A stretch of 64,000 nt of DNA, from positions 496,001-560,000 of the forward strand of contig NZ_BBRA01000001.1 in the NCBI RefSeq assembly GCF_000975035.1. The letters run 5' to 3'. The position numbers and the translations under genes were made by a program. Source of the stretch: Demequina flava. GTDB lineage: Bacteria > Actinomycetota > Actinomycetes > Actinomycetales > Demequinaceae. The notes below the pieces were generated by a model, which made no database searches, was not told the origin of the DNA, and saw nothing but the letters and a program-made list of their open reading frames with translations. Positions 1 to 64,000 of the stretch are shown here, piece by piece (positions within the stretch are counted from its first letter, which is position 1; each line of letters opens with the position of its first letter).

Positions 1-903
1 CTCCGCGAGTTCCGTCTGGCCGTTGCCCTGCACACCTGCAATCGCGAGGATCTCGCCGGCGCGGACCTCGACGGACACGTCATCGAGCAGGGTGATCGAC
101 GTGGCCGAGTCGACAACCGACAGGTTGTTGATCTCGAGTACTGGGTCGCCGGGCTTGGCCTGTTCCTTATCGACCGTCATCGAGACGTCGCGGCCCACCA
201 TGAGGGACGCGAGATGCTCTTGTGAGTCGGTGGGCTCGGCCGTGCCGACCACCTTTCCTCGCCGGATGACCGTGATGGTGTCGGCGATCGCTTGAACCTC
301 ACGGAGTTTGTGCGTGATCAATACGACGGCGGTGCCGGAGTCACGCAACTGGCCCACGATCTCAAGCAGTTCATCGGTCTCCTGGGGCGTGAGCACAGCG
401 GTGGGCTCATCCAGGATCAAAACCTTGGCGTCTCGCGAGAGCGCCTTGATGATTTCGACGCGCTGCTGCGCGCCCACGGACAGATCCTCGACGACGGCGT
501 CGGGGTCAACGTGGAAATTGAAGCGCTCGGAGATCTCGTTCACCTTGGAACGCGCCGCTGCGAGGTCCAGTAGCTTGGCCGGCCCCGTCACCTGCTCGTG
601 TCCCAGCATGACGTTCTCTGCCACCGTGAAAGGCGGCACCAGCATGAAGTGTTGGTGCACCATGCCGATTCCAGCGGCCATGGCCTCGCCGGGGCCGGAG
701 AAGACGACGGGATCGTCGTCCAGGAGAATCTGGCCACCGTCTGCGTCGTACAGTCCAAACAACACATTCATCAGTGTCGACTTGCCTGCGCCGTTTTCAC
801 CCAACAGGGCGTGAACGGTTCCGGACTCAACGGTGATGCTGATGGCGTCGTTCGCGGTGAAGTCACCGAACTTCTTGGTGATCTCGCGTAGTTCGAGTTT
901 CAC
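1..903 (-). CDS. BMP-family nucleoside ABC transporter, ATP-binding protein (3' part cut by window edge)
   Basis: Energises uptake of a nucleoside or similar solute; acts at the inner face of the membrane. The reverse strand reads through without a stop from a GTG at 903 to base 1 (301 codons visible). Walker A GENGAGKST is at about residues 35-43, the Q-loop region follows (MVHQHFML), then the signature SVGAQQR and Walker B LILDEPTAVL. A second ABC half starts near residue 245 (VLEINNLSV), so this is the tandem two-domain ATPase typical of BMP/ribose-type importers. AGAAGGAG lies just upstream of the GTG. It follows the BMP lipoprotein gene on the same strand, separated by a strong hairpin. 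The permease genes should lie left of the window. An open frame on the plus strand here is a shadow. Confidence 0.93.
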   Translation of the reverse strand, partial: MKLELREITKKFGDFTANDAISITVESGTVHALLGENGAGKSTLMNVLFGLYDADGGQILLDDDPVVFSGPGEAMAAGIGMVHQHFMLVPPFTVAENVMLGHEQVTGPAKLLDLAAARSKVNEISERFNFHVDPDAVVEDLSVGAQQRVEIIKALSRDAKVLILDEPTAVLTPQETDELLEIVGQLRDSGTAVVLITHKLREVQAIADTITVIRRGKVVGTAEPTDSQEHLASLMVGRDVSMTVDKEQAKPGDPVLEINNLSVVDSATSITLLDDVSVEVRAGEILAIAGVQGNGQTELAE

Positions 904-953
904 GCTGTTCTCCTTCTAGGACCTGCGCCGATGCGGGCCCCTCAAGTCAAGCA

Positions 954-989
954 CGAGGGGCGCGCCGCGTCTACGCGGCACGCCCCTCG
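954..989 (-). terminator. Intercistronic hairpin between binding-protein gene and ABC ATPase gene
   Basis: Arms CGAGGGGCG (954-962) and CGCCCCTCG (981-989) pair perfectly, with a further CCGCG/CGCGG inner stem around a TCTA loop. There is no T-run on the minus strand, and the next gene continues in the same direction 51 bases on. It probably attenuates or stabilises the transcript so that the binding protein is made in excess. Confidence 0.75.
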
Positions 990-1023
990 CGTCTAGTGAG
1001 CTGTCTGCTCGACTTCCCGTGAA

Positions 1024-2097
1024 TTAACCGGCGGTCGACGGCTCGATCTCGCCAGCGATGATGCCCTCACGGAGGCCATCAAGTGCACTCACGACGTCCT
1101 CGGGGACAACGCCCTCGGGGAAGTCAGCAATGCCGACGCCCTCGTTCTCCAGCGTGCCCACGTAGGGCTCGTTGGTGAAGCCTTCGCCAGCGGCCTGCTC
1201 GATCGTGTCGAACACAGCGTTGGAGATGTTCTTCAGCACGGAGGTCAGAACGATGTCTGCGTACTCAGGAGCGGACTCGGTCCAGTCGGAGTCCACACCC
1301 ACGAGCCATGCGTCGCCGGCCGACTGCACGGCCGATGCGGCACCCAGGCCCACGGGGCCAGCAACGGGCATCACGACGTCTGCACCCTGGTCCAGGAAGC
1401 CCTGAGCGGTGTTCTGGCCCTTGGTCTGGTCGTCGAAGTCACCGGTGAACGAACCGTCGGTGCCGTCCCAACCGAGGACCGAGACGTCGCCGCCCATGTC
1501 CTCGTTGTACTTGTTGGCGCCGGCGAGGAAGCCGTCCATGAAGATCGAAACGGTCGGAATGTTGATTCCACCGAAGGTGCCGAGCGTTCCGGTCTGCGAG
1601 GCGCCGGCCGAGGCGTAGCCCGCGAGGAATGCGGCCTCATCGGTCTCGAAGAACATGGGCTTGACGTTTTCGATGGGCTCTTCGTAGCCGAAGTCGACGA
1701 TCGCGAAGTTCACGTCGGGGTTAGCGGCGGCGGCCTCAGCGGTCGCGTCACCGAGCAGGAAGCCGACCGTGATGATCAGGTCGCAACCTGCGGCAACCTG
1801 TGCCTCCAAGTTGGGGCCGTAGTCCGACTCGGCGGTCGACTCTGCCTCAGCGACCTCGACGCCAAGCTCGGCGCCAGCGCGCTCGATGCCGTTGTATGCC
1901 GACTCGTTGAACGAGGCGTCATCGAAGCCACCTGCGTCAGAAACCATGCAGGCCTTGAAGTCGATCGACTCCGCGGCTTCCATCGTCGAGTCGTCGCTGG
2001 CCTCTGCGGAGGTCTCTTCCTCCGGGGCCGAGCCACACGCTGCCAAGACAAGGGCGGATGCTGCCGCCACTGCACCAATGCGAATCGAATTGCGCAT
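1024..2097 (-). CDS. BMP family lipoprotein, ABC transporter substrate-binding protein
   Basis: Extracytoplasmic receptor of the importer encoded downstream, 357 aa. The N-terminus has a type II signal peptide with lipobox LAAC (Cys at about residue 21), followed by an acidic Ser/Glu-rich linker (22-46). The body matches the BMP (PF02608) layout: ACMVSDAGGFDDASFNESAYNG, the middle segment DLIITVGFLLGDA, and VVMPVAGPVGLGA plus VGVDSDW for the second lobe. BMP proteins usually bind purine nucleosides. A GGAAG-type ribosome site lies about 6 bases before the ATG. The following hairpin and ATPase gene indicate one operon. Confidence 0.95.
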   Translation of the reverse strand: MRNSIRIGAVAAASALVLAACGSAPEEETSAEASDDSTMEAAESIDFKACMVSDAGGFDDASFNESAYNGIERAGAELGVEVAEAESTAESDYGPNLEAQVAAGCDLIITVGFLLGDATAEAAAANPDVNFAIVDFGYEEPIENVKPMFFETDEAAFLAGYASAGASQTGTLGTFGGINIPTVSIFMDGFLAGANKYNEDMGGDVSVLGWDGTDGSFTGDFDDQTKGQNTAQGFLDQGADVVMPVAGPVGLGAASAVQSAGDAWLVGVDSDWTESAPEYADIVLTSVLKNISNAVFDTIEQAAGEGFTNEPYVGTLENEGVGIADFPEGVVPEDVVSALDGLREGIIAGEIEPSTAG

Positions 2098-2250
2098 CTG
2101 TTGCTTCCTTACTTTCGAATGACCTGTTGGGTACGCCAGGCTGTTGCGTTAGTCACAATGCTACGCAGATAGCGTTTCGCGTTCGCGCCGGAAGTGTTGC
2201 TTACAGGCTACGGTTCGGTATCAATCGTTACCGCCCCGTCACCTGGGCAC

Positions 2251-3336
2251 TTACTCAAATCGGACATCCTTCACGCGTTGAGCGACATCGCGCCGGGTCA
2301 CGAGGATGGCCTCATCGGTCTCCACGACCACGGCGTCGTCGATCCCCACGATCGCCACGGGCTTGGTCCCACCCATGACCACCGGTCCACGTGCGTCAAC
2401 TGTCGCCACCGCCTGCTCACGGCCTACCGAATAGACGCCCGCAGCATCGGCCCTCAACAATTCCGCCAATGAATCGAAGTCGCCGACGTCATGCCAGCGG
2501 AAGCTGCCCGGCACCATCGCTACCCCGCCCTCGGCGGCCACCGGTTCCGCGATCGCGTGGTCGATCGCGATCTTGGTCAGCGTGGGCCAGACGCGCTCCA
2601 CGACTGCATCGCGCTGCTCGGTGTCCCACGCGGCCGCGATCTCGCGCACACCACTTTCCAGCGTGGGCTGCAGACGCGCGAGGTGGGCGAGCAGCACCGA
2701 TGTCGACACCACGAACATGCCGGCGTTCCACGTGTGACCGCCAGCGGCAAGCATCTGCGCTGCGCTCTCCTCATCCGGCTTCTCGGTGAAGGCCTCGACA
2801 GCAAACGCGCCAGGCGCATCCGCGAGCGCCTCCCCCGCGCGGATGTATCCGAACGCGCTCGAGGGTCCGGTCGGCTCAATTCCGATGGTGACAACCTTGC
2901 CGGTGCGCGCCGCGCCGATCGCGGTGCGGACTGCATCGCGGAAGACATCCCCATCCGGGATCACGTGGTCTGCGGCGAACGAACCCATGACGCGTTCGCC
3001 GTGACGTTGCTCAATCACGGCGGCGGCGAGCGCGATTGCGGCCATCGAGTCGCGTGGGCTGGGTTCGGTGAGGAGGGCCGATGCGTCGGTTGCGGGCAGT
3101 TGCTCGGCGACAGCGGGCGCGTGGCGCACCCCCGTGACGATGAGCGTGTGCGCGGAGAGGGGGCCCAGGCGTTCAACCGTGTCCTGAATGAGCGTCGACC
3201 CCGTGCCGAGCAAGTCGATCAGGAACTTGGGGCGGTGAGGCTGCGACAGCGGCCACAGCCGCGAACCGACCCCTCCGGCAGGCACCACCGACACAAAGTC
3301 GTCCACGAGGTTCACACTGCTGTCATCTGTCGTCAT
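2251..3336 (-). CDS. manC: Mannose-1-phosphate guanylyltransferase
   Basis: Makes GDP-mannose from mannose-1-phosphate and GTP for glycan and glycolipid synthesis in the cytoplasm. 361 aa, a normal length for the GMP-only actinobacterial enzyme. The nucleotidyltransferase signature VVPAGGVGSRLWPLSQPHRPK is near residues 17-37. FAADHVI, FTEKP and TWNAGMFV follow as in the family, and the C-terminus carries the DAVVVETDEAILV strand. It lacks the phosphomannose isomerase domain of bifunctional enzymes. It is divergent from sdhC with 52 bp between starts, an arrangement common in related actinobacteria. About 150 bp of non-coding sequence separates its stop from the binding-protein gene; I see only promoter-like sequence there. 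Confidence 0.93.
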   Translation of the reverse strand: MTTDDSSVNLVDDFVSVVPAGGVGSRLWPLSQPHRPKFLIDLLGTGSTLIQDTVERLGPLSAHTLIVTGVRHAPAVAEQLPATDASALLTEPSPRDSMAAIALAAAVIEQRHGERVMGSFAADHVIPDGDVFRDAVRTAIGAARTGKVVTIGIEPTGPSSAFGYIRAGEALADAPGAFAVEAFTEKPDEESAAQMLAAGGHTWNAGMFVVSTSVLLAHLARLQPTLESGVREIAAAWDTEQRDAVVERVWPTLTKIAIDHAIAEPVAAEGGVAMVPGSFRWHDVGDFDSLAELLRADAAGVYSVGREQAVATVDARGPVVMGGTKPVAIVGIDDAVVVETDEAILVTRRDVAQRVKDVRFE

Positions 3337-3388
3337 GCGACCACATTAGGATGGACGGCGAGTCAACCCGGAATTCGAAGGAGAGTCC

Positions 3389-3763
3389 GTGTCGCCAGCG
3401 CCCACGCTCTACCGAGGAGCTGAGGGGATGTGGATGTGGGTCGTGCACCGCACGACCGGTGTCGCCATCTTCTTCTTCCTCTTGGTTCACGTTCTTGACA
3501 CCGCCCTCGTGCGCGTGTCGCCTGAGGCCTATAACGAGGTCATCGGGCACTACAAGACACCCATTTACGCCATCATCGAGGCCGGCCTTGTCGCCGCCAT
3601 CTCGCTGCACGCCCTGAACGGCCTGCGCGTGATCGCCGTCGACAAATGGACCTGGGCGCTACGCCGCCAGAAGGTGCTGGTGTGGGTCGTGTGGATTGGA
3701 TTCGCGATCGTCATGATCGGCTTCCTGCCCCGCCACCTCATGCACGCGTTCGGAGGTGCGTAA
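3389..3763 (+). CDS. sdhC: Succinate dehydrogenase, cytochrome b556 subunit
   Basis: Membrane anchor of complex II; binds haem b and quinone. 124 aa with a GTG start preceded by GAAGGAGAG. Three hydrophobic helices are visible (about 22-42, 57-80, 94-114). The haem-ligand motif SLHALNG lies in helix 2, and HRTTGVAIFFFLLVHVLDTA is the family signature in helix 1. Its stop TAA overlaps the ATG of sdhD by one base, so the two are translationally coupled. First gene of sdhCDAB. Confidence 0.95.
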   Translation: MSPAPTLYRGAEGMWMWVVHRTTGVAIFFFLLVHVLDTALVRVSPEAYNEVIGHYKTPIYAIIEAGLVAAISLHALNGLRVIAVDKWTWALRRQKVLVWVVWIGFAIVMIGFLPRHLMHAFGGA

Positions 3764-4212
3764 TGAGTAACGCACCCGATCTCAAGGCCCCCAAGAAGGC
3801 CATCAGCCACTCCACGCTTGGACGTGCGCGCCGCTGGAGCTGGATGTTCCAGCGCATCTCTGGCGTCATCCTGATCCTGCTGATCGCCATCCACTTGACC
3901 ATGAACCTCGTCATGGGCGACGGCATCAACCAGATCGACTTCGCCTTCGTGGCTGGCAAGCTCGCCAACCCGTTCTGGCAGTGGTTCGACTTCCTCATGT
4001 TGGTCCTGGCGATGCTGCACGGCGCCAACGGCATGCGCATGATCATCGACGACTATGCACGCAAGCCCTGGATGCACGCCACGCTCCAGTGGGCGCTGCG
4101 CATCGCGACCGTCGTCATCATCGTGCTGGGAACGCTGGTGCTGTTCACCTTCGACCCCTGCCCAGCGGGTTCTGACCCGTCCCTGCTCCCAAGTTTCTGT
4201 GAGGACATCTAA
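3763..4212 (+). CDS. sdhD: Succinate dehydrogenase, hydrophobic membrane anchor subunit
   Basis: Second anchor subunit of complex II, 149 aa. A longer in-frame opening runs upstream to 3646, but ATG 3763 is preferred: GGAGG sits 9 bases upstream inside sdhC and the start overlaps the sdhC stop (TAATG). The product has a short basic N-terminus, then helices at about 34-52, 75-98 and 113-130. Motif MLHGANGMRMIIDDY in helix 2 carries the expected haem histidine. sdhA begins directly after its stop codon. Confidence 0.94.
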   Translation: MSNAPDLKAPKKAISHSTLGRARRWSWMFQRISGVILILLIAIHLTMNLVMGDGINQIDFAFVAGKLANPFWQWFDFLMLVLAMLHGANGMRMIIDDYARKPWMHATLQWALRIATVVIIVLGTLVLFTFDPCPAGSDPSLLPSFCEDI

Positions 4213-5988
4213 ATGGCCACCGAGCACGAGTTCGACGTCGTCATCGTGGGCGCCGGCGGAGCCGGAATGCGCGCGGCGCTGGAAAGCTCCCAGCGCGCCA
4301 AGACCGCCGTCATCACCAAGCTGTACCCCACTCGCTCGCACACCGGTGCCGCGCAGGGCGGCATGGCCGCAGCGCTCAGCAACGTCGAGGACGACAACGC
4401 CGAGTGGCACACCTTCGACACCGTCAAGGGCGGCGACTACCTCGTCGACCAGGACGCAGCGGAGATCCTGTGCAAGGAAGCTGTGGACGCGGTCCTGGAC
4501 CTCGAGAAGATGGGCCTGCCGTTCAACCGCACGCCCGAGGGCAAGGTCGACCAGCGTCGCTTTGGCGGGCACACCCGCAATCACGGTGAGGCTGCCGTGC
4601 GTCGCGCCTGCTACGCCGCAGACCGCACCGGCCACATGATTCTGCAGACCCTGTACCAACAGTGCATCAAGCAGGAAGTGGAGTTCTTCAACGAGTTCTA
4701 CGTCCTGGACCTGATCCTCGATGGCGACCCGCAGGCCGCTGGCGAGGACGGCGAGGTCGCCGCTGCCGGTGTTGTCGCGTATTCGCTGGCCACCGGCGAG
4801 GTGCACACCTTCCGCGCCAAGTCCGTGATCTTCGCGACCGGCGGTGCGGGCAAGGTCTTCAAGACCACCTCGAACGCCCACACCCTGACCGGCGACGGCA
4901 TGGGCATCGCGCTCCGTGCGGGCCTGCCGCTGGAGGACATGGAGTTCTTCCAGTTCCACCCCACAGGCCTTGCTGGCCTGGGCATCCTGCTGTCTGAGGC
5001 TGCTCGTGGTGAGGGTGGAATCCTGCGCAACTCCGAGGGTGAGCGCTTCATGGAGCGCTACGCCCCCACCATCAAGGACCTCGCGCCTCGCGACATGGTG
5101 GCGCGCGCGATGGCGAACGAGGTGCGCGAAGGCCGCGGATGCGGCCCCAACAAGGACTACGTCCTGCTGGACCTCACCCACCTTGAGCCCAAGCACATCG
5201 ACGAGAAGCTCCCGGACATCACGGAGTTCGCCCGCACCTACCTCGGTGTGGAGCCCTACACCGAGCCCGTCCCGGTCTTCCCCACCGCGCACTACGCGAT
5301 GGGCGGTATCCCGACCAACGTGCAGGGCGAGGTGCTGCGCGACAACACCCACGTCGTGAAGGGCCTGTACGCCGCCGGCGAGTGCGCCTGTGTGTCCGTG
5401 CACGGCGCCAACCGCCTGGGCACCAACTCGCTGCTCGACATCAACGTATTTGGGCGCCGCGCGGGCATCGCCGCCGCGGAGTATGCCAACGCGACGGAGA
5501 CCACTCCAGAGCTTCCGGCCGATGCTTCGGCTGGGGTTGAGCAGTCCGTCGCCCGGTTGCGCGACACCGTGGGTGGTTCCGGAACCGAGCGTGTGGCACA
5601 GATCCGCAAGGAGCTGCAGGAGACCATGGACCGCAACGTCCAGGTGTTCCGCACCGCTGAGTCGCTCGCCGAGGCGCGTGACCTGGTGATCGAGCTCCAG
5701 AAGCGCTACGAGAACATCGCGATCCACGACCGCGGCACGCGCTTCAACACCGACCTCCTCGAGGCGATCGAGCTGGGCTTCCTGCTCGAGTTGTCAGAGG
5801 TGGTCATCGCTGGTGCCGACGGACGCAAGGAGTCGCGCGGTGGTCACTACCGTGAGGACTTCCCCACCCGTGACGATGAGAACTACATGCAGCACACCAT
5901 GGCGTACAAGCGTGCCGATGGGACTGTCGACCTGTCCTGGAAGCCGGTCGTCATCACCAAGTACCAGCCCATGGAACGCAAGTACTAG
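4213..5988 (+). CDS. sdhA: Succinate dehydrogenase flavoprotein subunit
   Basis: Catalytic subunit oxidising succinate to fumarate, 591 aa, bound to the inner face of the membrane through SdhB/C/D. FAD-binding motif [14 protein letters not shown] at about 9-22. The covalent-FAD histidine is in [17 protein letters not shown] (His43). Active-site segments [25 protein letters not shown] and HYAMGGI are all present, as is the fumarate reductase C-terminal domain ending in the conserved KYQPMERKY. No defects seen. It starts at the base after the sdhD stop. Confidence 0.98.
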
Positions 5989-6000
5989 GAGGGACGCGAG

Positions 6001-6768
6001 ATGACTGCCACTGCTGAGAAGTCCGCCGAGGCCGGTGCTATCCCGTCGATGACGGTGACGCTGAAGATCCTGCGTTTTGACCCCGACGGCCTTGACGGCC
6101 GCGAGCCGGGCACGGAGTACTGGGAAGAGTTCCAGGTCGAGGCACACGCCACCGACCGCGTGCTCGACGCCCTGCACAAGATCAAGTGGGAGCAGGACGG
6201 CTCGCTGGCCTTCCGCCGCTCTTGCGCGCACGGTGTGTGCGGCTCCGACGCCATGCGCATCAACGCCCGCAACCGCCTAGCTTGCAAGACCCTGCTCAAA
6301 GACCTCAACCCGGCCAAGCCCATCATGGTTGAGCCCATCAAGGGTCTGCCCGTGGAGAAGGACCTGATCGTCGACATGGAGCCGTTCTTCGCCTCCTACC
6401 GCGAGATCATGCCGTTCCTCATGACCACCGGCACCGCTCCCGAGCGCGAGCGCCTGCAGTCCCCCGAGGACCGTGCACGCTTCGACGACACCACGAAGTG
6501 CATCATGTGTGCCGCGTGCACCACGAGCTGCCCCGTGTTCTGGACCGACGGCCAGTACTTTGGCCCGCAGGCAATCGTGGGTGCCCACCGCTTCATCTTC
6601 GACTCTCGTGATGAGGGTGAGTGGGACCGCCTTGAGATCCTCAACGACAAGGCCGGCGTGTGGAAGTGCCGCACGGCCTTCAACTGCACCGAGGCCTGCC
6701 CCCGTGGCATCGAGGTCACCAAGGCCATCTCTGAGGTCAAGCACGCGCTGAATACCGGCGAGATCTAA
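6001..6768 (+). CDS. sdhB: Succinate dehydrogenase iron-sulfur subunit
   Basis: Electron-transfer subunit of complex II, 255 aa. The N-terminal plant-type ferredoxin domain carries CAHGVCGSD (Cys75, Cys80, with Asp in place of one Cys as in many SdhB) and Cys95. The C-terminal domain carries CIMCAACTTSCPVF and CRTAFNCTEACPRG for the [4Fe-4S] and [3Fe-4S] clusters. AGGAGGGA precedes the ATG. Last gene of the operon, followed by a strong terminator. Confidence 0.98.
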   Translation: MTATAEKSAEAGAIPSMTVTLKILRFDPDGLDGREPGTEYWEEFQVEAHATDRVLDALHKIKWEQDGSLAFRRSCAHGVCGSDAMRINARNRLACKTLLKDLNPAKPIMVEPIKGLPVEKDLIVDMEPFFASYREIMPFLMTTGTAPERERLQSPEDRARFDDTTKCIMCAACTTSCPVFWTDGQYFGPQAIVGAHRFIFDSRDEGEWDRLEILNDKAGVWKCRTAFNCTEACPRGIEVTKAISEVKHALNTGEI

Positions 6769-6789
6769 GTCTTCGCGCTAGCAAAGCAT

Positions 6790-6827
6790 CGGGCCCCGGC
6801 TGAGGATCACTCCTCGGCCGGGGCCCG
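6790..6827. terminator. Terminator after sdhB, shared with the convergent gene
   Basis: Perfect 11-bp arms CGGGCCCCGGC (6790-6800) and GCCGGGGCCCG (6817-6827), with extra inner pairing TGAGGA/TCCTCG. It sits between convergent sdhB and the DUF4190-like gene, so it probably works in both directions. Confidence 0.85.
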
Positions 6828-6861
6828 TTGCGTTACGCGGCATTAGCGCCGCGGCATTCGA

Positions 6862-7647
6862 CTACTCGTCGGCGCAGTACCCGGTGATCGTGGGCACGCC
6901 GCGGCCGCCACAGGTCTCGGCGTACTCCTCGTACTCCGAGCCGATGGCCGACGCCCAGTACAGGTCGTCACAGGCCTGCCCGTCGCCCGCGCCGCACTGG
7001 TCGTACAGGACGTCGAGTTCGGGGTCGTCGCCGTAGTTCTGCGAGGTGGACAACTCCGTTTCCCAGTCGATCCCGGTCTCATCCAGGAACGTCACGGTGG
7101 CCACGAGGATGCTCGTGATGTACACGGCCCACGCGATGGTGGACACGGTTCCAAGCACGAGGCCCGTGACGGCCATCCAGGTGCCCTTACGCGCGCCCTG
7201 GGCGGTACGCCGCAGGCCCACTGCGCCCAGCGCGATAGCGACCACGGACAGGCCCACGATTCCGGTCACGAGCGCCGCGATCGAGAAGCCGTCAGTCTGG
7301 TTGGACGTCGATGCAGGCGCACCGTAGGAAGGCGGCGGAACCGAACCGTAGGCAGGTGCGCCATACGCGGGCTGCGGTTGACTGGGCGCCATGCCGCCGG
7401 ACTGTGCATAGGCATCCTGCGTCGGGGCCGGCGCGCCAGGTGCTCCCGGCGCGGCGTAGGCGGGCTGCTGCGCTGCCGACGGGTCGCCGTAGGTCAGGCC
7501 AGTATCAGCCTGCCCCGGTGCCGTTGCCTGAGGTGCCCACTCGGGCGTCTCCTGCGGGGTAAATGACTGCGGCGCGCTGGCCTGGCTGGGCGCGGCAGGG
7601 TCGCCCGGCTTGGGCGGCGGGCGCAGGAAAGGGTCGTTGTCGGTCAC
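6862..7647 (-). CDS. Proline-rich DUF4190-like membrane protein
   Basis: 261 aa, function unknown. Residues 1-120 are low-complexity Pro/Ala/Gln/Tyr (repeated AYGAP and PSYGAP units), probably cytosolic and disordered. Residues about 125-185 hold two transmembrane helices with the DUF4190 feel (GFSIAALVTGIVGL and GTWMAVTGLVLGTVSTIAW). The C-terminal acidic domain contains paired cysteines in CGAGDGQACDDLYWAS and CGGRG, a pattern common to actinobacterial proteins of this type. It is convergent with sdhB. Similar proteins often sit near cell-envelope genes, but nothing here fixes a role. Confidence 0.8.
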   Translation of the reverse strand: MTDNDPFLRPPPKPGDPAAPSQASAPQSFTPQETPEWAPQATAPGQADTGLTYGDPSAAQQPAYAAPGAPGAPAPTQDAYAQSGGMAPSQPQPAYGAPAYGSVPPPSYGAPASTSNQTDGFSIAALVTGIVGLSVVAIALGAVGLRRTAQGARKGTWMAVTGLVLGTVSTIAWAVYITSILVATVTFLDETGIDWETELSTSQNYGDDPELDVLYDQCGAGDGQACDDLYWASAIGSEYEEYAETCGGRGVPTITGYCADE

Positions 7648-7728
7648 GTTTTCTCCTCAGCATCAAGGTGACGCCAAGAATCTACTGGTAGTTACCGACT
7701 TTGCGCGACCCCCGCTCCGTGGAGAGCG

Positions 7729-8823
7729 CTAGTCCGAGGGCTTCTCCCGCGTTGTCGCCCGCTTGGTAGTGACGGATCCGTGAGGGCGACGCGCGGGAGA
7801 GTCAGCCTTCGCCGCAGGGATCTCACCGGTCTCTTGAGTATCGCCGAGCTTGCTCGGCGGCAAGGTACCCAGCCATGCGGCGCAGTACAGCATGATGCGC
7901 GCGATCCAGTCCACGAAGACAACTATCGTGATGACCGCAGCGATGGATCCCAGGACGGGGTTGCTTCCAACGCCACCCACGACAAAGGAAACGCCCTGTC
8001 GCAAGATTCCCATCGCGATACCGCCGAGGATCAGAATCATCCACAAAGACTTCTTGGAACCGCGGTACTTTCCGAGAATCACGATGGCGAGCGTCAGGAA
8101 GGCCATGTCGACCAAAAGCCCCACGAACAGCGCGGGGCCGCGAATGACCCACTGCGATACTGTTTCTCCTGGTATCCAGCTAGCTAAGACATCCGCGAAC
8201 TGCGATGCCAACACCTGCACAATGACCCCCACCACGACGATGAGGAAGATCGCGAACAGCGCCGCAAAGTCGCCAAGTTTTCCCGCGACCGCGGGCATCT
8301 TGCCCTTGCCCAGCATCGCGCGGGTTCCAATTCTCACGGCGGTGAGGTACCGCGCTGCAGTGTTGAACAGGATCAGGAACGAGACAAGACCCACTATGCC
8401 GGTGATGGTCTGCGGCTGAATGGCGGCGGGGTCGACGAGCCCGTTACCGCTGCCGTCATCAACGACACCCGGGATGGTGTCATCGAGGAATGTGTAGAAC
8501 GCGTCATTCCAATCCTCGTTGAAGTGCACCATGAATGTCGACAGCGTGATGCCGATCACGAGCCCCGCCGCCAAGGACGTCAGCGAGAAGTACGCCATTC
8601 CGCCCGCGAGGATGGTGGCGTTCTCTTCCGACGCGCGCTTGAGCGTCCGGCCCACATGGGTGCCGTCGAACTTCTCTTTTTGCCCCTTGGCCTCCGCGAG
8701 GGCTGCCTTGGTCTTGTCGATAGCGCCGGAATCCTCAAGCGCGGTCTTGCTCTTCTGGACGGCGATGGACTCGGTGAACGTGTCGCGCAGCGGGACGTGC
8801 TTGGGTTCAGGAGAGTCACTCAT
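7729..8823 (-). CDS. YihY/BrkB family inner-membrane protein
   Basis: 364 aa integral membrane protein of the YihY (PF03631) family. Role unknown despite the old 'ribonuclease BN' and 'virulence factor' labels. The charged N-terminus (1-60) is followed by LKRASEENATILAGGMAYFSLTSLAAGLVIG, the family's first membrane segment. Further helices lie at about 125-150, 175-200, 215-240, 248-265 and 275-300. The C-terminal tail is basic. Its ATG is 3 bases after the trpS stop, so it is co-transcribed with trpS. Confidence 0.9.
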   Translation of the reverse strand: MSDSPEPKHVPLRDTFTESIAVQKSKTALEDSGAIDKTKAALAEAKGQKEKFDGTHVGRTLKRASEENATILAGGMAYFSLTSLAAGLVIGITLSTFMVHFNEDWNDAFYTFLDDTIPGVVDDGSGNGLVDPAAIQPQTITGIVGLVSFLILFNTAARYLTAVRIGTRAMLGKGKMPAVAGKLGDFAALFAIFLIVVVGVIVQVLASQFADVLASWIPGETVSQWVIRGPALFVGLLVDMAFLTLAIVILGKYRGSKKSLWMILILGGIAMGILRQGVSFVVGGVGSNPVLGSIAAVITIVVFVDWIARIMLYCAAWLGTLPPSKLGDTQETGEIPAAKADSPARRPHGSVTTKRATTREKPSD

Positions 8824-8826
8824 GCA

Positions 8827-9849
8827 TTAACTCCGCGGTCGAGGGGCGACCAGCCCCACACGGTCATACAGGCGTGCAAGGGTCTCGCGCGCGATGGACT
8901 GCACCTTCGCTGCGCCGTCGGCCAGGACCTCGTCCAACGCGTCAGGCGATTCGATCCAGTCCATCGCCCGGTCGTGCACGGGCGTGAGGTACTCGACCAC
9001 AACATCGGCCAAGTCCACCTTGAGGTGGCCGTACATCTTGCCTTCGTACTCAGCGACGATGTCCTCGACTGCGCGGCCGGTCAGGGCCGAGTAAATCGTC
9101 AACAGGTTCGAGATTCCGGCCTTGTTCTCGCGGTCGAACGCGATCACGGTGTCGGAGTCGGTCGCGGCGCTCTTGATGTTCTTGGCGACCTTCTTGGGGT
9201 CATCCAGAATCTCGATGAGGCCCTTGGGGCTCGAGAAGGACTTCGACATCTTCTTGTCCGGCTCTTGGAGATCGTAGATCTTGGCCGTCTCCTTGACGAT
9301 GTGCGGCTCGGGGACCACGACGGCCCCTTCGCCCAAACGGGTGTTGAGGCGCTCAGCCAGGTCTCGCGACAGCTCGAGGTGCTGGCGCTGGTCCTCCCCC
9401 ACGGGCACCACATTCGTGTCATACAGCAGGATGTCCGCTGCCATCAGCACCGGGTACGTGAACAGCCCCACGTTGGTGCCGGACTCCCCCAGCGCGCCCG
9501 ACTTGTCCTTGAACTGCGTCATGCGGGCCGCTTCGCCAAACCCGGTGAAGGTGCTCAGCAACCATGCGAGCTCAGCGTGCTCGTGCACGTGCGACTGTAC
9601 GAAGACGGCGGAGCGCGATGGGTCCACGCCCGCCGCGAGGAACTGCGCGGCGGTGCGGCGTGTGCGCTCGCGGAGCACCTCGGGCTTGGGGCTCACGGTA
9701 AGAGCGTGCAGGTCGACGACGCCGTAGATTGCGTCGTGCGTGTCCTGCAGCTTGACCCACTCCACCAGCGCGCCCAGGTAGTTACCGAGCTGGAGAGAAT
9801 CTGAGGTCGGCTGCATGGCCGAAAACACGCGAGGCTTCATGCCCGCCAT
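8827..9849 (-). CDS. trpS: Tryptophan--tRNA ligase
   Basis: Charges tRNA-Trp, 340 aa from the ATG at 9849 ([13 protein letters not shown]). The reading frame is open further upstream to 9933, but that stretch has low-complexity Arg/Ser content unlike the family. Class I signatures: [13 protein letters not shown] replaces the usual HIGH-type motif, which is frequent in actinobacterial TrpRS, and [11 protein letters not shown] is the KMSKS loop. [19 protein letters not shown] is the conserved middle block. It heads a two-gene unit with the YihY gene. Confidence 0.95.
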
Positions 9850-9889
9850 TGTTCCGCATCTGCAGGTGTCTTGTGAACTGCCTGTGGAC

Positions 9890-10282
9890 CTACGTCGCTT
9901 CGTCGTCGAAGGGAGATGGAGAGCCCGCGGCAAGAGTGCCGGACTCGCGCTGACGCCCGGTATCCGACAGTCCGGCCGATGCCGTGGTCACCGTGGTAGC
10001 ACCAGCCGCCTTGGCAGACGCGGCCGAGGGCGCCGGGCTCGGTTCCGACAGGGCCTCGCGCACGATGCGGCGAGGATCGTATTGACGAGGGTCGTACTGG
10101 GTCCAGTCCACGTCGTCGCCAACTTCGGACTTGATCTGGTCCTTGCCCTCGTTGACCATGTCGCGGCCGCGGACAATCCACTGACGCAGTTGCTGGGCGT
10201 ATTCGGGCATACGTTCTGGACCGATCACGACAATCGCGATCAGGATCAGAACGAGGAGTTCTCCTCCGTTAATGCCGAACAC
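9890..10282 (-). CDS. tatB: Sec-independent protein translocase subunit TatB
   Basis: 130 aa from a GTG start. One N-terminal helix [32 protein letters not shown] shows the TatA/B signature (short helix, GPERMP hinge, amphipathic helix), followed by a polar, disordered tail. The tail and its position last in the sigE-rseA-htrA-tatB cluster favour TatB over TatA. It starts 23 bases after the htrA stop with no strong ribosome site of its own, so translation may depend on coupling. Confidence 0.9.
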
Positions 10283-10305
10283 AGCATCTATTGTGCCCTG
10301 GGCGG

Positions 10306-11832
10306 CTAACCCTGCTGTGCGTTGAGTGTCGCGGACGAAGCCAAGGACACCGTGATGTCCTGTTCCTCGTTGTCGCGCAACACGGTCAGCACCACTTCAT
10401 CGCCTGGCGCCTGAGCACGGATCGACACGATGAGTTCGTCCACTTGTGTGATGGGACGTCCGTCAATCGCGGTGATGACGTCGCCGGGCTCGATGCCGGC
10501 CTCAGCTGCGGGCGAGCCAGTCGACACTCCGCTGGGGTCGTCGAGAACCTTGACGCCCTCGCCGGTGTACGTGTCGTCGAGCAGCACGCCGATGATCGGG
10601 TAGGTCGCCTGACCGGTCTCGATCAGCTCTTCCGCCGTGCGCTTGGCCTGATTGGACGTGATGGCGAAGCCCAGTCCGATCGATCCTGTGGTGTCGGTCG
10701 CCGTCGACAGCGTTGCGATCGCGGAGTTCACGCCGATGACCTCGCCGTTAGCGTTCAGCAGCGGCCCACCCGAGTTTCCGGGGTTGATCGCGGCGTCCGT
10801 CTGGATTGCATCGATGAAGGCGGGCTCCGTAATTTCGCCCGCGCGCACAGGGCGGTGCAGCGAGGACACGATGCCGGTGGTGACCGTCGCCTCGAGCCCC
10901 AGGGGCGAGCCGACGGCGATGGTCTCGTCGCCCACAACGACCTCGTCGGAGTCGGCGAAGACCAACGGCGTCAGACCCGTCAGTTCGACCTGCAGAACCG
11001 CGATGTCGTAGTCGCCGGTGGCGCCCACGAGTTCAGCCGGGTACTCCGAGCCGTCGGAGAAGATCACGGTGATGGAGTCAGCGCCCTCGACCACGTGGTT
11101 ATTGGTGAGAATGTAGCCGTCCTCGCGGATAACAAAACCGGAACCGGTCGACGAACCGAGCTGTCCGGCGCTTGCCTCAATCGAGACGGTCGACGGCATG
11201 GCCTCCGCTGCGACGGCAGCGACTGAGCCTGCTTCGCGGTCAACGGTCTCGGCGGTCGACGTCGACAGTTGCGCCTGAGGTGGCGCGGTGTACTCGTCGT
11301 ATCCCCACGCACCCAAAACGCCACCGCCGAGGCCAAGGAGCAATGCGCCGGCCGCGATACCAGCGACAGCGCCCTTGCCAACGCGGGCGCGCTTTTCCTT
11401 CTTGGGGGCCGGAGCGGCGGGCGGAGCCACGTAGCCCGAGGCGTCGTACGCGGGCGCCGCAGTTGAGAATGTGCCATCTGCGGCCGGCGCCATCGCGCCA
11501 GGCATGGCGGCGGCTGCGCCGGCTACGGGCACTTGGGTGCGGTCGATCACTTCAGTGTCGTACTGAGGGTCGCTACCGGGGGCCGATGCTTGGGAGCCCG
11601 ACTGCGGGGCGGAGGCACCGTATGCACTTCCCGGGGCGACGGGCGTTCCCGCTGCGGGCGCGCTCTGCGGTTGCGGGGCGCCGTTGTGCGCCTGTCCATA
11701 CTGTGGCTCGCCGGGTTGTGGCTGGCCGGGTTGCGGCTGACCGTCCGGTTGCTGGGCGCTCGCCTGCGACTGGGGGTCGGGCGAGTCGCCGTCACGGCGC
11801 TCGGAAGGGGACGCAAAAGGGTTGTCAGACAT
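10306..11832 (-). CDS. htrA: HtrA/DegP-like membrane-anchored serine protease with PDZ domain
   Basis: 508 aa envelope quality-control protease. Residues 1-160 are a Gln/Pro/Ala-rich cytoplasmic region. A helix at about 160-182 (GIAAGALLLGLGGGVLGAWG) anchors it. The trypsin-like domain (about 205-395) has His in ILTNNHVV, Asp in YDIAVLQV and Ser in NPGNSGGPLL. A PDZ domain (about 410-500) contains PAAEAGIEPGDVITAIDGRP. GAGGAG precedes the ATG. It lies 21 bases after rseA, as in mycobacterial sigE loci, where the protease also helps control the pathway. Confidence 0.95.
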   Translation of the reverse strand: MSDNPFASPSERRDGDSPDPQSQASAQQPDGQPQPGQPQPGEPQYGQAHNGAPQPQSAPAAGTPVAPGSAYGASAPQSGSQASAPGSDPQYDTEVIDRTQVPVAGAAAAMPGAMAPAADGTFSTAAPAYDASGYVAPPAAPAPKKEKRARVGKGAVAGIAAGALLLGLGGGVLGAWGYDEYTAPPQAQLSTSTAETVDREAGSVAAVAAEAMPSTVSIEASAGQLGSSTGSGFVIREDGYILTNNHVVEGADSITVIFSDGSEYPAELVGATGDYDIAVLQVELTGLTPLVFADSDEVVVGDETIAVGSPLGLEATVTTGIVSSLHRPVRAGEITEPAFIDAIQTDAAINPGNSGGPLLNANGEVIGVNSAIATLSTATDTTGSIGLGFAITSNQAKRTAEELIETGQATYPIIGVLLDDTYTGEGVKVLDDPSGVSTGSPAAEAGIEPGDVITAIDGRPITQVDELIVSIRAQAPGDEVVLTVLRDNEEQDITVSLASSATLNAQQG

Positions 11833-11853
11833 GTTGCTCCTCGGGGCGGGGTC

Positions 11854-12696
11854 TCAGTCTCCGGTCAGGACACTTACGATGCGCGCGGCGCCATCGCCCA
11901 CGCGCTCGACAATGCCGGGGGCTCCGGCAGTCGGAAAACTCTCTACTGCTTCGCTCAACGTGGCGGCGGTGCACTCACACGCTGCCGAGGCGACGAAGTC
12001 GCCGGTCTGCCACACCACTCGGAGCGGGTCCTCATTGACGAGATACGCATGCACCTCACCAATGTCGACGGTCGGGAAATGCTCAGCCACGGCATCGGCC
12101 AGGCTGCCTTCCTGTTCGGTCACCACGATGGTGTCGGCACCGGCCAACAACCACAGGACCAAAACTTCGCGATCGCGGGCGTCGCGCACAACGCGCGCCT
12201 CCACCGGGACAAGGTCCGTGGATTCCCACACGGGGTGTGCCCAGCTGGCGAGCTCGTCGCTGCTGCGCATCGAGTTCGATGAAATGTAAGACTCGGCTCC
12301 GGAAGCACTCGTGGCCGCGTCAGCGAACGCCGGCTCGACCTGCTGCGGAGCACCGGCCGCATAGGATCCGACGACGCCTGCAGAGAGCACGACGAGGACC
12401 AGCATCAGGGCAAAAACGGGACGGCGGCTGTGTCCAGAGGCCGCACGAGCGTCTGCTTTGGACTCACGCTGCGCAATCTCGGCCATGCGCTCGCGATCCA
12501 GCAGTTGCTGGGCGAAACTCATATCGATTCCGGCAGGCGATGACTGGAGGGCCTCACGGGCCGCTCGCAGTTCTTCCCACCGGGTACGGCACTCGAGGCA
12601 ACCCTCGATGTGAGCCATAGCATCGGCCGTTTCCTGGGCACCCAAACGGTTGTCCAGCAGATCGTGAACCTTCAGACCAAGGTGTTCTTCCCTCAC
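11854..12696 (-). CDS. rseA: Zinc-finger anti-sigma factor (RseA-like)
   Basis: 280 aa single-pass regulator that should sequester the adjacent ECF sigma factor. The N-terminal ZAS domain carries His29-x3-Cys33-x2-Cys36 (HIEGCLECR). The helix at about 93-114 is VFALMLVLVVLSAGVVGSYAAG. The C-terminal part is extracytoplasmic and Ser/Thr/Glu-rich. Its ATG overlaps the sigE stop by 4 bases (ATGA), so sigma and anti-sigma are made in step. The assignment rests on position plus the ZAS motif; the extracytoplasmic part is too divergent to recognise. Confidence 0.88.
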   Translation of the reverse strand: MREEHLGLKVHDLLDNRLGAQETADAMAHIEGCLECRTRWEELRAAREALQSSPAGIDMSFAQQLLDRERMAEIAQRESKADARAASGHSRRPVFALMLVLVVLSAGVVGSYAAGAPQQVEPAFADAATSASGAESYISSNSMRSSDELASWAHPVWESTDLVPVEARVVRDARDREVLVLWLLAGADTIVVTEQEGSLADAVAEHFPTVDIGEVHAYLVNEDPLRVVWQTGDFVASAACECTAATLSEAVESFPTAGAPGIVERVGDGAARIVSVLTGD

Positions 12697-13283
12697 ACGC
12701 CACCCCGCACCGGCGCACGGTGAGCCAATGACTCACGGAGCTTCGCGCGGGCGCGAGACAGTCGGGACCGGACAGTGCCCATCTTGATGCCGAGTGTGGC
12801 GGCAATCTCCTCGTAGCTCAGGCCTTCGATGTCGGCGAGGACCACGGCGGCGCGGTACTCGGGAGGAAGGTCTGCGAGGGCGGCGATGATGTCATCGCCA
12901 AGGTGGGCCATGTCGAAAGCGTCCTCCGGCTGTCCCGACCGCTCGTGGCGGTCGAAGCTGCTGGACGTGGGCACGGAAACGTCGTCATCGGCCATGAAGT
13001 CGAATCGGATGCGCTTCTTGCGACGCATGCGGTCAAGGAACAGGTTGGTGGTGATGCGGTGCAGCCATCCCTCAAAGGTCCCCGGCTTGTACTGCGACAG
13101 CGAGTTGAACACACGGATGAAGACATCCTGCGTGAGGTCCTCGGCGTCGTGCTGGTTGCCGGTGAGGTGATAGGCCAGGCGGTAGACGCGACCGGAGTGT
13201 TCCTCGACGATGCGCTCCCACGTTAAATCCTGGGGCGTTGTCGTAGGCGCGGCGGAGGCTTCCACGTGCTGTGTCTCAGTCAT
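12693..13283 (-). CDS. sigE: ECF RNA polymerase sigma factor SigE
   Basis: Directs RNA polymerase to envelope-stress promoters. 196 aa from ATG 13283. The frame is open to 13334, but the promoter at 13314-13340 covers that upstream start, while GGAGGAGG lies 11 bases before 13283. Region 2 is WERIVEEHSGRVYRLAYHLTGNQHDAEDLTQDVFIRVF with W..RI..N in GWLHRITTNLFLDRMRR. Region 4 is LPPEYRAAVVLADIEGLSYEEIAATLGIKMGTVRSRLSRARAKLRE. First gene of sigE-rseA-htrA-tatB, divergent from the O-methyltransferase gene, the same layout as in Mycobacterium. Confidence 0.93.
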   Translation of the reverse strand: MTETQHVEASAAPTTTPQDLTWERIVEEHSGRVYRLAYHLTGNQHDAEDLTQDVFIRVFNSLSQYKPGTFEGWLHRITTNLFLDRMRRKKRIRFDFMADDDVSVPTSSSFDRHERSGQPEDAFDMAHLGDDIIAALADLPPEYRAAVVLADIEGLSYEEIAATLGIKMGTVRSRLSRARAKLRESLAHRAPVRGGV

Positions 13284-13313
13284 TTGAGTCTTTGCCTCCT
13301 CCACGTAGCGGTC

Positions 13314-13340
13314 AACGGTTGCCAACAAGAACATGTTCCC
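13314..13340 (-). promoter_or_regulatory. Candidate SigE-type autoregulatory promoter of sigE
   Basis: On the minus strand GGGAACA (-35 box from 13340) and CCGTT (-10 ending at 13314) are separated by 16 bases, close to the mycobacterial SigE/SigH consensus. Transcription would start about 20-25 bases before the ATG at 13283, leaving room for the GGAGGAGG ribosome site. Confidence 0.6.
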
Positions 13341-13414
13341 ACGTGATCCTGGGAGTTTGCTGAGACATAGGTCCTTAGACCCGGACTACGATGCGGTACT
13401 AGAGGAGGCCACAT

Positions 13415-14047
13415 ATGAGCGTCGAAGGCAATAACTGGGCCTATGCCGAGGATTTCCTGCCCGAGGACCGCGTTCTCCTGACCGCGCGTGATCTCGCCGA
13501 GGAGTTGGGCTGTCCACCAATTCTTCCCGGGGCTGGCCAAACACTGCAACTCATCGCGCAGGCCTCTGGCGTGCGATCCGTCGTCGAGATCGGGACCGGT
13601 GCCGGTGTGTCAACGACGTACCTGTTGCGCGGCATGGTCACTGGCGGAGTCGTCACGACGATCGACGTCGAGCCCGAGCATCACAAGGCCGCCAAGCGCA
13701 CTCTCCGCGAAGCTGGCTTTGCCCCCGAGCGGGCACGCATGATCACCGGCCGCGCTCTCGACGTCCTCCCCCGCCTCACCGACGGTGGCTACGACATGGT
13801 GCTCATCGACGCGCGCAAAGTTGAGTACCCACAATACCTCGAACAGGCGCTGCGCCTGGCTCGCGTGGGTGGAATCATCGCGATCGACAATTCGCTGTGG
13901 CACGGCCGCGTCCCGGACCCCGCCCAGCGCGATCAGGAAACCACTGCGATCCGCACCACCCTCAAGTCGGTGCGCGAGAACGAGTCGCTCACCACTGTGC
14001 TGCTGCCGGCCGGCGACGGACTGCTGCTGGCCATCAAGAACGCCTAG
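13415..14047 (+). CDS. SAM-dependent O-methyltransferase
   Basis: 210 aa cytosolic methyltransferase of the class I type (PF01596-like). VVEIGTGAGVSTTYLLRG is motif I (SAM loop), TIDVEPEHHKAAKRTLREAG is motif II, and DMVLIDARKVEYPQYLEQALRLARVGGIIAIDNSLWHG holds the metal-binding Asp and the DN pair of the catechol-O-methyltransferase family. The substrate is unknown. Divergent from sigE, as is the equivalent gene (Rv1220c) in M. tuberculosis. Ribosome site GAGGAGG is upstream, and a perfect-stem terminator follows. Confidence 0.9.
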   Translation: MSVEGNNWAYAEDFLPEDRVLLTARDLAEELGCPPILPGAGQTLQLIAQASGVRSVVEIGTGAGVSTTYLLRGMVTGGVVTTIDVEPEHHKAAKRTLREAGFAPERARMITGRALDVLPRLTDGGYDMVLIDARKVEYPQYLEQALRLARVGGIIAIDNSLWHGRVPDPAQRDQETTAIRTTLKSVRENESLTTVLLPAGDGLLLAIKNA

Positions 14048-14061
14048 AGGCTCCACATACG

Positions 14062-14098
14062 ACAACGACCGCGGCCCCTCGGGGCACGCGGTCGTTGT
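14062..14098. terminator. Bidirectional terminator between O-methyltransferase and DUF3117 genes
   Basis: 12-bp perfect arms ACAACGACCGCG (14062-14073) and CGCGGTCGTTGT (14087-14098), with the loop itself paired as GCCCC/GGGGC. Sits between convergent genes. Confidence 0.85.
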
Positions 14099-14117
14099 TG
14101 TATGAAGTTCGTCGGCG

Positions 14118-14285
14118 TTACTGCAAAGCGCCTGCAAGGGCGTCGCGGAGTTCCGCGACCTCATCTGCATTCACCTCAACGACGAGGCGTCCGCCACCCT
14201 CCAGCGGCACCCGCATCACGTACCCACGGCCCTCCTTTACGACCTCCATGGGGCCGTCGCCGGTACGGGGCTTCATCGCAGCCAT
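14118..14285 (-). CDS. DUF3117 small conserved protein
   Basis: 55 aa, starting MAAMKPRTGDGPMEVV and ending VAELRDALAGALQ. The whole length matches the actinobacterial DUF3117 family (PF11314) of the same size. Function unknown. ATG 14285 is chosen over the longer frame (to 14333) because GGAGAAG precedes it and the family starts exactly there. Stand-alone gene read towards the terminator at 14062-14098. Confidence 0.93.
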   Translation of the reverse strand: MAAMKPRTGDGPMEVVKEGRGYVMRVPLEGGGRLVVEVNADEVAELRDALAGALQ

Positions 14286-14450
14286 ATGTGCTTCTCCTCG
14301 CCAGTGTGCGTCGGCCACGCTGACGCGTGGCACCGCGAACTATTCTACGACGTATCGGACAAGCGTCCCAACTCCCTGTTCAAATGAAGACCGCAGCCTT
14401 TTGTAGAAGTGCCCAAACGGCGGCACGGCCCCCTTTTTCGAGGACAGGGC

Positions 14451-15224
14451 TTACATCGGCTCCGAAGTGGGCGGCGTGGACGGCGCTAGAGGTCTGGTGC
14501 CCTCGCCGCGGGAGTACTCAGAAACTATCCGGACTGCTTCCTCGATGTCATCGGTCACGTGGAACAAGTCCATATCGGTCTCGGACGCCTTTCCATCGGC
14601 GACGACAGAATCGCGCAGCCAATCCACGAGTCCGTCCCAATACTTGTGACCCACGAGCACGACGGGGAACTTTGTAATGGTGCGCGTTTGCACAAGAGTG
14701 AGGGACTCGAAGAGCTCATCCATAGTCCCGAAACCGCCGGGCAGCACGATGAAGCCTTGGGCGTACTTCACGAACATGGTCTTGCGCGCAAAGAAGTATC
14801 GGAAGTTGATGCCCAGGTTCACGTATTGGTTCACGCCTTGCTCGAACGGCAGCTCGATCCCGAGGCCCACCGATACGCCGCCCGCGTCATGGGCACCCTT
14901 GTTGGCCGCTTCCATCACGCCGGGGCCACCGCCGGTAATGACGGCGAAGCCTTCTTCGACGAGTCGCCGTCCCACGGTCTCGCCCTGCACGTAGTCCGTG
15001 GCATCCGGCTTGGTGCGCGCGGATCCAAAGACCGAAACGGCCGGCCCGAGCTCCGCGAGTGCGCCGAAGCCCTCGACGAACTCCGACTGGATGCGCAAGA
15101 CGCGCCAAGGGTCCTCATGAAGCCAATCAGGTTGCTCCTGGCCGCCTAGCAACCGCCCCGACGTCGACTCCTTCGGGATGTTCAGCCCGCGCAGCAGCAC
15201 CGGTCCCTTGCGGTATTCACTCAT
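14451..15224 (-). CDS. LOG family protein (TIGR00730), nucleotide 5'-monophosphate phosphoribohydrolase-like
   Basis: 257 aa Rossmann-fold protein. The family motif PGGFGTMDELFE and the upstream GGGPGVMEAANKGA are both present. LOG proteins release the base from (cytokinin) nucleoside monophosphates; the bacterial substrate is uncertain. Start ATG 15224 is preceded by GGAGG, and the longer open frame upstream lacks family similarity. dapE lies 55 bases upstream on the same strand, so the two may be co-transcribed. Confidence 0.9.
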   Translation of the reverse strand: MSEYRKGPVLLRGLNIPKESTSGRLLGGQEQPDWLHEDPWRVLRIQSEFVEGFGALAELGPAVSVFGSARTKPDATDYVQGETVGRRLVEEGFAVITGGGPGVMEAANKGAHDAGGVSVGLGIELPFEQGVNQYVNLGINFRYFFARKTMFVKYAQGFIVLPGGFGTMDELFESLTLVQTRTITKFPVVLVGHKYWDGLVDWLRDSVVADGKASETDMDLFHVTDDIEEAVRIVSEYSRGEGTRPLAPSTPPTSEPM

Positions 15225-15279
15225 GTTCGCCTCCTGAGGTGAGTTGCCAACGCCGCTCACGCAGGCATCGGCCGGATGG

Positions 15280-16374
15280 TCATTCCGTGAGCCACGCTTC
15301 CAAGCCTGCCCGGCATGCATGAATCTCGGACACTGCGCACTGCTCCTGGTCCGCGTGCGCCAGTTCCGGATCTCCAGGTCCGTAGTTGACGGCGGGGATG
15401 CCCATCTCGCCAAAGCGAGACACATCAGTCCAGCCTTCCTTGGCGCGAGGCTGCCCACCGCCTGCTGCCGACACGGCGGCGGCAAAGGACAGCGCCAAGG
15501 GTGCGTCAAGGCCTGGCCGGCAGGCAGCAGACTCGTCTGTCCACACCAGCGAGTACTCGCCGGTCAGTGTTGCGGCAACGAGCGCTTCGACGTGGTTCTT
15601 GGCGTCATCGAGACTCTTGTTGGGTGCAAAGCGGTAGTTCACGGTCAGCGTCGCCTCATCCGGAATGACGTTGTTGGCGATACCGCCGCGAACGGCGACC
15701 GCGTTGAGGCCCTCGCGGTAGTCGAGGCCATCCACGGTGACGGCGGCCGGGTTATATGCGGACAGGACGGTGAGAAGCGGCGCAAGCCCATGGATCGCAT
15801 TGATGCCCTTCCACGCGCGGGCGCTGTGAGCGGCCTTTCCAGGCACGGTGATTTCACAGCGCAGAGTGCCGTTGCAGCCGCCCTCGATCGCGGCGGAGGT
15901 GGGCTCACACAACACTGCGAAGTCGGCGTGGAACAAGTCCGGGTGGTTGCGGACAAGGCGACCGAGCCCATTCTTGGTCGCGACCACCTCTTCATGGTCG
16001 TAAAACACCCAGGTGATGTCGCGAGTGGGAGCGTCCAGTTGCGCCGCGAGCGACAGCATCACCGCCACCCCGCCGAGCATGTCGACGCTTCCGCGACCCC
16101 ACAGGACGGTTCCATCGGCGTCAAAGCGGCCGGGAACGTTGTCCTTGATCGGGACGGTGTCGAGGTGGCCGGCAATGATGACTCGCTCCGCCGCCCCGGT
16201 CTCGGTCCGCGCCACGATCGCGTCGCCATCGCGGGTGACGCTGAGGTGCCCGTGGACGCTCAGCGCCGCCTCCACGGCGTCGGCGATCGCCTTCTCATCC
16301 CCTGACACCGACGGAATATCGATCAGCTGCGCTGCGAGGCGCTCTACGGCGGAGGCAAGGTCAAGGTGCGGCAT
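15280..16374 (-). CDS. dapE: Succinyl-diaminopimelate desuccinylase
   Basis: Hydrolyses N-succinyl-LL-diaminopimelate in lysine and peptidoglycan precursor synthesis. 364 aa, M20 metallopeptidase fold. IIAGHLDTVP carries the first zinc His/Asp, GRGSVDMLGGVA the bridging Asp, YDHEEV the catalytic Glu, CEPTSAAIEGGCNG another ligand, and VNYGPGDPELAHADQEQ the C-terminal His. The dimerisation domain lies around 175-290. It is divergent from dapD (147 bp apart), the next-but-one step of the same pathway. Confidence 0.94.
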   Translation of the reverse strand: MPHLDLASAVERLAAQLIDIPSVSGDEKAIADAVEAALSVHGHLSVTRDGDAIVARTETGAAERVIIAGHLDTVPIKDNVPGRFDADGTVLWGRGSVDMLGGVAVMLSLAAQLDAPTRDITWVFYDHEEVVATKNGLGRLVRNHPDLFHADFAVLCEPTSAAIEGGCNGTLRCEITVPGKAAHSARAWKGINAIHGLAPLLTVLSAYNPAAVTVDGLDYREGLNAVAVRGGIANNVIPDEATLTVNYRFAPNKSLDDAKNHVEALVAATLTGEYSLVWTDESAACRPGLDAPLALSFAAAVSAAGGGQPRAKEGWTDVSRFGEMGIPAVNYGPGDPELAHADQEQCAVSEIHACRAGLEAWLTE

Positions 16375-16521
16375 CTTTCCAGCCTATCGACGCTGGAGCC
16401 GCGCCCTCCGCACGCCGCGACCGCGGTTCACCGAGTCGTCACGTAGCGAGGCCGCGCGCCAATGCCCCGGGACGCGGGCGACTGAGACCGATGGCATGGC
16501 ACCTCAACTAGTGTTGGGGGC

Positions 16522-17466
16522 ATGACTCGAGCTGCTTACGGATACGGACTTGCCACTTACGACGCGAACGGCGTCGCCCTCGATACTTGGTACCCCAACC
16601 CGGGCCTGGGCTCCGGCCCCACTGGTGATATCCCCGCGGCGATCGCGTCCGCCGAACGCGACGATGAACTCCGTGGCGTCACCGTCCGCGCGCTACGCAC
16701 GGAGATCGACCTCGATACGCCCCCGGCGTCGGTCGAGGACGCCTACCTGCGCCTGCACCTCATCTCCCATCGCAAGGTCCAGCCGCATGGCGTCAACCTT
16801 GACGGCGTCTTTGGCGCTCTCACCAACGTGGTGTGGACCTCAGCTGGCCCGTGCGCCATTGAGGGCTTCGACGCCACCCGCCTGCGGTTCCGAGCAGCCG
16901 GTCAACAGCTCACGGTGTTCGGCATCGACAAGTTCCCGCGCATGGTCGACTATGTCGTTCCCTCGGGCGTGCGCATTGCTGACGCGGACCGTGTCCGTCT
17001 GGGCGCTCACCTGGCGGAAGGCACTACCGTCATGCACGAGGGCTTTGTGAACTTCAACGCCGGCACGCTCGGCCACTCGATGGTCGAGGGACGCATCTCC
17101 GCGGGCGTCGTCGTAGGCGACGGATCCGACGTTGGTGGCGGCGCCTCGATCATGGGAACCCTCTCCGGAGGCGGCAAGGAAGTCATCTCCATTGGCGAAC
17201 GCTCGCTCCTGGGCGCCAACTCAGGTCTGGGCATCCCGCTCGGGGACGACTGCATCGTCGAGGCCGGGCTCTACGTGACCGCTGGCTCCAAGGTCGTGCT
17301 GGTGGGTCAGACCGACGACGAAGGCAAGCCCACGGTCGTCAAGGCCAAGGACCTCGCGGGTCGCGACGGACTGCTGTTCCGCCGCAACTCGGTGACAGGT
17401 GCGCTCGAGGCCGTGATGCGTCAGGGTCAGGGCGTCGAACTCAACGCCGCGCTCCACGCGAACTAA
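16522..17466 (+). CDS. dapD: 2,3,4,5-tetrahydropyridine-2,6-dicarboxylate N-succinyltransferase
   Basis: Adds succinate from succinyl-CoA in the diaminopimelate pathway, 314 aa, the actinobacterial-type DapD. The left-handed beta-helix is recognisable from VRLGAHLAEGTTVMHEGFVNFNAGTLGHSMVEGRISAGVVVG through GGGASIMGTLSGGG, KEVISIGERSLLGANSGLGIPLGD and DCIVEAGLYVTAGSKV. The N-terminal domain (1-140) is the usual cap. The ATG follows a GTGTTGGGGG stretch. One base separates its stop from the next gene's GTG. Confidence 0.95.
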   Translation: MTRAAYGYGLATYDANGVALDTWYPNPGLGSGPTGDIPAAIASAERDDELRGVTVRALRTEIDLDTPPASVEDAYLRLHLISHRKVQPHGVNLDGVFGALTNVVWTSAGPCAIEGFDATRLRFRAAGQQLTVFGIDKFPRMVDYVVPSGVRIADADRVRLGAHLAEGTTVMHEGFVNFNAGTLGHSMVEGRISAGVVVGDGSDVGGGASIMGTLSGGGKEVISIGERSLLGANSGLGIPLGDDCIVEAGLYVTAGSKVVLVGQTDDEGKPTVVKAKDLAGRDGLLFRRNSVTGALEAVMRQGQGVELNAALHAN

Positions 17467-17467
17467 C

Positions 17468-18334
17468 GTGGCAGCTCGCCGTCGCGGACGCGGCGCGAGC
17501 ATCATCGCCCTCGCTCTGATCGTGGCGGTGACAATCGCCGCCATTGTGTGGGTGCCGCGCCTGTGGGAGCGGTACGGGGACGAGTACTTCGCGTCCTCGC
17601 GGTGCACGGTGACTCTTGACGACCGCTCCGACAGCAAAACTGCGGACCAGGCCAACAACATCGGCCTCATCGTGGCCGGGTCAATCCGTTGGGACCTGCC
17701 CGCGCGCGCTGCGACTATTGCCGTGGCCACGGCCATTCAGGAGTCGAGCCTGCGCAACATCGACTACGGCGACCGTGACTCTTTGGGCCTGTTCCAACAG
17801 CGCCCGTCCCAAGGCTGGGGTTCAGAGGAAGAGATCATGGACCCCTATTACGCCACCGACCGCTTCTACGAGGCGCTCATCACGATCGACGGCTGGGAAG
17901 GCATGGACGTCACCGACGCCGCACAGGCCGTGCAGCGCTCGGGCTTCCCGCTTGCCTACGCCGATCATGAGGAGGAGGGCCGCCTGTGGGCGTCTGCGGA
18001 CACCGGTCACGGCGGCTCGGTAGCGTGCGACCTCCCCGATCCTGACGCGCCTACGACAGCCCGAGCGTTCACCGAACGGGTAAACGCGGACTTTGGCGAG
18101 GGCGAGTACACCGTCGAGGTCATCGGCACCGACGACTCCGACACGGTCTTGGCGGTCACGGGAAGCGACGCGCGCGCTGACGCCGCGCTTCAAGAGTGGG
18201 CGGTCACTGTCGCCTCGTACGAGGCCGTCACCTCAGCCGTGAGCCAGACCGATGCTTGGGTCAGGGATGGAGCGGAACCCGCCAGCGCTCTCGACAACGG
18301 CGTGAGGGTCACGATCCGTACGCAAGCCGAGTAG
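17468..18334 (+). CDS. Membrane-anchored or secreted protein with lysozyme-like fold
   Basis: 288 aa from a GTG one base after dapD, so translationally coupled. One N-terminal helix (about 11-30, IIALALIVAVTIAAIVWVP) exports or anchors it. The middle (about 55-160) contains AATIAVATAIQESSLRNIDYGDRDSLGLFQQRPSQGWG, with the catalytic-type Glu and the GLFQQRPSQGW motif of actinobacterial lysozyme/transglycosylase-like proteins. These are often mislabelled 'heavy metal transporter'; nothing here resembles a transporter. The C-terminal 100 residues are unrecognised. Probably acts on peptidoglycan (inference). Confidence 0.78.
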   Translation: MAARRRGRGASIIALALIVAVTIAAIVWVPRLWERYGDEYFASSRCTVTLDDRSDSKTADQANNIGLIVAGSIRWDLPARAATIAVATAIQESSLRNIDYGDRDSLGLFQQRPSQGWGSEEEIMDPYYATDRFYEALITIDGWEGMDVTDAAQAVQRSGFPLAYADHEEEGRLWASADTGHGGSVACDLPDPDAPTTARAFTERVNADFGEGEYTVEVIGTDDSDTVLAVTGSDARADAALQEWAVTVASYEAVTSAVSQTDAWVRDGAEPASALDNGVRVTIRTQAE

Positions 18335-18360
18335 GCATCGGGCCCTCGCCCCCACCATCA

Positions 18361-18416
18361 CAAATGGCTCCATTCGTCTGTTCTAGCTAACTGAAACAGA
18401 TAAATGGAGCCATTTG
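18361..18416. terminator. Large imperfect cruciform between convergent genes
   Basis: CAAATGGCTCCAT (from 18361) pairs with ATGGAGCCATTTG (ending 18416), with an inner TCTGTT/AACAGA pairing. It is AT-richer than its surroundings. Its place between the lysozyme-like gene and gltA fits a bidirectional terminator; there is no classic T-run. Confidence 0.6.
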
Positions 18417-18432
18417 AGGATTAAGCGGGGGG

Positions 18433-19722
<1,290 letters not shown>

Positions 19723-19778
19723 ACTGTGGTTCCTCCGTGCGCCGCAGCGCCTTTGTGTGCGTTCGCTTGGGTGTGAGT

Positions 19779-20900
19779 TTACCCACTATTGGACAAACGC
19801 ATCACCGCTTGGGAGATGCGTTCGTCTGTTGCGGTGAGCGCAATACGGACATATTGCGCGCCCGCATCACCATAGAACGCGCCGGGCGCTGCGACAATTC
19901 CGCGTTCGGCCAGGTACGCGATGGTGTCCCAGCAGTCTTCCCCGCGGGTTGCCCACAGGTACAGGCCTGCCTCAGACCCCGGGACAGTGAAGCCCGCCCC
20001 GCGCACCGCGGGAAGTAGCGCATCGCGGCGAGCGCGATAGACCTCGCGCTGCGCTGCCACGTGCTCGTCATCGCGCAGTGCGGCGGCCATGGCGGCCTGC
20101 ACGGGAGCGGGCACGATCATGCCCGCGTGCTTGCGCGTCTCCAACAGGGCACCTACAAGCGCGGGATCTCCAGCGATGAACGCCGCGCGGTAGCCCGCCA
20201 GGTTGGACTGCTTCGACAGCGAATACAGCGCGAGCAGGCCCTCATGGGACCCCTCGCAAACCTCAGGGTCTAAGACCGACGGAACGCCGGCATCGGCCCA
20301 CGGAGCCTCCCACGGCAGCGCCGCATAGCACTCGTCGGATGCCACCACAGCACCCTGTGCCCGCGCCTGGCGCACGATGGCGCGCAGCTGCTCACGTGAC
20401 AGCACGGCTCCCGTGGGGTTGGACGGCGAGTTGATCCAAACAAGCTTGACGTCGTCGCGGTGAGCCCAATCGGCCGGGTCGTCGGCAGCGACGGGGGTCG
20501 CGCCGGTCAAGGTCGCACCCACGGCATAGGTGGGATAGGCCGATGCTGGGTGGACCACCGCATCCCCCTCCCCTAGTCCGAGGAGAGCGGGCAACCACGT
20601 CACCATCTCCTTCGAGCCGATGGTGGGAATCGCGGCGTCGGGACCGATCCCCGTCACCCCACGGTGGGTCGCAAACCACTCGCTGATGGCGGCGCGCACA
20701 TCCGCAGTTCCCTGCGTTGTGGGGTATCCGGGCGCATCTGCCGCACCTCGCAACGCATCCTGCACCACCGCAGGGGTCGGGTCGACAGGTGTGCCGACAG
20801 ACAGGTCAACGACGCCGTCAGGGTGCTGACGGGCGCGCTCGCGATACGGGACCAGACTGTCCCACGGAAAGTCGGGTAGGGCGCGCGGCTGCAGGCCCAT
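19779..20900 (-). CDS. dapC: N-succinyldiaminopimelate aminotransferase
   Basis: 373 aa class I PLP aminotransferase making N-succinyl-LL-diaminopimelate. The N-terminal block LPDFPWDSLVPYRERARQHPDGVVDLSVGTPVDPTP is diagnostic of actinobacterial DapC. WINSPSNPTG and SDECYAAL line the cofactor, and SLSKQSNLAGYR holds the Schiff-base lysine and phosphate-binding Arg. It follows fdxA by 7 bases in an operon. With dapE and dapD nearby, three of the succinylase-branch genes cluster here. Confidence 0.95.
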   Translation of the reverse strand: MGLQPRALPDFPWDSLVPYRERARQHPDGVVDLSVGTPVDPTPAVVQDALRGAADAPGYPTTQGTADVRAAISEWFATHRGVTGIGPDAAIPTIGSKEMVTWLPALLGLGEGDAVVHPASAYPTYAVGATLTGATPVAADDPADWAHRDDVKLVWINSPSNPTGAVLSREQLRAIVRQARAQGAVVASDECYAALPWEAPWADAGVPSVLDPEVCEGSHEGLLALYSLSKQSNLAGYRAAFIAGDPALVGALLETRKHAGMIVPAPVQAAMAAALRDDEHVAAQREVYRARRDALLPAVRGAGFTVPGSEAGLYLWATRGEDCWDTIAYLAERGIVAAPGAFYGDAGAQYVRIALTATDERISQAVMRLSNSG

Positions 20901-20907
20901 GCGGCGG

Positions 20908-21225
20908 CTAGGCCTGGGGCTCGAGCGTCTTGATGAGGTCGTGATCGTGTTCGATCAGACCCATCTTCGCAGCACCACCGGGCGAGCCAATTTCCGAGAA
21001 GAACTCGACGTTGGCGTCGTAGTAGTCGGCCCACTTATCGGGGACGTCGTCCTCGTAGAAGATCGCCTCAACGGGGCACACGGGCTCGCAGGCACCGCAG
21101 TCAACGCACTCATCCGGGTGGATGTAGAGCATTCGATCGCCCTCGTAGATGCAGTCAACGGGACACTCGTCGATGCAGGCCTTGTCCTTCACATCGACAC
21201 AAGGCAAAGCAATGACGTAGGTCAC
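20908..21225 (-). CDS. fdxA: Seven-iron ferredoxin
   Basis: 105 aa electron carrier with one [3Fe-4S] and one [4Fe-4S] cluster. [18 protein letters not shown] and [16 protein letters not shown] supply the ligands, followed by the actinobacterial tail ending LEPQA. A GTG at 21225 is taken as the start because GGAGGAG lies 5-6 bases upstream and the family begins TYVIALPC. The longer open frame up to 21291 is not supported. The fdxA-dapC pairing is conserved in many actinobacteria. Confidence 0.95.
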
Positions 21226-21310
21226 TTCGTCTCCTCCACTCAGGGGTGCACGGGCCGCACCATCATACCGCCGCTTCTGTGCCTTGTGCACAGCCTCAGC
21301 AGGTCAGTTG

Positions 21311-23548
21311 TTAGTCGTCGTCTTCGTCGTCATCCGAGACGCACTTGATGGCATCGTCGGGTTCATAAGTCCACGTATCGACATTCTCATCTACTTGCTC
21401 GCCATCCAAGAAAACCTTGCGCGTGTTGGTAATCGTGAACCCGTCCTGACCCGGCCCCTTGGCCTCACAGTTCGCGTTGTCGACCTCCTGCACGCCAGGC
21501 GAGCGCACGTTGGTTTTGTCTGAAGCGTAGGTCTCCACATCAAAGTGCGGCGTCGACCACATGTCGACGTAGAGCCTTCCGCCCGAGACATAGCTGTTCA
21601 TTACTGCCGCGTAGGGCGTGTTGTTCTCGAAGATCACGTTGATGGTGGTGCCCCACAGCGTGGACTCGCGGCCCGCGGGGTAGCGCGTGAACCACACCGA
21701 GTGCGGGCGGTGCTGGATCAGATCAAATCCTGCGAAGTAGCCCACGTTGTACGTCGTGGTCGCCATCTGCGACAGGCCACCACCCACGCCGTTCGTCAGA
21801 ACGCCGTCGACAATGACGTGCGCCTCGCCGTAGCCCTCGGCCACGGTAATGGGCGCCAGCGTTTCGGCAAGGTTGAACTGCTCGCCGGGAAGAATCACTG
21901 TGCCCTCGACATCGGCCGCTGCAGTGATGAGGTTCTGCGTCCGGATGGCCTCGTTGGTGAGCGGCGTATCGAAGGTCGCGACCACCTCCTTGAGGTCCTC
22001 AATACCGAGTGACTCAGAGGTGACCTCGGGTTCAGTGACCTCCACCGGCAAGTCGCCCGAACGAGTCGCGGAGTACGCGGCCTCAACGATCGCCTCGCCG
22101 AGCGCTGCATCGTCAATATCTTGGCCCTCGACGCCTTCAGTGGCGTCGACCTTCTGATCCGAAGTGAAGCTCAGCTCGGCGTCCTTAGGCTCTGTAATGA
22201 GGTCGGGATTGGCCTCGCGCAGGCTTTCCGCGAGCGGAACACCGTCGACCTCGAGGGCCAGCGTGCCGCCGTGCTGGACGACCGTGGACATCTCCGCGAT
22301 TTCTTCTGGCGTCAATGTCACTTCGCCGGCATCCGCCACCAACGTGACGGGTCCGGAGAACGCGACAGTCGTGACCTCATCCGCGAAGTTCTCGGCGGTG
22401 CCATCAGAGATCGTCGCTTCGTTGACGTCGGCGACGCCCTCCACCTCGAAGGATTCGGGCCAAGCCTGAGCCACCACGGCGCCCGTGGCATCTTCGTCCA
22501 ACGTGACTCCGGTCTGCCCGGGAGACGCGATGGCGGACGTGCCCACAATCTCAACCGTGGCATCGGCCGGCTCGCGGTTCATCTGACCGCTCAAGCCCGA
22601 CATGGCGGCGACCATGGCGTCGGCATCTGTGGTCTTCTCGACCTCGAGTTCCCCGCCTCCCGCGAACCGCTCCCACATCCGTGCGGGTTCAAGCGTGAAA
22701 CCGATCGTCTGCTCAACGGTTGCCTGGGTGTCGACGCCCATGCCGGCCTCCGTCCCCGTGACCTGGCCTTCGACATTGGCGACCGTCACAGTGATCTCTT
22801 GGGCGCCAACGGTCTCGACTTCGTCATCCAATGCCGCAACCGCCTGGCCGGTAGACATTCCACCGATCTCGACTCCCATTGCGGTCGTGCCGCGCGGCAC
22901 CGTGTTCGACAACAGTGCAGCGGCGCCCACGTAGGCACCTGCGAGCACGAGAAGAAGGACGAGCGTGACGAGCCATCCGCGGCCCTTGCGCTTGCGCTTG
23001 GGAGCGTCGGACACGGGTGCGTCTTCCTGTGCGGTGGCTGGAGGCACGGGGGGAATGGAGGACGGCGCTTCGGGTGCCGGGGTTGGGTCAGGCTCGACCG
23101 CGGGCATGACCTCAGTCGCGTCCTCCGCGGGTGGGTCCACGACTTCTTCACCGGTAGCTTCGACGCCCTCCATGGGGTCGGCCGCCTCCGCAGAAGCCGC
23201 GGATGGACGGGACGACGCAAACTTGGCTGCGGCGGCTGCGGCGACAAAACTGACGCGCTCGGCATTGCCCGAGTCGTCGTTACTGATCTCTTCCGCGGTG
23301 TCGTCTGGGAGGCCGGCCGCGGCGGCGTCGGGTGCGAGCCAAGTGGGGGCTACAAGCTCGGAGGTGGGCGTGCGCTCGGTCGGCACCTGAGGGGTGTCCG
23401 CCGTCACGCGGGGGGCGGCAACCGCGGAGTGCGCTCCTGCTCCGCGCTCAGCGCGCTTGCGCAAACTACGATGCGCTGCGGAATTACGGCGTCGTTGAAG
23501 TTCCTGCTCGGCCGCAGCGCGGTCCAGGTCTTTACGGCGTGACATCAT
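21311..23548 (-). CDS. VanW family membrane-anchored cell-wall protein
   Basis: 745 aa. Cytoplasmic Ala/Glu/Pro-rich N-terminus (1-185). One helix at about 188-210 (GWLVTLVLLLVLAGAYVGAAALL). Extracytoplasmic repeats of the peptidoglycan-binding-4 type (about 215-480) precede a VanW domain (about 520-690) with EQFNLAETLAPITVAEGYGEA, GGLSQMATTTYNVGYFAG and RPHSVWFTRYP. The tail ends in an acidic Asp/Glu run. VanW proteins are envelope-associated; their biochemical role is not established. Its two ATGs overlap the end of the upstream gene by 17 bases. Confidence 0.88.
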   Translation of the reverse strand: MMSRRKDLDRAAAEQELQRRRNSAAHRSLRKRAERGAGAHSAVAAPRVTADTPQVPTERTPTSELVAPTWLAPDAAAAGLPDDTAEEISNDDSGNAERVSFVAAAAAAKFASSRPSAASAEAADPMEGVEATGEEVVDPPAEDATEVMPAVEPDPTPAPEAPSSIPPVPPATAQEDAPVSDAPKRKRKGRGWLVTLVLLLVLAGAYVGAAALLSNTVPRGTTAMGVEIGGMSTGQAVAALDDEVETVGAQEITVTVANVEGQVTGTEAGMGVDTQATVEQTIGFTLEPARMWERFAGGGELEVEKTTDADAMVAAMSGLSGQMNREPADATVEIVGTSAIASPGQTGVTLDEDATGAVVAQAWPESFEVEGVADVNEATISDGTAENFADEVTTVAFSGPVTLVADAGEVTLTPEEIAEMSTVVQHGGTLALEVDGVPLAESLREANPDLITEPKDAELSFTSDQKVDATEGVEGQDIDDAALGEAIVEAAYSATRSGDLPVEVTEPEVTSESLGIEDLKEVVATFDTPLTNEAIRTQNLITAAADVEGTVILPGEQFNLAETLAPITVAEGYGEAHVIVDGVLTNGVGGGLSQMATTTYNVGYFAGFDLIQHRPHSVWFTRYPAGRESTLWGTTINVIFENNTPYAAVMNSYVSGGRLYVDMWSTPHFDVETYASDKTNVRSPGVQEVDNANCEAKGPGQDGFTITNTRKVFLDGEQVDENVDTWTYEPDDAIKCVSDDDEDDD

Positions 23549-23882
23549 CCCCCACGAGAAGTTTTACGGGCACAAAGGCCGCGACAACAATCGCGACCGC
23601 GGCGCCAACAAGCCAGGTCACTCCCAAGGCATCTTGCGCAATCAGCACTGATCCGCCAGGGCCATTGAGGGACCACACCATCGTGGTCACAGCCCATAGT
23701 CCTGCGTAAATGCCCAACCCCACCCATGACTGCCACGTCCGTGCGAAGACGGCTGCGGCCAACACCATGATGATCGCAAGGACGGCACCCCATGGCGGGA
23801 TAGAGCGATATGCCACCGCACCAACCGTTGCGGTCAGCAGGCCGGCGAGGCCGACGACGACATATCCCAGGGAACCCTTCAT
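23532..23882 (-). CDS. Small four-helix membrane protein (DUF6113-like)
   Basis: 116 aa, nearly all hydrophobic, with four predicted helices (about 5-24, 27-45, 50-68 and 90-110). No catalytic motif. It resembles the small actinobacterial DUF6113 membrane proteins by size and topology only, so the family call is tentative. ATG 23882 is the first Met before the hydrophobic core; the frame is open to 23987 but that part is polar and unconvincing. Overlaps the VanW gene start, so the pair is co-translated. Confidence 0.65.
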   Translation of the reverse strand: MKGSLGYVVVGLAGLLTATVGAVAYRSIPPWGAVLAIIMVLAAAVFARTWQSWVGLGIYAGLWAVTTMVWSLNGPGGSVLIAQDALGVTWLVGAAVAIVVAAFVPVKLLVGDDVTP

Positions 23883-23970
23883 GCGCACCAGGATAGGCGC
23901 AAGCACAGACACTGCCCGTGCACGGGTCCCAGCCGATGCAGTTCCGTAACGTGACGCACCCAAAAAACCC

Positions 23971-24012
23971 AAGGGCCGATGCTCCACTCAGGTGAGTGGG
24001 GCATCGGCCCTT
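23971..24012 (-). terminator. Terminator of typA, built from two inverted GGGCCGATGC words
   Basis: Arms AAGGGCCGATGC (23971-23982) and GCATCGGCCCTT (24001-24012) are perfect, with an inner CCACTCA/TGAGTGG stem. On the minus strand it is followed by GGGTTTTTT, a proper poly-U tract. One of three terminators here made of the dispersed 9-mer. Confidence 0.9.
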
Positions 24013-24033
24013 GAGGTACGGCGCTAAGCCGAA

Positions 24034-25929
24034 TTACATCTTCTTGGCGCGCGAGGCGGCGCGGGCACGCAAGGTTGCGTCCAGCTGCACCTTGCGGATG
24101 CGAATGTTCTCGGGAGTGACCTCGACGCACTCGTCTTCGCGCGCAAACTCGAGGGACTCCTCGAGGGTCAGCGTGCGGGGAGGCGTGAGGCGCTCAAGCT
24201 CGTCACCGGTCGCGGACCGGATGTTGTTGAGCTTCTTCTCCTTGCAGATGTTGATGTCCATGTCCTCGCCGCGCGAGTTCTCGCCGACGACCATGCCCTC
24301 GTAGACATCCTCTGTGGGCTTGACGAAGAACGTACCGCGGTCCTGCAGCAGCAGCAGCGCGTTCGTCGTGACGGCACCGGTGCGGTCCGCAACGAGCGAA
24401 CCGTTGGTGCGGTAGTCGATGTTGCCGGCCCACGGCGCGAAGCCGTGCGAGATGGACGAGGCGATGCCGGTTCCACGAGTCTCGGTGAGAAATGTGGAAC
24501 GGAAGCCGATCAGGCCACGCGCTGGAACGATGAATTCCATGCGGACCCAGCCGGTGCCGTGGTTGGACATCGAGTCCATGCGGCCCTTGCGCGACGCCAA
24601 CAACTGCGTGACGGCACCCAAGTGCTCCTCGGGGACGTCGATGGTCATGTGCTCCATGGGCTCGTGGACCTTGCCGTCCACGTCCTTCGTCACAACCTGC
24701 GGCTTGCCGACCGTGAGCTCGAAGCCTTCGCGGCGCATCTGCTCCACGAGGATGGCCAGCGCGAGCTCTCCACGGCCCTGAACCTCCCAAGCGTCGGGAC
24801 GCTCAGTGGGCAGAACGCGGATCGAGACGTTACCGATCAGTTCCTTGTCCAGGCGGTCTTTCACCTGGCGTGCGGTGACCTTGGCGCCCTTGACGCGGCC
24901 GGCCAGCGGCGAGGTGTTGATACCGATCGTCATCGAGATCGCGGGGTCGTCGACGGTGATGCGCGGCAGCGGACGGGGGTCGTCCATGTCGGTGAGGGTT
25001 TCACCAATGGTGATCTCTTCGATACCGGCCACAGCGACGATGTCTCCAGGACGCGCAACCTCAGCGGGGACACGGTCCAGGCCCTTGGTTTCAAGGAGCT
25101 CGGTGATCTTGACCGAAGAGGTGCTGCCGTCAGCACGTGCCCATGCGACCTGCTGGCCCTTGCGGAGCTCACCGTTGAAGACACGCAGCAGCGCGAGACG
25201 GCCCAGGAAGGGGCTCGCGTCGAGGTTGGTCACGTGCGCCTGCAGCGGGTGGCCGTCCTCGTAGGACGGGCCGGGGATGCGGTCCATGATGGTCTGGAAC
25301 AGGGGCTCGAGGTTCTCCGAGTCCGGCAGTGAACCGTCCGCAGGCTGCTCGAGCGAGGCCAGGCCGGCCTTTGCCGAGGCGTAGACGACGGGGACCTCGA
25401 GAAGCGAGTCGACGTCGAGGTCGGGGACCTCGTCGGTGAGGTCGGAGGCCAGGCCCAGCAGCAGGTCGTGGGTCTCCTCAACAACCTCGGAGATGCGCGA
25501 ATCAGGGCGGTCAACCTTGTTCACAACGATGATGACGGGAAGCTTCGCCGCGAGCGCCTTGCGCAGCACGAAGCGGGTCTGGGGAAGCGGGCCCTCGGAA
25601 GCGTCTACCAGCAGCACGACGCCGTCCACCATGGACAGTCCGCGCTCCACCTCGCCACCGAAGTCGGCGTGGCCAGGGGTGTCGATCACGTTGATGGTCA
25701 CGCCACCCTCGACAGCCGCGGCGCCCGTGTAACGGATCGCGGTGTTCTTGGCGAGGATCGTGATGCCCTTTTCGCGCTCGAGGTCGCCCGAGTCCATCGC
25801 GCGGTCCTCAATGTGGGCGTGGTCGCCGTAAGCGCCACCCTGGACGAGCATGCCGTCCACCAGCGTCGTCTTTCCGTGGTCGACGTGGGCGACGATCGCG
25901 ACATTGCGCAGGTCGGAGCGCACAGGCAT
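24034..25929 (-). CDS. typA: Translational GTPase TypA/BipA
   Basis: 631 aa ribosome-associated GTPase involved in stress-dependent ribosome assembly. G1 [10 protein letters not shown] near residues 14-23, G2 with EREKGITI, G3 [15 protein letters not shown]4 NKVDRPD. Domain II starts near 205, and EF-G-like domains III/V plus the BipA C-terminal domain carry [25 protein letters not shown] and [24 protein letters not shown] 25929 ([13 protein letters not shown]) matches the family start; the frame's upstream extension to 26214 is not supported. Confidence 0.97.
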
Positions 25930-26056
25930 GGGTAGAACTCGTTTCGTTGAGGGGGAGGTCGACGCCGATGGGCACCGCCGGTCCATGATAGCGGTCTTGG
26001 GGAAACATTGCGTGTGGGGCGCTATTGGGCATCGCAGGCCGTGACACGATTGCGTC

Positions 26057-26623
26057 ATGGACCTCGACTCCCCCATCGACTCGTACCGCACCGGTGGTGC
26101 CCCCATGTGGGGGTGGTTTGGTATCGCGGCCGGTGGACTGATCGTCGTGTTGAGCCTCGTAGTCGACGGTTTTCCGCGTGCGTTCGGATCGATCGGCGTG
26201 GGGTTCGCCGTCATGCTCGTGTCCTACGCGACGTTCATGCGTCCGTCAGTGGACGTGCACCGCAGCGGCATCGTGGTCCGCAACATCATTCGGAACGCTT
26301 ACGTGCCTTTCGCCCGCATGGCAGACCTCAGCACCCAGTGGGGACTCGAAATCCTCACGGACGACGGCAAGAAGGTCAGTGCCTTCGCGGCGCCCGATCC
26401 TCAGCGCCGGGACCGCAAGAAGCCGCCATCGGAGCACAAGTCCGCGCCGCTTGTTGCCATGGTTCGCGGTGGCGAAGAGGCGTGGCTCGAGAGTGATGAA
26501 CGCCCCGCGGACACCGCAGCGGCAGCCGGGCAACCGTCGGTGCAACGGTCCTGGGACTGGACTGGGGTCGCCTTCGTCTTGGGAGCCGCCGCGATCGTCG
26601 TGCTTGGCTTCCTGCTGGCATAG
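26057..26623 (+). CDS. PH-domain-like membrane protein
   Basis: 188 aa. Two close helices at about 17-37 and 41-62, then a bacterial PH-like segment (about 65-110: VDVHRSGIVVRNIIRNAYVPFARMADLSTQWGLEILTDDG), a polar loop, and a C-terminal helix (about 168-187). This is the layout of the actinobacterial 'low molecular weight protein antigen 6' PH family (PF10756). Function unknown. Divergent from typA, convergent with the XRE/IrrE regulator. Confidence 0.75.
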   Translation: MDLDSPIDSYRTGGAPMWGWFGIAAGGLIVVLSLVVDGFPRAFGSIGVGFAVMLVSYATFMRPSVDVHRSGIVVRNIIRNAYVPFARMADLSTQWGLEILTDDGKKVSAFAAPDPQRRDRKKPPSEHKSAPLVAMVRGGEEAWLESDERPADTAAAAGQPSVQRSWDWTGVAFVLGAAAIVVLGFLLA

Positions 26624-26691
26624 GGCCGATGCTGCGGTCCCGTGCCGTACGGGATGGAACCTTGGGGCTGTGGTGACCCGAGCATCGGCCC
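26623..26691. terminator. Long-loop hairpin of inverted GGGCCGATGCT words
   Basis: GGGCCGATGCT (26623-26633) and AGCATCGGCCC (26681-26691) are exact inverse copies, 47 bases apart, between convergent genes. The long loop makes it a weaker terminator than the others, but the arrangement repeats the pattern at 23971 and 30125. Confidence 0.6.
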
Positions 26692-26707
26692 AATTGGCGG
26701 TGACGGC

Positions 26708-28162
26708 TCAGACGGCACCATTGCTGGGGATCGGCGAATCGTCCGCGTGAGACTGCAGGAACTCGTGAAGCTCACGGTCATCAATGCCCGGGTAGGTGCC
26801 ATGCGGAAGTGGCGCAAAGAGGTAGGGGCGCACGCGTGGGGACGCCCATGAGCGACCTGTCCACCGCTCCGCGAGGCCATCCGCGGGACGCCGGCAGCAC
26901 GACACATCAGGGCACTTCGAGGTCTCGTGGACCGGGGTTTGCCGGCCGCGGAACCACTTGGACTCCGCGTAGGGCACGCCCACGGTGATTGAGTATTCGT
27001 CCGAGCCGATTCCCGTCTGCGTGGCCTCGAAGAACGTTCCCGCAGGCGTGTCGGTGTATTGGTAGTGCTCCGTTGTGCGGGTCTTGCGCGCAAACGCGCG
27101 GCGGGCGCTCCAGAACCGGCAGACAACCTCCCCTTCCGTGGATCCGGTCGCATCCAGCGGAGGTGGGAGTCCGTCGTTCTCGTAGGCGCCTGCGACCGTG
27201 CCGTCCCCCGCGACCCGCACGTAGTGGAGGCGGATCCCCAAGCGTTGAGTAGCGAGGTTGGTGAACCTGAGTGCGGCAGCCTCGTGCGTGACGCCGTAGG
27301 CGTCGCGGAAGTCGTCGATCGCGATGGCGCGGTCACGCTTGGCTTCCTCAAGGAAGGGCACCGCGGACGAGCGCGGCATCAGGCACGCTGCTGCGTAGTA
27401 GCTGGCTTCGAGCCGCTGGCGCAGGAAGTCGGCGTAGTCGACCGGTTCGCGGTGCTCGAGAACGGTTTGCGCAACCGCTTGGAGCGCGAGCGAACGTAGC
27501 CCATGGCCGCCGGGAATGGAGGCGGGCGGAATGTAGATACGGCCGTGTTCCATGTCGACGACGGCACGCGCGGAGTGCGGGAGATCGTCGGTGTGGACAA
27601 TGCTGAGACCCACATGCTCTGCCATCTCCGCAACCGTGCGGTGCGTGAGGGCGCCGGCCGTGTGACCCACGGTGGCGACGGCCTCGTCCGCCAAAGCCTC
27701 GATCTCGGGCAAGTAGTTGTCAATCTCGCGCATCTGGAGGCGCAGATCGGTGTTTGCGCGTCGCGCCTGCTCGGGAGTTGCGATGGCCTGCCTGGCTCGG
27801 CGGTCAAGCTCGCGGTGGAGCCCCACGAGAGTGCGAAGCGTCTCATCGGACATCGACTTGGACGGACGCAACGCGGGCAGCCCCAGTTCCCGGTACGACG
27901 GGCCCTCTTGCGCGCGCTCGAGCTCGATTTCGAGGGCGTCGCGCCCTGTGGGCGCTTCCTCACGAAGGAGATCCGACACGGATACGCCGAGCGCTTCGGC
28001 AATGACTCCCAGCAGCGACAGACGCGGCTCCCGCTTGCCGTTCTCGATGAGGGAGAGCTGACTCGTGGCGGTGTCACAGGCTGCGCTGAGCTGATCGAGG
28101 GTCATCCCGTTGCGGGTGCGATAGAAGCGAATGCGGCGCCCAAGTGTGGAGAGATTGGCCAT
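26708..28162 (-). CDS. XRE-family regulator with IrrE-like and DUF2083 domains (RamB/ScfR type)
   Basis: 484 aa from ATG 28162 ([15 protein letters not shown]). HTH at about 8-62 ([30 protein letters not shown]). The middle (about 190-300) resembles the IrrE/DUF955 region ([27 protein letters not shown]). The C-terminal DUF2083 region includes [17 protein letters not shown] and [12 protein letters not shown]-like text with cysteines in CPDVSCCRR. Related regulators (RamB, ScfR) sense short acyl-CoAs and control acetate, propionate and gluconeogenic genes. It is divergent from pckG, a plausible target. Start 28174 (MVNAM) is an alternative. Confidence 0.85.
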
Positions 28163-28188
28163 GGCATTCACCATAGAGAAAGAATCGC

Positions 28189-28196
28189 GAAATTTC
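28189..28196. promoter_or_regulatory. Candidate operator in regulator/pckG intergenic region
   Basis: GAAATTTC is a perfect 8-bp palindrome flanked by CGC/GCG-rich half sites in the 115-bp space between the divergent XRE regulator and pckG. The AT-rich core stands out from its surroundings. Binding by the regulator is a guess. Confidence 0.3.
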
Positions 28197-28277
28197 ACGC
28201 GCAAATGGGTGGAAGGTTGGCGGGGTCCCCTCCGTAAGGTGAAAGCACGGCACATCTTCTACCCGCCAGGAGCCACC

Positions 28278-30113
28278 ATGACCGCCACAGTCGCTGGACA
28301 CCGCACCTACTCCGCCAATCCCGCCCCAGCCGCAGCCGACGCCCGCGTCGTTGCATGGGTCGAACGCATGGCTGCTCTGACCCAGCCGGACCAGATCGTG
28401 TGGTGCGACGGATCGGACGAGGAGCGCCAGGGTCTGATCGACGGACTCGTCGAGGCGGGCACCCTGACGCAGCTCAACCAGGACAAGCGCCCCGGGTCCT
28501 ACCTGGCGCGCTCGCACCCCGACGACGTCGCTCGCGTGGAGTCACGCACCTTCATCTGCTCCCGCGATGAGGCTGACGCCGGCCCCACCAACAACTGGGC
28601 CGACCCGACCGAGATGCGCGAGACCCTTGACGACCTCTTCGACGGCTGCATGCGCGGCCGCACCATGTACGTCGTCCCATTTTCGATGGGGCCCGTCGGT
28701 AGCCCCCTCGCCCGCGTCGGAGTCCAGGTCACCGACTCGCCCTACGTCGTCATCAGCACCGGAACCATGACCCGCATGGGCACTCAGGCGTTGCGTCAGA
28801 TCACCCCCAACAACGCGTGGGTCCCCGCCGTTCACACCGTCGGCGCACCTCTGGCTCCGGGCGAGGAGGACGTGGCCTGGCCGTGCTCGGACACCAAGTA
28901 CATCGTCCACTACCCCGAGGACCGCGAGATCTGGTCGTACGGCTCGGCCTACGGCGGCAACGCGATCCTTGCAAAGAAGGCCTTCGCGCTACGCATCGCT
29001 TCCGCCATCGGTCGTGACGAGGGCTGGATCGCCGCCCACATGCTGCTGCTCAAGGTCACGAACCCGCGCGGACGCGTCTTCCACGTGGCGGCCGCATTCC
29101 CCAGCGCCTGCGGCAAGACCAACTTCGCAATGCTGCAGCCGTCCATCCCCGAGTGGAAGGTCGAGACCATCGGCGATGACATCGCCTGGCTCGCCCCAGG
29201 CGCCGACGGTCGCCTCCGCGCTATCAACCCTGAAGCCGGCTTCTTCGGTGTCGCCCCCGGCACCGGCGAGGACACCAACCCGGTGGCTGTGGACATGCTG
29301 AAGCGCGACGTCGTTTTCACGAACGTGGCGCTCACGGACGACGGAGACGTGTGGTGGGAAGGCCTCACCGAGGAGCCGCCGGCCCACCTCACGGATTGGC
29401 GCGGCAACGACTGGACACCTGACTCCCCCACCCCGGCCGCACACCCGAACTCGCGCTTCACGGTCGCGGCCTCGCAGTGCTCCACCATCGCCGACACGTG
29501 GGACGACCCCGCCGGAGTTCCCATCGACGCGATCATCTTTGGTGGCCGTCGCGCCACGAACGTGCCGCTGGTGACCGAAGCACGCGACTGGGAGCACGGC
29601 GTCTACCTGGGCGCGACGCTTGCATCCGAGCGCACCGCAGCAGCCGAAGGAACCGTGGGCGAACTGCGCCGCGACCCCTTCGCCATGCTGCCGTTCTCCG
29701 GAACACACATGGGTGACCACTGGCAGCACTGGCTCAACGTGGGCGCCGATTTGGACCGCCAGGGCGAGGCACCCGCGATCTTCCAGGTCAACTGGTTCCG
29801 CAAGGGCGAAGACGGCAAGTTCCTGTGGCCCGGATTTGCCGAGAACGCCCGCGTTCTGGCATGGATCCTCGACCGCGTCGACGGCCGCGCCTCGTACACC
29901 GACGGCCCGCTGGGCCGCATGCCGGTCGACGGCTCGATCAACTACTCAGCCGCGGGCATGACCCGCGACAAGTGGGACGCCCTCTTTGAGGTCAACCAGG
30001 AGTCCCTCCAGGCCGAGGCCGTCGACACCTCACGCTTCCTCGCCAGCTATGGCGACGCAGTCCCCGAGGCTGTGCACGCCCAGCACGAGGAATTGCTGAA
30101 GAACCTCAACTAA
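28278..30113 (+). CDS. pckG: Phosphoenolpyruvate carboxykinase (GTP)
   Basis: Converts oxaloacetate and GTP to PEP, the entry to gluconeogenesis. 611 aa, normal size. [16 protein letters not shown] is the P-loop/kinase-1 region, [11 protein letters not shown] carries the metal-binding Asp pair, [13 protein letters not shown] follows, and the C-terminal [26 protein letters not shown] contains the PEP/GTP site. ATG 28278 ([12 protein letters not shown]) has CAGGAG 6 bases upstream; the open frame back to 28131 overlaps the divergent regulator and is rejected. A perfect terminator follows. Confidence 0.97.
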
Positions 30114-30124
30114 CACCCTCCCGA

Positions 30125-30171
30125 GCATGACGAGGGCCGATGCTGCGATCCAGCATCGGCCCTCGTCATGC
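30125..30171. terminator. Perfect 21-bp stem terminator containing two GGGCCGATGCT words
   Basis: Arms 30125-30145 and 30151-30171 are perfectly complementary over 21 bp around a 5-base loop (CGATC); each holds one copy of the dispersed 11-mer. Lies between convergent pckG and the lipoprotein gene, so it should end both transcripts. Confidence 0.9.
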
Positions 30172-30183
30172 GTTGCATTGGAG

Positions 30184-30774
30184 TTACGTGAGGGAGGCTT
30201 CCGCCACCTTGGTCAGGAGTCCGTCGAAGGACCAGCGGTCCACGATGACGATCGTGCCCGACTCGGTCTCGAGGCTCCATTGGTTCTGCGGCAACGTCAG
30301 CTCCTCGTTGCCGTCGGCATCCGTGCACGTCACATCAAACATGTGCATAGTGCCGTCCTCCCCTGCCACGGTGGCCGGGTGCTCCGCGAGCAAGGTGCCC
30401 TCCGTGGGCGTGGTGCCGAGAACAGGGCAGGCGATGCCGTCGTCGAAGAAGGGCTCGGAAGCATCGATCTGCGCCGCGGTGTCGCCGGAAATCACTGCAA
30501 AGGACGGGCATGGAGCGTCAGCTTCACAACCACCCGCCGCAACGCGGCTAATGTCACCCTCGGCCTGGACGGGAGTCCAGTACTGAGCTGCGTCGATCTC
30601 GAGGGGACCAACGGGCATCGCCGCCGTAGCAGCATCGGCCGAACCCTCCTCCGCGTGTGCCGAGGAGCCCTCCGAATCCGTGCCCGAGGCCTCCCCCGGC
30701 GCGGGAGCGCCCCCCGTGCACCCCGCCGCGAGCAAGCTCACGGCGAGGGCAACGGGGAGCACCCGCGCAGTCAT
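30184..30774 (-). CDS. Putative secreted lipoprotein
   Basis: 196 aa. Signal peptide with lipobox LAAGC (Cys at about 19: VLPVALAVSLLAAGCTGG), then an Ala/Gly/Ser/Glu-rich linker to about 55. The mature domain has paired cysteines (GGCEADAPCPSF and IACPVLG, plus FDVTCTDADG), suggesting disulfides. No family recognised. ATG 30774 is chosen because it starts the signal peptide. It lies 5 bases after the chitinase-1 stop on the same strand, so it may take part in chitin use, but that is only context. Confidence 0.75.
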   Translation of the reverse strand: MTARVLPVALAVSLLAAGCTGGAPAPGEASGTDSEGSSAHAEEGSADAATAAMPVGPLEIDAAQYWTPVQAEGDISRVAAGGCEADAPCPSFAVISGDTAAQIDASEPFFDDGIACPVLGTTPTEGTLLAEHPATVAGEDGTMHMFDVTCTDADGNEELTLPQNQWSLETESGTIVIVDRWSFDGLLTKVAEASLT

Positions 30775-30779
30775 GCTGC

Positions 30780-32741
30780 CTAGCAAGCGCCGAGGTCCTC
30801 CCAGGGACCCCACTGAGCGGCGCCCGGGGTGTCCCCGTTCGTCCACCACTTGGCGCGGTAGTTGTGACCGTTGTGCGACACCTCGTCGCCACCGACATAG
30901 ACGTCACCGCTGACCCACTCGGTCAAGCACTGACCAGGGTCCACGGTCGGTTCGGTCGTGGGCTCCGTCGTGGGTGTGTCGGTCGGCTCAGGCGTGGCCG
31001 TGGGAGTGGGCTCGGTGCCATCGCACGATCCCTGCGAGACCCAGGGGCCCCACTGCGAGGCGCCGGGCTCTTCACCCTGCGACCACCACTTGTTCTCCCA
31101 GGTCTCACCGTTGTGCGTCACCTGAGTGCCACCGGGGTAGCCCTCGGATGCGCTCCACGGGTTGGCGCACTCCTCGACAGGAGGCTCCGTGGGGGTCACG
31201 GTGGGCTCAGGCGAGGTCGTAGGCGTCACCGTGGGGTCCGGAGTCGACGTTTCGGTCGGAGTCGGAGTCGGCGTGACGACAGGACCGCCGTCGACCGGGC
31301 CGCGAGCGCCGTTGCCGAGGTCGTTCATCAGAATCTCGGTCAGCTCGCCGTTGCGGTCGCCGTCAAGCTCCCACCACATGCCGCCGCCGAGGCCCTGGTC
31401 GCGAATGTAGTCCGCCTTGACAGGGATCGTCTTGTCATCGTCAAGGGTCCACCACTGGTTGCCGTCGTAGCGCCAGGATGCGACCACCTCAGGATCAAAG
31501 TACGAGGTACCCAGGTTCTTCAACTTTGTGTAATCCTCGTTGCCGGCTTCCCACGTTCCGGGGCCAGCACCAGTGGCAGCGGCCCACGGATCAGCGTCAT
31601 CGACGCCCTTCCAGCCGCGTCCGTACATGGCCATACCGAGGCCCAACTGCTCAGGCGCAACGCCCGCATCGATGTACATGTTCACCGCCTTGTCCACCGA
31701 GAACTGCTGGTCCTCATCACGAGGGTCTGCAGGGTCGTCATACAAGTTGATCTGGTGACCCGTCAGTGACGCGTTCCATGCTCCGTGCAGGTCGTAGCCT
31801 TGGACGTTGCCGAAGTCGAGCGACTCAAAGTTGCGGGGGTCGTTCCAGCCGCCAGCTTCGATAACAGTCGGGCTTGCGGGCAGGAACGCAGACAACAGGT
31901 AGTTCTCGCCAGTCTCTGCGCCGTATTCATCGAGCTGCTTGCGGAACTCGGCCAGCAGGAGACGGAAGTTCTCTTGGTCGTTCTCCTCATCGACATAGTT
32001 GCCTTCGAGGCCGGCGTTCGTGCCTGGCCACTCCCAGTCAATATCGATGCCGTCAAAGACGCCTGCGGCTGCTCCATCGCCACCCTTGCCATCAATGGTG
32101 GGCAGGTTGCCCTTGATGTAAATGTCGATGCACGAAGACACCAGCTTCTCGCGTGAGGCGTCCGTCGCTGCCGCCTTGGAGAAGTTCTTGGACCAGGTCC
32201 AGCCACCGATCGACAGCATGGCCTTGAGGTTAGGGTTTTCCTCCTTCAGCTGCTTGATCTGGTTGAAGTTACCTGCAAGGGGCTGGTCCCACTGGTCGGC
32301 CACACCCGCGACTGAGTTAGCAGCGGTGTAACCCATACCGAAGTCGGCCCAGGCATCGCCTGCACCGTCTGAACCGTTGGGTCCGGTTCCCTGTGCCTTA
32401 TTCGCGATGAAGCAGGTCAGTTCCTCGTGATGAATGTTGCCGAACGCGTAGTTCAGGTGAGTCAGGTCTGCGGCGGCACCGGAGTCCTGGAGTTGCTTGA
32501 GTTTGAAGTCGCGCCCGTAGACGCCCCACTGGGCGAAGTAGCCGACGTTGCGAAATCCGTTGATGTTGGAGTCACCGTCAGCGGTGGAGACCGCCTGGGT
32601 GGTGATGGGGGTGGCAGAAGCCACCGATGCTGTGTTCGCCGAGGCGCTGGCGGCAGCTGTGCCGACCAACGCAAGTGAGGCGACCACGGAGCCGACGACA
32701 GCCCAGGGGCTGCGGCGACTCGTGCTCGTTGATGGGGCCAT
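30780..32741 (-). CDS. Secreted chitinase, GH18 with two C-terminal CBM5/12 modules
   Basis: 653 aa endo-acting type chitinase, exported by a Sec signal (1-38, ending ASASANTASV). The GH18 domain (about 55-460) includes LKAMLSIGGWTWSKNF (strand 3) and the catalytic FDGIDIDWEWPG, with Glu as acid. GLGMAMYGRGWKGV and GGGMWWELDGD complete the barrel. A Thr/Pro linker (about 475-510) leads to the first CBM5/12 (CANPWSASEGYPGGTQVTHNGETWENKWWSQGEEP), another linker, and a second (CLTEWVSGDVYVGGDEVSHNGHNYRAKWWTNGD). The next chitinase gene lies 191 bases upstream. Confidence 0.95.
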   Translation of the reverse strand: MAPSTSTSRRSPWAVVGSVVASLALVGTAAASASANTASVASATPITTQAVSTADGDSNINGFRNVGYFAQWGVYGRDFKLKQLQDSGAAADLTHLNYAFGNIHHEELTCFIANKAQGTGPNGSDGAGDAWADFGMGYTAANSVAGVADQWDQPLAGNFNQIKQLKEENPNLKAMLSIGGWTWSKNFSKAAATDASREKLVSSCIDIYIKGNLPTIDGKGGDGAAAGVFDGIDIDWEWPGTNAGLEGNYVDEENDQENFRLLLAEFRKQLDEYGAETGENYLLSAFLPASPTVIEAGGWNDPRNFESLDFGNVQGYDLHGAWNASLTGHQINLYDDPADPRDEDQQFSVDKAVNMYIDAGVAPEQLGLGMAMYGRGWKGVDDADPWAAATGAGPGTWEAGNEDYTKLKNLGTSYFDPEVVASWRYDGNQWWTLDDDKTIPVKADYIRDQGLGGGMWWELDGDRNGELTEILMNDLGNGARGPVDGGPVVTPTPTPTETSTPDPTVTPTTSPEPTVTPTEPPVEECANPWSASEGYPGGTQVTHNGETWENKWWSQGEEPGASQWGPWVSQGSCDGTEPTPTATPEPTDTPTTEPTTEPTVDPGQCLTEWVSGDVYVGGDEVSHNGHNYRAKWWTNGDTPGAAQWGPWEDLGAC

Positions 32742-32888
32742 GATGTGTGTCCTTTGTTCTCGTGTGTGCTGCGAGAGCGCCGATGGGCCGATGCGGGGGT
32801 TCTCCGATCAACGCCACCGGACGGAACGCAGCCTGCGTGAGGGATGAGGCTGCGCCCCTTCCGGGCGAGTAGCCCGGACGGTTGGTGT

Positions 32889-32925
32889 GCGGTGGCGGGC
32901 CGGAAAGGTCACGGCCCGCCACCGC
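32889..32925 (-). terminator. Terminator after chitinase 2
   Basis: 13-bp perfect arms GCGGTGGCGGGCC (32889-32901) and GGCCCGCCACCGC (32913-32925), 7 bases beyond the stop codon. The rest of the 32742-32932 interval holds the promoter region of chitinase 1 and one GGCCGATGC copy. Confidence 0.8.
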
Positions 32926-32932
32926 CGCTAGA

Positions 32933-35620
32933 TCAGCAGGTGCCGGCTGGAGCCCATGGGCCCCAAGCGTTGGCACTGCTGGGCTCGTTGCCCTGCGTCC
33001 AGTAGCGGGAAGTCCACTCCTGGCCGGCGTGGCTGACCGTGGCGCCGCCGTTGTACACGGTGGCGGCATCCCATGCCGCTGCCGAGCACTGGCCATCACC
33101 ACCGCCGTCGCCGCCACCGTTACCGTCGCCGCCTCCATCGCCGCCACCGTCGACCGGGGCGGACACGACCTGGATTCCACGACCGTGGTCGTAGGTGGTC
33201 GAGTAGTCCGCGCCGCCGAAGGAGACGATGACGTTGGAGAACTGCGCGACAGGCAGGGTCCACTTCAGGTTGTTCACGATCTCGCCACCGGCGGGAAGGC
33301 CGGTCATCGGGACTGTGAACTCCGCGGTGTGGAAGTCTCCGTCGAGGCCACCGATGTTGTCACCGGTGTGCCCCAGATCAGTGGTCGTGGTGCCGAATCC
33401 GGACCAGTCACTCATCTCGCCCGTGTCGGACGTGGCGTACTGGAAAGAGATCGTGGCACCGGCCGGAATGTCGACCTCACCGTTGTTGCGGAAGACGACC
33501 TTGGGGGCAATCGGGTAGTTGTTGTCGCCGAGTGCGAACTCGGTGTACTCGATGTCCAGGTCAAGGGCATCCGTAGGCATGGTGCGATCGGCGTTGGCCT
33601 TCGAGTCACCGTAGGCACCGACACCCGACAGGCGCGAGTGCATGAGGTCCACGAGGGTGGAGCCCATCTCGTACTGACCCTTGTCCTGGTTGTACTCGTA
33701 GTCACCTGCGAGCTCCCAGATCATGAGGCCACCGAGTCCGGTCTCAGCGACATAGTCTGCCTTCGCCGCCACGGCCTCGTTCGAGTCACCCGACAGGAAC
33801 GTGTTGGTGGTGTCGTTCCACCACCACTCGTTCTTGGTGGTCTCGTCGAAGTAGCGAACGTAGTCGCCCTCGATCTCATCGGTAACGCCGTACGAGTCGA
33901 CGTAGTCGCCACGGACCCCGTCCTCAAGGTTGAGAGCGTGCCAGATCGGGTTCACACCGGCGGGAATCGGGTCGCCGTTTTCGTCCAGATCGTGCCAGAG
34001 GTTGTTAATTCCCTCGCCACCGTGACCGCAGGCATTGTTGGTGCCGTCAGGGCAGTTGAAGCCAGACGGTGCGGCGGCGGTGCCTCCCATGCCGTTGACG
34101 CCACCGGTCACGTTCTCGAAGCCGCGAGTGTAGAACGGCACGCCGATGTTGATGCGTCCGGCCTGCATAGCGCCACGGAAGTAGTGCGCAGCCCAGTCAC
34201 CGTTGAGGTAGCCGATGTTGTCGTAGGCGCCGTAGACACCCGCTGCAGCGAGCTCGGGGTCCTTGCCGTCGTCGAACAACGGTCCGTTACCGCCGACGTA
34301 CTTGTTCCACGCGCCGTGGAGGTCGTAGGTCATGAGGTTCAGGTAGTCGACATACTCCGTGACCTGGAAGGCCTCCATACCGCGCAGGAGCCATCCGGAG
34401 GAAGGCACAGCGGCGGTGAGCATGTAGTACTCGCCGTCTTCTGCGCCGGCCACGTCGAGTTTCTCGCGCAGCGTCTTCATCAGATCGACGAAGTCGCTGA
34501 ACAGTTCGCCACGCTTGGCGTCCGCGATAGCGAAGTCGAGCGGGTTACCGGCCTGGCCATTCGAGGTCGGGTACTCGTAGTCGATGTCGATGCCGTCGAA
34601 GCCGTACTCACGAATGAAGTCCACGACCGAGTCGGAGAAGGTGTCGATGCGGTCCTGGGACTCGGTCATCGTGTAGAAGCCGCCGTTGCCGACGCGGTCT
34701 CCGTTGCCGTCGAAGTAACCGCCGGACTCAGCCCATCCACCCACTGCGGGGAGGATCTTCACGCCGGGGTTGTCTTCCTTGTACTGGTTCAGCAGGTTGA
34801 AGTGACCGGTGTACGGCAGTGAGGGGTCCATCTCCGCCCCAGGCACGCCCGGGAACGTCATGTCGGTTGCCGCGTTACCGGGGACGTCCTCGTTCACCGA
34901 GACTTCCCAGTTGTCATCAATGTGCGCGAACGCGTAGTTGATGTGCGACAGCGAGTCCCAAGGGATGTCGCCTGCGAGGTATGCGGGCCCGTTGCTGCCC
35001 GTCCTCCACGAGGTGAAGTAGCCGATTACGCGACGATCGAGGCCGTTGGGGAGAATCTCCACGCCGTTCTCGTCGTAGATGTCGCAGTACGGGGTGTCAA
35101 CGCCGGGGGTCTGGGCCATCCCATCAGGGCGGCAGGCCTCATCGGGATTGGCGTCTGGGTCCGGAGTCGGGTCCGTGGTCGGTGTGGGATCCGGAGTGGG
35201 CGACGGGTCGGTCGTGGGTGACGGGTCCGTCGTCGGGGTGGGATCCGGCGTAGGTGACGGATCGGTGGTGGGTGATGGGTCCGTCGTAGGCGACGGATCC
35301 GTGGTGGGAGTCGGCGTCGGAGTTGGCTCGGGCGTACCGTCGCCGCAAGTGCCGAGCGACTGCCAGGCGTTCCACTGCGACGCGCCGGGAACCTCCCAAC
35401 TGCCGGCCCACCACTTGGCCTCCCAGTTCTCACCTTCGTGCGACACAACCGTGCCGCCGCTGTAGTTGGAGTTACCGGAATCCCATGCCGGGGCACAGTC
35501 CGCGGCCGAGGCGGCCGTGGCTGTCGCGGTCATCGCGACCGCTGTGAGCGACGCGCCGAGCAGTGCGGTGACTGTCGTCGCCGCGACTGAACGCCGCGCT
35601 CGTGAGTGGGTAGGAAGCAT
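32933..35620 (-). CDS. Large secreted modular chitinase, GH18 with N- and C-terminal CBM5/12 modules
   Basis: 895 aa. Signal peptide 1-39 (ends ATAASAADC). N-terminal CBM5/12 (CAPAWDSGNSNYSGGTVVSHEGENWEAKWWAG). A Thr/Asp/Pro/Ser repeat linker (about 100-165). GH18 domain (about 180-650) with strand-3 KILPAVGGWAESGGYF, catalytic YGFDGIDIDYEYPTS and the GLMIWELAGDYEYN end strand. Next is a beta-rich module (about 690-830, VVFRNNGEVDIPAGATISFQY) resembling a carbohydrate-binding or Fn-like domain, then a Gly/Asp linker and a second CBM5/12. ATG 35620 begins the signal peptide, with GAGAGG upstream; the open frame to 35740 is rejected. Confidence 0.94.
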   Translation of the reverse strand: MLPTHSRARRSVAATTVTALLGASLTAVAMTATATAASAADCAPAWDSGNSNYSGGTVVSHEGENWEAKWWAGSWEVPGASQWNAWQSLGTCGDGTPEPTPTPTPTTDPSPTTDPSPTTDPSPTPDPTPTTDPSPTTDPSPTPDPTPTTDPTPDPDANPDEACRPDGMAQTPGVDTPYCDIYDENGVEILPNGLDRRVIGYFTSWRTGSNGPAYLAGDIPWDSLSHINYAFAHIDDNWEVSVNEDVPGNAATDMTFPGVPGAEMDPSLPYTGHFNLLNQYKEDNPGVKILPAVGGWAESGGYFDGNGDRVGNGGFYTMTESQDRIDTFSDSVVDFIREYGFDGIDIDYEYPTSNGQAGNPLDFAIADAKRGELFSDFVDLMKTLREKLDVAGAEDGEYYMLTAAVPSSGWLLRGMEAFQVTEYVDYLNLMTYDLHGAWNKYVGGNGPLFDDGKDPELAAAGVYGAYDNIGYLNGDWAAHYFRGAMQAGRINIGVPFYTRGFENVTGGVNGMGGTAAAPSGFNCPDGTNNACGHGGEGINNLWHDLDENGDPIPAGVNPIWHALNLEDGVRGDYVDSYGVTDEIEGDYVRYFDETTKNEWWWNDTTNTFLSGDSNEAVAAKADYVAETGLGGLMIWELAGDYEYNQDKGQYEMGSTLVDLMHSRLSGVGAYGDSKANADRTMPTDALDLDIEYTEFALGDNNYPIAPKVVFRNNGEVDIPAGATISFQYATSDTGEMSDWSGFGTTTTDLGHTGDNIGGLDGDFHTAEFTVPMTGLPAGGEIVNNLKWTLPVAQFSNVIVSFGGADYSTTYDHGRGIQVVSAPVDGGGDGGGDGNGGGDGGGDGQCSAAAWDAATVYNGGATVSHAGQEWTSRYWTQGNEPSSANAWGPWAPAGTC
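35151..35336 (-). repeat. In-gene repeat coding for Thr-Asp-Pro-Ser-Pro-Thr linker
   Basis: About 180 bp of near-tandem units coding for TTDPSP/TPDPTP repeats in the linker between the N-terminal CBM and GH18 domain of chitinase 2. Expected to vary in copy number; a simple flexible spacer, not CRISPR-like. Confidence 0.85.
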
Positions 35621-35725
35621 CGTTGCTGCCTCTCTTCCTGCCTGCGCTGAGGGTGCAGACGTTGGGGAACGTGACCCCAATGTAGGAAGATGTTCAGCCG
35701 CTTGTAATCCGCGTTCACCACATTT

Positions 35726-35768
35726 GTGAGGAAACCTCACTAACTACCCGTACGTACTTCTACGTACG
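35726..35768. promoter_or_regulatory. Two inverted repeats upstream of chitinase 2
   Basis: GTGAGG-AAA-CCTCAC (35726-35740) and CGTACGTA-CTTC-TACGTACG (from 35749, to 35768 with flanks) lie 105-150 bases before the chitinase-2 start and just after the LuxR-regulator stop (35785). They look like operators for chitin-responsive control. The second could also help end the regulator transcript. Confidence 0.45.
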
Positions 35769-35784
35769 TATGAGCGCGGGTGGC

Positions 35785-38655
35785 TCAGGAACTGTCTGAG
35801 TAACGATGCGCGAGCACCGCGAGTTCCACGCGCGAACGCAATCCGAGCTTGCGGTACACACGCCCCAAGTGCACTTCAACAGTCCTGACGGACACGTACA
35901 GGCGCTCTGCCACGTCACGGTTGGCGTAGCCCTGTGCCACGAGCGTCGCGACCTCGCGCTCGCGATCAGTCAGGTCAACTGCCCATGCATCCGCGTCCTC
36001 GCGGGATGCGGAGTCCGTGCCCGCGGGGCTCACGTGCTCGGACACTTCGGTGGCACGTCGCATCGGCTCTGTCGCCCCTGAACTCAACGACGCGGCCTCT
36101 TCACGTACCAACGCAACCCAGGCATCGGCCCCTGACTCGTCAAACAAGTCCTGGGCGCTCAGCATGGCCGCCTCCGCCCGCTCCTGGAGTCCAACGCGGG
36201 CGAACGCTCGTCCCACGCTGAGTTCCGAACGCGCACGGTCGTAGGCGCTCGTGATGTCGCGCGCCGCAGCGGTTGCGGCCTCGACCCGCGACTCGATGTC
36301 TTCCTCGGTAGCGATGGCGAGTTCCGCACGTGACAGAACCACCGCCCGGGATAGCGGCGACAGCGTGCCGATGCGGGCGCGCAAGCGATGCAAGGCGCGG
36401 TGGGCCTCATGGTTCCTGCCAGCGGTCGCCCACTCCTCGACGATGTCGATTCCGGGCACCGTCAGCCCCGCAGCTGACTCGCGCAGCTCACGCTCAGCTG
36501 CAACCTCCAGCAACGTCGCGGCCTGAACGTGGTCGCGATCAAAGCTGGCCTCGATTGCCCGGTCCACGAGCAACCCCAGGCGGACCTGCGTGCTCGCGTG
36601 GCACGGCGATGTTTCCGTAAGCGCCTCTGAGGTTGCACTGACCGCACCGTCGCGGACAACGTCGATGCGGCGGCTCAGCGTCACACCAAGCCCCGACAAC
36701 ACCAGCCCAACGGGAAGGTGCTCGGCGGCCTCGCGGAGCGTCGAGGCGGCGCGCTCGACGTCGCCCGCACGGAACTCGACCAGTGCCTGCACGACTCGCA
36801 AATGCGCGACGACCAAAGGAGACGCAGCCCCCTCTGGTCCGTCGAACCACACGTCGCTACGTCTCACGGGAGACAGTTCTGCAACTGCACTCGCGAGGAG
36901 CCGGGCCGCGGCGTCTGGCTCATCGGCGTGCATGAGCGCCACTCCCCTGGCGACGGCACCCAGAGATTCGTCGTCGGGGACCACGGCTTGGGCGGGCAGG
37001 TCCACCTCACCCGTGGCTTCCGCCGCGTAGATCGATAGCCACGCCCGGGCGAGGCGCGTGCCGTCTCGATCACCGCATCGACCCCCTCCCACGAGTTCTC
37101 GAGCTTCCTCGAGGCGACGCCACGCCGCTGCCGTCGCACCGCGTTCCATGTGCAGGCAGGCGGCGGCGGATAGCGCGCGCGCCACGTTGGACCTCACGCG
37201 CCTGCCCGACTCGTCATCGGGGCCCGCGATCGCTTCGACGCGCGCCCGCTCCAGCACCTCGTCCGGCACGCGCCCGTCGGTCAACGTCAAGGTCACGACC
37301 AGACCAAGCAACGTGCGCGCGCGGGTGGTGGGATCGCCAGACCTCGCGGCATGTGGAAGCCAGTGAGCGGCGTCATGAATGTGGCCGCTGAGGACCGCCG
37401 CAATGCCTGACAACTCGCAAGCACGGACACGCTCGTCGCCGGTCGCGTGACCCACAGCCTCGCGGGCAATTGCGTGCGCCCACCGCGTGTCACCGTGGTG
37501 CAAGTGCCTGACCGCCAGGCGCAGCAGGTCGGGAACTACCGCAGGGTCGCCGGCGATCCGCGCAAGGGCCGTATGCCACGCCGCCACCTGGTGCTCCCCT
37601 GCCTCCTGGTGAGCACGCGCGAGCGCCTCGTGCGCCGTGGTGCGCTGCGCTAGCGAAGCCTGTCCATGAAGGAGCGACCGCAGTCGTTGGTCCTCGAAGC
37701 TGAACCCTCCGGCCAACAGCGTGAGGTGCTTGGCGACGGGGCCGGAGACGAAGTAGTTGACATCCTCCCCGGTCGCCGCGGTCAGTGTGTCGATCCGATC
37801 CACGACGGCGACGGCACCGATCAGGAGCGCCGCACGGTCGCGGTCGGTCAAGTCCTCGAGATGCGCGGCCAGGGCGTTCTTCACCGCTGGCACGACCGGG
37901 AGCGGGTCGGGGAGCATGGATGTTCCGGCCAACTGCTGGGGGCTCAGGCGCCGCGCGGTCTGCACGATGCAAGCGGGGTTGCCGGCCAGGCGGTAGGTCA
38001 GGGTCGCGGCCACGTGCGGCGCGACGGCTCCACAATGAGCCTCGGCCATGACACGTAGTGCGCCGTCCGTCGTCACGCCTGGCAGCTCTCGAATCTCCAC
38101 GTCGTGTGGCGGTCGCTCCCCAAACGGAGAGCGGCAGGCGGTCGCAAGTACAACGGTGGCGGAACCGTCATGGCCCAACAATTGGAGGACAGAATCGATC
38201 GCCTCACCGGAGAGCATGTCGGCGTCATCGATGAGGATCACGCACGTCTTGCCCGCGGCGACCTTGCGCAACTGCGCGGCGATGGCGGCCTCGAGCCCGC
38301 GCTCAACGGGAAGATCTTCTTCGCCAGTATCACTGAGTCGTTCCACTTGACTGAGTAGGGCAGCGAGAAACGCGTCGCGGCTACGGTCGCGATCCAGGCG
38401 CTCTGGCGAGACCCGCACAACCAAGGCGCGGGCCGATGCCGCGGTTGCCGTGAGCGCCTCAGCGAGGGTATCGAGCAGGGTCGAGCGCCCCATGCCGTGC
38501 TCCGCGGTCCACAGGATTGCCCCGGAGCCCTCGTCGACCCGTTCCAGGGCGTGCTCAATCTCCGTTTGGCGCGCGCCAGGTAGATCCGCGGCCGAACCGT
38601 CACCGCCGTGCGACGCTCCTCGCGCTACCAGCGGCACTTCCGTGGTCATTGCCAT
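35785..38655 (-). CDS. Large LuxR-family regulator with AAA-type ATPase domain
   Basis: 956 aa cytosolic regulator. N-terminal ATPase-like domain: AEHGMGRSTLLD replaces Walker A with Arg where Lys is usual; TCVILIDDADML is Walker B. A long alpha-helical middle (about 280-880) looks like TPR-type repeats rich in Ala/Arg. The C-terminal LuxR HTH (last 65 residues) is VDLTDREREVATLVAQGYANRDVAERLYVSVRTVEVHLGRVYRKLGLRSRVELAV. ATG 38655 is chosen for GAGAGGG 6 bases upstream; 38658 and 38649 are alternatives. It precedes two chitinase genes on the same strand and may regulate them (inference). Confidence 0.88.
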   Translation of the reverse strand: MAMTTEVPLVARGASHGGDGSAADLPGARQTEIEHALERVDEGSGAILWTAEHGMGRSTLLDTLAEALTATAASARALVVRVSPERLDRDRSRDAFLAALLSQVERLSDTGEEDLPVERGLEAAIAAQLRKVAAGKTCVILIDDADMLSGEAIDSVLQLLGHDGSATVVLATACRSPFGERPPHDVEIRELPGVTTDGALRVMAEAHCGAVAPHVAATLTYRLAGNPACIVQTARRLSPQQLAGTSMLPDPLPVVPAVKNALAAHLEDLTDRDRAALLIGAVAVVDRIDTLTAATGEDVNYFVSGPVAKHLTLLAGGFSFEDQRLRSLLHGQASLAQRTTAHEALARAHQEAGEHQVAAWHTALARIAGDPAVVPDLLRLAVRHLHHGDTRWAHAIAREAVGHATGDERVRACELSGIAAVLSGHIHDAAHWLPHAARSGDPTTRARTLLGLVVTLTLTDGRVPDEVLERARVEAIAGPDDESGRRVRSNVARALSAAACLHMERGATAAAWRRLEEARELVGGGRCGDRDGTRLARAWLSIYAAEATGEVDLPAQAVVPDDESLGAVARGVALMHADEPDAAARLLASAVAELSPVRRSDVWFDGPEGAASPLVVAHLRVVQALVEFRAGDVERAASTLREAAEHLPVGLVLSGLGVTLSRRIDVVRDGAVSATSEALTETSPCHASTQVRLGLLVDRAIEASFDRDHVQAATLLEVAAERELRESAAGLTVPGIDIVEEWATAGRNHEAHRALHRLRARIGTLSPLSRAVVLSRAELAIATEEDIESRVEAATAAARDITSAYDRARSELSVGRAFARVGLQERAEAAMLSAQDLFDESGADAWVALVREEAASLSSGATEPMRRATEVSEHVSPAGTDSASREDADAWAVDLTDREREVATLVAQGYANRDVAERLYVSVRTVEVHLGRVYRKLGLRSRVELAVLAHRYSDSS

Positions 38656-38854
38656 CATTGACCCTCTCGACCCCACCCGAGCGTCACTGACCCATCACCC
38701 TCATTCGCGTCAATGCGAAGGGCGATCAGCCTGCTACGCGCAGGTGGCGTGTGTGTGCGAAGTTGTGGTGAGAAGGGATTGCCAGCATAACCGCTGGAAG
38801 ATCTCGAAACTCTCAGAAATCGCCAAGCTTTGGCCAGCGCGGGATACTGCACGC

Positions 38855-39202
38855 ATGTCGATCTATCACCTGGCACACGTTGCCGATTGGACTGCGGCCG
38901 TGAATGACGGTCGGTATACCGTGTCGACCCGAGGTGCGGACCTGGCTCAGGTCGGATTCATCCACGCCTCCCACGCCCACCAGGTGTCCACGGTGGCGGA
39001 GTTCCTCTACGCCGATGACCCGGAAGAACTGTGCGTGCTCGAGGTCGATACTGAGGCCGCCATCGCCGCGGGCGTCGAGTTGATTGAGGAAGACGGCGGC
39101 GAGGGAGAGTTCTTCCCGCACATCTACGGCGCGATCGACCCCAACTGGGTGACGCGCGTGTGGCCCGCCCGCTTCGCGGACGGCCGCTTCATCTGGGGTT
39201 AG
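38855..39202 (+). CDS. DUF952 family protein
   Basis: 115 aa cytosolic protein, matching DUF952 (PF06108) over its length: IYHLAHVADWTAAVNDGRYTVST, GFIHASHAHQVSTVAEFLY, LCVLEVDTEAAIAAGVELIEE, FPHIYGAIDPNWVTRVWP. The fold is related to ADP-ribosyltransferase-like barrels in some annotations, but the activity is unknown. ATG 38855 is the family start. Its end overlaps the convergent EamA gene by 4 bases. The 199 bp upstream hold no other gene. Confidence 0.88.
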   Translation: MSIYHLAHVADWTAAVNDGRYTVSTRGADLAQVGFIHASHAHQVSTVAEFLYADDPEELCVLEVDTEAAIAAGVELIEEDGGEGEFFPHIYGAIDPNWVTRVWPARFADGRFIWG

Positions 39203-40263
39203 CGGACCGCGCTGCCGAAATCACCGGGCAACAGGGTCACCGGGGCGGGAACACCGGCCGATGCTGGGGCAGGTCGATCGTCGACCCCCACCCAGGCGGG
39301 AGCCGGGTCGGGCTCAGGCGTGCGGACGGGTTCGATCCGACGCTCGCCAAGCTTCACGATGACGACTCCGGTCAACACGAGGGCGGCGCCGGCGATCTGA
39401 ATTCCGCGCGGCGCCTGGCCTAGCAAGAACCACGCGAACAGCGCCGCCGCCATGACCTCGGTCAGCGCGACGAAGGATCCAAGGCGCGCGCCGAGGCGTC
39501 GCGTGGCCGCAATTCCGGCTACGTAGGACACACCGGCAGTCACCACGCCAAGCACGATCACCACGAGCCACCATGGCGCCGCGAACGGCGCGAATTGCAC
39601 AGTGCCGGTGGCGAATGCCATAGGTAGCAGGCCCGTGACGGCCGCTGCGCTCAAGACAACCAGCGCCACGAGGAGCGCACCGGCGGCCAGCGTGAGGGGT
39701 GGGAGTCCGTTGGACTCGTCACCGGAGATCACGAAGTACACAGATGCACCCACCATGGCGCACAGTGCCCAGCCAATGCCGACAATGCTGACTTCTCCGC
39801 CGCCCAGCACATCAAGCAAGAGCACCAGGCCGCCGAACGCCACTGCCGCGCCCGCGAGGGTGAGGCGCGTGGGGCGATGTCCGCGCCGGAGCCACATCCA
39901 CAGCACCACGGCGATAGGCGCGAGGTACTCGATGAGGAGTGCAACGGAGACGTCCAGGTGCTGGACGGCGAAGAAGTAACACAGCTGCGCGCCCGCCACG
40001 GCGAAGACGCCGTAAGCGATGATCGAGCCGATGCCGCGGCGCACAAGGTGCCAGCGACCGCGCAGGGCGATGATGCCGGGGAGGGTCAGCACCATCGCGG
40101 CAATGGCCACACGGATGAGCGTCGCGGACCCTGCGGTCCAGCCCATGTCCATGAGGCCACGTCCAAGGCTTCCAGACATGCCAAAAGCCGCCGCCGAGAG
40201 CAGGGCGAATCCCAACCCGGATGCCAGGCGTGGGGCTTTGATGTCATGAGCCAAAGTCGTCAT
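39199..40263 (-). CDS. EamA/RhaT-type DMT superfamily transporter
   Basis: 354 aa with ten hydrophobic helices arranged as two EamA repeats (about 15-140 and 150-295). Motifs include SAAAFGMSGSLGRGLMDMGWTAGSATLIRV and LLIEYLAPIAVVLWMWL in repeat 1, and LGARLGSFVALTEVMAAALFAWFLLGQAP in repeat 2. The C-terminus is a Pro-rich cytoplasmic tail. The substrate is unknown; likely a metabolite exporter. Divergent from the CGNR zinc-finger gene with 39 bp between starts, a pairing that suggests local regulation. Confidence 0.9.
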   Translation of the reverse strand: MTTLAHDIKAPRLASGLGFALLSAAAFGMSGSLGRGLMDMGWTAGSATLIRVAIAAMVLTLPGIIALRGRWHLVRRGIGSIIAYGVFAVAGAQLCYFFAVQHLDVSVALLIEYLAPIAVVLWMWLRRGHRPTRLTLAGAAVAFGGLVLLLDVLGGGEVSIVGIGWALCAMVGASVYFVISGDESNGLPPLTLAAGALLVALVVLSAAAVTGLLPMAFATGTVQFAPFAAPWWLVVIVLGVVTAGVSYVAGIAATRRLGARLGSFVALTEVMAAALFAWFLLGQAPRGIQIAGAALVLTGVVIVKLGERRIEPVRTPEPDPAPAWVGVDDRPAPASAGVPAPVTLLPGDFGSAVR

Positions 40264-40302
40264 GACTCATGACAGTACGGTCTCACTTGGTAATGTGTCA
40301 AC

Positions 40303-40842
40303 ATGGTTTTTGCCGATGACACCGCGATGGCCCTCGAGACCGGGGTGTGGCTCGCCAATTCCGAGCTAGAGCCGGACACGCTGACGACGTTTGACGAGCT
40401 CGTGGCGTTCTTCGATGACTGGGGCTACACGGGCGCACGGCCCACCGCGAAGGACCTGCGCGAAGTCCGCGCCATCCGCTCCCGACTGCGCGCACTCTTC
40501 AAAGCGACGCGCGACGGCGCCGTCCCCCTCGTGAACTCGGTACTGGCCGAGCACCACGCTCTGCCCCAGGTCGTGAAACACGGCGACATTGACTGGCACA
40601 TTCACGCCACCACTGACGACCGGCCACTGGCCGACCGCATCCTCGTCGAGGCCGCGATGGGCATGATCGACGTGATCCGTGCGGATGAGATGAGTCGCTT
40701 TGACCGCTGCGAGATGGACGACTGCGACGGCGTCGTCTTTGACCTGTCTCGCAACCGCTCACGAAAATACTGCTCAACCACGTGCACAAACCGTGCCGCG
40801 GTGCAGGCGTATCGGGCCCGCCAGGCCGAGGACGACGACTAG
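40303..40842 (+). CDS. CGNR zinc-finger transcriptional regulator (ABATE domain)
   Basis: 179 aa. N-terminal ABATE-type stress-sensing region (about 8-125) with DLREVRAIRSRLRALF. C-terminal CGNR zinc finger (about 132-172): CEMDDC and RKYCSTTCTNRAAVQAYRAR give the four cysteines. Proteins of this family are putative repressors. Divergent from the EamA transporter; the 39-bp gap would place its operator over both promoters. Confidence 0.9.
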   Translation: MVFADDTAMALETGVWLANSELEPDTLTTFDELVAFFDDWGYTGARPTAKDLREVRAIRSRLRALFKATRDGAVPLVNSVLAEHHALPQVVKHGDIDWHIHATTDDRPLADRILVEAAMGMIDVIRADEMSRFDRCEMDDCDGVVFDLSRNRSRKYCSTTCTNRAAVQAYRARQAEDDD

Positions 40843-40895
40843 CCCACACGACAGTCCCCTGGCTGGCACAGCACGGGACTCAGTACTGTGGCCGC

Positions 40896-41546
40896 ATGCC
40901 AAGCCGCCGTTTTCTCCGGATGCGCCATGAGGTCGTGGGGTTCGCCGTCGGCTCGCTCTTCTTCTTTGTGGGCTCGCTGCCGTGGTACTTCGATGCCGTG
41001 GGAGTCGTGGCCGCCAATGCGACGTTCTTCGTGGGCTCACTGTTCTTCACCACCGCCGCGGTGCTCCAACTCCTCTTGGACGGGAGGCGCGCCCCGATCA
41101 CTGGCACGACAGCAGCCAATGCCCTCGACTGGTGGTCCGCCACCGTGCAACTGGTGGGAACCGCCATGTTCAACGTGTCCACCGCCGTGGCACTCTTCGC
41201 CGTCGTGGGCGACCCGGACGAGGTAGGTGCCGGGTGGCGGTCCGATGCTTGGGGATCGCTGGCATTTCTGGTGTCGAGCTTCCTCGCACTCGGGGCGCTC
41301 CAGCGGCGGCACGAACTGTGGGACATGTTCGCGCGCACCCCGGGTGCTGTGTGGCTCAACGTCGCAGGCTCGGTGGCCTTCGCCGCCTCCGCCGTAGGCG
41401 CCTGGGTTGTGCCCCACACGGACGAGGTACTGAGCGCATGGTGGGTTTCGGCAGGCACCATGGCGGGTGCCGCCTGCTTCTTCCTCGCCGCAGTTGTGAG
41501 CCGACCAGGTGTCACGCAGACAGGCGTCTCGTCGCCCCGCGACTGA
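40896..41546 (+). CDS. YrhK-like polytopic membrane protein
   Basis: 216 aa with six hydrophobic helices. Two similar blocks start EVVGFAVGSLFFFVGSLPWYF and AWGSLAFLVSSFLALGALQ and recall the YrhK domain, though the assignment is tentative. No catalytic motif. ATG 40896 starts the conserved part; the longer frame from 40782 overlaps the CGNR gene and reads as its shadow. Its stop faces the gadB stop 3 bases away. Confidence 0.7.
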   Translation: MPSRRFLRMRHEVVGFAVGSLFFFVGSLPWYFDAVGVVAANATFFVGSLFFTTAAVLQLLLDGRRAPITGTTAANALDWWSATVQLVGTAMFNVSTAVALFAVVGDPDEVGAGWRSDAWGSLAFLVSSFLALGALQRRHELWDMFARTPGAVWLNVAGSVAFAASAVGAWVVPHTDEVLSAWWVSAGTMAGAACFFLAAVVSRPGVTQTGVSSPRD

Positions 41547-41549
41547 TTG

Positions 41550-42947
41550 CTAGTGCGTGAAGCCAGGCTGAGCGTGTTCGTGGGGAATGGGGCCATCGAG
41601 GCTATCCAGCCACTGGACGCACTCCTCGATGTCGCTCAGCAAGTCCCGAGCCAGGTTGAAGCCGAGCCCGTTGCGCACCACGATGCGCTGGACGGTGGTC
41701 TCCTGCAGGTCCTCGGGCATGGGGTACGCCGGGATCAGCCAGCCGCGCCCGCGCAGGCGATCGGACAGGTTGTACAGAGTCCACTGCGCGCCGTACGACT
41801 CCTTGAGCTTCCACGCGAACACCGGAATGTCGGAGCCGTCCGAGACGAGTTCGAACGGCCCCATCTTCTCCAGCTCCCGGGATAGGTAGAGCGCCACGTC
41901 CTGAGTGGCCTGCTGCACGGCGGTGTAGCCCTCCCGTCCCAACTTCATGAAGAGGTAGTACTGCAGCAGCACCTGCGCGCCCGGACGCGAGAAGTTCAGC
42001 GCGAGCGTGGGCATGTCGCCGCCCAAGTAACTGACCTTGAAGACCATGTCCTCCGGCAAGTAGTCCTGGTCACGCCAGATCGCCCATCCCAGTCCCGGAT
42101 AGACCAGGCCGTACTTGTGTCCTGACGTGTTGATGGACACCACTCGCTCCAACCGGAAGTCCCACACGAGGTCAGGCTGGAGGAAGGGCGCGATCATCCC
42201 GCCGGAAGCCGCGTCGACGTGGACGGGCACATCGGGCCCACCTTCGGCAGCGAGGGCATCCAGGGCTTGGCAAATCTCCTCGACCGGCTCATACAAGCCG
42301 GTGTACGTGACACCCATGATGGCGACCACGCCAATGGAGTTCTCGTCAACGGCGTCACGCACCTGCCCGCCGTCGAGCACTGGGTGCTCCGTGGATACGG
42401 AAATAAGGCGCATCTCGATGTCCCAGTAGTTGCAGAACTTCTCCCAGCAGACCTGAACCGCCGAACTCATCACGAGGTTAGGACGGTCCGTTGGCTTGCC
42501 CTCGGCGCGGCGCGCAGCGCGCCACCGGCGCATCAGGGCCAAGCCCGCAAGCATCGCGGCCTCCGAGGACCCCACAGTTGATGTACCGATGGCCCTGTCG
42601 GGGTCGGGCGCACTCCACAAGTCCGCCAGGATCCGCCAGCACCGGTTTTCGATGTCGGCAGTCTTGGGGTACTCGTCCTTGTCGATCATGTTCTTGTCGA
42701 CGGTCTCCGCGTACAGCTTGGAGGCCCAGTCATCCATCCACGTCGTGACGAAGGTGGCGAGGTTGAGGCGGGCGTTTCCGTCGAGCATGGCCTCGTCGTG
42801 AACCAACTGATACGCCTCGTGGGCGTCGAGCTGGCCTTCAGGAAGCGTGAACAGTGGAATGGGCGCGCTCGCGGGGTCATGCGCGATTTGCGGGTTGAGG
42901 TCCACGTGTTGGACTTCACGGCCTGATGGTGTCGGGACGGCATTCAC
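41550..42947 (-). CDS. gadB: Glutamate decarboxylase
   Basis: 465 aa PLP enzyme making GABA from glutamate while using a proton, usually for acid resistance. NLATFVTTWMDDWASKLYAE is the N-terminal block, GSSEAAMLAGLALMRRW follows, HVDAASGGMIAPF has the cofactor Asp, and NTSGHKYGLVYPGLGW carries the Schiff-base lysine. No antiporter gene lies beside it in this window. GGAGG (in CAAGGAGGCCC) precedes the ATG. Confidence 0.95.
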   Translation of the reverse strand: MNAVPTPSGREVQHVDLNPQIAHDPASAPIPLFTLPEGQLDAHEAYQLVHDEAMLDGNARLNLATFVTTWMDDWASKLYAETVDKNMIDKDEYPKTADIENRCWRILADLWSAPDPDRAIGTSTVGSSEAAMLAGLALMRRWRAARRAEGKPTDRPNLVMSSAVQVCWEKFCNYWDIEMRLISVSTEHPVLDGGQVRDAVDENSIGVVAIMGVTYTGLYEPVEEICQALDALAAEGGPDVPVHVDAASGGMIAPFLQPDLVWDFRLERVVSINTSGHKYGLVYPGLGWAIWRDQDYLPEDMVFKVSYLGGDMPTLALNFSRPGAQVLLQYYLFMKLGREGYTAVQQATQDVALYLSRELEKMGPFELVSDGSDIPVFAWKLKESYGAQWTLYNLSDRLRGRGWLIPAYPMPEDLQETTVQRIVVRNGLGFNLARDLLSDIEECVQWLDSLDGPIPHEHAQPGFTH

Positions 42948-43050
42948 GAGAGGGCCTCCTTGGGGGGCGATTCTGTACTAACACGACCCTAGTGGGGCAC
43001 CACTCGCCGCGCAGGAGACACCTGCACTGCACAGGCCCTGGCTTTCGCCG

Positions 43051-43884
43051 TTAGACGCGTGTCACCGCCACAGCCCCGTAGCCGGTCCGCACATGCAGCT
43101 CGACCGGCTGCTCACCCTCAACGGGACCACTGTCCGCGTCAAGATCAGTGGTGACCTTGCCGTGTCCAGAGGACGCATCTAGCCACACCGGCGCTCCACG
43201 CCGCACGCCCACCTTGACCGACCCCATGGAAGTCTCCAGCCGCGCTGTGCCGCCACTCAGGTCACGGACGCGCACCGCGCCGTGAGTTGAGCGCGCTTCG
43301 AGCGCACCGGTCACGGCCCCCACCTTGATCGAGCCGTTCGTGGTCTCGAGCGTGGCTTCACCACGCACGTCATCCACTCCGATCGAACCGTTGGTGGCTC
43401 GCAAGGAAAGGGCACCCCCGACGGCTCCAACGCGTGCAGCCCCATTACTCACCGTTACCGTAGAGTCCCCGGCGACCGTCCCGATCTGAACCTTCCCATT
43501 GCCGCCGCGAATGTCCGCGGTGCCCACAGCATCGGCCCGGATCTGTCCATGCTGCGCCGCTACCCGCACTGCACCCACGGCGCCGGCGAGGCGAATCTCG
43601 CCGTACTTTGTGTTCGCGTCGATGTTCAGGCCCTCGGGCCCTTCGATGATGACGTCAACCGAGTCCGGCTTGCCAAACACCGTGGTGCGCGTGGGAACGG
43701 CCACGACAACGACCTCTCCAGCGCGTTCGACGCTTGCATTCTCTGCGGCCTCCCGATCACCCGCACGCGAGCGGTTGGAGGGGTTGACGACGACGGAGAC
43801 TTCGTCTCGACCGGGGACGGCCACAACCTCGATGCGGCCCGCCGGGATATCTACCCTGACCCCTGTGATCTCGGGGGCACTCAT
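43051..43884 (-). CDS. DUF4097 beta-helix-like protein
   Basis: 277 aa. Built from about ten short repeats of the form NGSIxVxxVxGxAxLxT (for example LRATNGSIGVDDVRGEATLETTNGSIKVGAV), the hallmark of DUF4097 adhesin-like beta-solenoids. No signal peptide or helix was found, so a cytoplasmic location is likely. ATG 43884 overlaps the stop of the upstream CopG/HicB-like gene by 4 bases (ATGA), so the pair is co-translated. Function unknown. Confidence 0.85.
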   Translation of the reverse strand: MSAPEITGVRVDIPAGRIEVVAVPGRDEVSVVVNPSNRSRAGDREAAENASVERAGEVVVVAVPTRTTVFGKPDSVDVIIEGPEGLNIDANTKYGEIRLAGAVGAVRVAAQHGQIRADAVGTADIRGGNGKVQIGTVAGDSTVTVSNGAARVGAVGGALSLRATNGSIGVDDVRGEATLETTNGSIKVGAVTGALEARSTHGAVRVRDLSGGTARLETSMGSVKVGVRRGAPVWLDASSGHGKVTTDLDADSGPVEGEQPVELHVRTGYGAVAVTRV

Positions 43885-44396
43885 CGGACCCACCCTGTGT
43901 AGCGGGCGGCGGCCATGCCGCGCCGGCTCTGCGGCGCGGGCGTGACCGCCCCCGCGACTGCGCGCACGAGCCACGCGTTAAGCGACAGCCCCTCTTGGGC
44001 GGCGGCGGTCTCCGCACGCTGCTTGAGCTGATCGGGAAGGCGCAGTGAGATACGGGCGGTGGCGTCCTCTCCGTCTGCCGCGAGCGCCGGAGCGTCCTCG
44101 GCAACCGGCGTTGCGGGTGTCGCGACGGACTCTGAAGACTCCGGGCCCATTGAGTCGACGCCCGCGACAACGAAGTCGACGTCGCGACCGCGCATGCGCA
44201 CGTCAACGGAGCCCGGGGCGATTTCCCGGGAGATCTCGCCGGCGGCCTCTGACAAGGCTTCGACAAGGACGAGGCGCGTGGCGGGCTCGAGGGCGGAGGC
44301 GAGGCGCTCGGCGAGCTCGCGCGCCTCATCGGAGCCGGCTGCGGCGGCAACGGCCAGCTGACGCTGGAGCTCTTCGGTGTAGTGAGATAGTTCCAT
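43881..44396 (-). CDS. Protein with C-terminal HicB/CopG-like ribbon-helix-helix segment
   Basis: 171 aa. Residues 1-110 are acidic/Ala-rich with a domain seen next to DUF4097 genes (RLVLVEALSEAAGEISREIAPGSVDVRMRGRDVDFVV). The C-terminal 45 residues (RISLRLPDQLKQRAETAAAQEGLSLNAWLVRAVAGAV) are a HicB-type RHH DNA-binding unit. It could autoregulate the operon with the DUF4097 gene; no HicA toxin is present. ATG 44396 is preferred over the frame's 44426 start as the first Met of the conserved region. Confidence 0.75.
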   Translation of the reverse strand: MELSHYTEELQRQLAVAAAAGSDEARELAERLASALEPATRLVLVEALSEAAGEISREIAPGSVDVRMRGRDVDFVVAGVDSMGPESSESVATPATPVAEDAPALAADGEDATARISLRLPDQLKQRAETAAAQEGLSLNAWLVRAVAGAVTPAPQSRRGMAAARYTGWVR

Positions 44397-44482
44397 GACG
44401 TCAGTATGACGCCACAGTGACGCCAATGCGACATGACGAAGGTCCGGGGCGTGCGCATTCGCGCCTGGGCTACAGTGCCGGG

Positions 44483-44701
44483 GTGACTCTCGTACTGTCG
44501 ATTCTCCTGCTGACCAACGCGATCTTCGCCTTCATGGTCTGGCCACAGTTCATGAAACGCATCGCCGCAGACGATCGCTCAACGGACGCCGACGGCAACC
44601 GCACCAAGTTCTACTCGGTGCACCGCAAGCTCATCACGATCGCTTTGATCCTGGCCGGCATCTCCGGCGTCGCGGGCGTGGTCGGCCTTATCTTTGGCTA
44701 A
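44483..44701 (+). CDS. SCO4848-like small membrane protein
   Basis: 72 aa with two helices (about 2-22 and 50-70). The intervening FMVWPQFMKRIAADDRS and KFYSVHRKLITIALILAGISGVAG fit the actinobacterial SCO4848 family. Start GTG 44483 sits after GCCGGG; no good ribosome site is visible, so leaderless translation is possible. Its end overlaps the convergent HIT gene by 14 bases. Function unknown. Confidence 0.75.
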   Translation: MTLVLSILLLTNAIFAFMVWPQFMKRIAADDRSTDADGNRTKFYSVHRKLITIALILAGISGVAGVVGLIFG

Positions 44702-45131
44702 GCCCTGCGCGCACTGACGTGGCGGCGGCGGCCAAGCCCTCTTCGGTGGATCCAGCCCAGTCCGCGGTGATCCCGAAGCCGTCGCCTTCGTAGCGCGGCA
44801 AGACATGCAAGTGGGAGTGGAAGATCTCCTGTAGCGCGGCCTCACCTTCTGCGAAGAAGAGGTTGACTCCTTCGCAACGCAGGTCGGATGCACGCAAGGC
44901 ACGAGCCAGTTCCTGAGCCACCTGCATCACGCGTGCCGCAGTCTCCGCGGGCATATCTGTGAGCCCCTGCGAGTGCTCCTTGGGCACCACCAGTAGGTGG
45001 CCGTCCGTCACGGGATTGATGTCCATGAACGCGATGACGCCGTCCTCATCCCACACCACGTGGTCGCTCGAGGGGTCCGCGACAATCGCGCAGAAAACAC
45101 AGTCATCATTTGTTGGAGGCGTCGTCACCAT
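44688..45131 (-). CDS. HIT family nucleotide hydrolase/transferase
   Basis: 147 aa. N-terminal zinc-type CVFCAI, then DINPVTDGHLLVVPKEH, and the catalytic triad HSHLHVLPR (HxHxHxx). It is of the Hint/HinT branch that hydrolyses adenosine phosphoramidates and acyl-AMP. Stand-alone gene, convergent with the SCO4848-like gene. Confidence 0.94.
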   Translation of the reverse strand: MVTTPPTNDDCVFCAIVADPSSDHVVWDEDGVIAFMDINPVTDGHLLVVPKEHSQGLTDMPAETAARVMQVAQELARALRASDLRCEGVNLFFAEGEAALQEIFHSHLHVLPRYEGDGFGITADWAGSTEEGLAAAATSVRAGLSQR

Positions 45132-45177
45132 TGCACCAGCCTAACGAGGCCACGGCCCCGCGCAGTCACCGCGCCGC

Positions 45178-46269
45178 CTACATCCACTTCTTTGCGCGGA
45201 AGATGAAGTACAGCGCCACGGAGAAGCCCACCATCACCAGCACGGCCATCGGATACCCAAAGGCCCAATGCAGCTCCGGCATCGAATCAAAATTCATGCC
45301 GTAAACAGCCGCAATGAGTGTGGGCGCAAAAAGAATGGCCGCCCAACCGGAGATCTTCTTCATGTCCTCGTTCTGGCGCTGCGCCACCAGGGTCGCGTTC
45401 ACGTTCAGAATCTGTGTCAGGGCCTCGCGGTACTCAGCGGTCTGTGCGCCAATCCGCTGGAGGTGGTCGGACACATCCTGCAGGTAGGTCTGCAGCTCCT
45501 CCGCAACGTCATGCTTCGCGAAGCCGTCGCGCAAACCAGCCAGAACCTCCGCCATCCAGGACGTCGCATGCTGAAGGTCAATGACCTCCTGGCTCAAGCG
45601 ATAGATGCGCTCAGCGACCTCCGGATCAGCGCTGAACACCTGGCGCTCGATCTGGTCCTTGTCGATCCCTACCTCGCGCAGTACCGGCGCATACCCGTCG
45701 ACGATCGCGTCGAGCATCCGGTAGGCCACCGCTTCCGGGCCGAGCCCCAGCAAGTCGTCACCCAAGAGTTCCCCGATCACCCGGTTACCCGCGGCATCGT
45801 TCGCATCTACCAGGTCGGTCGCGGATGTGCCGTCAAACCACATGCCGTCTTGGCACAACACCGCGATAGCACCGTGTTTCACCAACACGTGGAACTCCGC
45901 GAAGTCCACGTCCTCGCGGGCATCGTCGTAGTGCGCGGACCGCATAACCAAGAACAGCACATCGCCATAGCGCTCCACCTTGGGGCGCTGACCACCGTGC
46001 AGGAGGTCCTCCACCAGCACAGGGTGCAGATCCCACGCCTGCTCAAGTTCCCGTACCGACTCGGGGCCGGGCTCCGGGTAAAGCATGAATGCCATGCGCT
46101 CGGGCTCCGCAGCAGCCAGGTCGAGCGCCTCGGCCGCAGTGGTGCCGTCGGGCGCGCATTCGGGAGTCCCGCCGTCATCGACGAGCCGGACCAGGCAGGC
46201 TCCGCTGACAGCGGCCTGCGTCGTGGTCTTTGCCGTCTTGGCGCTACTGCGCCCTCGAATGATGCTCAT
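45178..46269 (-). CDS. corA: CorA family magnesium/cobalt transporter
   Basis: 363 aa. Large N-terminal cytosolic alpha/beta domain (1-300) and two C-terminal helices (about 302-322 and 335-355). The ion-selectivity motif YGMNF closes helix 1 and is followed by MPELHW. The N-terminus contains the usual VFSADPEVAERIYRL and QTYLQDVSDHLQRI helices. Forms a pentameric Mg2+ channel in the membrane. It lies 27 bases after the LysR gene on the same strand. Confidence 0.95.
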   Translation of the reverse strand: MSIIRGRSSAKTAKTTTQAAVSGACLVRLVDDGGTPECAPDGTTAAEALDLAAAEPERMAFMLYPEPGPESVRELEQAWDLHPVLVEDLLHGGQRPKVERYGDVLFLVMRSAHYDDAREDVDFAEFHVLVKHGAIAVLCQDGMWFDGTSATDLVDANDAAGNRVIGELLGDDLLGLGPEAVAYRMLDAIVDGYAPVLREVGIDKDQIERQVFSADPEVAERIYRLSQEVIDLQHATSWMAEVLAGLRDGFAKHDVAEELQTYLQDVSDHLQRIGAQTAEYREALTQILNVNATLVAQRQNEDMKKISGWAAILFAPTLIAAVYGMNFDSMPELHWAFGYPMAVLVMVGFSVALYFIFRAKKWM

Positions 46270-46296
46270 GGCGCCTCCCTAGGTATCTCACACAGG

Positions 46297-47175
46297 TTAC
46301 GTGGGCACCACGTCGAGCGAAGACATCAACGCTCGTGCCGCCGGCGACGGGTTGAATGAACTCCACGACAGGAATTCATGGCGGGTGGGCCCATCCTCAA
46401 CCGGCAGCGCGATCAGACCCGGCCGTTGCTCAACCACCGCCTGCGGCAAGAGCGCGACCACCAGTCCGTTGTCGACGAGCTCGAGCATGAAATCGCTCGA
46501 GACGGCCTCGAACGCCACGTCGCGCTGTAGCCCGGCGTCGGCAAAAGCGCAGTCAGACTGGACGCGACCCGGTGTGCCATCGGGGAAGTCCACGAAGACC
46601 TCTCCGGCCAGGTCGCGGAGCGCGAGCGCGTCGCGCTGCGCGAGCGGATGCACAGCCGGGAGGACCGCGACAAGACGCTCAGAGGACAGCAAGCGGGTTG
46701 CGACGCCCGCGCGGTCAACGTGCGCCTCATGCAAGCCGAGCACCGCAACGTCCAGGTCGCCGGCGGCGATCGCGGCAATGAACTGGTCACTGCCGCCGCC
46801 GCGCATGTGGATGTGCACGTGCGGATGGGCGCGGTGGAAGGCACCGAGCACGGCAGGCAAGTCGATCGCCGTCACCGTGGGGATGACGCCGACCGACAGG
46901 GTGCCGCGGACCTCGCCGGTGGTTGCGGCGGCCTCGGCCACTGCGCGCTCCGCGGCGGCAAGGGACTCCCGGGCCGATGCCACGAAGGCTTCGCCTGCGG
47001 ACGTCACCTCGACGCGGCGACTGGTGCGGGCGAACAGTTGCGTCCCGAGCTCCCGTTCAAGCGCCTTGATCTGGTGGCTGAGCGCCGACTGCACCACATG
47101 GCAACGCTCGGCAGCGCGCGTAAAGCTGCGCTCTTCGGCTACGGCGATGGCGTAGCGCATCTGCTGGAGTTCCAC
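46297..47175 (-). CDS. LysR-type transcriptional regulator
   Basis: 292 aa. HTH at 1-60 (MELQQMRYAIAVAEERSFTRAAERCHVVQSALSHQIKALERELG) and a periplasmic-binding-like effector domain (90-290). Divergent from an EamA transporter 79 bp away, a common LysR/exporter pairing, so it probably controls that gene. The intergenic stretch contains TTCATG-type half sites around 47178-47200 that could be its T-N11-A box. Confidence 0.93.
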   Translation of the reverse strand: MELQQMRYAIAVAEERSFTRAAERCHVVQSALSHQIKALERELGTQLFARTSRRVEVTSAGEAFVASARESLAAAERAVAEAAATTGEVRGTLSVGVIPTVTAIDLPAVLGAFHRAHPHVHIHMRGGGSDQFIAAIAAGDLDVAVLGLHEAHVDRAGVATRLLSSERLVAVLPAVHPLAQRDALALRDLAGEVFVDFPDGTPGRVQSDCAFADAGLQRDVAFEAVSSDFMLELVDNGLVVALLPQAVVEQRPGLIALPVEDGPTRHEFLSWSSFNPSPAARALMSSLDVVPT

Positions 47176-47254
47176 CCATTCATGATGTCAGTTCATGGAA
47201 AGCATGTCGACAATGTGTTGGACTCATGGTGGATGCCCTGGCCACGATGAACGC

Positions 47255-48214
47255 ATGACGACATTGGCCCCAGCCCCACAACCGGTTCCAGCGCCCGATC
47301 CTGCGCAGCCGTCTTCCGGCACCGGCGCCAGCAGCCGCGCCGGCTGGACGCTGCTCACCGCGATCGCGCCAGCCACCTGGGGCACGACCTACATCGTCAC
47401 GACCCAGTTCCTACCCGAGGGCCACCCGCTCTTCGCGGCCCTCATGCGCACGCTCCCCGCCGGGCTCATCGCAATCGCAATTGCGCGCACTCTCCCACGA
47501 GGCGACTGGTGGTGGAAGTCACTAGTCCTCGGCACGCTCAACATGGCGGCGTTCTTCCCGCTGTTGTTCATCTCCGCTCAGCACCTGCCGGGCGGCGTCG
47601 CGGCCACGTTGGGCGCCATCCAGCCCATGCTCATCGCGCTCCTCGCGGTGGGTGTCCTGCACGAGAAGCTGTCGATCTGGCGACTGTCGTGGGGCGCGGC
47701 CGGAGCATTCGGAGTGGCGCTCGTGGTGCTCGGTCCCACCGCGCGCCTTGACGCAGTCGGGATCGCGGCTGGCTTGGGAGGCGCGGTGTCGATGGGGCTG
47801 GGCGTCATCCTCACCAAGAAATGGGGACTCCCCGAGGGAGCGTCCCCCGTCGCGCTCGCCGGGTGGCAACTCACCGCCGCGGGTCTCGTTCTGCTCGTGC
47901 CGGCGCTGGCCGTCGACGGCATTCCCACCATCGATGCCCCCGCCGTAATCGGCTACTTGTGGCTCGGTGTGATGGGAGCGCTGGTGACGTACAGCCTGTG
48001 GTTCGCCGGCATCGGCCGACTGCCTGTCACCGCGACCGCACTACTAGGACTCCTGGCTCCCCTCGTGGCGGCCCTCTTGGGTGTCACGATTGCCGGGGAG
48101 ACCCTCACCCTCATTCAAATCATTGGCTTCGCCATTGCGCTCACCGCGATGGTCGCGGGTCAACTCAGTCCGCGTGACCGGCGGGGAGCACGGCCTCGAC
48201 GCACCGCGCAATGA
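47255..48214 (+). CDS. EamA family transporter
   Basis: 319 aa. A Pro/Ala-rich cytoplasmic start (1-25), then ten helices as two EamA repeats: AIAPATWGTTYIVTTQFLPEGHPLFAALMRTLPAG and LPVTATALLGLLAPLVAALLGVTIAGETLT. ATG 47255 is preferred to the 47195 Met because it follows the LysR-EamA promoter space. Likely exports an amino acid or drug. Its 3' end overlaps the convergent serine hydrolase gene by 50 bases. Confidence 0.92.
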   Translation: MTTLAPAPQPVPAPDPAQPSSGTGASSRAGWTLLTAIAPATWGTTYIVTTQFLPEGHPLFAALMRTLPAGLIAIAIARTLPRGDWWWKSLVLGTLNMAAFFPLLFISAQHLPGGVAATLGAIQPMLIALLAVGVLHEKLSIWRLSWGAAGAFGVALVVLGPTARLDAVGIAAGLGGAVSMGLGVILTKKWGLPEGASPVALAGWQLTAAGLVLLVPALAVDGIPTIDAPAVIGYLWLGVMGALVTYSLWFAGIGRLPVTATALLGLLAPLVAALLGVTIAGETLTLIQIIGFAIALTAMVAGQLSPRDRRGARPRRTAQ

Positions 48215-49022
48215 GGTCAAGGTCCTCACCCTCCCCCGCCGCAAAATCGCCGTCGGACCGCTTCCCGTCCGCGCTAGCTGCGGCGAAGACACTCAAGCCC
48301 GGGCCCTGACCGCCGTGCCCAACCACGCTCACTGGGTCGCCGCTCGTCATGAGCCCCAATCCGTAGCCCGCGCCGGGTTGCATGGGGTGCGTGTCCGGCG
48401 CGCCCACGAGGTGGACCTGCTTCATCGCCTCAGCCAGACTCGGACCCAAATCCCCACGCATGATGCGCGCGATTCCAGCCGCAGCATCGGCCGGATCGGC
48501 AATAAACGTGCCCGGGTATACCCAGCCCGGGTGGTACGCGCGGAGAGATTCGTCGATCTCTACCCCTGAGCATCGGCCCCAATCCTCACGCGTCTCAAAG
48601 CGCTGTGCATCGACGGAGAGCGGGGTGAGAACCATCGCATTGAGAACATCGAAGAAGCTTTCGCCGTGCGCGCGCTCGAGCGCGAGGCGCACCAAGAGAT
48701 ACCCGATGTTGGAGTACGCGAACTGGCCGGACTCACCGACTGTCGCGCGCGCGAGGACCTGGGAGGCGGGCCAGGGGTCACGGCGGGCCGCGACGTCCGC
48801 GCGGTAGTCGTCCCAGGGGAAGTAGTCGTTCAGCCCCGAGCGATGACTCAGCACGGACTCGAGCGACAACGGACTGCTATTCGGGTCCGCTTCCGGGAGC
48901 AGGTCACCCATGCGCGTGCCGACGGGCCAGGTGAGGAGCGCGGCGGCAGCGGTGTAGGTCTTGGCGATGCTGTACACGGGAACGATCGGCACGCGCTTCC
49001 TTTCTAGGCAAGTGATGCTCAT
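48165..49022 (-). CDS. Serine hydrolase of the beta-lactamase (class C) family, short N-terminus
   Basis: 285 aa from ATG 49022. SxxK is in VYSIAKTYTAAA (Ser about 18), YxN in FAYSNIGYLL, and the HGG-type motif VVGHGGQGPG near the end. Family members usually have 50 or more residues before SxxK, and no signal peptide is present here, so the protein is either cytosolic or truncated. Upstream frame to 49310 lies over the divergent lipoprotein gene and reads as its shadow. The C-terminal 50 bases overlap the EamA gene. Confidence 0.8.
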   Translation of the reverse strand: MSITCLERKRVPIVPVYSIAKTYTAAAALLTWPVGTRMGDLLPEADPNSSPLSLESVLSHRSGLNDYFPWDDYRADVAARRDPWPASQVLARATVGESGQFAYSNIGYLLVRLALERAHGESFFDVLNAMVLTPLSVDAQRFETREDWGRCSGVEIDESLRAYHPGWVYPGTFIADPADAAAGIARIMRGDLGPSLAEAMKQVHLVGAPDTHPMQPGAGYGLGLMTSGDPVSVVGHGGQGPGLSVFAAASADGKRSDGDFAAGEGEDLDLIARCVEAVLPAGHAD

Positions 49023-49068
49023 CGTACGGCGCTCCCCCACGCTCATGAGGTTGATAGCGTCTATTGAC

Positions 49069-49527
49069 ATGTGGACCGTCAAACTCGCTGTGCCCGTAGT
49101 CGCCGTCGCGATGGCCCTGGCGTCGTGTTCGACTGAGGCTGGCGACGACGCCACGAGCGCCGTCGCAACGACGACCCCTGCCACGAGCACCGCCCCGTCG
49201 GAGAGTGCGGCAGATGCGCAGCAGCAGTACCCGGACGTCGTGGACGCTGAACTCAGCGCCAGCGGCGACGGGTTCACGATCGCGGTCACCCTCTCCTCGC
49301 CGTACGACACCCCCGAGCGCTACGCCGACGGGTGGCGGGTGATGACGGCGGACGGTGATGTCCTGTCCGAGCACACGTTGGGCCACGACCACGCGAACGA
49401 GCAACCCTTCACACGGACGAGCTCCCCATTCGAGATCCCTGATGGCGTCTCGGAAATCGTTGTCGAGGGGCGCGACCAGGAGTTCGGGTACGGCGGCGAC
49501 ACCGTAACGGTCGACGTGCCGCGGTGA
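49069..49527 (+). CDS. Small putative lipoprotein
   Basis: 152 aa. Lipobox LASC (Cys at 20: VAVAMALASCSTEAGDDA), Thr/Ala-rich spacer (21-50), and a beta-rich domain (PDVVDAELSASGDGFTIAVTLSSPYDTPERYADGWRVM) that probably forms an immunoglobulin-like sandwich. Not assigned to a family. Divergent from the serine hydrolase with 46 bp between starts. Confidence 0.78.
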   Translation: MWTVKLAVPVVAVAMALASCSTEAGDDATSAVATTTPATSTAPSESAADAQQQYPDVVDAELSASGDGFTIAVTLSSPYDTPERYADGWRVMTADGDVLSEHTLGHDHANEQPFTRTSSPFEIPDGVSEIVVEGRDQEFGYGGDTVTVDVPR

Positions 49528-49584
49528 CTGCGTTGGCTTGACGCTGCCACTGCGCGACCGGGGCACCGCGCCTACCGTGGAGAC

Positions 49585-50022
49585 ATGACTATCCGGATGG
49601 ACAACGTCGGCATCGTGGTCGAGGACCTTACGCGCGCGATCGAGTTCTTTGAGGTCCTCGGCTTAGAACTTGAGGGGCGCGCGGAGATCGACGGCGAATG
49701 GTCCGGACGCGTCACGGGCCTGCCTGGACAACGCGTCGAGATCGCGATGCTCCGCACCCCCGACGGCCATGGACGGGTCGAACTCTCGCGATTCATCGAG
49801 CCAGCCATCGCTGAGGATCACCGCCACGCCCCCGTCAACGCGCTGGGGTACCTCCGCGTGATGTTCAACGTCGACGACATCGACGCCGTGCTTTCGCAGG
49901 CACAGGCGCACGGCGCTGAGCTAGTCAGCAACGACGTCGTCCGCTACGAAGACGCTTACCGCCTGTGCTACATCCGTGGGCCTGAGGGGATCCTGGTCGG
50001 GCTCGCGGAGTCTCTGCCGTAG
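49585..50022 (+). CDS. VOC (glyoxalase/bleomycin-resistance fold) family protein
   Basis: 145 aa with two beta-alpha-beta-beta-beta units: MDNVGIVVEDLTRAIEFFEVLGLELEGRA and LRVMFNVDDIDAVLSQAQAHGAELVS, ending IRGPEGILVGLAESL, the usual metal-ligand segment. Probably a metal-dependent lyase or dioxygenase; substrate unknown. GGAGAC lies just before the ATG. Confidence 0.9.
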   Translation: MTIRMDNVGIVVEDLTRAIEFFEVLGLELEGRAEIDGEWSGRVTGLPGQRVEIAMLRTPDGHGRVELSRFIEPAIAEDHRHAPVNALGYLRVMFNVDDIDAVLSQAQAHGAELVSNDVVRYEDAYRLCYIRGPEGILVGLAESLP

Positions 50023-50044
50023 CGCTGATCGCGTTCTGGCGCGG

Positions 50045-50593
50045 CTAGGCCGGACCCTCGGAACCACGGCGCTGCCCCTCCACGAAGGGCATCAGGCTCG
50101 ACCCGTCCCCCATCGCACCGTCCGCGATCACGCCCAGCGAACCGTCTTGGTGCAGCACCACTGCGTCAATGCCTGCCAATGAGCCGTGCCCAGATTGGCG
50201 GGCGGCGGTCTGGACGTCTGCCTCGGTGAGCCGGTGCCGGCGCAGCGACCGATGTTGCATGTCACCGCCGTAATACAGCAGTACCGGGGGCGAGTCGAGA
50301 AGGTGGCGCATGCGAGGGGACCGGGCACGCAGAGCCGCGAGCACCCACTGGATGACGACGAGAAGCACGAGCGCGACAACCGCTTGGGCGAGGCTCACGG
50401 TCTCCGCCGTGACGACACGCCCAAACGCGGAGCCCAACGTGACCGCAATCACGAAGTCCAGCGGCGTCATCTTGGCCATGGTGCGCGGACCCGTGCCGCG
50501 CAACAGGATGACCAACGTGAGGTAGCCGACAATGCCGACCAACAGCGTGTGCCAAATGGGGGTCCAGCCGGTCCAGAAGTAGCTCATGTCCAT
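50045..50593 (-). CDS. DUF421 (YetF/YcaP-like) membrane protein
   Basis: 182 aa. Three helices in the first 85 residues (HTLLVGIVGYLTLVILLRGTGPRTMAKMTPLDFVIAVTLGSAFG, then AQAVVALVLLVVIQWVLA) and a cytosolic DUF421 domain with DVQTAARQSGHGSLAGIDAVVLHQDGSLGVI. ATG 50593 (MDMSYFW) begins the conserved region. Function unknown; relatives affect sporulation or envelope stress in other bacteria. Confidence 0.9.
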   Translation of the reverse strand: MDMSYFWTGWTPIWHTLLVGIVGYLTLVILLRGTGPRTMAKMTPLDFVIAVTLGSAFGRVVTAETVSLAQAVVALVLLVVIQWVLAALRARSPRMRHLLDSPPVLLYYGGDMQHRSLRRHRLTEADVQTAARQSGHGSLAGIDAVVLHQDGSLGVIADGAMGDGSSLMPFVEGQRRGSEGPA

Positions 50594-50704
50594 CACGCCA
50601 GGCTCGCACGGTTGAAGGCGAGAGCCAACTGCCCAACGCTGAAGCGCACACATCGCGCGTACGATTCTCGTCGTGCCCACCCTCCGCGCTACTGAACTCA
50701 CCTG

Positions 50705-51619
50705 ATGCCACCGCGCTCACCTCTGCCTCAACGCGACGGAGTCGACGCCGCGTGGATACGCACCCCCGGCATCGGCCCGGATGAAGAATCGCCGTGGGCG
50801 ACAATGCGCGATTTCCTCATGGTCCGCCTGCCCGCCCGCGCGGACGTGCCCCGCATGCTGGAATCTGGCGACTTCGTGGACCAGGCCGGGCTGGCGTGGA
50901 CCGGCGATGAGCCCTACCGCCCGCACACGTTCGTGTGGTTTTACCGGCCGCTACGGCCCGAGGTCCCCGTCCCGTTCCCACTGGGGATTCTCGAACACAA
51001 CGACCGCTACGTCGTGGTCGACAAGCCCCATTTCATGGCGACGACGCCACGCGGCGCGCACGTCCAGGAGACCGCTCTCGTCAAAGCGAGACTGTTGCTG
51101 GACTTGCCGGAGCTGGCGCCGGCGCACCGCCTGGACCGACTCACCGCCGGAGTGTTGCTCCTGACCACGCGACGCGAGTACCGCGGAGCGTACGCCGGAG
51201 TTTTTCAGGAGCGCCGGGCCACCAAGACGTACGAGGCACTGGCTGCGTTTGACCCCGCCCTTGAGTTTCCACGCCGCGTCGTCAACCGCATCGAAAAGAC
51301 GCGAGAGAGTTTGCAGGCGCTCGTGGTCCCGGGCGAACCCAACGCCGAGACCCACATCGAGATTGTCGAAGTGCGCGGCGACGTGGCGCGCTACCGCCTG
51401 TCCCCCGTCACCGGGAAGACGCACCAGCTCCGTGTCCACATGGCGGGGCTGGGCATACCGATCCTGGGTGACTCGTTCTACCCGAGCGTCCGAGACGTCC
51501 CACCAAATGACTTCAGTTCGCCTTTGCAGTTGGTCGCGCGACGTCTGCAGTTCACGGACCCTATCGACCGGGAGCCACGAGACTACGAGAGTCAGTGCTC
51601 GCTCCAGTGGCCGGCATAG
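50705..51619 (+). CDS. RluA-family RNA pseudouridine synthase
   Basis: 304 aa. Catalytic Asp in HRLDRLTAGVLL. LEHNDRYVVVDKPHFMATTPRGAH is the preceding core strand, ATKTYEALAAF and GKTHQLRVHMAGLGIPILGDSFYP complete the fold. The N-terminal 90 residues lack a recognisable S4 domain. Probably modifies 23S rRNA or tRNA. Its 3' end lies near the frameshifted HEPN gene and ends 103 bases before its restored stop codon. Confidence 0.92.
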   Translation: MPPRSPLPQRDGVDAAWIRTPGIGPDEESPWATMRDFLMVRLPARADVPRMLESGDFVDQAGLAWTGDEPYRPHTFVWFYRPLRPEVPVPFPLGILEHNDRYVVVDKPHFMATTPRGAHVQETALVKARLLLDLPELAPAHRLDRLTAGVLLLTTRREYRGAYAGVFQERRATKTYEALAAFDPALEFPRRVVNRIEKTRESLQALVVPGEPNAETHIEIVEVRGDVARYRLSPVTGKTHQLRVHMAGLGIPILGDSFYPSVRDVPPNDFSSPLQLVARRLQFTDPIDREPRDYESQCSLQWPA

Positions 51620-51722
51620 CCCACGGGGAGCCTCGCTTGCCCAAGTACGCGAGACAGGAGGCCGGACCTCTCCAAGCTCCCGCATGAATCGACGCGTGCT
51701 GTCGTCACGCACCGCGCCGCAC

Positions 51723-52147
51723 CTACACCGCGCACGCAACAGTAATTGCGGCCGCAGCGTCGATCGTCCGACTGCGACATCTTGGGCCGTCGCAGTCGGA
51801 CGATCGAGATATGGATACTCCGTCGCATTGCGCACCTGCCGCATCCAATCGAAGTTCTCGAGCGATGAGTCATCGGCAAACACGGCCGCGGCGACCGCTG
51901 TGTTTCGGTGCGCGCCACCCACCGGGCGCACGCGTAGCCCCTCAGTTGCAAGAACCACTGCGACTGCTTTCCGCGCACCGTCATACGCAGCGGTGAACGC
52001 CATCCCCTGGCCGCCGGTCTCCGAGAGCCCTCGCGCCGTAATCACGTGTCGCTCCGCCGTCTGCACGACGGCAAGCGCGTGATCAAGATTCGGCTCGACG
52101 CGTTCCAGTCGACGGTTCGCCAACATCTGCTCGATCACATCAGACAT
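51723..52147 (-). pseudogene. HEPN-domain partner of the nucleotidyltransferase (SAV_6107-like), frameshifted near the C-terminus
   Basis: HEPN proteins are often RNase-like toxins of MNT-HEPN systems. The first 124 codons read well (MSDVIEQMLANRRLERVEP...), with the R-x2-RN-x2-EYP motif (RQVRNATEYP, Arg106/Asn107/Glu110) seen in SAV_6107-type HEPN proteins. Near 51800 the frame is lost. One extra base there would join it to a natural ending IDAAAAITVACAV with stop at 51723, giving 141 aa. As read, the frame runs on to 50951 over the antisense of the pseudouridine synthase gene, which is not credible protein. The break lies in a perfect inverted repeat. It overlaps the upstream gene by 8 bases. 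Confidence 0.75.
51761..51806. repeat. Perfect 18-bp inverted repeat at the HEPN frameshift
   Basis: Arms 51761-51778 (starting CGATCGTCCGACTG) and 51789-51806 are exactly complementary, with a 10-base spacer. The right arm falls where the HEPN frame breaks. Confidence 0.9.
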
Positions 52148-52733
52148 GCACGTCGCCGGTCAGCACGTCGACGATCGGGCGCGATTTGACCGTCGAGACG
52201 AAGGGCGACGGCTCGTCGGTCTCCCATTCGTCACGATCGAGTCGGGTCACATTCACCGGCACGTCGAGTCGATCGCCTGCTTCGCTCGCGATCGTCGACA
52301 GGGCACGACGCGGCACAGTTCCGATGACGAGCACATCAATATCGTTCGGAAACGCCCCACTCTCGCTCGCGCGACGCGCGGCCCACGAACCGTAGATCAA
52401 CACCTGGCCCGCGCCGTCGACCTCATCGAAGAGTTCGCGCAGTAAAGGAACTGGACCGTACGTGGCCGCGATGAGATCGCGCATGAGCGCAAAAAGCGGG
52501 TGGTCCTTGTTCGCCCGCACGAGTCTATTGCGTCCCTCGCGGCGATCGCGAAGCACACCGTTCTCAACCAAACGGCCCGACTCGCGATGGACGACCGGCC
52601 CACTCGCGCCCGTGCGCCGTCCGAGCTCAGATAGCGTGAACTCACGATCGGGGTGCCCCAGCACCTCTGCAAGGATCGCCCCGACCGCGTCTGAACGCAC
52701 GAACGGTGTCAACTGCGACGCAGAAGTCTTCAC
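52140..52733 (-). CDS. Winged-helix DNA-binding / minimal nucleotidyltransferase fusion (antitoxin-like)
   Basis: 197 aa from a GTG start. Residues about 14-75 form a winged HTH (GHPDREFTLSELGRRTGASGPVVHRESGRLVENGVL). Residues about 105-180 form an MNT-type nucleotidyltransferase, with GSW (115-117) and DID (131-133) as the catalytic GS...DxD pattern (LIYGSWAARRASESG). MNT proteins inactivate HEPN toxins by AMPylation in type VII systems; the HTH suggests autoregulation, and a palindrome lies directly upstream. It overlaps the HEPN gene by 8 bases. Confidence 0.85.
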   Translation of the reverse strand: MKTSASQLTPFVRSDAVGAILAEVLGHPDREFTLSELGRRTGASGPVVHRESGRLVENGVLRDRREGRNRLVRANKDHPLFALMRDLIAATYGPVPLLRELFDEVDGAGQVLIYGSWAARRASESGAFPNDIDVLVIGTVPRRALSTIASEAGDRLDVPVNVTRLDRDEWETDEPSPFVSTVKSRPIVDVLTGDVHV

Positions 52734-52735
52734 AA

Positions 52736-52757
52736 AACAGGAATATATCTTCCTGTT
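52736..52757. promoter_or_regulatory. Palindromic operator immediately upstream of the HTH-nucleotidyltransferase start
   Basis: AACAGGAA-TATATC-TTCCTGTT is a perfect 8-bp inverted repeat ending 2 bases before the GTG (52733), with an AT-rich centre that can serve as a -10 box. It implies a leaderless or near-leaderless transcript repressed by the gene's own HTH. Confidence 0.55.
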
Positions 52758-52783
52758 AAGGGAAGAGTCAAGGGGTCCTTCTC

Positions 52784-52806
52784 AGACGTTAAACCGGAAC
52801 TCCACC
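52784..52806 (-). repeat. ychF 3'-end-like repeat A (left edge of cassette 1)
   Basis: On the minus strand it codes for VVEFRFNV-stop, the standard YchF C-terminus, with no ychF body attached. Its 23 bases are identical to repeat B and similar to the resident ychF 3' end. Read as a left attachment-site remnant. Confidence 0.75.
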
Positions 52807-52913
52807 ACGTTAAGTAGTCGAATAACCTCAGGTTGAGAACGCGGCAAAGCCGTCTCACCCGATATGACGATAATCCGCTCATGCGTGACAGTAACGCCGG
52901 GGCAAGGCCATCG

Positions 52914-54242
52914 TCAGAACCTGGGACCGTCGTCCCGATCCCAATCGACGGGACCCAACGCGAGGGCAGAGTCGGTCCACTCGTCGGACGCTCCTGGCCA
53001 CGTCGTGGGCGGTTCGTCACCGGCATACCGATACTCTCCAAAGCGGCCGGTTGCTCCGACCCCGAGCACCCAGCCTGATGGCAAGCGACGCCACGCCCGC
53101 CACTTCTTCTTGTTGTTCGTCCTCTGAACGACGATGCCGTGCTGATCTGGTAAGCCCCATTTCGACACGGGGCTGATCACCATATCGGTGAGGTCATCCC
53201 AGAAAATCTCTCCCCGCCGTTCGTACCGGAGAGCCTGGGCAGTATGGATGAACTGTAGAGCGCGTTTGGAGCCGTCGAACTCTCTACGGTCGAGTTGAGC
53301 CCCTGTATCGTCAACCCCGACCTGGCCTGAGAAGATCTCCAGGTCGGCAAGCCGATCAGCTTCGAGTCGCTCGCGTCGGGTCACGTCGTGTCGGAAGTCG
53401 CGCATCTCCGACAGCGCTCCCCTGAATGTCGTTGCGCGCGCTACGTGGTGGTAGCGGCCAGTCAGTTCCTTCGCCCAGTTCACAGATCCGTGCAGCCCCG
53501 CGGAAACTCCCAAGCGTGCACGCAGTGGCATCCCTTCGTTTGTCCACAGGAGCCTCCTCAAGATCACTTCAGTGGCGGCGTAGAACGCCACTCCGTAGAG
53601 GTAAGGGAACATCGCGAACGGGAGCCACACTGAGAGCGCCAACGGGGCCAGTAGGTCTGGCCAGTCGAGCTCGTCCCACTTGTTGACGGTCTGGGCGGTG
53701 GTCCATGCGAGCAGGCCCAGTCCGATCAGCACGAGCGGGATCGAGAAACACCCGAGTACTCGCTGGCCCTTCTCGTCATGCTGAGCAAAGGCCGTCATCG
53801 CCGCGAGGAGAAAGATGACCGGTTGCGCGATCAGCTCGCCCCACAGGGGCAGCGATTCCAGGTTCAGGTAGAACAGGAACAGCGCGGACAGCGTGACGGT
53901 CTCGCGACGGACATGGTTGAGGATCTCAACGCCGGACTTCGCTCCTATGGACTTGAAGAGGAGCGGGAAGCCAACACCGACGAAGATGACGACGGTGTCC
54001 TTCAGTAGTTCCATCTGCCAAATGCCGATGAGCCATGCGAGCCAGACCCACAGTGCGACCCACACGATGAAGAGCCCAAAGACGCGGAGCACCGCCCATT
54101 TGAAGAGAGCGCGCGCAACAGATCTGAGAGAAGGCAGCACGACCTCGCGCCCTTTAGGGAGCACCATGGCGAGCACGACCAGCAACGCGATCAAGATCAC
54201 GGACGCAAGTTCACGGTTATTCAGCATGTTTGCCCAAGCCAC
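52914..54242 (-). CDS. Uncharacterised polytopic membrane protein of cassette 1
   Basis: 442 aa. Seven or eight hydrophobic helices in the first 225 residues (for example ELASVILIALLVVLAMVLP, VFGLFIVWVALWVWLAWLIG, DTVVIFVGVGFPLLF, ALFLFYLNLESLPLWG, PVIFLLAAMTAFA). A polar cytosolic C-terminal half (about 235-442) is Arg/Asp/Trp-rich. No known family recognised. Starts GTG 54242; ATG 54227 is an alternative. Divergent from the DUF4365 gene and inside two ychF-end repeats, so it may be the membrane effector of a defence system (inference). Confidence 0.7.
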   Translation of the reverse strand: MAWANMLNNRELASVILIALLVVLAMVLPKGREVVLPSLRSVARALFKWAVLRVFGLFIVWVALWVWLAWLIGIWQMELLKDTVVIFVGVGFPLLFKSIGAKSGVEILNHVRRETVTLSALFLFYLNLESLPLWGELIAQPVIFLLAAMTAFAQHDEKGQRVLGCFSIPLVLIGLGLLAWTTAQTVNKWDELDWPDLLAPLALSVWLPFAMFPYLYGVAFYAATEVILRRLLWTNEGMPLRARLGVSAGLHGSVNWAKELTGRYHHVARATTFRGALSEMRDFRHDVTRRERLEADRLADLEIFSGQVGVDDTGAQLDRREFDGSKRALQFIHTAQALRYERRGEIFWDDLTDMVISPVSKWGLPDQHGIVVQRTNNKKKWRAWRRLPSGWVLGVGATGRFGEYRYAGDEPPTTWPGASDEWTDSALALGPVDWDRDDGPRF

Positions 54243-54638
54243 TAGTCACTACGGGATTCGCTCAACCGTATCTAGACACACCGACACCAGTCGGATCTCT
54301 TGACGGGCATGCGGGACCGCTGAGGGCTGAGGCGACTCCGTAACCTGCCCAACGGTCGGGTTTGCGGTAGCAGCGCGTTGGGCTTGCGCGAATGCAAGGA
54401 GCCCAACCTTGCCTAAGGCCTGTCCTGCAGAATTTCAGCGTCGAGCGGTCGCACTAGTGCGCACTGAAGACTAGCGATGGCCACCGCTAGCAGAAGTTAG
54501 AGCGCAGATCTAAATACCATCACGATCCGTAGCGGAGTAACCTATGGCCGCTCTCGCACACCTAGGTTTGGAAGCAACGCCCGCAACGAAGTTCGTGTCA
54601 GCTCTCGCAGTTCCGCTGACGAATGAGATGATTTCGGG
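54243..54638. other. Divergent intergenic region of cassette 1 with a hairpin and two palindromes
   Basis: 396 bp without a gene between the two divergent cassette genes. It holds a hairpin at 54377-54407 (GTTGGGCTTGC paired with GCAAG-G-AGCCCAAC around a GCGAAT loop), the perfect palindrome CGCACTAGTGCG at 54450-54461, and a 20-bp near-perfect palindrome at 54471-54490 (9 of 10 pairs). These may be operators, a small RNA or recombination sites. Confidence 0.5.
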
Positions 54639-55658
54639 ATGACGGCCCCGCGGACCAAGCAGCTTCACAAGAACCACATCGCCGGCGAGCGCGGCGTGAG
54701 GTTGGTCCGCAGCAAACTACCCGACTACTGGGTGGTGCGCGAGCTTCAGCCCGACTACGGGCTCGACCTTCATGTCGAGGTGTTCGAGCCGGACGCGCTC
54801 GAGGCAGAGAGCGCGAACACCCTCGGCGAGCACTTCTTTGTCCAGGTAAAGGCAGTGGCGCGCGTCGAGACGGAGCTCGTTGCTGTTCGCAGTCGCATGA
54901 ACGTCGCGAAGTATGAGCCCGACCCGGGCTATGGAGACGAAGTCGAGATCGAGGTCGTGAAGTTCTCTCTCGACACCACAACCCTCCTTACCGTCGAGGC
55001 CATGGGTGCGGCACTACCAGTGGTGTTGTGCCTCGTGGACCTTTCGACGGAGACCATCTTTTATGTGTGCTTGAACGATTACGTAACCAAGTCGCTCTTG
55101 CCCTACAAGCCCAACTATGAGGACCAGGGATCAGTGACGGTGATGATCCCCTCATGGAATGTTCTGGACGCGGAGGACCCTAGCTTTGCCTACCTGTGGC
55201 TGCTCGCCAGGCGCAGCAAACTCTATGCAGCCTTCAACACATTTGGATACCAATATCACGAATTGATCAGGACCACAGAAGCCCTACCCGCGATCGTGCG
55301 GGACGAGCACCAACCGCAGATGGTGACGCTTTCTCCAGAACTCAGGGTGATGGCTCGCATCTTCCTCAGAGCCTCTCTTAGGCTGGCGATCTGGACGCCA
55401 GCTGGGCCGGGCTACTGGTCGCCGCTGGAGGATGTACAGCGCGCCCTTCAGTCTCTCGCGAATGATTTTCCACCGGAAGGATTACTGTCAGCAGACGAAG
55501 CCAAGAGATACATGCACCACCTGTTCGACACCTTCCGCCGGGCGGACAATCTTGGCCGTATGTATGAAGAGCTAATTCGAGAGTGGCGACTCCCCACGGC
55601 GTTGGCGGCGCGACTGGATTATCATGAAGAGAGCCACGACAACCCGCTGCAGAGCTGA
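54639..55658 (+). CDS. DUF4365-domain protein (putative PD-(D/E)XK-type nuclease) of cassette 1
   Basis: 339 aa. The N-terminal domain (about 10-170) fits DUF4365 (PF14280): Glu17 in GERG, then QPDYGLDLHVEVFE (Asp43, Glu47) and FFVQVKA (Gln69, Lys71), matching the D-E-QxK catalytic layout of restriction-endonuclease-like folds. The C-terminal half (about 180-339) is helical and unrecognised. Codon use is less GC-biased than in neighbours. DUF4365 proteins are frequent in defence islands. Divergent from the membrane protein gene. Confidence 0.8.
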   Translation: MTAPRTKQLHKNHIAGERGVRLVRSKLPDYWVVRELQPDYGLDLHVEVFEPDALEAESANTLGEHFFVQVKAVARVETELVAVRSRMNVAKYEPDPGYGDEVEIEVVKFSLDTTTLLTVEAMGAALPVVLCLVDLSTETIFYVCLNDYVTKSLLPYKPNYEDQGSVTVMIPSWNVLDAEDPSFAYLWLLARRSKLYAAFNTFGYQYHELIRTTEALPAIVRDEHQPQMVTLSPELRVMARIFLRASLRLAIWTPAGPGYWSPLEDVQRALQSLANDFPPEGLLSADEAKRYMHHLFDTFRRADNLGRMYEELIREWRLPTALAARLDYHEESHDNPLQS

Positions 55659-55936
55659 GCGCGACCGCAAGAGCGGATGACGCTTGCCCCGTTTAGCGAC
55701 GTTCTTCGTGCCGGAATCGCGCTAGACGTTAAACCGGAACTCCACCGAGTTCCGGCACATAGCAACCTCTGGATCGACAGGTGGCGCGTCCGCCGCGGTC
55801 GCCCTGCAGCTGCGGGGGCAGGAGCGCAAACCGCTTCAAGCTCAACCCCATAACTGCCAGCTGATGGGCCCCGCTTGAGACACGCGCGTAACGGACGTCC
55901 CTGAAGCATCTATGTCGACTTTAGTACCCTAGAGCT
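55659..55936. other. Spacer between cassettes 1 and 2
   Basis: 278 bp holding ychF-end repeat B and its flanking inverted repeats. A short minus-strand frame across it is composed of repeat and Pro/Arg-rich text and is not credible. The only likely signal is a promoter for the PycTM gene just before 55937 (TTTAGTACCCT). Confidence 0.5.
55724..55746 (-). repeat. ychF 3'-end-like repeat B (junction of cassettes 1 and 2)
   Basis: Identical over 23 bp to repeat A; encodes VEFRFNV-stop on the minus strand. The core CCGGAACTC (55734-55742) pairs with GAGTTCCGG (55747-55755), and an outer GTGCCGGAA (55708-55716) pairs with TTCCGGCAC (55750-55758). Such nested symmetry is typical of recombinase core sites. 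Confidence 0.75.
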
Positions 55937-56533
55937 ATGTTTCGAATGCCGTCCTGGCGCGGTGGACGACGGTCCACCGGAGGCCGTCCGCACGACGCGA
56001 CCACGCCCGTCAGCTCGCCCGAACCGAACCCGGATCACGCATGGAAGACACTCGCATTGATGAACGAGTGGATTCGCCACTCGGATGCGAAGGCCGGCGT
56101 AACGCTGGCCTTCACTGGCGTGATGGCAACGACGACGTTCAACCTCGCAAAGGACTTTGCTCCTCGGACTGCGCTGTTCGACACTCTCGTTGTCATGGCC
56201 TGCTTCTTGCTTCTCATCACCGGCGCTATGTGCGGATGGACGCTGACACCGAGAGTGAAGGACAAGGATGCAGATCGGGACACGATCAACAGGCTTTTCT
56301 TCGCCAGCATCGATCGAAATTTCAGGGGCAAGCGACAGGAGTACAGTGAGGTGCTCCATACGCTGACCTCTGATCCTGTTCAGCTGACGAAAGATCTCGC
56401 TGACCAGATACATGTCAATGCTCGGATTGCCACGGTCAAAGCAACCGCCGCAAAGTGGGCCATCCGGTGCGCTCTCGCTGCAGGAGCCGCGATCGCAGTC
56501 CTTGCCCTCGTTGTCGGCATCACGAACAGCTAG
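55937..56533 (+). CDS. pycTM: Pycsar-type effector, PycTM-like membrane protein
   Basis: 198 aa predicted membrane effector of a cyclic-pyrimidine anti-phage system (PF18967-like). The signature WIRHSDAKAG is at 45-54. Helices at about 54-71 and 82-101 follow, then a cytosolic part with QIHVNARIATVK (157-168) and a third helix (178-195). The pattern W-x3-SDAKAG plus late Q-x-x-x-N-x-x-I-x-x-x-K fits the family. Seven bases separate it from the cyclase gene. In known systems the cyclic nucleotide opens or assembles the effector, which damages the membrane. Function here is inferred from family plus context. Confidence 0.82.
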   Translation: MFRMPSWRGGRRSTGGRPHDATTPVSSPEPNPDHAWKTLALMNEWIRHSDAKAGVTLAFTGVMATTTFNLAKDFAPRTALFDTLVVMACFLLLITGAMCGWTLTPRVKDKDADRDTINRLFFASIDRNFRGKRQEYSEVLHTLTSDPVQLTKDLADQIHVNARIATVKATAAKWAIRCALAAGAAIAVLALVVGITNS

Positions 56534-56540
56534 GACGCAC

Positions 56541-57272
56541 ATGGACGGCAACTACAGACCATATGACTGGACGGCCAGCTCGGCCCGGATCAAAGCGATC
56601 CTGGATCAGCCGGCGGGAGCGTACGAGGAGGTAGACGGGCTCCCTGACCGGGACAAGCTCACGTTCTCCAACGGCTTCTACGGCATGTGCTCGGCGATCT
56701 TCATTGACATCCGAGACTCGTCCGGCCTGACGTCGAAGCACAAAAGGCCCGTCCTTGCGAAGATCTACCGGTCATTCATCTCGGAAATGGTCGCAGTCCT
56801 AAATTCCGACTCCTATGTGCGCGAGGTGAATATCGTCGGCGACTGCGTGTGGGCCTCCTACAAGACGACGCAGGTCAACCACATCGACGATGTGTTCGCT
56901 ACCGCAGCGCAGGCCAATACCCTCCTGAAGCTCCTCAACCACCACTACGAGAAGGCAGGGATCACCCAGCTCAGCATCGGCATAGGCGTCGAGTACGGGC
57001 GGGTCCTCATGATCAAGGCGGGGTACAGCGGCAGCACGATCAACGACGTCGTGTACATGGGCGACGTCGTCAACAGGGCAGCCCATCTGGCGCACCTGGC
57101 GGGGCGCGCTTGGGGATCGAGCCCGATCGTCGTCGGAGACGTCTTCTACTCGAACCTGAACGAGAACAATCAAGGCCTACTCCGACCGCAGTGGACGTCC
57201 GGCATCGGAACCGTGTACCAGGGAAATCCCATCATCCCGCCGATGGACGAGTGGCTCAGCTCCCTCAGTTGA
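56541..57272 (+). CDS. pycC: Pycsar-type class III nucleotidyl cyclase (PycC-like)
   Basis: 243 aa stand-alone cyclase without membrane or sensor domains. Metal-binding Asp56 in FIDIRDSSG and Asp101 in NIVGDCVWA; GIGVEYGRVLMIKAGYSGSTINDVVYMGDVVNRAAHLAHLA is the core typical of Pycsar cyclases. Its product would be cCMP or cUMP; specificity cannot be read by eye. ATG 56541 follows GCTAGGACG, 7 bases after the effector stop, so the pair is an operon. The longer in-frame extension to 56412 overlaps the effector gene. Its stop faces the second cyclase's stop 9 bases away. Confidence 0.85.
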   Translation: MDGNYRPYDWTASSARIKAILDQPAGAYEEVDGLPDRDKLTFSNGFYGMCSAIFIDIRDSSGLTSKHKRPVLAKIYRSFISEMVAVLNSDSYVREVNIVGDCVWASYKTTQVNHIDDVFATAAQANTLLKLLNHHYEKAGITQLSIGIGVEYGRVLMIKAGYSGSTINDVVYMGDVVNRAAHLAHLAGRAWGSSPIVVGDVFYSNLNENNQGLLRPQWTSGIGTVYQGNPIIPPMDEWLSSLS

Positions 57273-57281
57273 CATCCGGCG

Positions 57282-57977
57282 TCAGCCCGACCACCAGAAC
57301 GTCGACCCGTAGATCTGATAGCCCATGTCGGAGGTCCCCAGGTCAGTCCACATGTTCCGCTTCGGATTACCCCCGAGCTTCGAGGTCTCATTCAGCCTGC
57401 TGTAGACGTCGGCGGTGATGTAGGTCGGGTAACGAGGATCGAGCGCAGCCAACTTCGCCGCATTGTTTGCCGCGTTCCCAACCCACACCAAGTCATTGCT
57501 GCCTCGGATGCCTGTTCGGGCGACGAAAAGCTTCGAGGTATCGATGCCAACCCGTTGCTTGAGCACGAACGTGCTCTTCGGGTACTTCTCGGCGATCTTC
57601 GCTGCCACGATTTTCTTCGATGCCCAGTTGATCTGCAGCCCACACTTCGCGGCGTCGGTGTTCTTCGAGTCCCCGATGAACACACCCATGACACGGTCCC
57701 CGTCGTAGGCCGTGATGATGCCGCCCCGCGCTCGAATGATCTTCGCTGCACAGTAGAGGTAGTTCTTGTAGACCACCGCAGCGAACCAGTCCTTGTGACC
57801 CTTGACCATCTTCGTCGACGACGCAAGATCCGCGTAGAGGACGGTTGCGTCGAGCTCGACAGCAAGGTTCTTCAGCGGAAGGTCATCGGCGTCGGGCACT
57901 TTCTGGCCTGCGCGACGCTCCCACTGCTCGTCGACAGTCTTCTGGACGTACGCATCCAGTTCATCTTTCAGACTCAT
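57282..57977 (-). CDS. Second stand-alone class III nucleotidyl cyclase of cassette 2
   Basis: 231 aa. Catalytic Asp50 in VLYADLASSTKMV and Asp94 in AYDGDRVMGVF; DLVWVGNAANNAAKLAALD and the tail QIYGSTFWW also recall Pycsar cyclases. Residues 1-40 are helical and charged, with no receiver or membrane part. Strong GGAGGAG precedes the ATG. It converges on the PycC gene. No effector gene of its own is visible, so it might share PycTM, form a heterodimer, or signal to a host target. Confidence 0.82.
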   Translation of the reverse strand: MSLKDELDAYVQKTVDEQWERRAGQKVPDADDLPLKNLAVELDATVLYADLASSTKMVKGHKDWFAAVVYKNYLYCAAKIIRARGGIITAYDGDRVMGVFIGDSKNTDAAKCGLQINWASKKIVAAKIAEKYPKSTFVLKQRVGIDTSKLFVARTGIRGSNDLVWVGNAANNAAKLAALDPRYPTYITADVYSRLNETSKLGGNPKRNMWTDLGTSDMGYQIYGSTFWWSG

Positions 57978-58093
57978 GTCGAGGCTCCTCCCCCACGCTC
58001 ACTCTAACCGTTCGCTTGATCAGCTTGGCCGCTGGGCAGTGTCAAAGGGTCGCAGCAGTAGGTCTGTTCGCAACCTGTCACATACGCCAGAGG

Positions 58094-58120
58094 TTATACG
58101 GCGAAACGGAACTCCACGAC
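58094..58120 (-). repeat. Resident ychF 3' end, repeat C (right edge of cassette 2)
   Basis: Minus strand codes VVEFRFAV-stop. It shares CGGAACTCCAC (58107-58117) and scattered flanking bases with repeats A and B. Interpreted as the attachment site restored at the right edge. Confidence 0.65.
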
Positions 58121-59179
58121 GTCACCATCGACCATCGTGTAGTCCTTGCCCTCCATACGCACCTTGCCGGCCGCCTTGGCGTCGTTCATGGTGCCGTGCT
58201 CCATGAGGTCGTCGAAGGACACGACTTCAGCCTTAATGAAGCCCTTCTCGAAGTCGGTGTGGATGACTCCGGCGGCCTGCGGCGCGGTCCAACCCTTGCG
58301 GATGGTCCACGCGCGCGCTTCCTTAGGGCCGGCGGTGAGGTAGGTCTGCAGGCCCAGCGTGTCGAATCCGATGTGCGCGAGCTGGTCAAGGCCGGACTCG
58401 GTCTGGCCGGTGGACTCGAGCATTTCGCGGGCTTCGGCGTCGTCGAGTTCGATGAGCTCGGACTCGAACTTGGCGTCGAGGAAGATCGCCTTCGCGGGCG
58501 CCACGAGCGCTTCGAGGCGCGCCTTCTTGTCTTCGTCCATCAGGCCCGCATCGTCGGTGTTGAACACGTAGATGAAGGGCTTGATGGTGAGCAGGTTGAA
58601 CTCACGGAGTTCTGCGGTGTCGATGCCAGCTGCGGCCGCTCCGGCGAACAGGGTCTGCCCGGCCTCGAGGACTTCCTTGGCCTGCGACACTGCGGCCAGC
58701 TGATCCGCCGAGCCCTTCTTGATCTTGACTTCCTTCTCCAGGCGCGGAAGGACCTTCTCGATGGTCTGCAGGTCCGCGAGGATCAGTTCGGTGGCGATGG
58801 TTTCGAGGTCGCCGGCCTCGTCGGTGGAGCCGTCGACGCGGGTCACGTCTGAGTCGTCAAACGCACGTGTCACCTGGCAAATCGCGTCAGCTTCGCGGAT
58901 GTTCGCGAGGAACGCGTTGCCCAGGCCCTCTCCCTCGGATGCGCCCTTCACGATGCCCGCGATGTCGACGAACGACACCGTCGCGGGGATCTCCTTCTCC
59001 GAGGAGAACACCTCGGCAAGCTTGCCCAGGCGTGCGTCAGGCAGCGGCACGACGCCGACGTTGGGCTCGATCGTCGCGAACGGGTAGTTCGCGGCGAGCA
59101 CCTCAGCGCGGGTCAGAGCATTGAACAGGGTGGACTTGCCGACGTTGGGCAGTCCGACGATTCCGATAGTTAGAGCCAC
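58094..59179 (-). CDS. ychF: Redox-regulated ATPase YchF
   Basis: 361 aa conserved P-loop protein (OBG/YchF class), an ATPase linked to ribosomes and stress. VGLPNVGKSTLFNALTRA is the P-loop, DIAGIVKGASEGEGLGNAFLANIRE is G3, then a helical domain, YVFNTDDAG, and the C-terminal TGS domain ending VVEFRFAV. Start GTG 59179 gives the standard VALTIGIVG beginning; a TTG three codons upstream is an alternative. The last codons differ from the two remnant copies (FNV against FAV), as if its 3' end were replaced by an integrating element. It is the resident integration target. Confidence 0.95.
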   Translation of the reverse strand: MALTIGIVGLPNVGKSTLFNALTRAEVLAANYPFATIEPNVGVVPLPDARLGKLAEVFSSEKEIPATVSFVDIAGIVKGASEGEGLGNAFLANIREADAICQVTRAFDDSDVTRVDGSTDEAGDLETIATELILADLQTIEKVLPRLEKEVKIKKGSADQLAAVSQAKEVLEAGQTLFAGAAAAGIDTAELREFNLLTIKPFIYVFNTDDAGLMDEDKKARLEALVAPAKAIFLDAKFESELIELDDAEAREMLESTGQTESGLDQLAHIGFDTLGLQTYLTAGPKEARAWTIRKGWTAPQAAGVIHTDFEKGFIKAEVVSFDDLMEHGTMNDAKAAGKVRMEGKDYTMVDGDVVEFRFAV

Positions 59180-59283
59180 GGGCGACAAGTCTAGTTCGTA
59201 CGGGGACGCCTTGCGTGCAGAGGGCCGATGCTGGGGTCACCCGTTGCCGCACACTCACGCGGCGCACGGCGTACAGTCGGGCT

Positions 59284-59529
59284 ATGAGCGGTCTTGAAGA
59301 GATCTTCAATCCGGGCGCCGAGGAGACGATCGACTACCTCGCGCGCGAGAAGGTCTTGCCCGCCCCCGCGCCTGTCGCGGGCGCGCCCATTCGGGACGCT
59401 GACGGAGCCGAGTTGTACATTCCTCCCCTGCCCACCGAGGCAGTGATGCCCGAGCCGCCACGGCGACCCGAGCATCGGCCCGATGCCGAAGGCACCCGCA
59501 CAGACGACGACGGGCCGAGCGCAACCTAA
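59284..59529 (+). CDS. Small conserved-type hypothetical protein
   Basis: 81 aa. Begins MSGLEEIFNPGAEETIDYL, resembling the start of small actinobacterial DUF6191-like proteins (EELFNPG), then a Pro/Ala-rich, disordered tail. The identification is weak. ATG 59284 is favoured over 59215 because the conserved part begins there. Contains one GGCCGATGC copy and is followed by another at 59535. Confidence 0.5.
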   Translation: MSGLEEIFNPGAEETIDYLAREKVLPAPAPVAGAPIRDADGAELYIPPLPTEAVMPEPPRRPEHRPDAEGTRTDDDGPSAT

Positions 59530-59564
59530 GTCGCGCATCGGCCCGCCGTGCGTAGTTGTTGTGA

Positions 59565-61286
59565 CTACTTGTCGTCGATACGCAAGCCGTGCTCGCGCTC
59601 GCCCACCTCTTCGAGGAAGCGGTGACGCTCCTCGCGACGCTCGCGCTGCTCATCCGGGTCTGGCACAGGAGCAGCCATCAGAAGACGCTTCGTGTACTCC
59701 TCCTGAGGGTTGCGGAGCACCCGCTCGCGGTCACCCTGCTCGACAACTTCGCCGTCCTTGAGAACCACGACGCGGTCGGCGAGCATGTCGACCACCGCGA
59801 GGTCGTGCGAGACAAAGAGGCAACCGAAGTCGTACTGCTCCTGAAGCGCGGTGAACATCTTCAGCACTGCGGCCTGGACGGACACGTCCAGCGCCGAGGT
59901 CGGCTCATCCGCAACCAGGAGCTCAGGGTCAAGGCTGAGCGCACGCGCAATCGACACGCGCTGACGCTGACCACCCGAGAGTTCGTGGGGGTACCGGTTG
60001 GCCATCGCGCGCGGAAGTTCGACCGCGTCCAGCAATTCGAGGACCTTCTCCCGACGCGATGCCTTGTTGCCCACGTTGTGAACTTCCATGGGCTCAGCGA
60101 TGCAGTCGCCCACGGGAAGGCGCGGGTTGAGGGAGCTGGCCGGATCCTGGAAGACCACACCGACGCGCTTGCGCAGAGCCTTGAGAGGCTTGCGCTTCAT
60201 CTTGGTGATGTCCTCACCGAGAATCGCGACCTCACCTGACGCGGCAGGGATAAGCCCCAGCGCGGTCCGGGCGATCGTCGACTTGCCCGAACCGGACTCG
60301 CCGACCAGACCCACGATCTCTCCCCGCGACACGCTTAGCGAGACGTGATCGACCGCGCGGAACGGGGTCTTGCCCTGGCGGTGGAACTCCACCACCAGAT
60401 CGGTGACCTCGAGTGCCTTGGGTCCGTCGGACTCGACTGGAGGGGTCTCGCCGCGCGTTCCCAAGCGCGGAACCGAGTCGAGCAGTCGCTTGGTGTACTC
60501 GTGCTTGGGCTCCATAAGAACCTCATGCACGGTGCCCTGCTCGACCAGGTCGCCCTTGTACATCACGGCGACGCGGTCGGCCATGTCTGCCACGACACCC
60601 ATCGAGTGCGTGATCAGCAGGATGCCGGTGTTGAGTTCTTCCTTGAGCGAGCGCAGCAGGTCGAGGATCTCGGCCTGCACCGTCACGTCGAGGGCCGTCG
60701 TGGGCTCGTCGGCGATGATCACCGTCGGGTCACACGACAGCGCCATGGCGATCACGATGCGCTGGCGCTGACCGCCGGAGAACTCGTGCGGGTACTGGAA
60801 CAGACGACGCTCAGGGTCGGGGATGCCGACCATTCGGAGAAGCTCGATCGCCTTCTCGTCGGCTTCCTTGCCGTAGGCCTTGCCGTGAAGTTCCAATGCC
60901 TCGACCATCTGAGTCCGGACCGTGAGGACCGGGTTCAGGGCCGTCATGGGCTCCTGGAAGACCATGGCGACATCGTCACCACGCATCTTGCGCAGGCCCT
61001 TGCTCGACATGGTGTCCACGCTCTTGCCCGCAACGTTGATCTTGCCGTTGATGGTGGCGTTGCGGGGCAGAAGCCCAAGCGCGGAGGTCGAGGTCACGGA
61101 CTTGCCGGAACCGGATTCACCCACGAGCGCCAGGACCTCGCCCGGCTTCACGTCGAGCGAGATGCCCTTGACTGCGTGGACCCGTCCAAACTCGGTGTTG
61201 AACTTCACATCGAGATCGGTGAACGACAGGACCGAGTCGCCCTCGAGTGGCGCGTTGGTGGTGTTGTCAGTCGTCGTCATGATCAA
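59565..61286 (-). CDS. Dipeptide/oligopeptide ABC transporter, fused DppD-DppF ATPase
   Basis: 573 aa with two complete ABC domains in one chain, the common actinobacterial fusion. First half: Walker A GESGSGKS, signature SGGQRQRIVIAMAL, Walker B ADEPTTALD, then oligopeptide C-terminal helix. Second half (from about 300): GESGSGKSTIARTALG, SGGQRQRVSIARAL, VADEPTSALDVSVQA. Its ATG overlaps the stop of the oppC-like gene by 4 bases (ATGA). Powers uptake of peptides. Confidence 0.95.
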   Translation of the reverse strand: MIMTTTDNTTNAPLEGDSVLSFTDLDVKFNTEFGRVHAVKGISLDVKPGEVLALVGESGSGKSVTSTSALGLLPRNATINGKINVAGKSVDTMSSKGLRKMRGDDVAMVFQEPMTALNPVLTVRTQMVEALELHGKAYGKEADEKAIELLRMVGIPDPERRLFQYPHEFSGGQRQRIVIAMALSCDPTVIIADEPTTALDVTVQAEILDLLRSLKEELNTGILLITHSMGVVADMADRVAVMYKGDLVEQGTVHEVLMEPKHEYTKRLLDSVPRLGTRGETPPVESDGPKALEVTDLVVEFHRQGKTPFRAVDHVSLSVSRGEIVGLVGESGSGKSTIARTALGLIPAASGEVAILGEDITKMKRKPLKALRKRVGVVFQDPASSLNPRLPVGDCIAEPMEVHNVGNKASRREKVLELLDAVELPRAMANRYPHELSGGQRQRVSIARALSLDPELLVADEPTSALDVSVQAAVLKMFTALQEQYDFGCLFVSHDLAVVDMLADRVVVLKDGEVVEQGDRERVLRNPQEEYTKRLLMAAPVPDPDEQRERREERHRFLEEVGEREHGLRIDDK

Positions 61287-62266
61287 CCGTCCTTGCCCTG
61301 GCGGGGGTCAAACGCATCGCGCAGACCATCGCCAATGAAGTTCACGCTGAGCGCGATCGCGAGAATGAACACACCGGGGAACCAGAACAGCCACGGTCGC
61401 GATGTGAACGCCGTCTGGTAGTCGCTGATGAGCGATCCCAGCGAGATGTCTGGCGGCTGCACACCGAAGCCCAGGAAGGACAGCGACGTCTCCAGCAGAA
61501 TCGCCGAAGCGATTGCAAAGGTCGTCGCCACGATGATGACACCAATGGTGTTGGGCAAGATGTGACGGAAGATGATCCGCCAGTTTCCCGTGCCGATGGC
61601 CTGTGCGGCAGCAACGAACTCGCGTTCGCGCAGCGACAGCACCTCTCCGCGCACCAGGCGCGCAAGGCCGGTCCACGTCACTGCCGCCAGCACTACCGCC
61701 AGCGCCCAGATTCCTGCGCCACTCGCGATGCTTCCCAGGACTGCGGCGAAAACCAGCAGCGGGATGATGATGAACAGGTCGGTGATGCGCATCAGCAGTG
61801 ACTCTGCCCACCCGCGGAAGTAACCCGCGACGGCGCCAATAATGGTACCGATGATCGTGGACAGGATGCCCACGACGAACGCGATGACAAGCGAAATCTG
61901 CGTGCCACGCATCACCAGCGCGAAGTAGTCGCGACCGGTGGTGTCCTGCCCAAACGGGTGCTCGCCAAAGTGGAAGAAACCCATCGTGGGCTTACCGCCG
62001 TTGACGACTGTTCCCGTCTTGGTGAAGTCCTGATCCCACCAACCGGGGATGGGGCCAATCCCGATCGAGGTGAAGGCAAGAAGCGTGATGAACACGAGCA
62101 CGGCCAAGCCAGCGATCGCACCCTTGTGGCGGAAGAACCGCCGGCGCACCAGTTGGCCCTGACTGTAGGACTTGTCGGCGAACTTGGGGTCGTCGATGTC
62201 ACCGCCCGCGTGAGGCAGCGGCTCCGGAGCGCCCTGCATCGCGGTGTCGCGATTTTCCTCACTCAT
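61283..62266 (-). CDS. Dipeptide/oligopeptide ABC transporter permease (DppC/OppC type)
   Basis: 327 aa. N-terminal extension (1-45) then six helices of the BPD_transp fold, with the EAA loop REFVAAAQAIGTGNWRIIFRHILPN. The N-terminal OppC domain (VRRRFFRHKGAIAGLAVL) is present. Part of the operon oppB-oppC-oppDF, 47 bases after oppB. Confidence 0.95.
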   Translation of the reverse strand: MSEENRDTAMQGAPEPLPHAGGDIDDPKFADKSYSQGQLVRRRFFRHKGAIAGLAVLVFITLLAFTSIGIGPIPGWWDQDFTKTGTVVNGGKPTMGFFHFGEHPFGQDTTGRDYFALVMRGTQISLVIAFVVGILSTIIGTIIGAVAGYFRGWAESLLMRITDLFIIIPLLVFAAVLGSIASGAGIWALAVVLAAVTWTGLARLVRGEVLSLREREFVAAAQAIGTGNWRIIFRHILPNTIGVIIVATTFAIASAILLETSLSFLGFGVQPPDISLGSLISDYQTAFTSRPWLFWFPGVFILAIALSVNFIGDGLRDAFDPRQGKDG

Positions 62267-62313
62267 GAGTAGCTCCGTTCATACGAATCGAGAAGTAGCG
62301 GTCCATCACGGCA

Positions 62314-63831
62314 CTACCTCCTAATCCGCGGGTCAAGGGATGCATAGGCAAGGTCAGCAACGAGGTTCATGATGACCGCGGCAGTACCCGTCACCAAGAA
62401 GAACGCCATGACCGGGTTGGGGTCGACATGCTCAAGGCCCTCCTTGAACATCGCTCCCATACCCTTCCATCCAAAGACGGTCTCCGTAATCACCGCGCCA
62501 CCAATGAGCGCCGCGAAGTCCAGCGCGATGATGGTCGTGATCGGGATCAACGCGTTGCGGAACGCGTGCTTGGTGATCACCGTGCGCTCGGACAGACCCT
62601 TGGAACGGGCAGTGCGCACGTAGTCCTGGTTCATCGTCTCCAGCATCGACGAGCGCGTGTAGCGCGAGTACGTCGCGACGGATATCAGCGTGAGCAGGAT
62701 CGACGGCAGCAGGAGCTGGGTGCCCCAGTCGAGGGTGGTCTCCCAGAAGTCGCCTTGGAAGTTAGGCGTCGATGCGCCAATCGTCGAGATCGGTCGCGGC
62801 TTGAGTTCGAGGAATCCGCCCCACGCATACACCAAGTGGTCGGTGAACGTCATGGCCGCCATGAACACCGCGGTCACCGCGGACATGGCCATGGCTTGGC
62901 CCCTGGAGTAGCCGCCCCAGAAGTAGCCCACGATGAGGCCCACCACCACGGCAGAAACCAATAGACCAAGAAGCAGCCACCAGTTTGGTTCCGCGAGAAT
63001 CGGCTGCAATGCGAAGTAAAGGATCGCTCCGACACCAACGGTCGTCAGCGTCGAGTACAAGACACGCTTGTTGCCCAAGCCAGTGATCAGCGCAGTGAGT
63101 CCAACGGCGAACGCGGCGGAAACCAGGATCACGATGACCGGACCGAGCGCCGGGCTACGCCACCAACCGACGTAGGTGAAGTACAGCAGCGCGACGATCA
63201 CGAACACTGCGGTCGCTCCGCCAGTGAAAAGGCGGCGCTTGATATGGCCGCCCATGATGCCTTGCAGGATGAATCCCAGCACCACTCCGGCTATCACCGC
63301 TTGTATGACAGATATTTGTGGATCCGCTATCCAGTCGTTGTAACGGATCGCGCCGTACTCCTTAAGGAGCACCGCGGCCCAGAACACGGGTAGCGAGAAG
63401 AATAGGAACGTCAGGAACGTCACGACGTAGTCAAAGCCGGAGTACTGACGGATCGCGGTGAGAATACCGACGATGATGCCGATGATGATGGCGGCGAAGG
63501 TAGCGATAGTCACCAAGCGCAACGTTGCGCTTGCGGACTGCTGAAGCATTGACAAGACGTCAGTGCCGGAGCGGTCGGTGCCCAGGTCGCAGGCTCCGTA
63601 GAAACAACCGGCAACGCCGGTGAGCCAGCCCCAGTAACGCTCGTACCAGGGCAGATCGAGGCCCATGGTTTCGATACGTCCGTCGATGAGAACATCGCGA
63701 TTGTTCGCGGTGGACTGGCGGAGATCTTCGAGCGGGTCGCCCGAGTTAATCACCATTATGTACAACAGGAAAGAACCGACGAACAAGACCCCGAAGGAGA
63801 TCGCCAGTCGCCTGAGGATGTAGCGAGTCAT
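62314..63831 (-). CDS. Dipeptide/oligopeptide ABC transporter permease (DppB/OppB type) with large hydrophobic insertion
   Basis: 505 aa, against about 310-330 for most OppB/DppB. The ends are normal: MTRYILRRLAISFGVLFVGSFLLY, and an EAA loop YVRTARSKGLSERTVITKHAFRNALIP. Residues about 165-345 hold an extra block with about five hydrophobic helices and Gly/Trp-rich turns (VIAGVVLGFILQGIMGGH ... GYFWGGYSRGQAMAM). Related actinobacterial permeases also carry such insertions. First gene of the operon, preceded by the end of the binding-protein gene. Confidence 0.93.
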   Translation of the reverse strand: MTRYILRRLAISFGVLFVGSFLLYIMVINSGDPLEDLRQSTANNRDVLIDGRIETMGLDLPWYERYWGWLTGVAGCFYGACDLGTDRSGTDVLSMLQQSASATLRLVTIATFAAIIIGIIVGILTAIRQYSGFDYVVTFLTFLFFSLPVFWAAVLLKEYGAIRYNDWIADPQISVIQAVIAGVVLGFILQGIMGGHIKRRLFTGGATAVFVIVALLYFTYVGWWRSPALGPVIVILVSAAFAVGLTALITGLGNKRVLYSTLTTVGVGAILYFALQPILAEPNWWLLLGLLVSAVVVGLIVGYFWGGYSRGQAMAMSAVTAVFMAAMTFTDHLVYAWGGFLELKPRPISTIGASTPNFQGDFWETTLDWGTQLLLPSILLTLISVATYSRYTRSSMLETMNQDYVRTARSKGLSERTVITKHAFRNALIPITTIIALDFAALIGGAVITETVFGWKGMGAMFKEGLEHVDPNPVMAFFLVTGTAAVIMNLVADLAYASLDPRIRR

Positions 63832-63916
63832 AAAGAGACTTCCTCTTGGACAGTGAGACGCCCGCTCGCCACTTCGCTACTGGAGCGACGCTGGTCCGCG
63901 GGCACCTCACATGTGA

Positions 63917-63952
63917 CCGGTGGGGTGGGGCCGTGAAGCCCCACCCCACCGG
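63917..63952 (-). terminator. Hairpin between the binding-protein gene and oppB
   Basis: 15-bp perfect arms CCGGTGGGGTGGGGC (63917-63931) and GCCCCACCCCACCGG (63938-63952) around a 6-base loop, about 25 bases after the upstream stop codon. No poly-U follows; it probably reduces read-through so that the binding protein is made in excess. Confidence 0.8.
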
Positions 63953-63977
63953 CGAGTGCTGTGCTAGGTGGGTAAGC

Positions 63978-64000
63978 CTAGCGGACCCACTCCTCAGCGT
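63978..64000 (-). CDS. C-terminal end of an ABC substrate-binding protein (cut by window edge)
   Basis: Only the last residues are visible: AEEWVR-stop, with TAG at 63980-63978. EWVR is a usual ending of peptide-binding proteins in this operon type, and the position before oppB fits oppA/dppA. Low certainty because so little is present. Confidence 0.5.

Follow-up and report, generated by a model that had tools for sequence, protein, structure and literature searches.

A stack of integrase-less cassettes behind ychF in Demequina flava and a probable attachment site at their joints

The DNA analysed here (64,000 nucleotides, referred to as the window) belongs to the 2.55 Mb genome of Demequina flava and contains ychF together with a series of sites that repeat its last codons (…VEFRFNV-stop). 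Repeat B (55724–55751) has two relatives within positions 38000–64000, namely 58096–58123 (A) and 52784–52811 (C). A search of 50500–59500 for tandem repeats found none. The features of this region are as follows, with strand where one applies:

58094–59188, minus strand: ychF (redox-regulated ATPase YchF), the target gene (TIGR00092, E 2e-124; PF06071)
58090–58130, minus strand: site A, the live 3′ end of ychF, central GT at 58117/58116
55745–58116: cassette 1 (Pycsar), 2,372 bp between central GTs
57282–57977, minus strand: second PycC cyclase (PADLOC PDLC00766, E 2e-96; differing best PycC model)
56541–57272, plus strand: first PycC cyclase (PADLOC PDLC02368, E 2e-96)
55937–56533, plus strand: PycTM effector (PADLOC PycTM, E 1e-35; PF18967)
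55720–55758, minus strand: site B, a full site at the joint of cassettes 1 and 2, central GT at 55745/55744
52805–55744: cassette 2, 2,940 bp
54639–55658, plus strand: DUF4365-domain protein (PF14280, E 4e-13)
52914–54242, minus strand: unmatched protein, N-terminal half hydrophobic as judged by eye from the translation
52780–52822, minus strand: site C, the joint of cassettes 2 and 3, central GT at 52805/52804
51690–52804: cassette 3, PDC-M05 type (low end approximate, distal site unrecognisable)
52140–52733, minus strand: PDC-M05A candidate defence protein (PADLOC, E 1e-47)
50951–52147, minus strand: PDC-M05B-like frame, matching within residues 5–121 and continuing past the cassette end into the flank
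50705–51619, plus strand: pseudouridine synthase (PF00849), the conserved flank past the array

Cassette 1 is a predicted Pycsar defence system: by profile it encodes two PycC cyclases and one PycTM effector, with a cyclase adjoining the effector. The two cyclases, which have different best models, flank or accompany the single effector within 55937–57977. In cassette 2, the 442-residue protein encoded at 52914–54242 has no match in Pfam, NCBIfam or PADLOC and adjoins the DUF4365 gene (52914–55658), so the pair forms a possible two-gene system. Cassette 3 shows 66–69% identity to stretches of six other loci (L039, L051, L053, L059, L063, L064). We count this last piece beyond C as a cassette as well, since its alignment with cassettes of five Demequina loci (L046, L051, L053, L059, L064), themselves bounded by sites, begins at the site. 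The loci of 27 of 40 relatives also have the pseudouridine synthase flank, past either the array or the end of ychF. Searches with Pfam, NCBIfam, PADLOC and integrase queries gave no integrase, relaxase or replication match in the window cassettes. As predicted from these matches, the window holds three integrase-less cassettes, of Pycsar, DUF4365 and PDC-M05 type.

An earlier note on this DNA had described two nested inverted repeats around B, and both are present and perfect:

55734–55742 CCGGAACTC and 55747–55755 GAGTTCCGG: inner inverted repeat, 9 bp, 4-base spacer
55708–55716 GTGCCGGAA and 55750–55758 TTCCGGCAC: outer inverted repeat, 9 bp, 33-base spacer

The symmetry is indeed missing from A. 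Around the central GT, site B pairs at 9 of 14 positions, all nine consecutive, whereas the pairs of site A are scattered (5/14); site C, with its degenerate left arm (CTACTTAAC), also pairs at 5 of 14. Dyad pairing across 199 distal sites peaks exactly between the G and the T of GGTG, with 50% pairing over 12 positions against a trial-centre mean of 25% (sd 9%) and 44% and 42% at the next best centres. Because these sites were picked by pattern, this centre is support rather than proof. The consensus dyad is imperfect and the arm of site B renders it perfect. The inner repeat of B shares the dyad centre of the 199 sites (55745/55744). For the outer repeat, a role in the recombinase site is unsupported. 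Its centre lies 11.5 bp away from the dyad centre at the probable crossover point, and its arm at 55708–55716 lies 29–37 bases from that centre, inside cassette 2. At the geometry of the outer pair the 199 sites pair at 29% and slid versions at 17–32%, so there is no excess, and an inverted copy of the outer left arm, at this position or nearby, occurs at none of the 199 other sites.

To place these sites in context, the DNA up to 20 kb downstream of ychF was surveyed in 40 relatives (39 of the 43 other genomes of the genus and one of a sister genus; some contigs are shorter). Together with the window and a second contig of genome G043, this gave 42 array loci (778 kb). The pattern CGGAAYGYGGTSGA, which covers left arm and core, has 55 matches, every one on the ychF strand (0 on the opposite strand), and at least one match occurs in 26 of the 42 loci. 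Exactly EFRFNV-stop follows 36 of these 55 left-arm-defined sites. Most site counts rest on wobble-allowing patterns, by which counts of EFRFNV-stop are inflated; the CGGAAYGYGGTSGA count avoids this bias. Variation among the sites is greatest at third codon positions (mean 0.85 bits vs 0.44 at first and 0.25 at second positions, stop codon excluded). A 33-nt pattern with up to 3 mismatches matched in 34 of 44 genomes, many of the matches being the ychF end itself, and the reversed-pattern control gave no match. These matches all lie at ychF except for those on G043:C6, a contig that begins inside an array, and one in G018 (contig C5). This stray site (L109 3966–3998, minus strand; G018:C5:211965–211997) lies away from ychF: an open frame ends there in …KDRDAVEFRFNV and a stop codon, followed by a typical cassette start, and it is possibly a secondary insertion site.

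Demequina arrays behind ychF reach nine cassettes; the longest (L066; G024, Demequina soli) packs these into about 7.8 kb. Beyond the genus, an exact 29-nt pattern identified at least 119 stretches in at least 35 actinobacterial genera among 84,980 species searched, and 48 of the 119 listed stretches, each examined over at most 8 kb, include ychF. All loci together contain 220 cassettes (199 unique) with a median length of 1.19 kb; the wider counts use wobble patterns built on Demequina, and some Demequina loci fall in both sets. Cassettes beginning near TAGCGTTATTGAC, exact or with 1–2 changes, recur (C029, C040, C053, C057 and others) in Demequina, Acidipropionibacterium, Gordonia, Knoellia, Brachybacterium, Yaniella and Cryobacterium. 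The expected jump in divergence at the ychF end is weak and we do not use it as support: the tail is mildly more diverged than the gene (0.32 vs 0.20 at third positions; higher in 33 of 51 pairs), and upstream windows of ychF reach 0.40.

For an overview of the cargo, one ORF per cassette was chosen by a GC3 rule from the 199 unique cassettes, with the window excluded. The resulting 194 ORFs were reduced to 151 by dropping near-duplicates. Scans of 148 of these 151 non-redundant ORFs gave matches to 161 Pfam and 63 PADLOC families, none of them dominant; these are counts of families matched, not of proteins with a PADLOC match. The arrangement in the window apparently carries predicted anti-phage defence genes and belongs to a kind of cassette stacking found in many actinobacteria.

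One cassette of 5.17 kb allowed the joint to be mapped. It contains a regulator, a cation-translocating P-type ATPase and further frames (names from matching plasmid records) and is 99.7–99.8% identical in Galactobacter valiniphilus, Microbacterium mitrae and Rarobacter faecitabidus, members of three families (Micrococcaceae, Microbacteriaceae, Rarobacteraceae). Its copies are:

L153, 1453–6623
L178, minus strand
L194, 1661–6830

Such near-identity indicates recent spread between families. The cassette lies directly at the ychF end in M. mitrae and R. faecitabidus; the G. valiniphilus stretch does not include ychF. At the outer end, the three-way identity extends through GGT in the distal core and is lost in the right arms that follow. 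Since GAGTTC itself is common to nearly all sites, the joint is narrowed down by the base that follows GGT. The limit at the inner end is blurred by the shared ychF codons. A joint after GGT also fits the cassette pairs C006/C032 and C013/C047. Two pairs are less clean, C172/C175 differing one base before GGT and C121/C171 within the left arm, and these early differences may reflect later mutation. Apart from these two pairs, the change of identity falls at the central dinucleotide of the dyad, as for an attachment site. The window's Pycsar cassette begins at site A with CGTTTCGCCGTATAACCTCTGGCGT, the first 25 shared bases of the 5.17-kb cassette, and the two have the left arm TATGTGCCGGAA in common. 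Plasmid records match parts of both (36 for the 5.17-kb and 21 for the Pycsar cassette), but none covers 80% of either. The right end shared by the two occurs in none of the viral contigs.

The most likely recombinase is a large serine integrase. P0004, a 454-residue protein of this type (PF00239 + PF07508), is encoded on a viral contig with a site about 25 bp before it. Among 71 serine-recombinase loci with relatives of P0004, seven have a 21/21 match to GGTSGARTTYMGNTTYAAYGT on the opposite strand, about 32–60 bp ahead of the start, while the remaining 64 score 13–15 of 21; one of the seven perfect-site loci is the query's own, and the identities at the others are 42–60%. Twelve of the 14 top-scoring loci for P0004 have ychF on their contig, and in all 12 the integrase lies within 12.5 kb downstream of it (G604 8.3, G121 10.6, G105 12.5, G640 11.8, G328 11.0, G422 0.04, G605 0.05, G536 0.2, G543 0.07, G703 3.3, G646 8.7 and G508 10.7 kb). 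The other two are G382, where the genes are on different contigs, and the viral contig, whose examined part shows no ychF. Of six weaker relatives examined for ychF, four could be placed, with G515 at ychF and G676, G740 and G484 far from it; in G636 and G735 integrase and ychF are on different contigs.

Two arrangements recur. The integrase stands either at the far end beside a full site or behind ychF in the same reading direction. In the latter arrangement, the integrase match begins 40–185 bp behind the ychF match (L240, L284, L286, L291), and the ychF tail of L286, read by hand, is …VEFRHGGTS. Four viral contigs contain the core, three of them with an adjoining integrase (L314 53%, L316 65% and the query itself); in the fourth it is ychF. 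Against the cassette consensus, the left arm of L316 agrees at 21 of 26 bases, and those of the other integrases at just 11–17 of 26. A cognate integrase thus stands beside the site at 7 of 71 loci and in L314 and L316, all outside Demequina. The integrase-bearing element at ychF in L277 also encodes a MobA-type relaxase and a D5-like protein, and the ychF element of L274 gives a weak terminase-small-subunit match below Pfam's cut-off. As the earlier note had anticipated, then, relatives do bear integrating elements at ychF whose site takes in the bases of B. Related integrases of the Microbacterium phages SuMoo, Caron, UtzChips and Percival and of Mycobacterium phage Kumao were also considered; these phages show no ychF-type site.

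Within Demequina we found no intact integrase with a site. Relatives of P0004 occur in 19 of 44 genomes, with a fragment in G006 the only one at ychF, and a resident serine recombinase was rejected as a candidate, as PF00239 proteins, present in 25 of 44 genomes, have no listed place at ychF. Movement in this genus therefore either relies on visiting elements or is past. The G006 fragment is a 35-residue piece beside a degenerate site and the sole integrase fragment in the 42 array loci; the YchF of this genome is the closest to that of the window (97%). Longer remnants, of about 55 integrase codons, persist next to the left arm in related elements of Brachybacterium (L147) and Brevibacterium (L190), whose main frame presumably encodes a protein resembling oleate hydratase. 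Because integrase 5′ remnants stand beside left arms, the small cassettes are plausibly elements that lost the integrase body. The integrase-like hits in L133, lying 7.3 kb away from the site, and in L182, a C-terminal part near the site, do not have this arrangement of a 5′ end beside the site. A P0004 search of the three loci with the 5.17-kb cassette (L153, L178, L194) found no integrase.

Based on these comparisons, B is very probably an attachment site of a large-serine-integrase system that inserts cassettes into the final codons of ychF and stacks them there. A circular cassette would carry one site, consisting of a left arm close to GTTCGGCTACGGAAC (here TATGTGCCGGAACTC), the core GYGGT and the right arm GAGTTCMGVTTYAAYGTVTAG, which spells EFRFNV-stop. 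The integrase would cut the central GT of this site and of the ychF end, so that ychF afterwards ends in the right arm of the incoming cassette, preserving the protein and regenerating the target. The next site outward would arise where the left arm of the incoming cassette meets the right arm that it has displaced, and repeated insertion would stack the cassettes with the newest adjoining ychF. B would then consist of the left arm of the Pycsar cassette and the right arm of the DUF4365 cassette, giving the full dyad, and A of the left half of ychF and the Pycsar right arm. The integrase-less cassettes of the window would have been moved in trans by an integrase from related or phage-like elements. 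The earlier description of B as a complete recombinase core and of A as a half site agrees with this model. The left half of A is not decayed, being ychF coding sequence, as expected for attL, with a right half from the Pycsar cassette, and B is the joint between two cassettes rather than a spared remnant of ychF. Stacking is the weak step. Serine integrases are described, in excerpts of PMC3783163, as joining attP with attB and other pairings only with a helper factor, and serial insertion at an occupied ychF end (attL) therefore needs a further assumption, for instance that the end restored by the incoming arm may approximate attB.

We consider it unlikely, though it accounts for part of the data, that the arrays are stacks of dead insertions in which each cassette is a decayed integrase-bearing element and none moves as a cassette today. 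Such decay would fit the 5′ integrase pieces that adjoin sites in L037, L147 and L190, the missing outer site of cassette 3 and the lack of an intact integrase at ychF in the genus. It is at odds with the near-identity of the integrase-less 5.17-kb cassette in three families with different neighbours and with other cassettes that recur at different array positions while keeping their own arms. From these near-identical and recurring cassettes, recent movement without an integrase of their own seems to occur.

Insertion by a tyrosine recombinase, either of the integron type (IntI) or the host XerC/XerD, is very improbable. Small cassettes in tandem, each with a single site, and a target at one end would suit it, and PF00589 proteins occur in all 44 genomes of the genus. 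However, the sites adjoin serine integrases, and both the joint and the dyad indicate the central GT. No listed PF00589 place is at ychF (weak matches are not all listed), and 22 in-frame queries found no tyrosine recombinase in the 42 array loci; queries derived from the minus strand may be antisense. In the control for this search, 565 of 638 query–target pairs among integrase loci matched.

That the symmetry of B arose by chance must be weighed for the two repeats separately, as perfect 9-bp repeats are common at such composition. The window contains one with a 4-base spacer (0.47 expected), 12 with spacers of 0–10 (mean 6.4, sd 3.5, in 30 simulated first-order Markov windows) and 87 with spacers of 0–60. 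Judged by count alone, the inner repeat is not significant; with repeats this common, context alone can decide. Chance is the best explanation for the outer repeat. The centre of the inner repeat coincides with the dyad centre of 199 related sites and with the mapped joint, and a chance origin for it is hard to credit. Least probable of all is a role unrelated to recombination, as a terminator of transcription or an RNA hairpin downstream of the DUF4365 gene: 66 nt of the minus strand at site B do fold (−26 kcal/mol, z −2.6), but no T-run terminator was detected at 55600–56000, and identical bases return as cassette boundaries in many genomes, which contradicts this reading.

Returning to serine-integrase insertion, we think it somewhat more probable than the opposite that the ychF end of actinobacteria as a whole anchors a serine-recombinase counterpart of the integron, with a target that renews itself. 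Minimal, integrase-less cassettes, some bearing genes for defence or metal resistance, would be captured there and carried from family to family by integrases acting in trans, and every arrival would rewrite the last codons of a conserved gene. The ychF end is a simple search handle for accessory genes, including candidate defence genes, and integrating vectors could draw on natural serine integrases whose genomic target is conserved. The model also raises the question whether attL acts as the next attB once the incoming arm has restored the ychF end.

Like integron arrays, the ychF arrays extend from a single anchor as head-to-tail series of small cassettes, each with its own site, and if the model is true these cassettes are small enough for comparison with integron cassettes. 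Integrons use folded attC sites. The arrays differ from them in that the recombinase is of the serine rather than the tyrosine type, the target lies inside a protein gene, and no resident integrase gene, in particular no IntI-type tyrosine integrase, adjoins the array. The elements of L277 and L274 are like the serine-integrase prophages and integrative mobilizable elements of actinobacteria, from which the window cassettes differ in having no integrase, relaxase or replication match. In this they are like CIME or hitcher elements, which have sites but no recombinase and depend on a helper, although the known examples are larger and few per site. Among the papers listed by full-text searches, outside subscription journals and preprints, we found no description of an actinobacterial ychF site; excerpts of PMC8637289 and PMC10383233 place pneumococcal prophages near ychF.

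The closest known systems are SCC and ECC. In these, too, elements bounded by direct repeats are placed at the 3′ end of a conserved gene by large serine recombinases, and tandem and recombinase-less forms of SCC exist. At ychF the boundary sites likewise repeat the last codons of the target, in 36 of 55 cases exactly. For ECC, excerpts of PMC6222049 report dyad symmetry in the circular and outer sites and a size of 32 kb for ECC::cat, compared with cassettes of about 1.2 kb here. The hosts described here are actinobacteria, and the target is ychF instead of rlmH. Neither ccrAB nor ccrC is present, the 35-residue integrase fragment standing alone in the 42 array loci, and the helper clade, judged by its domains, is a single phage-type integrase (PF00239 + PF07508) in place of the CcrA/CcrB pair. 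Since target gene and recombinase set differ, the ychF array is not an SCC. If our model is true, it would represent a further cassette-chromosome system beside SCC and ECC, present across many actinobacterial genera.
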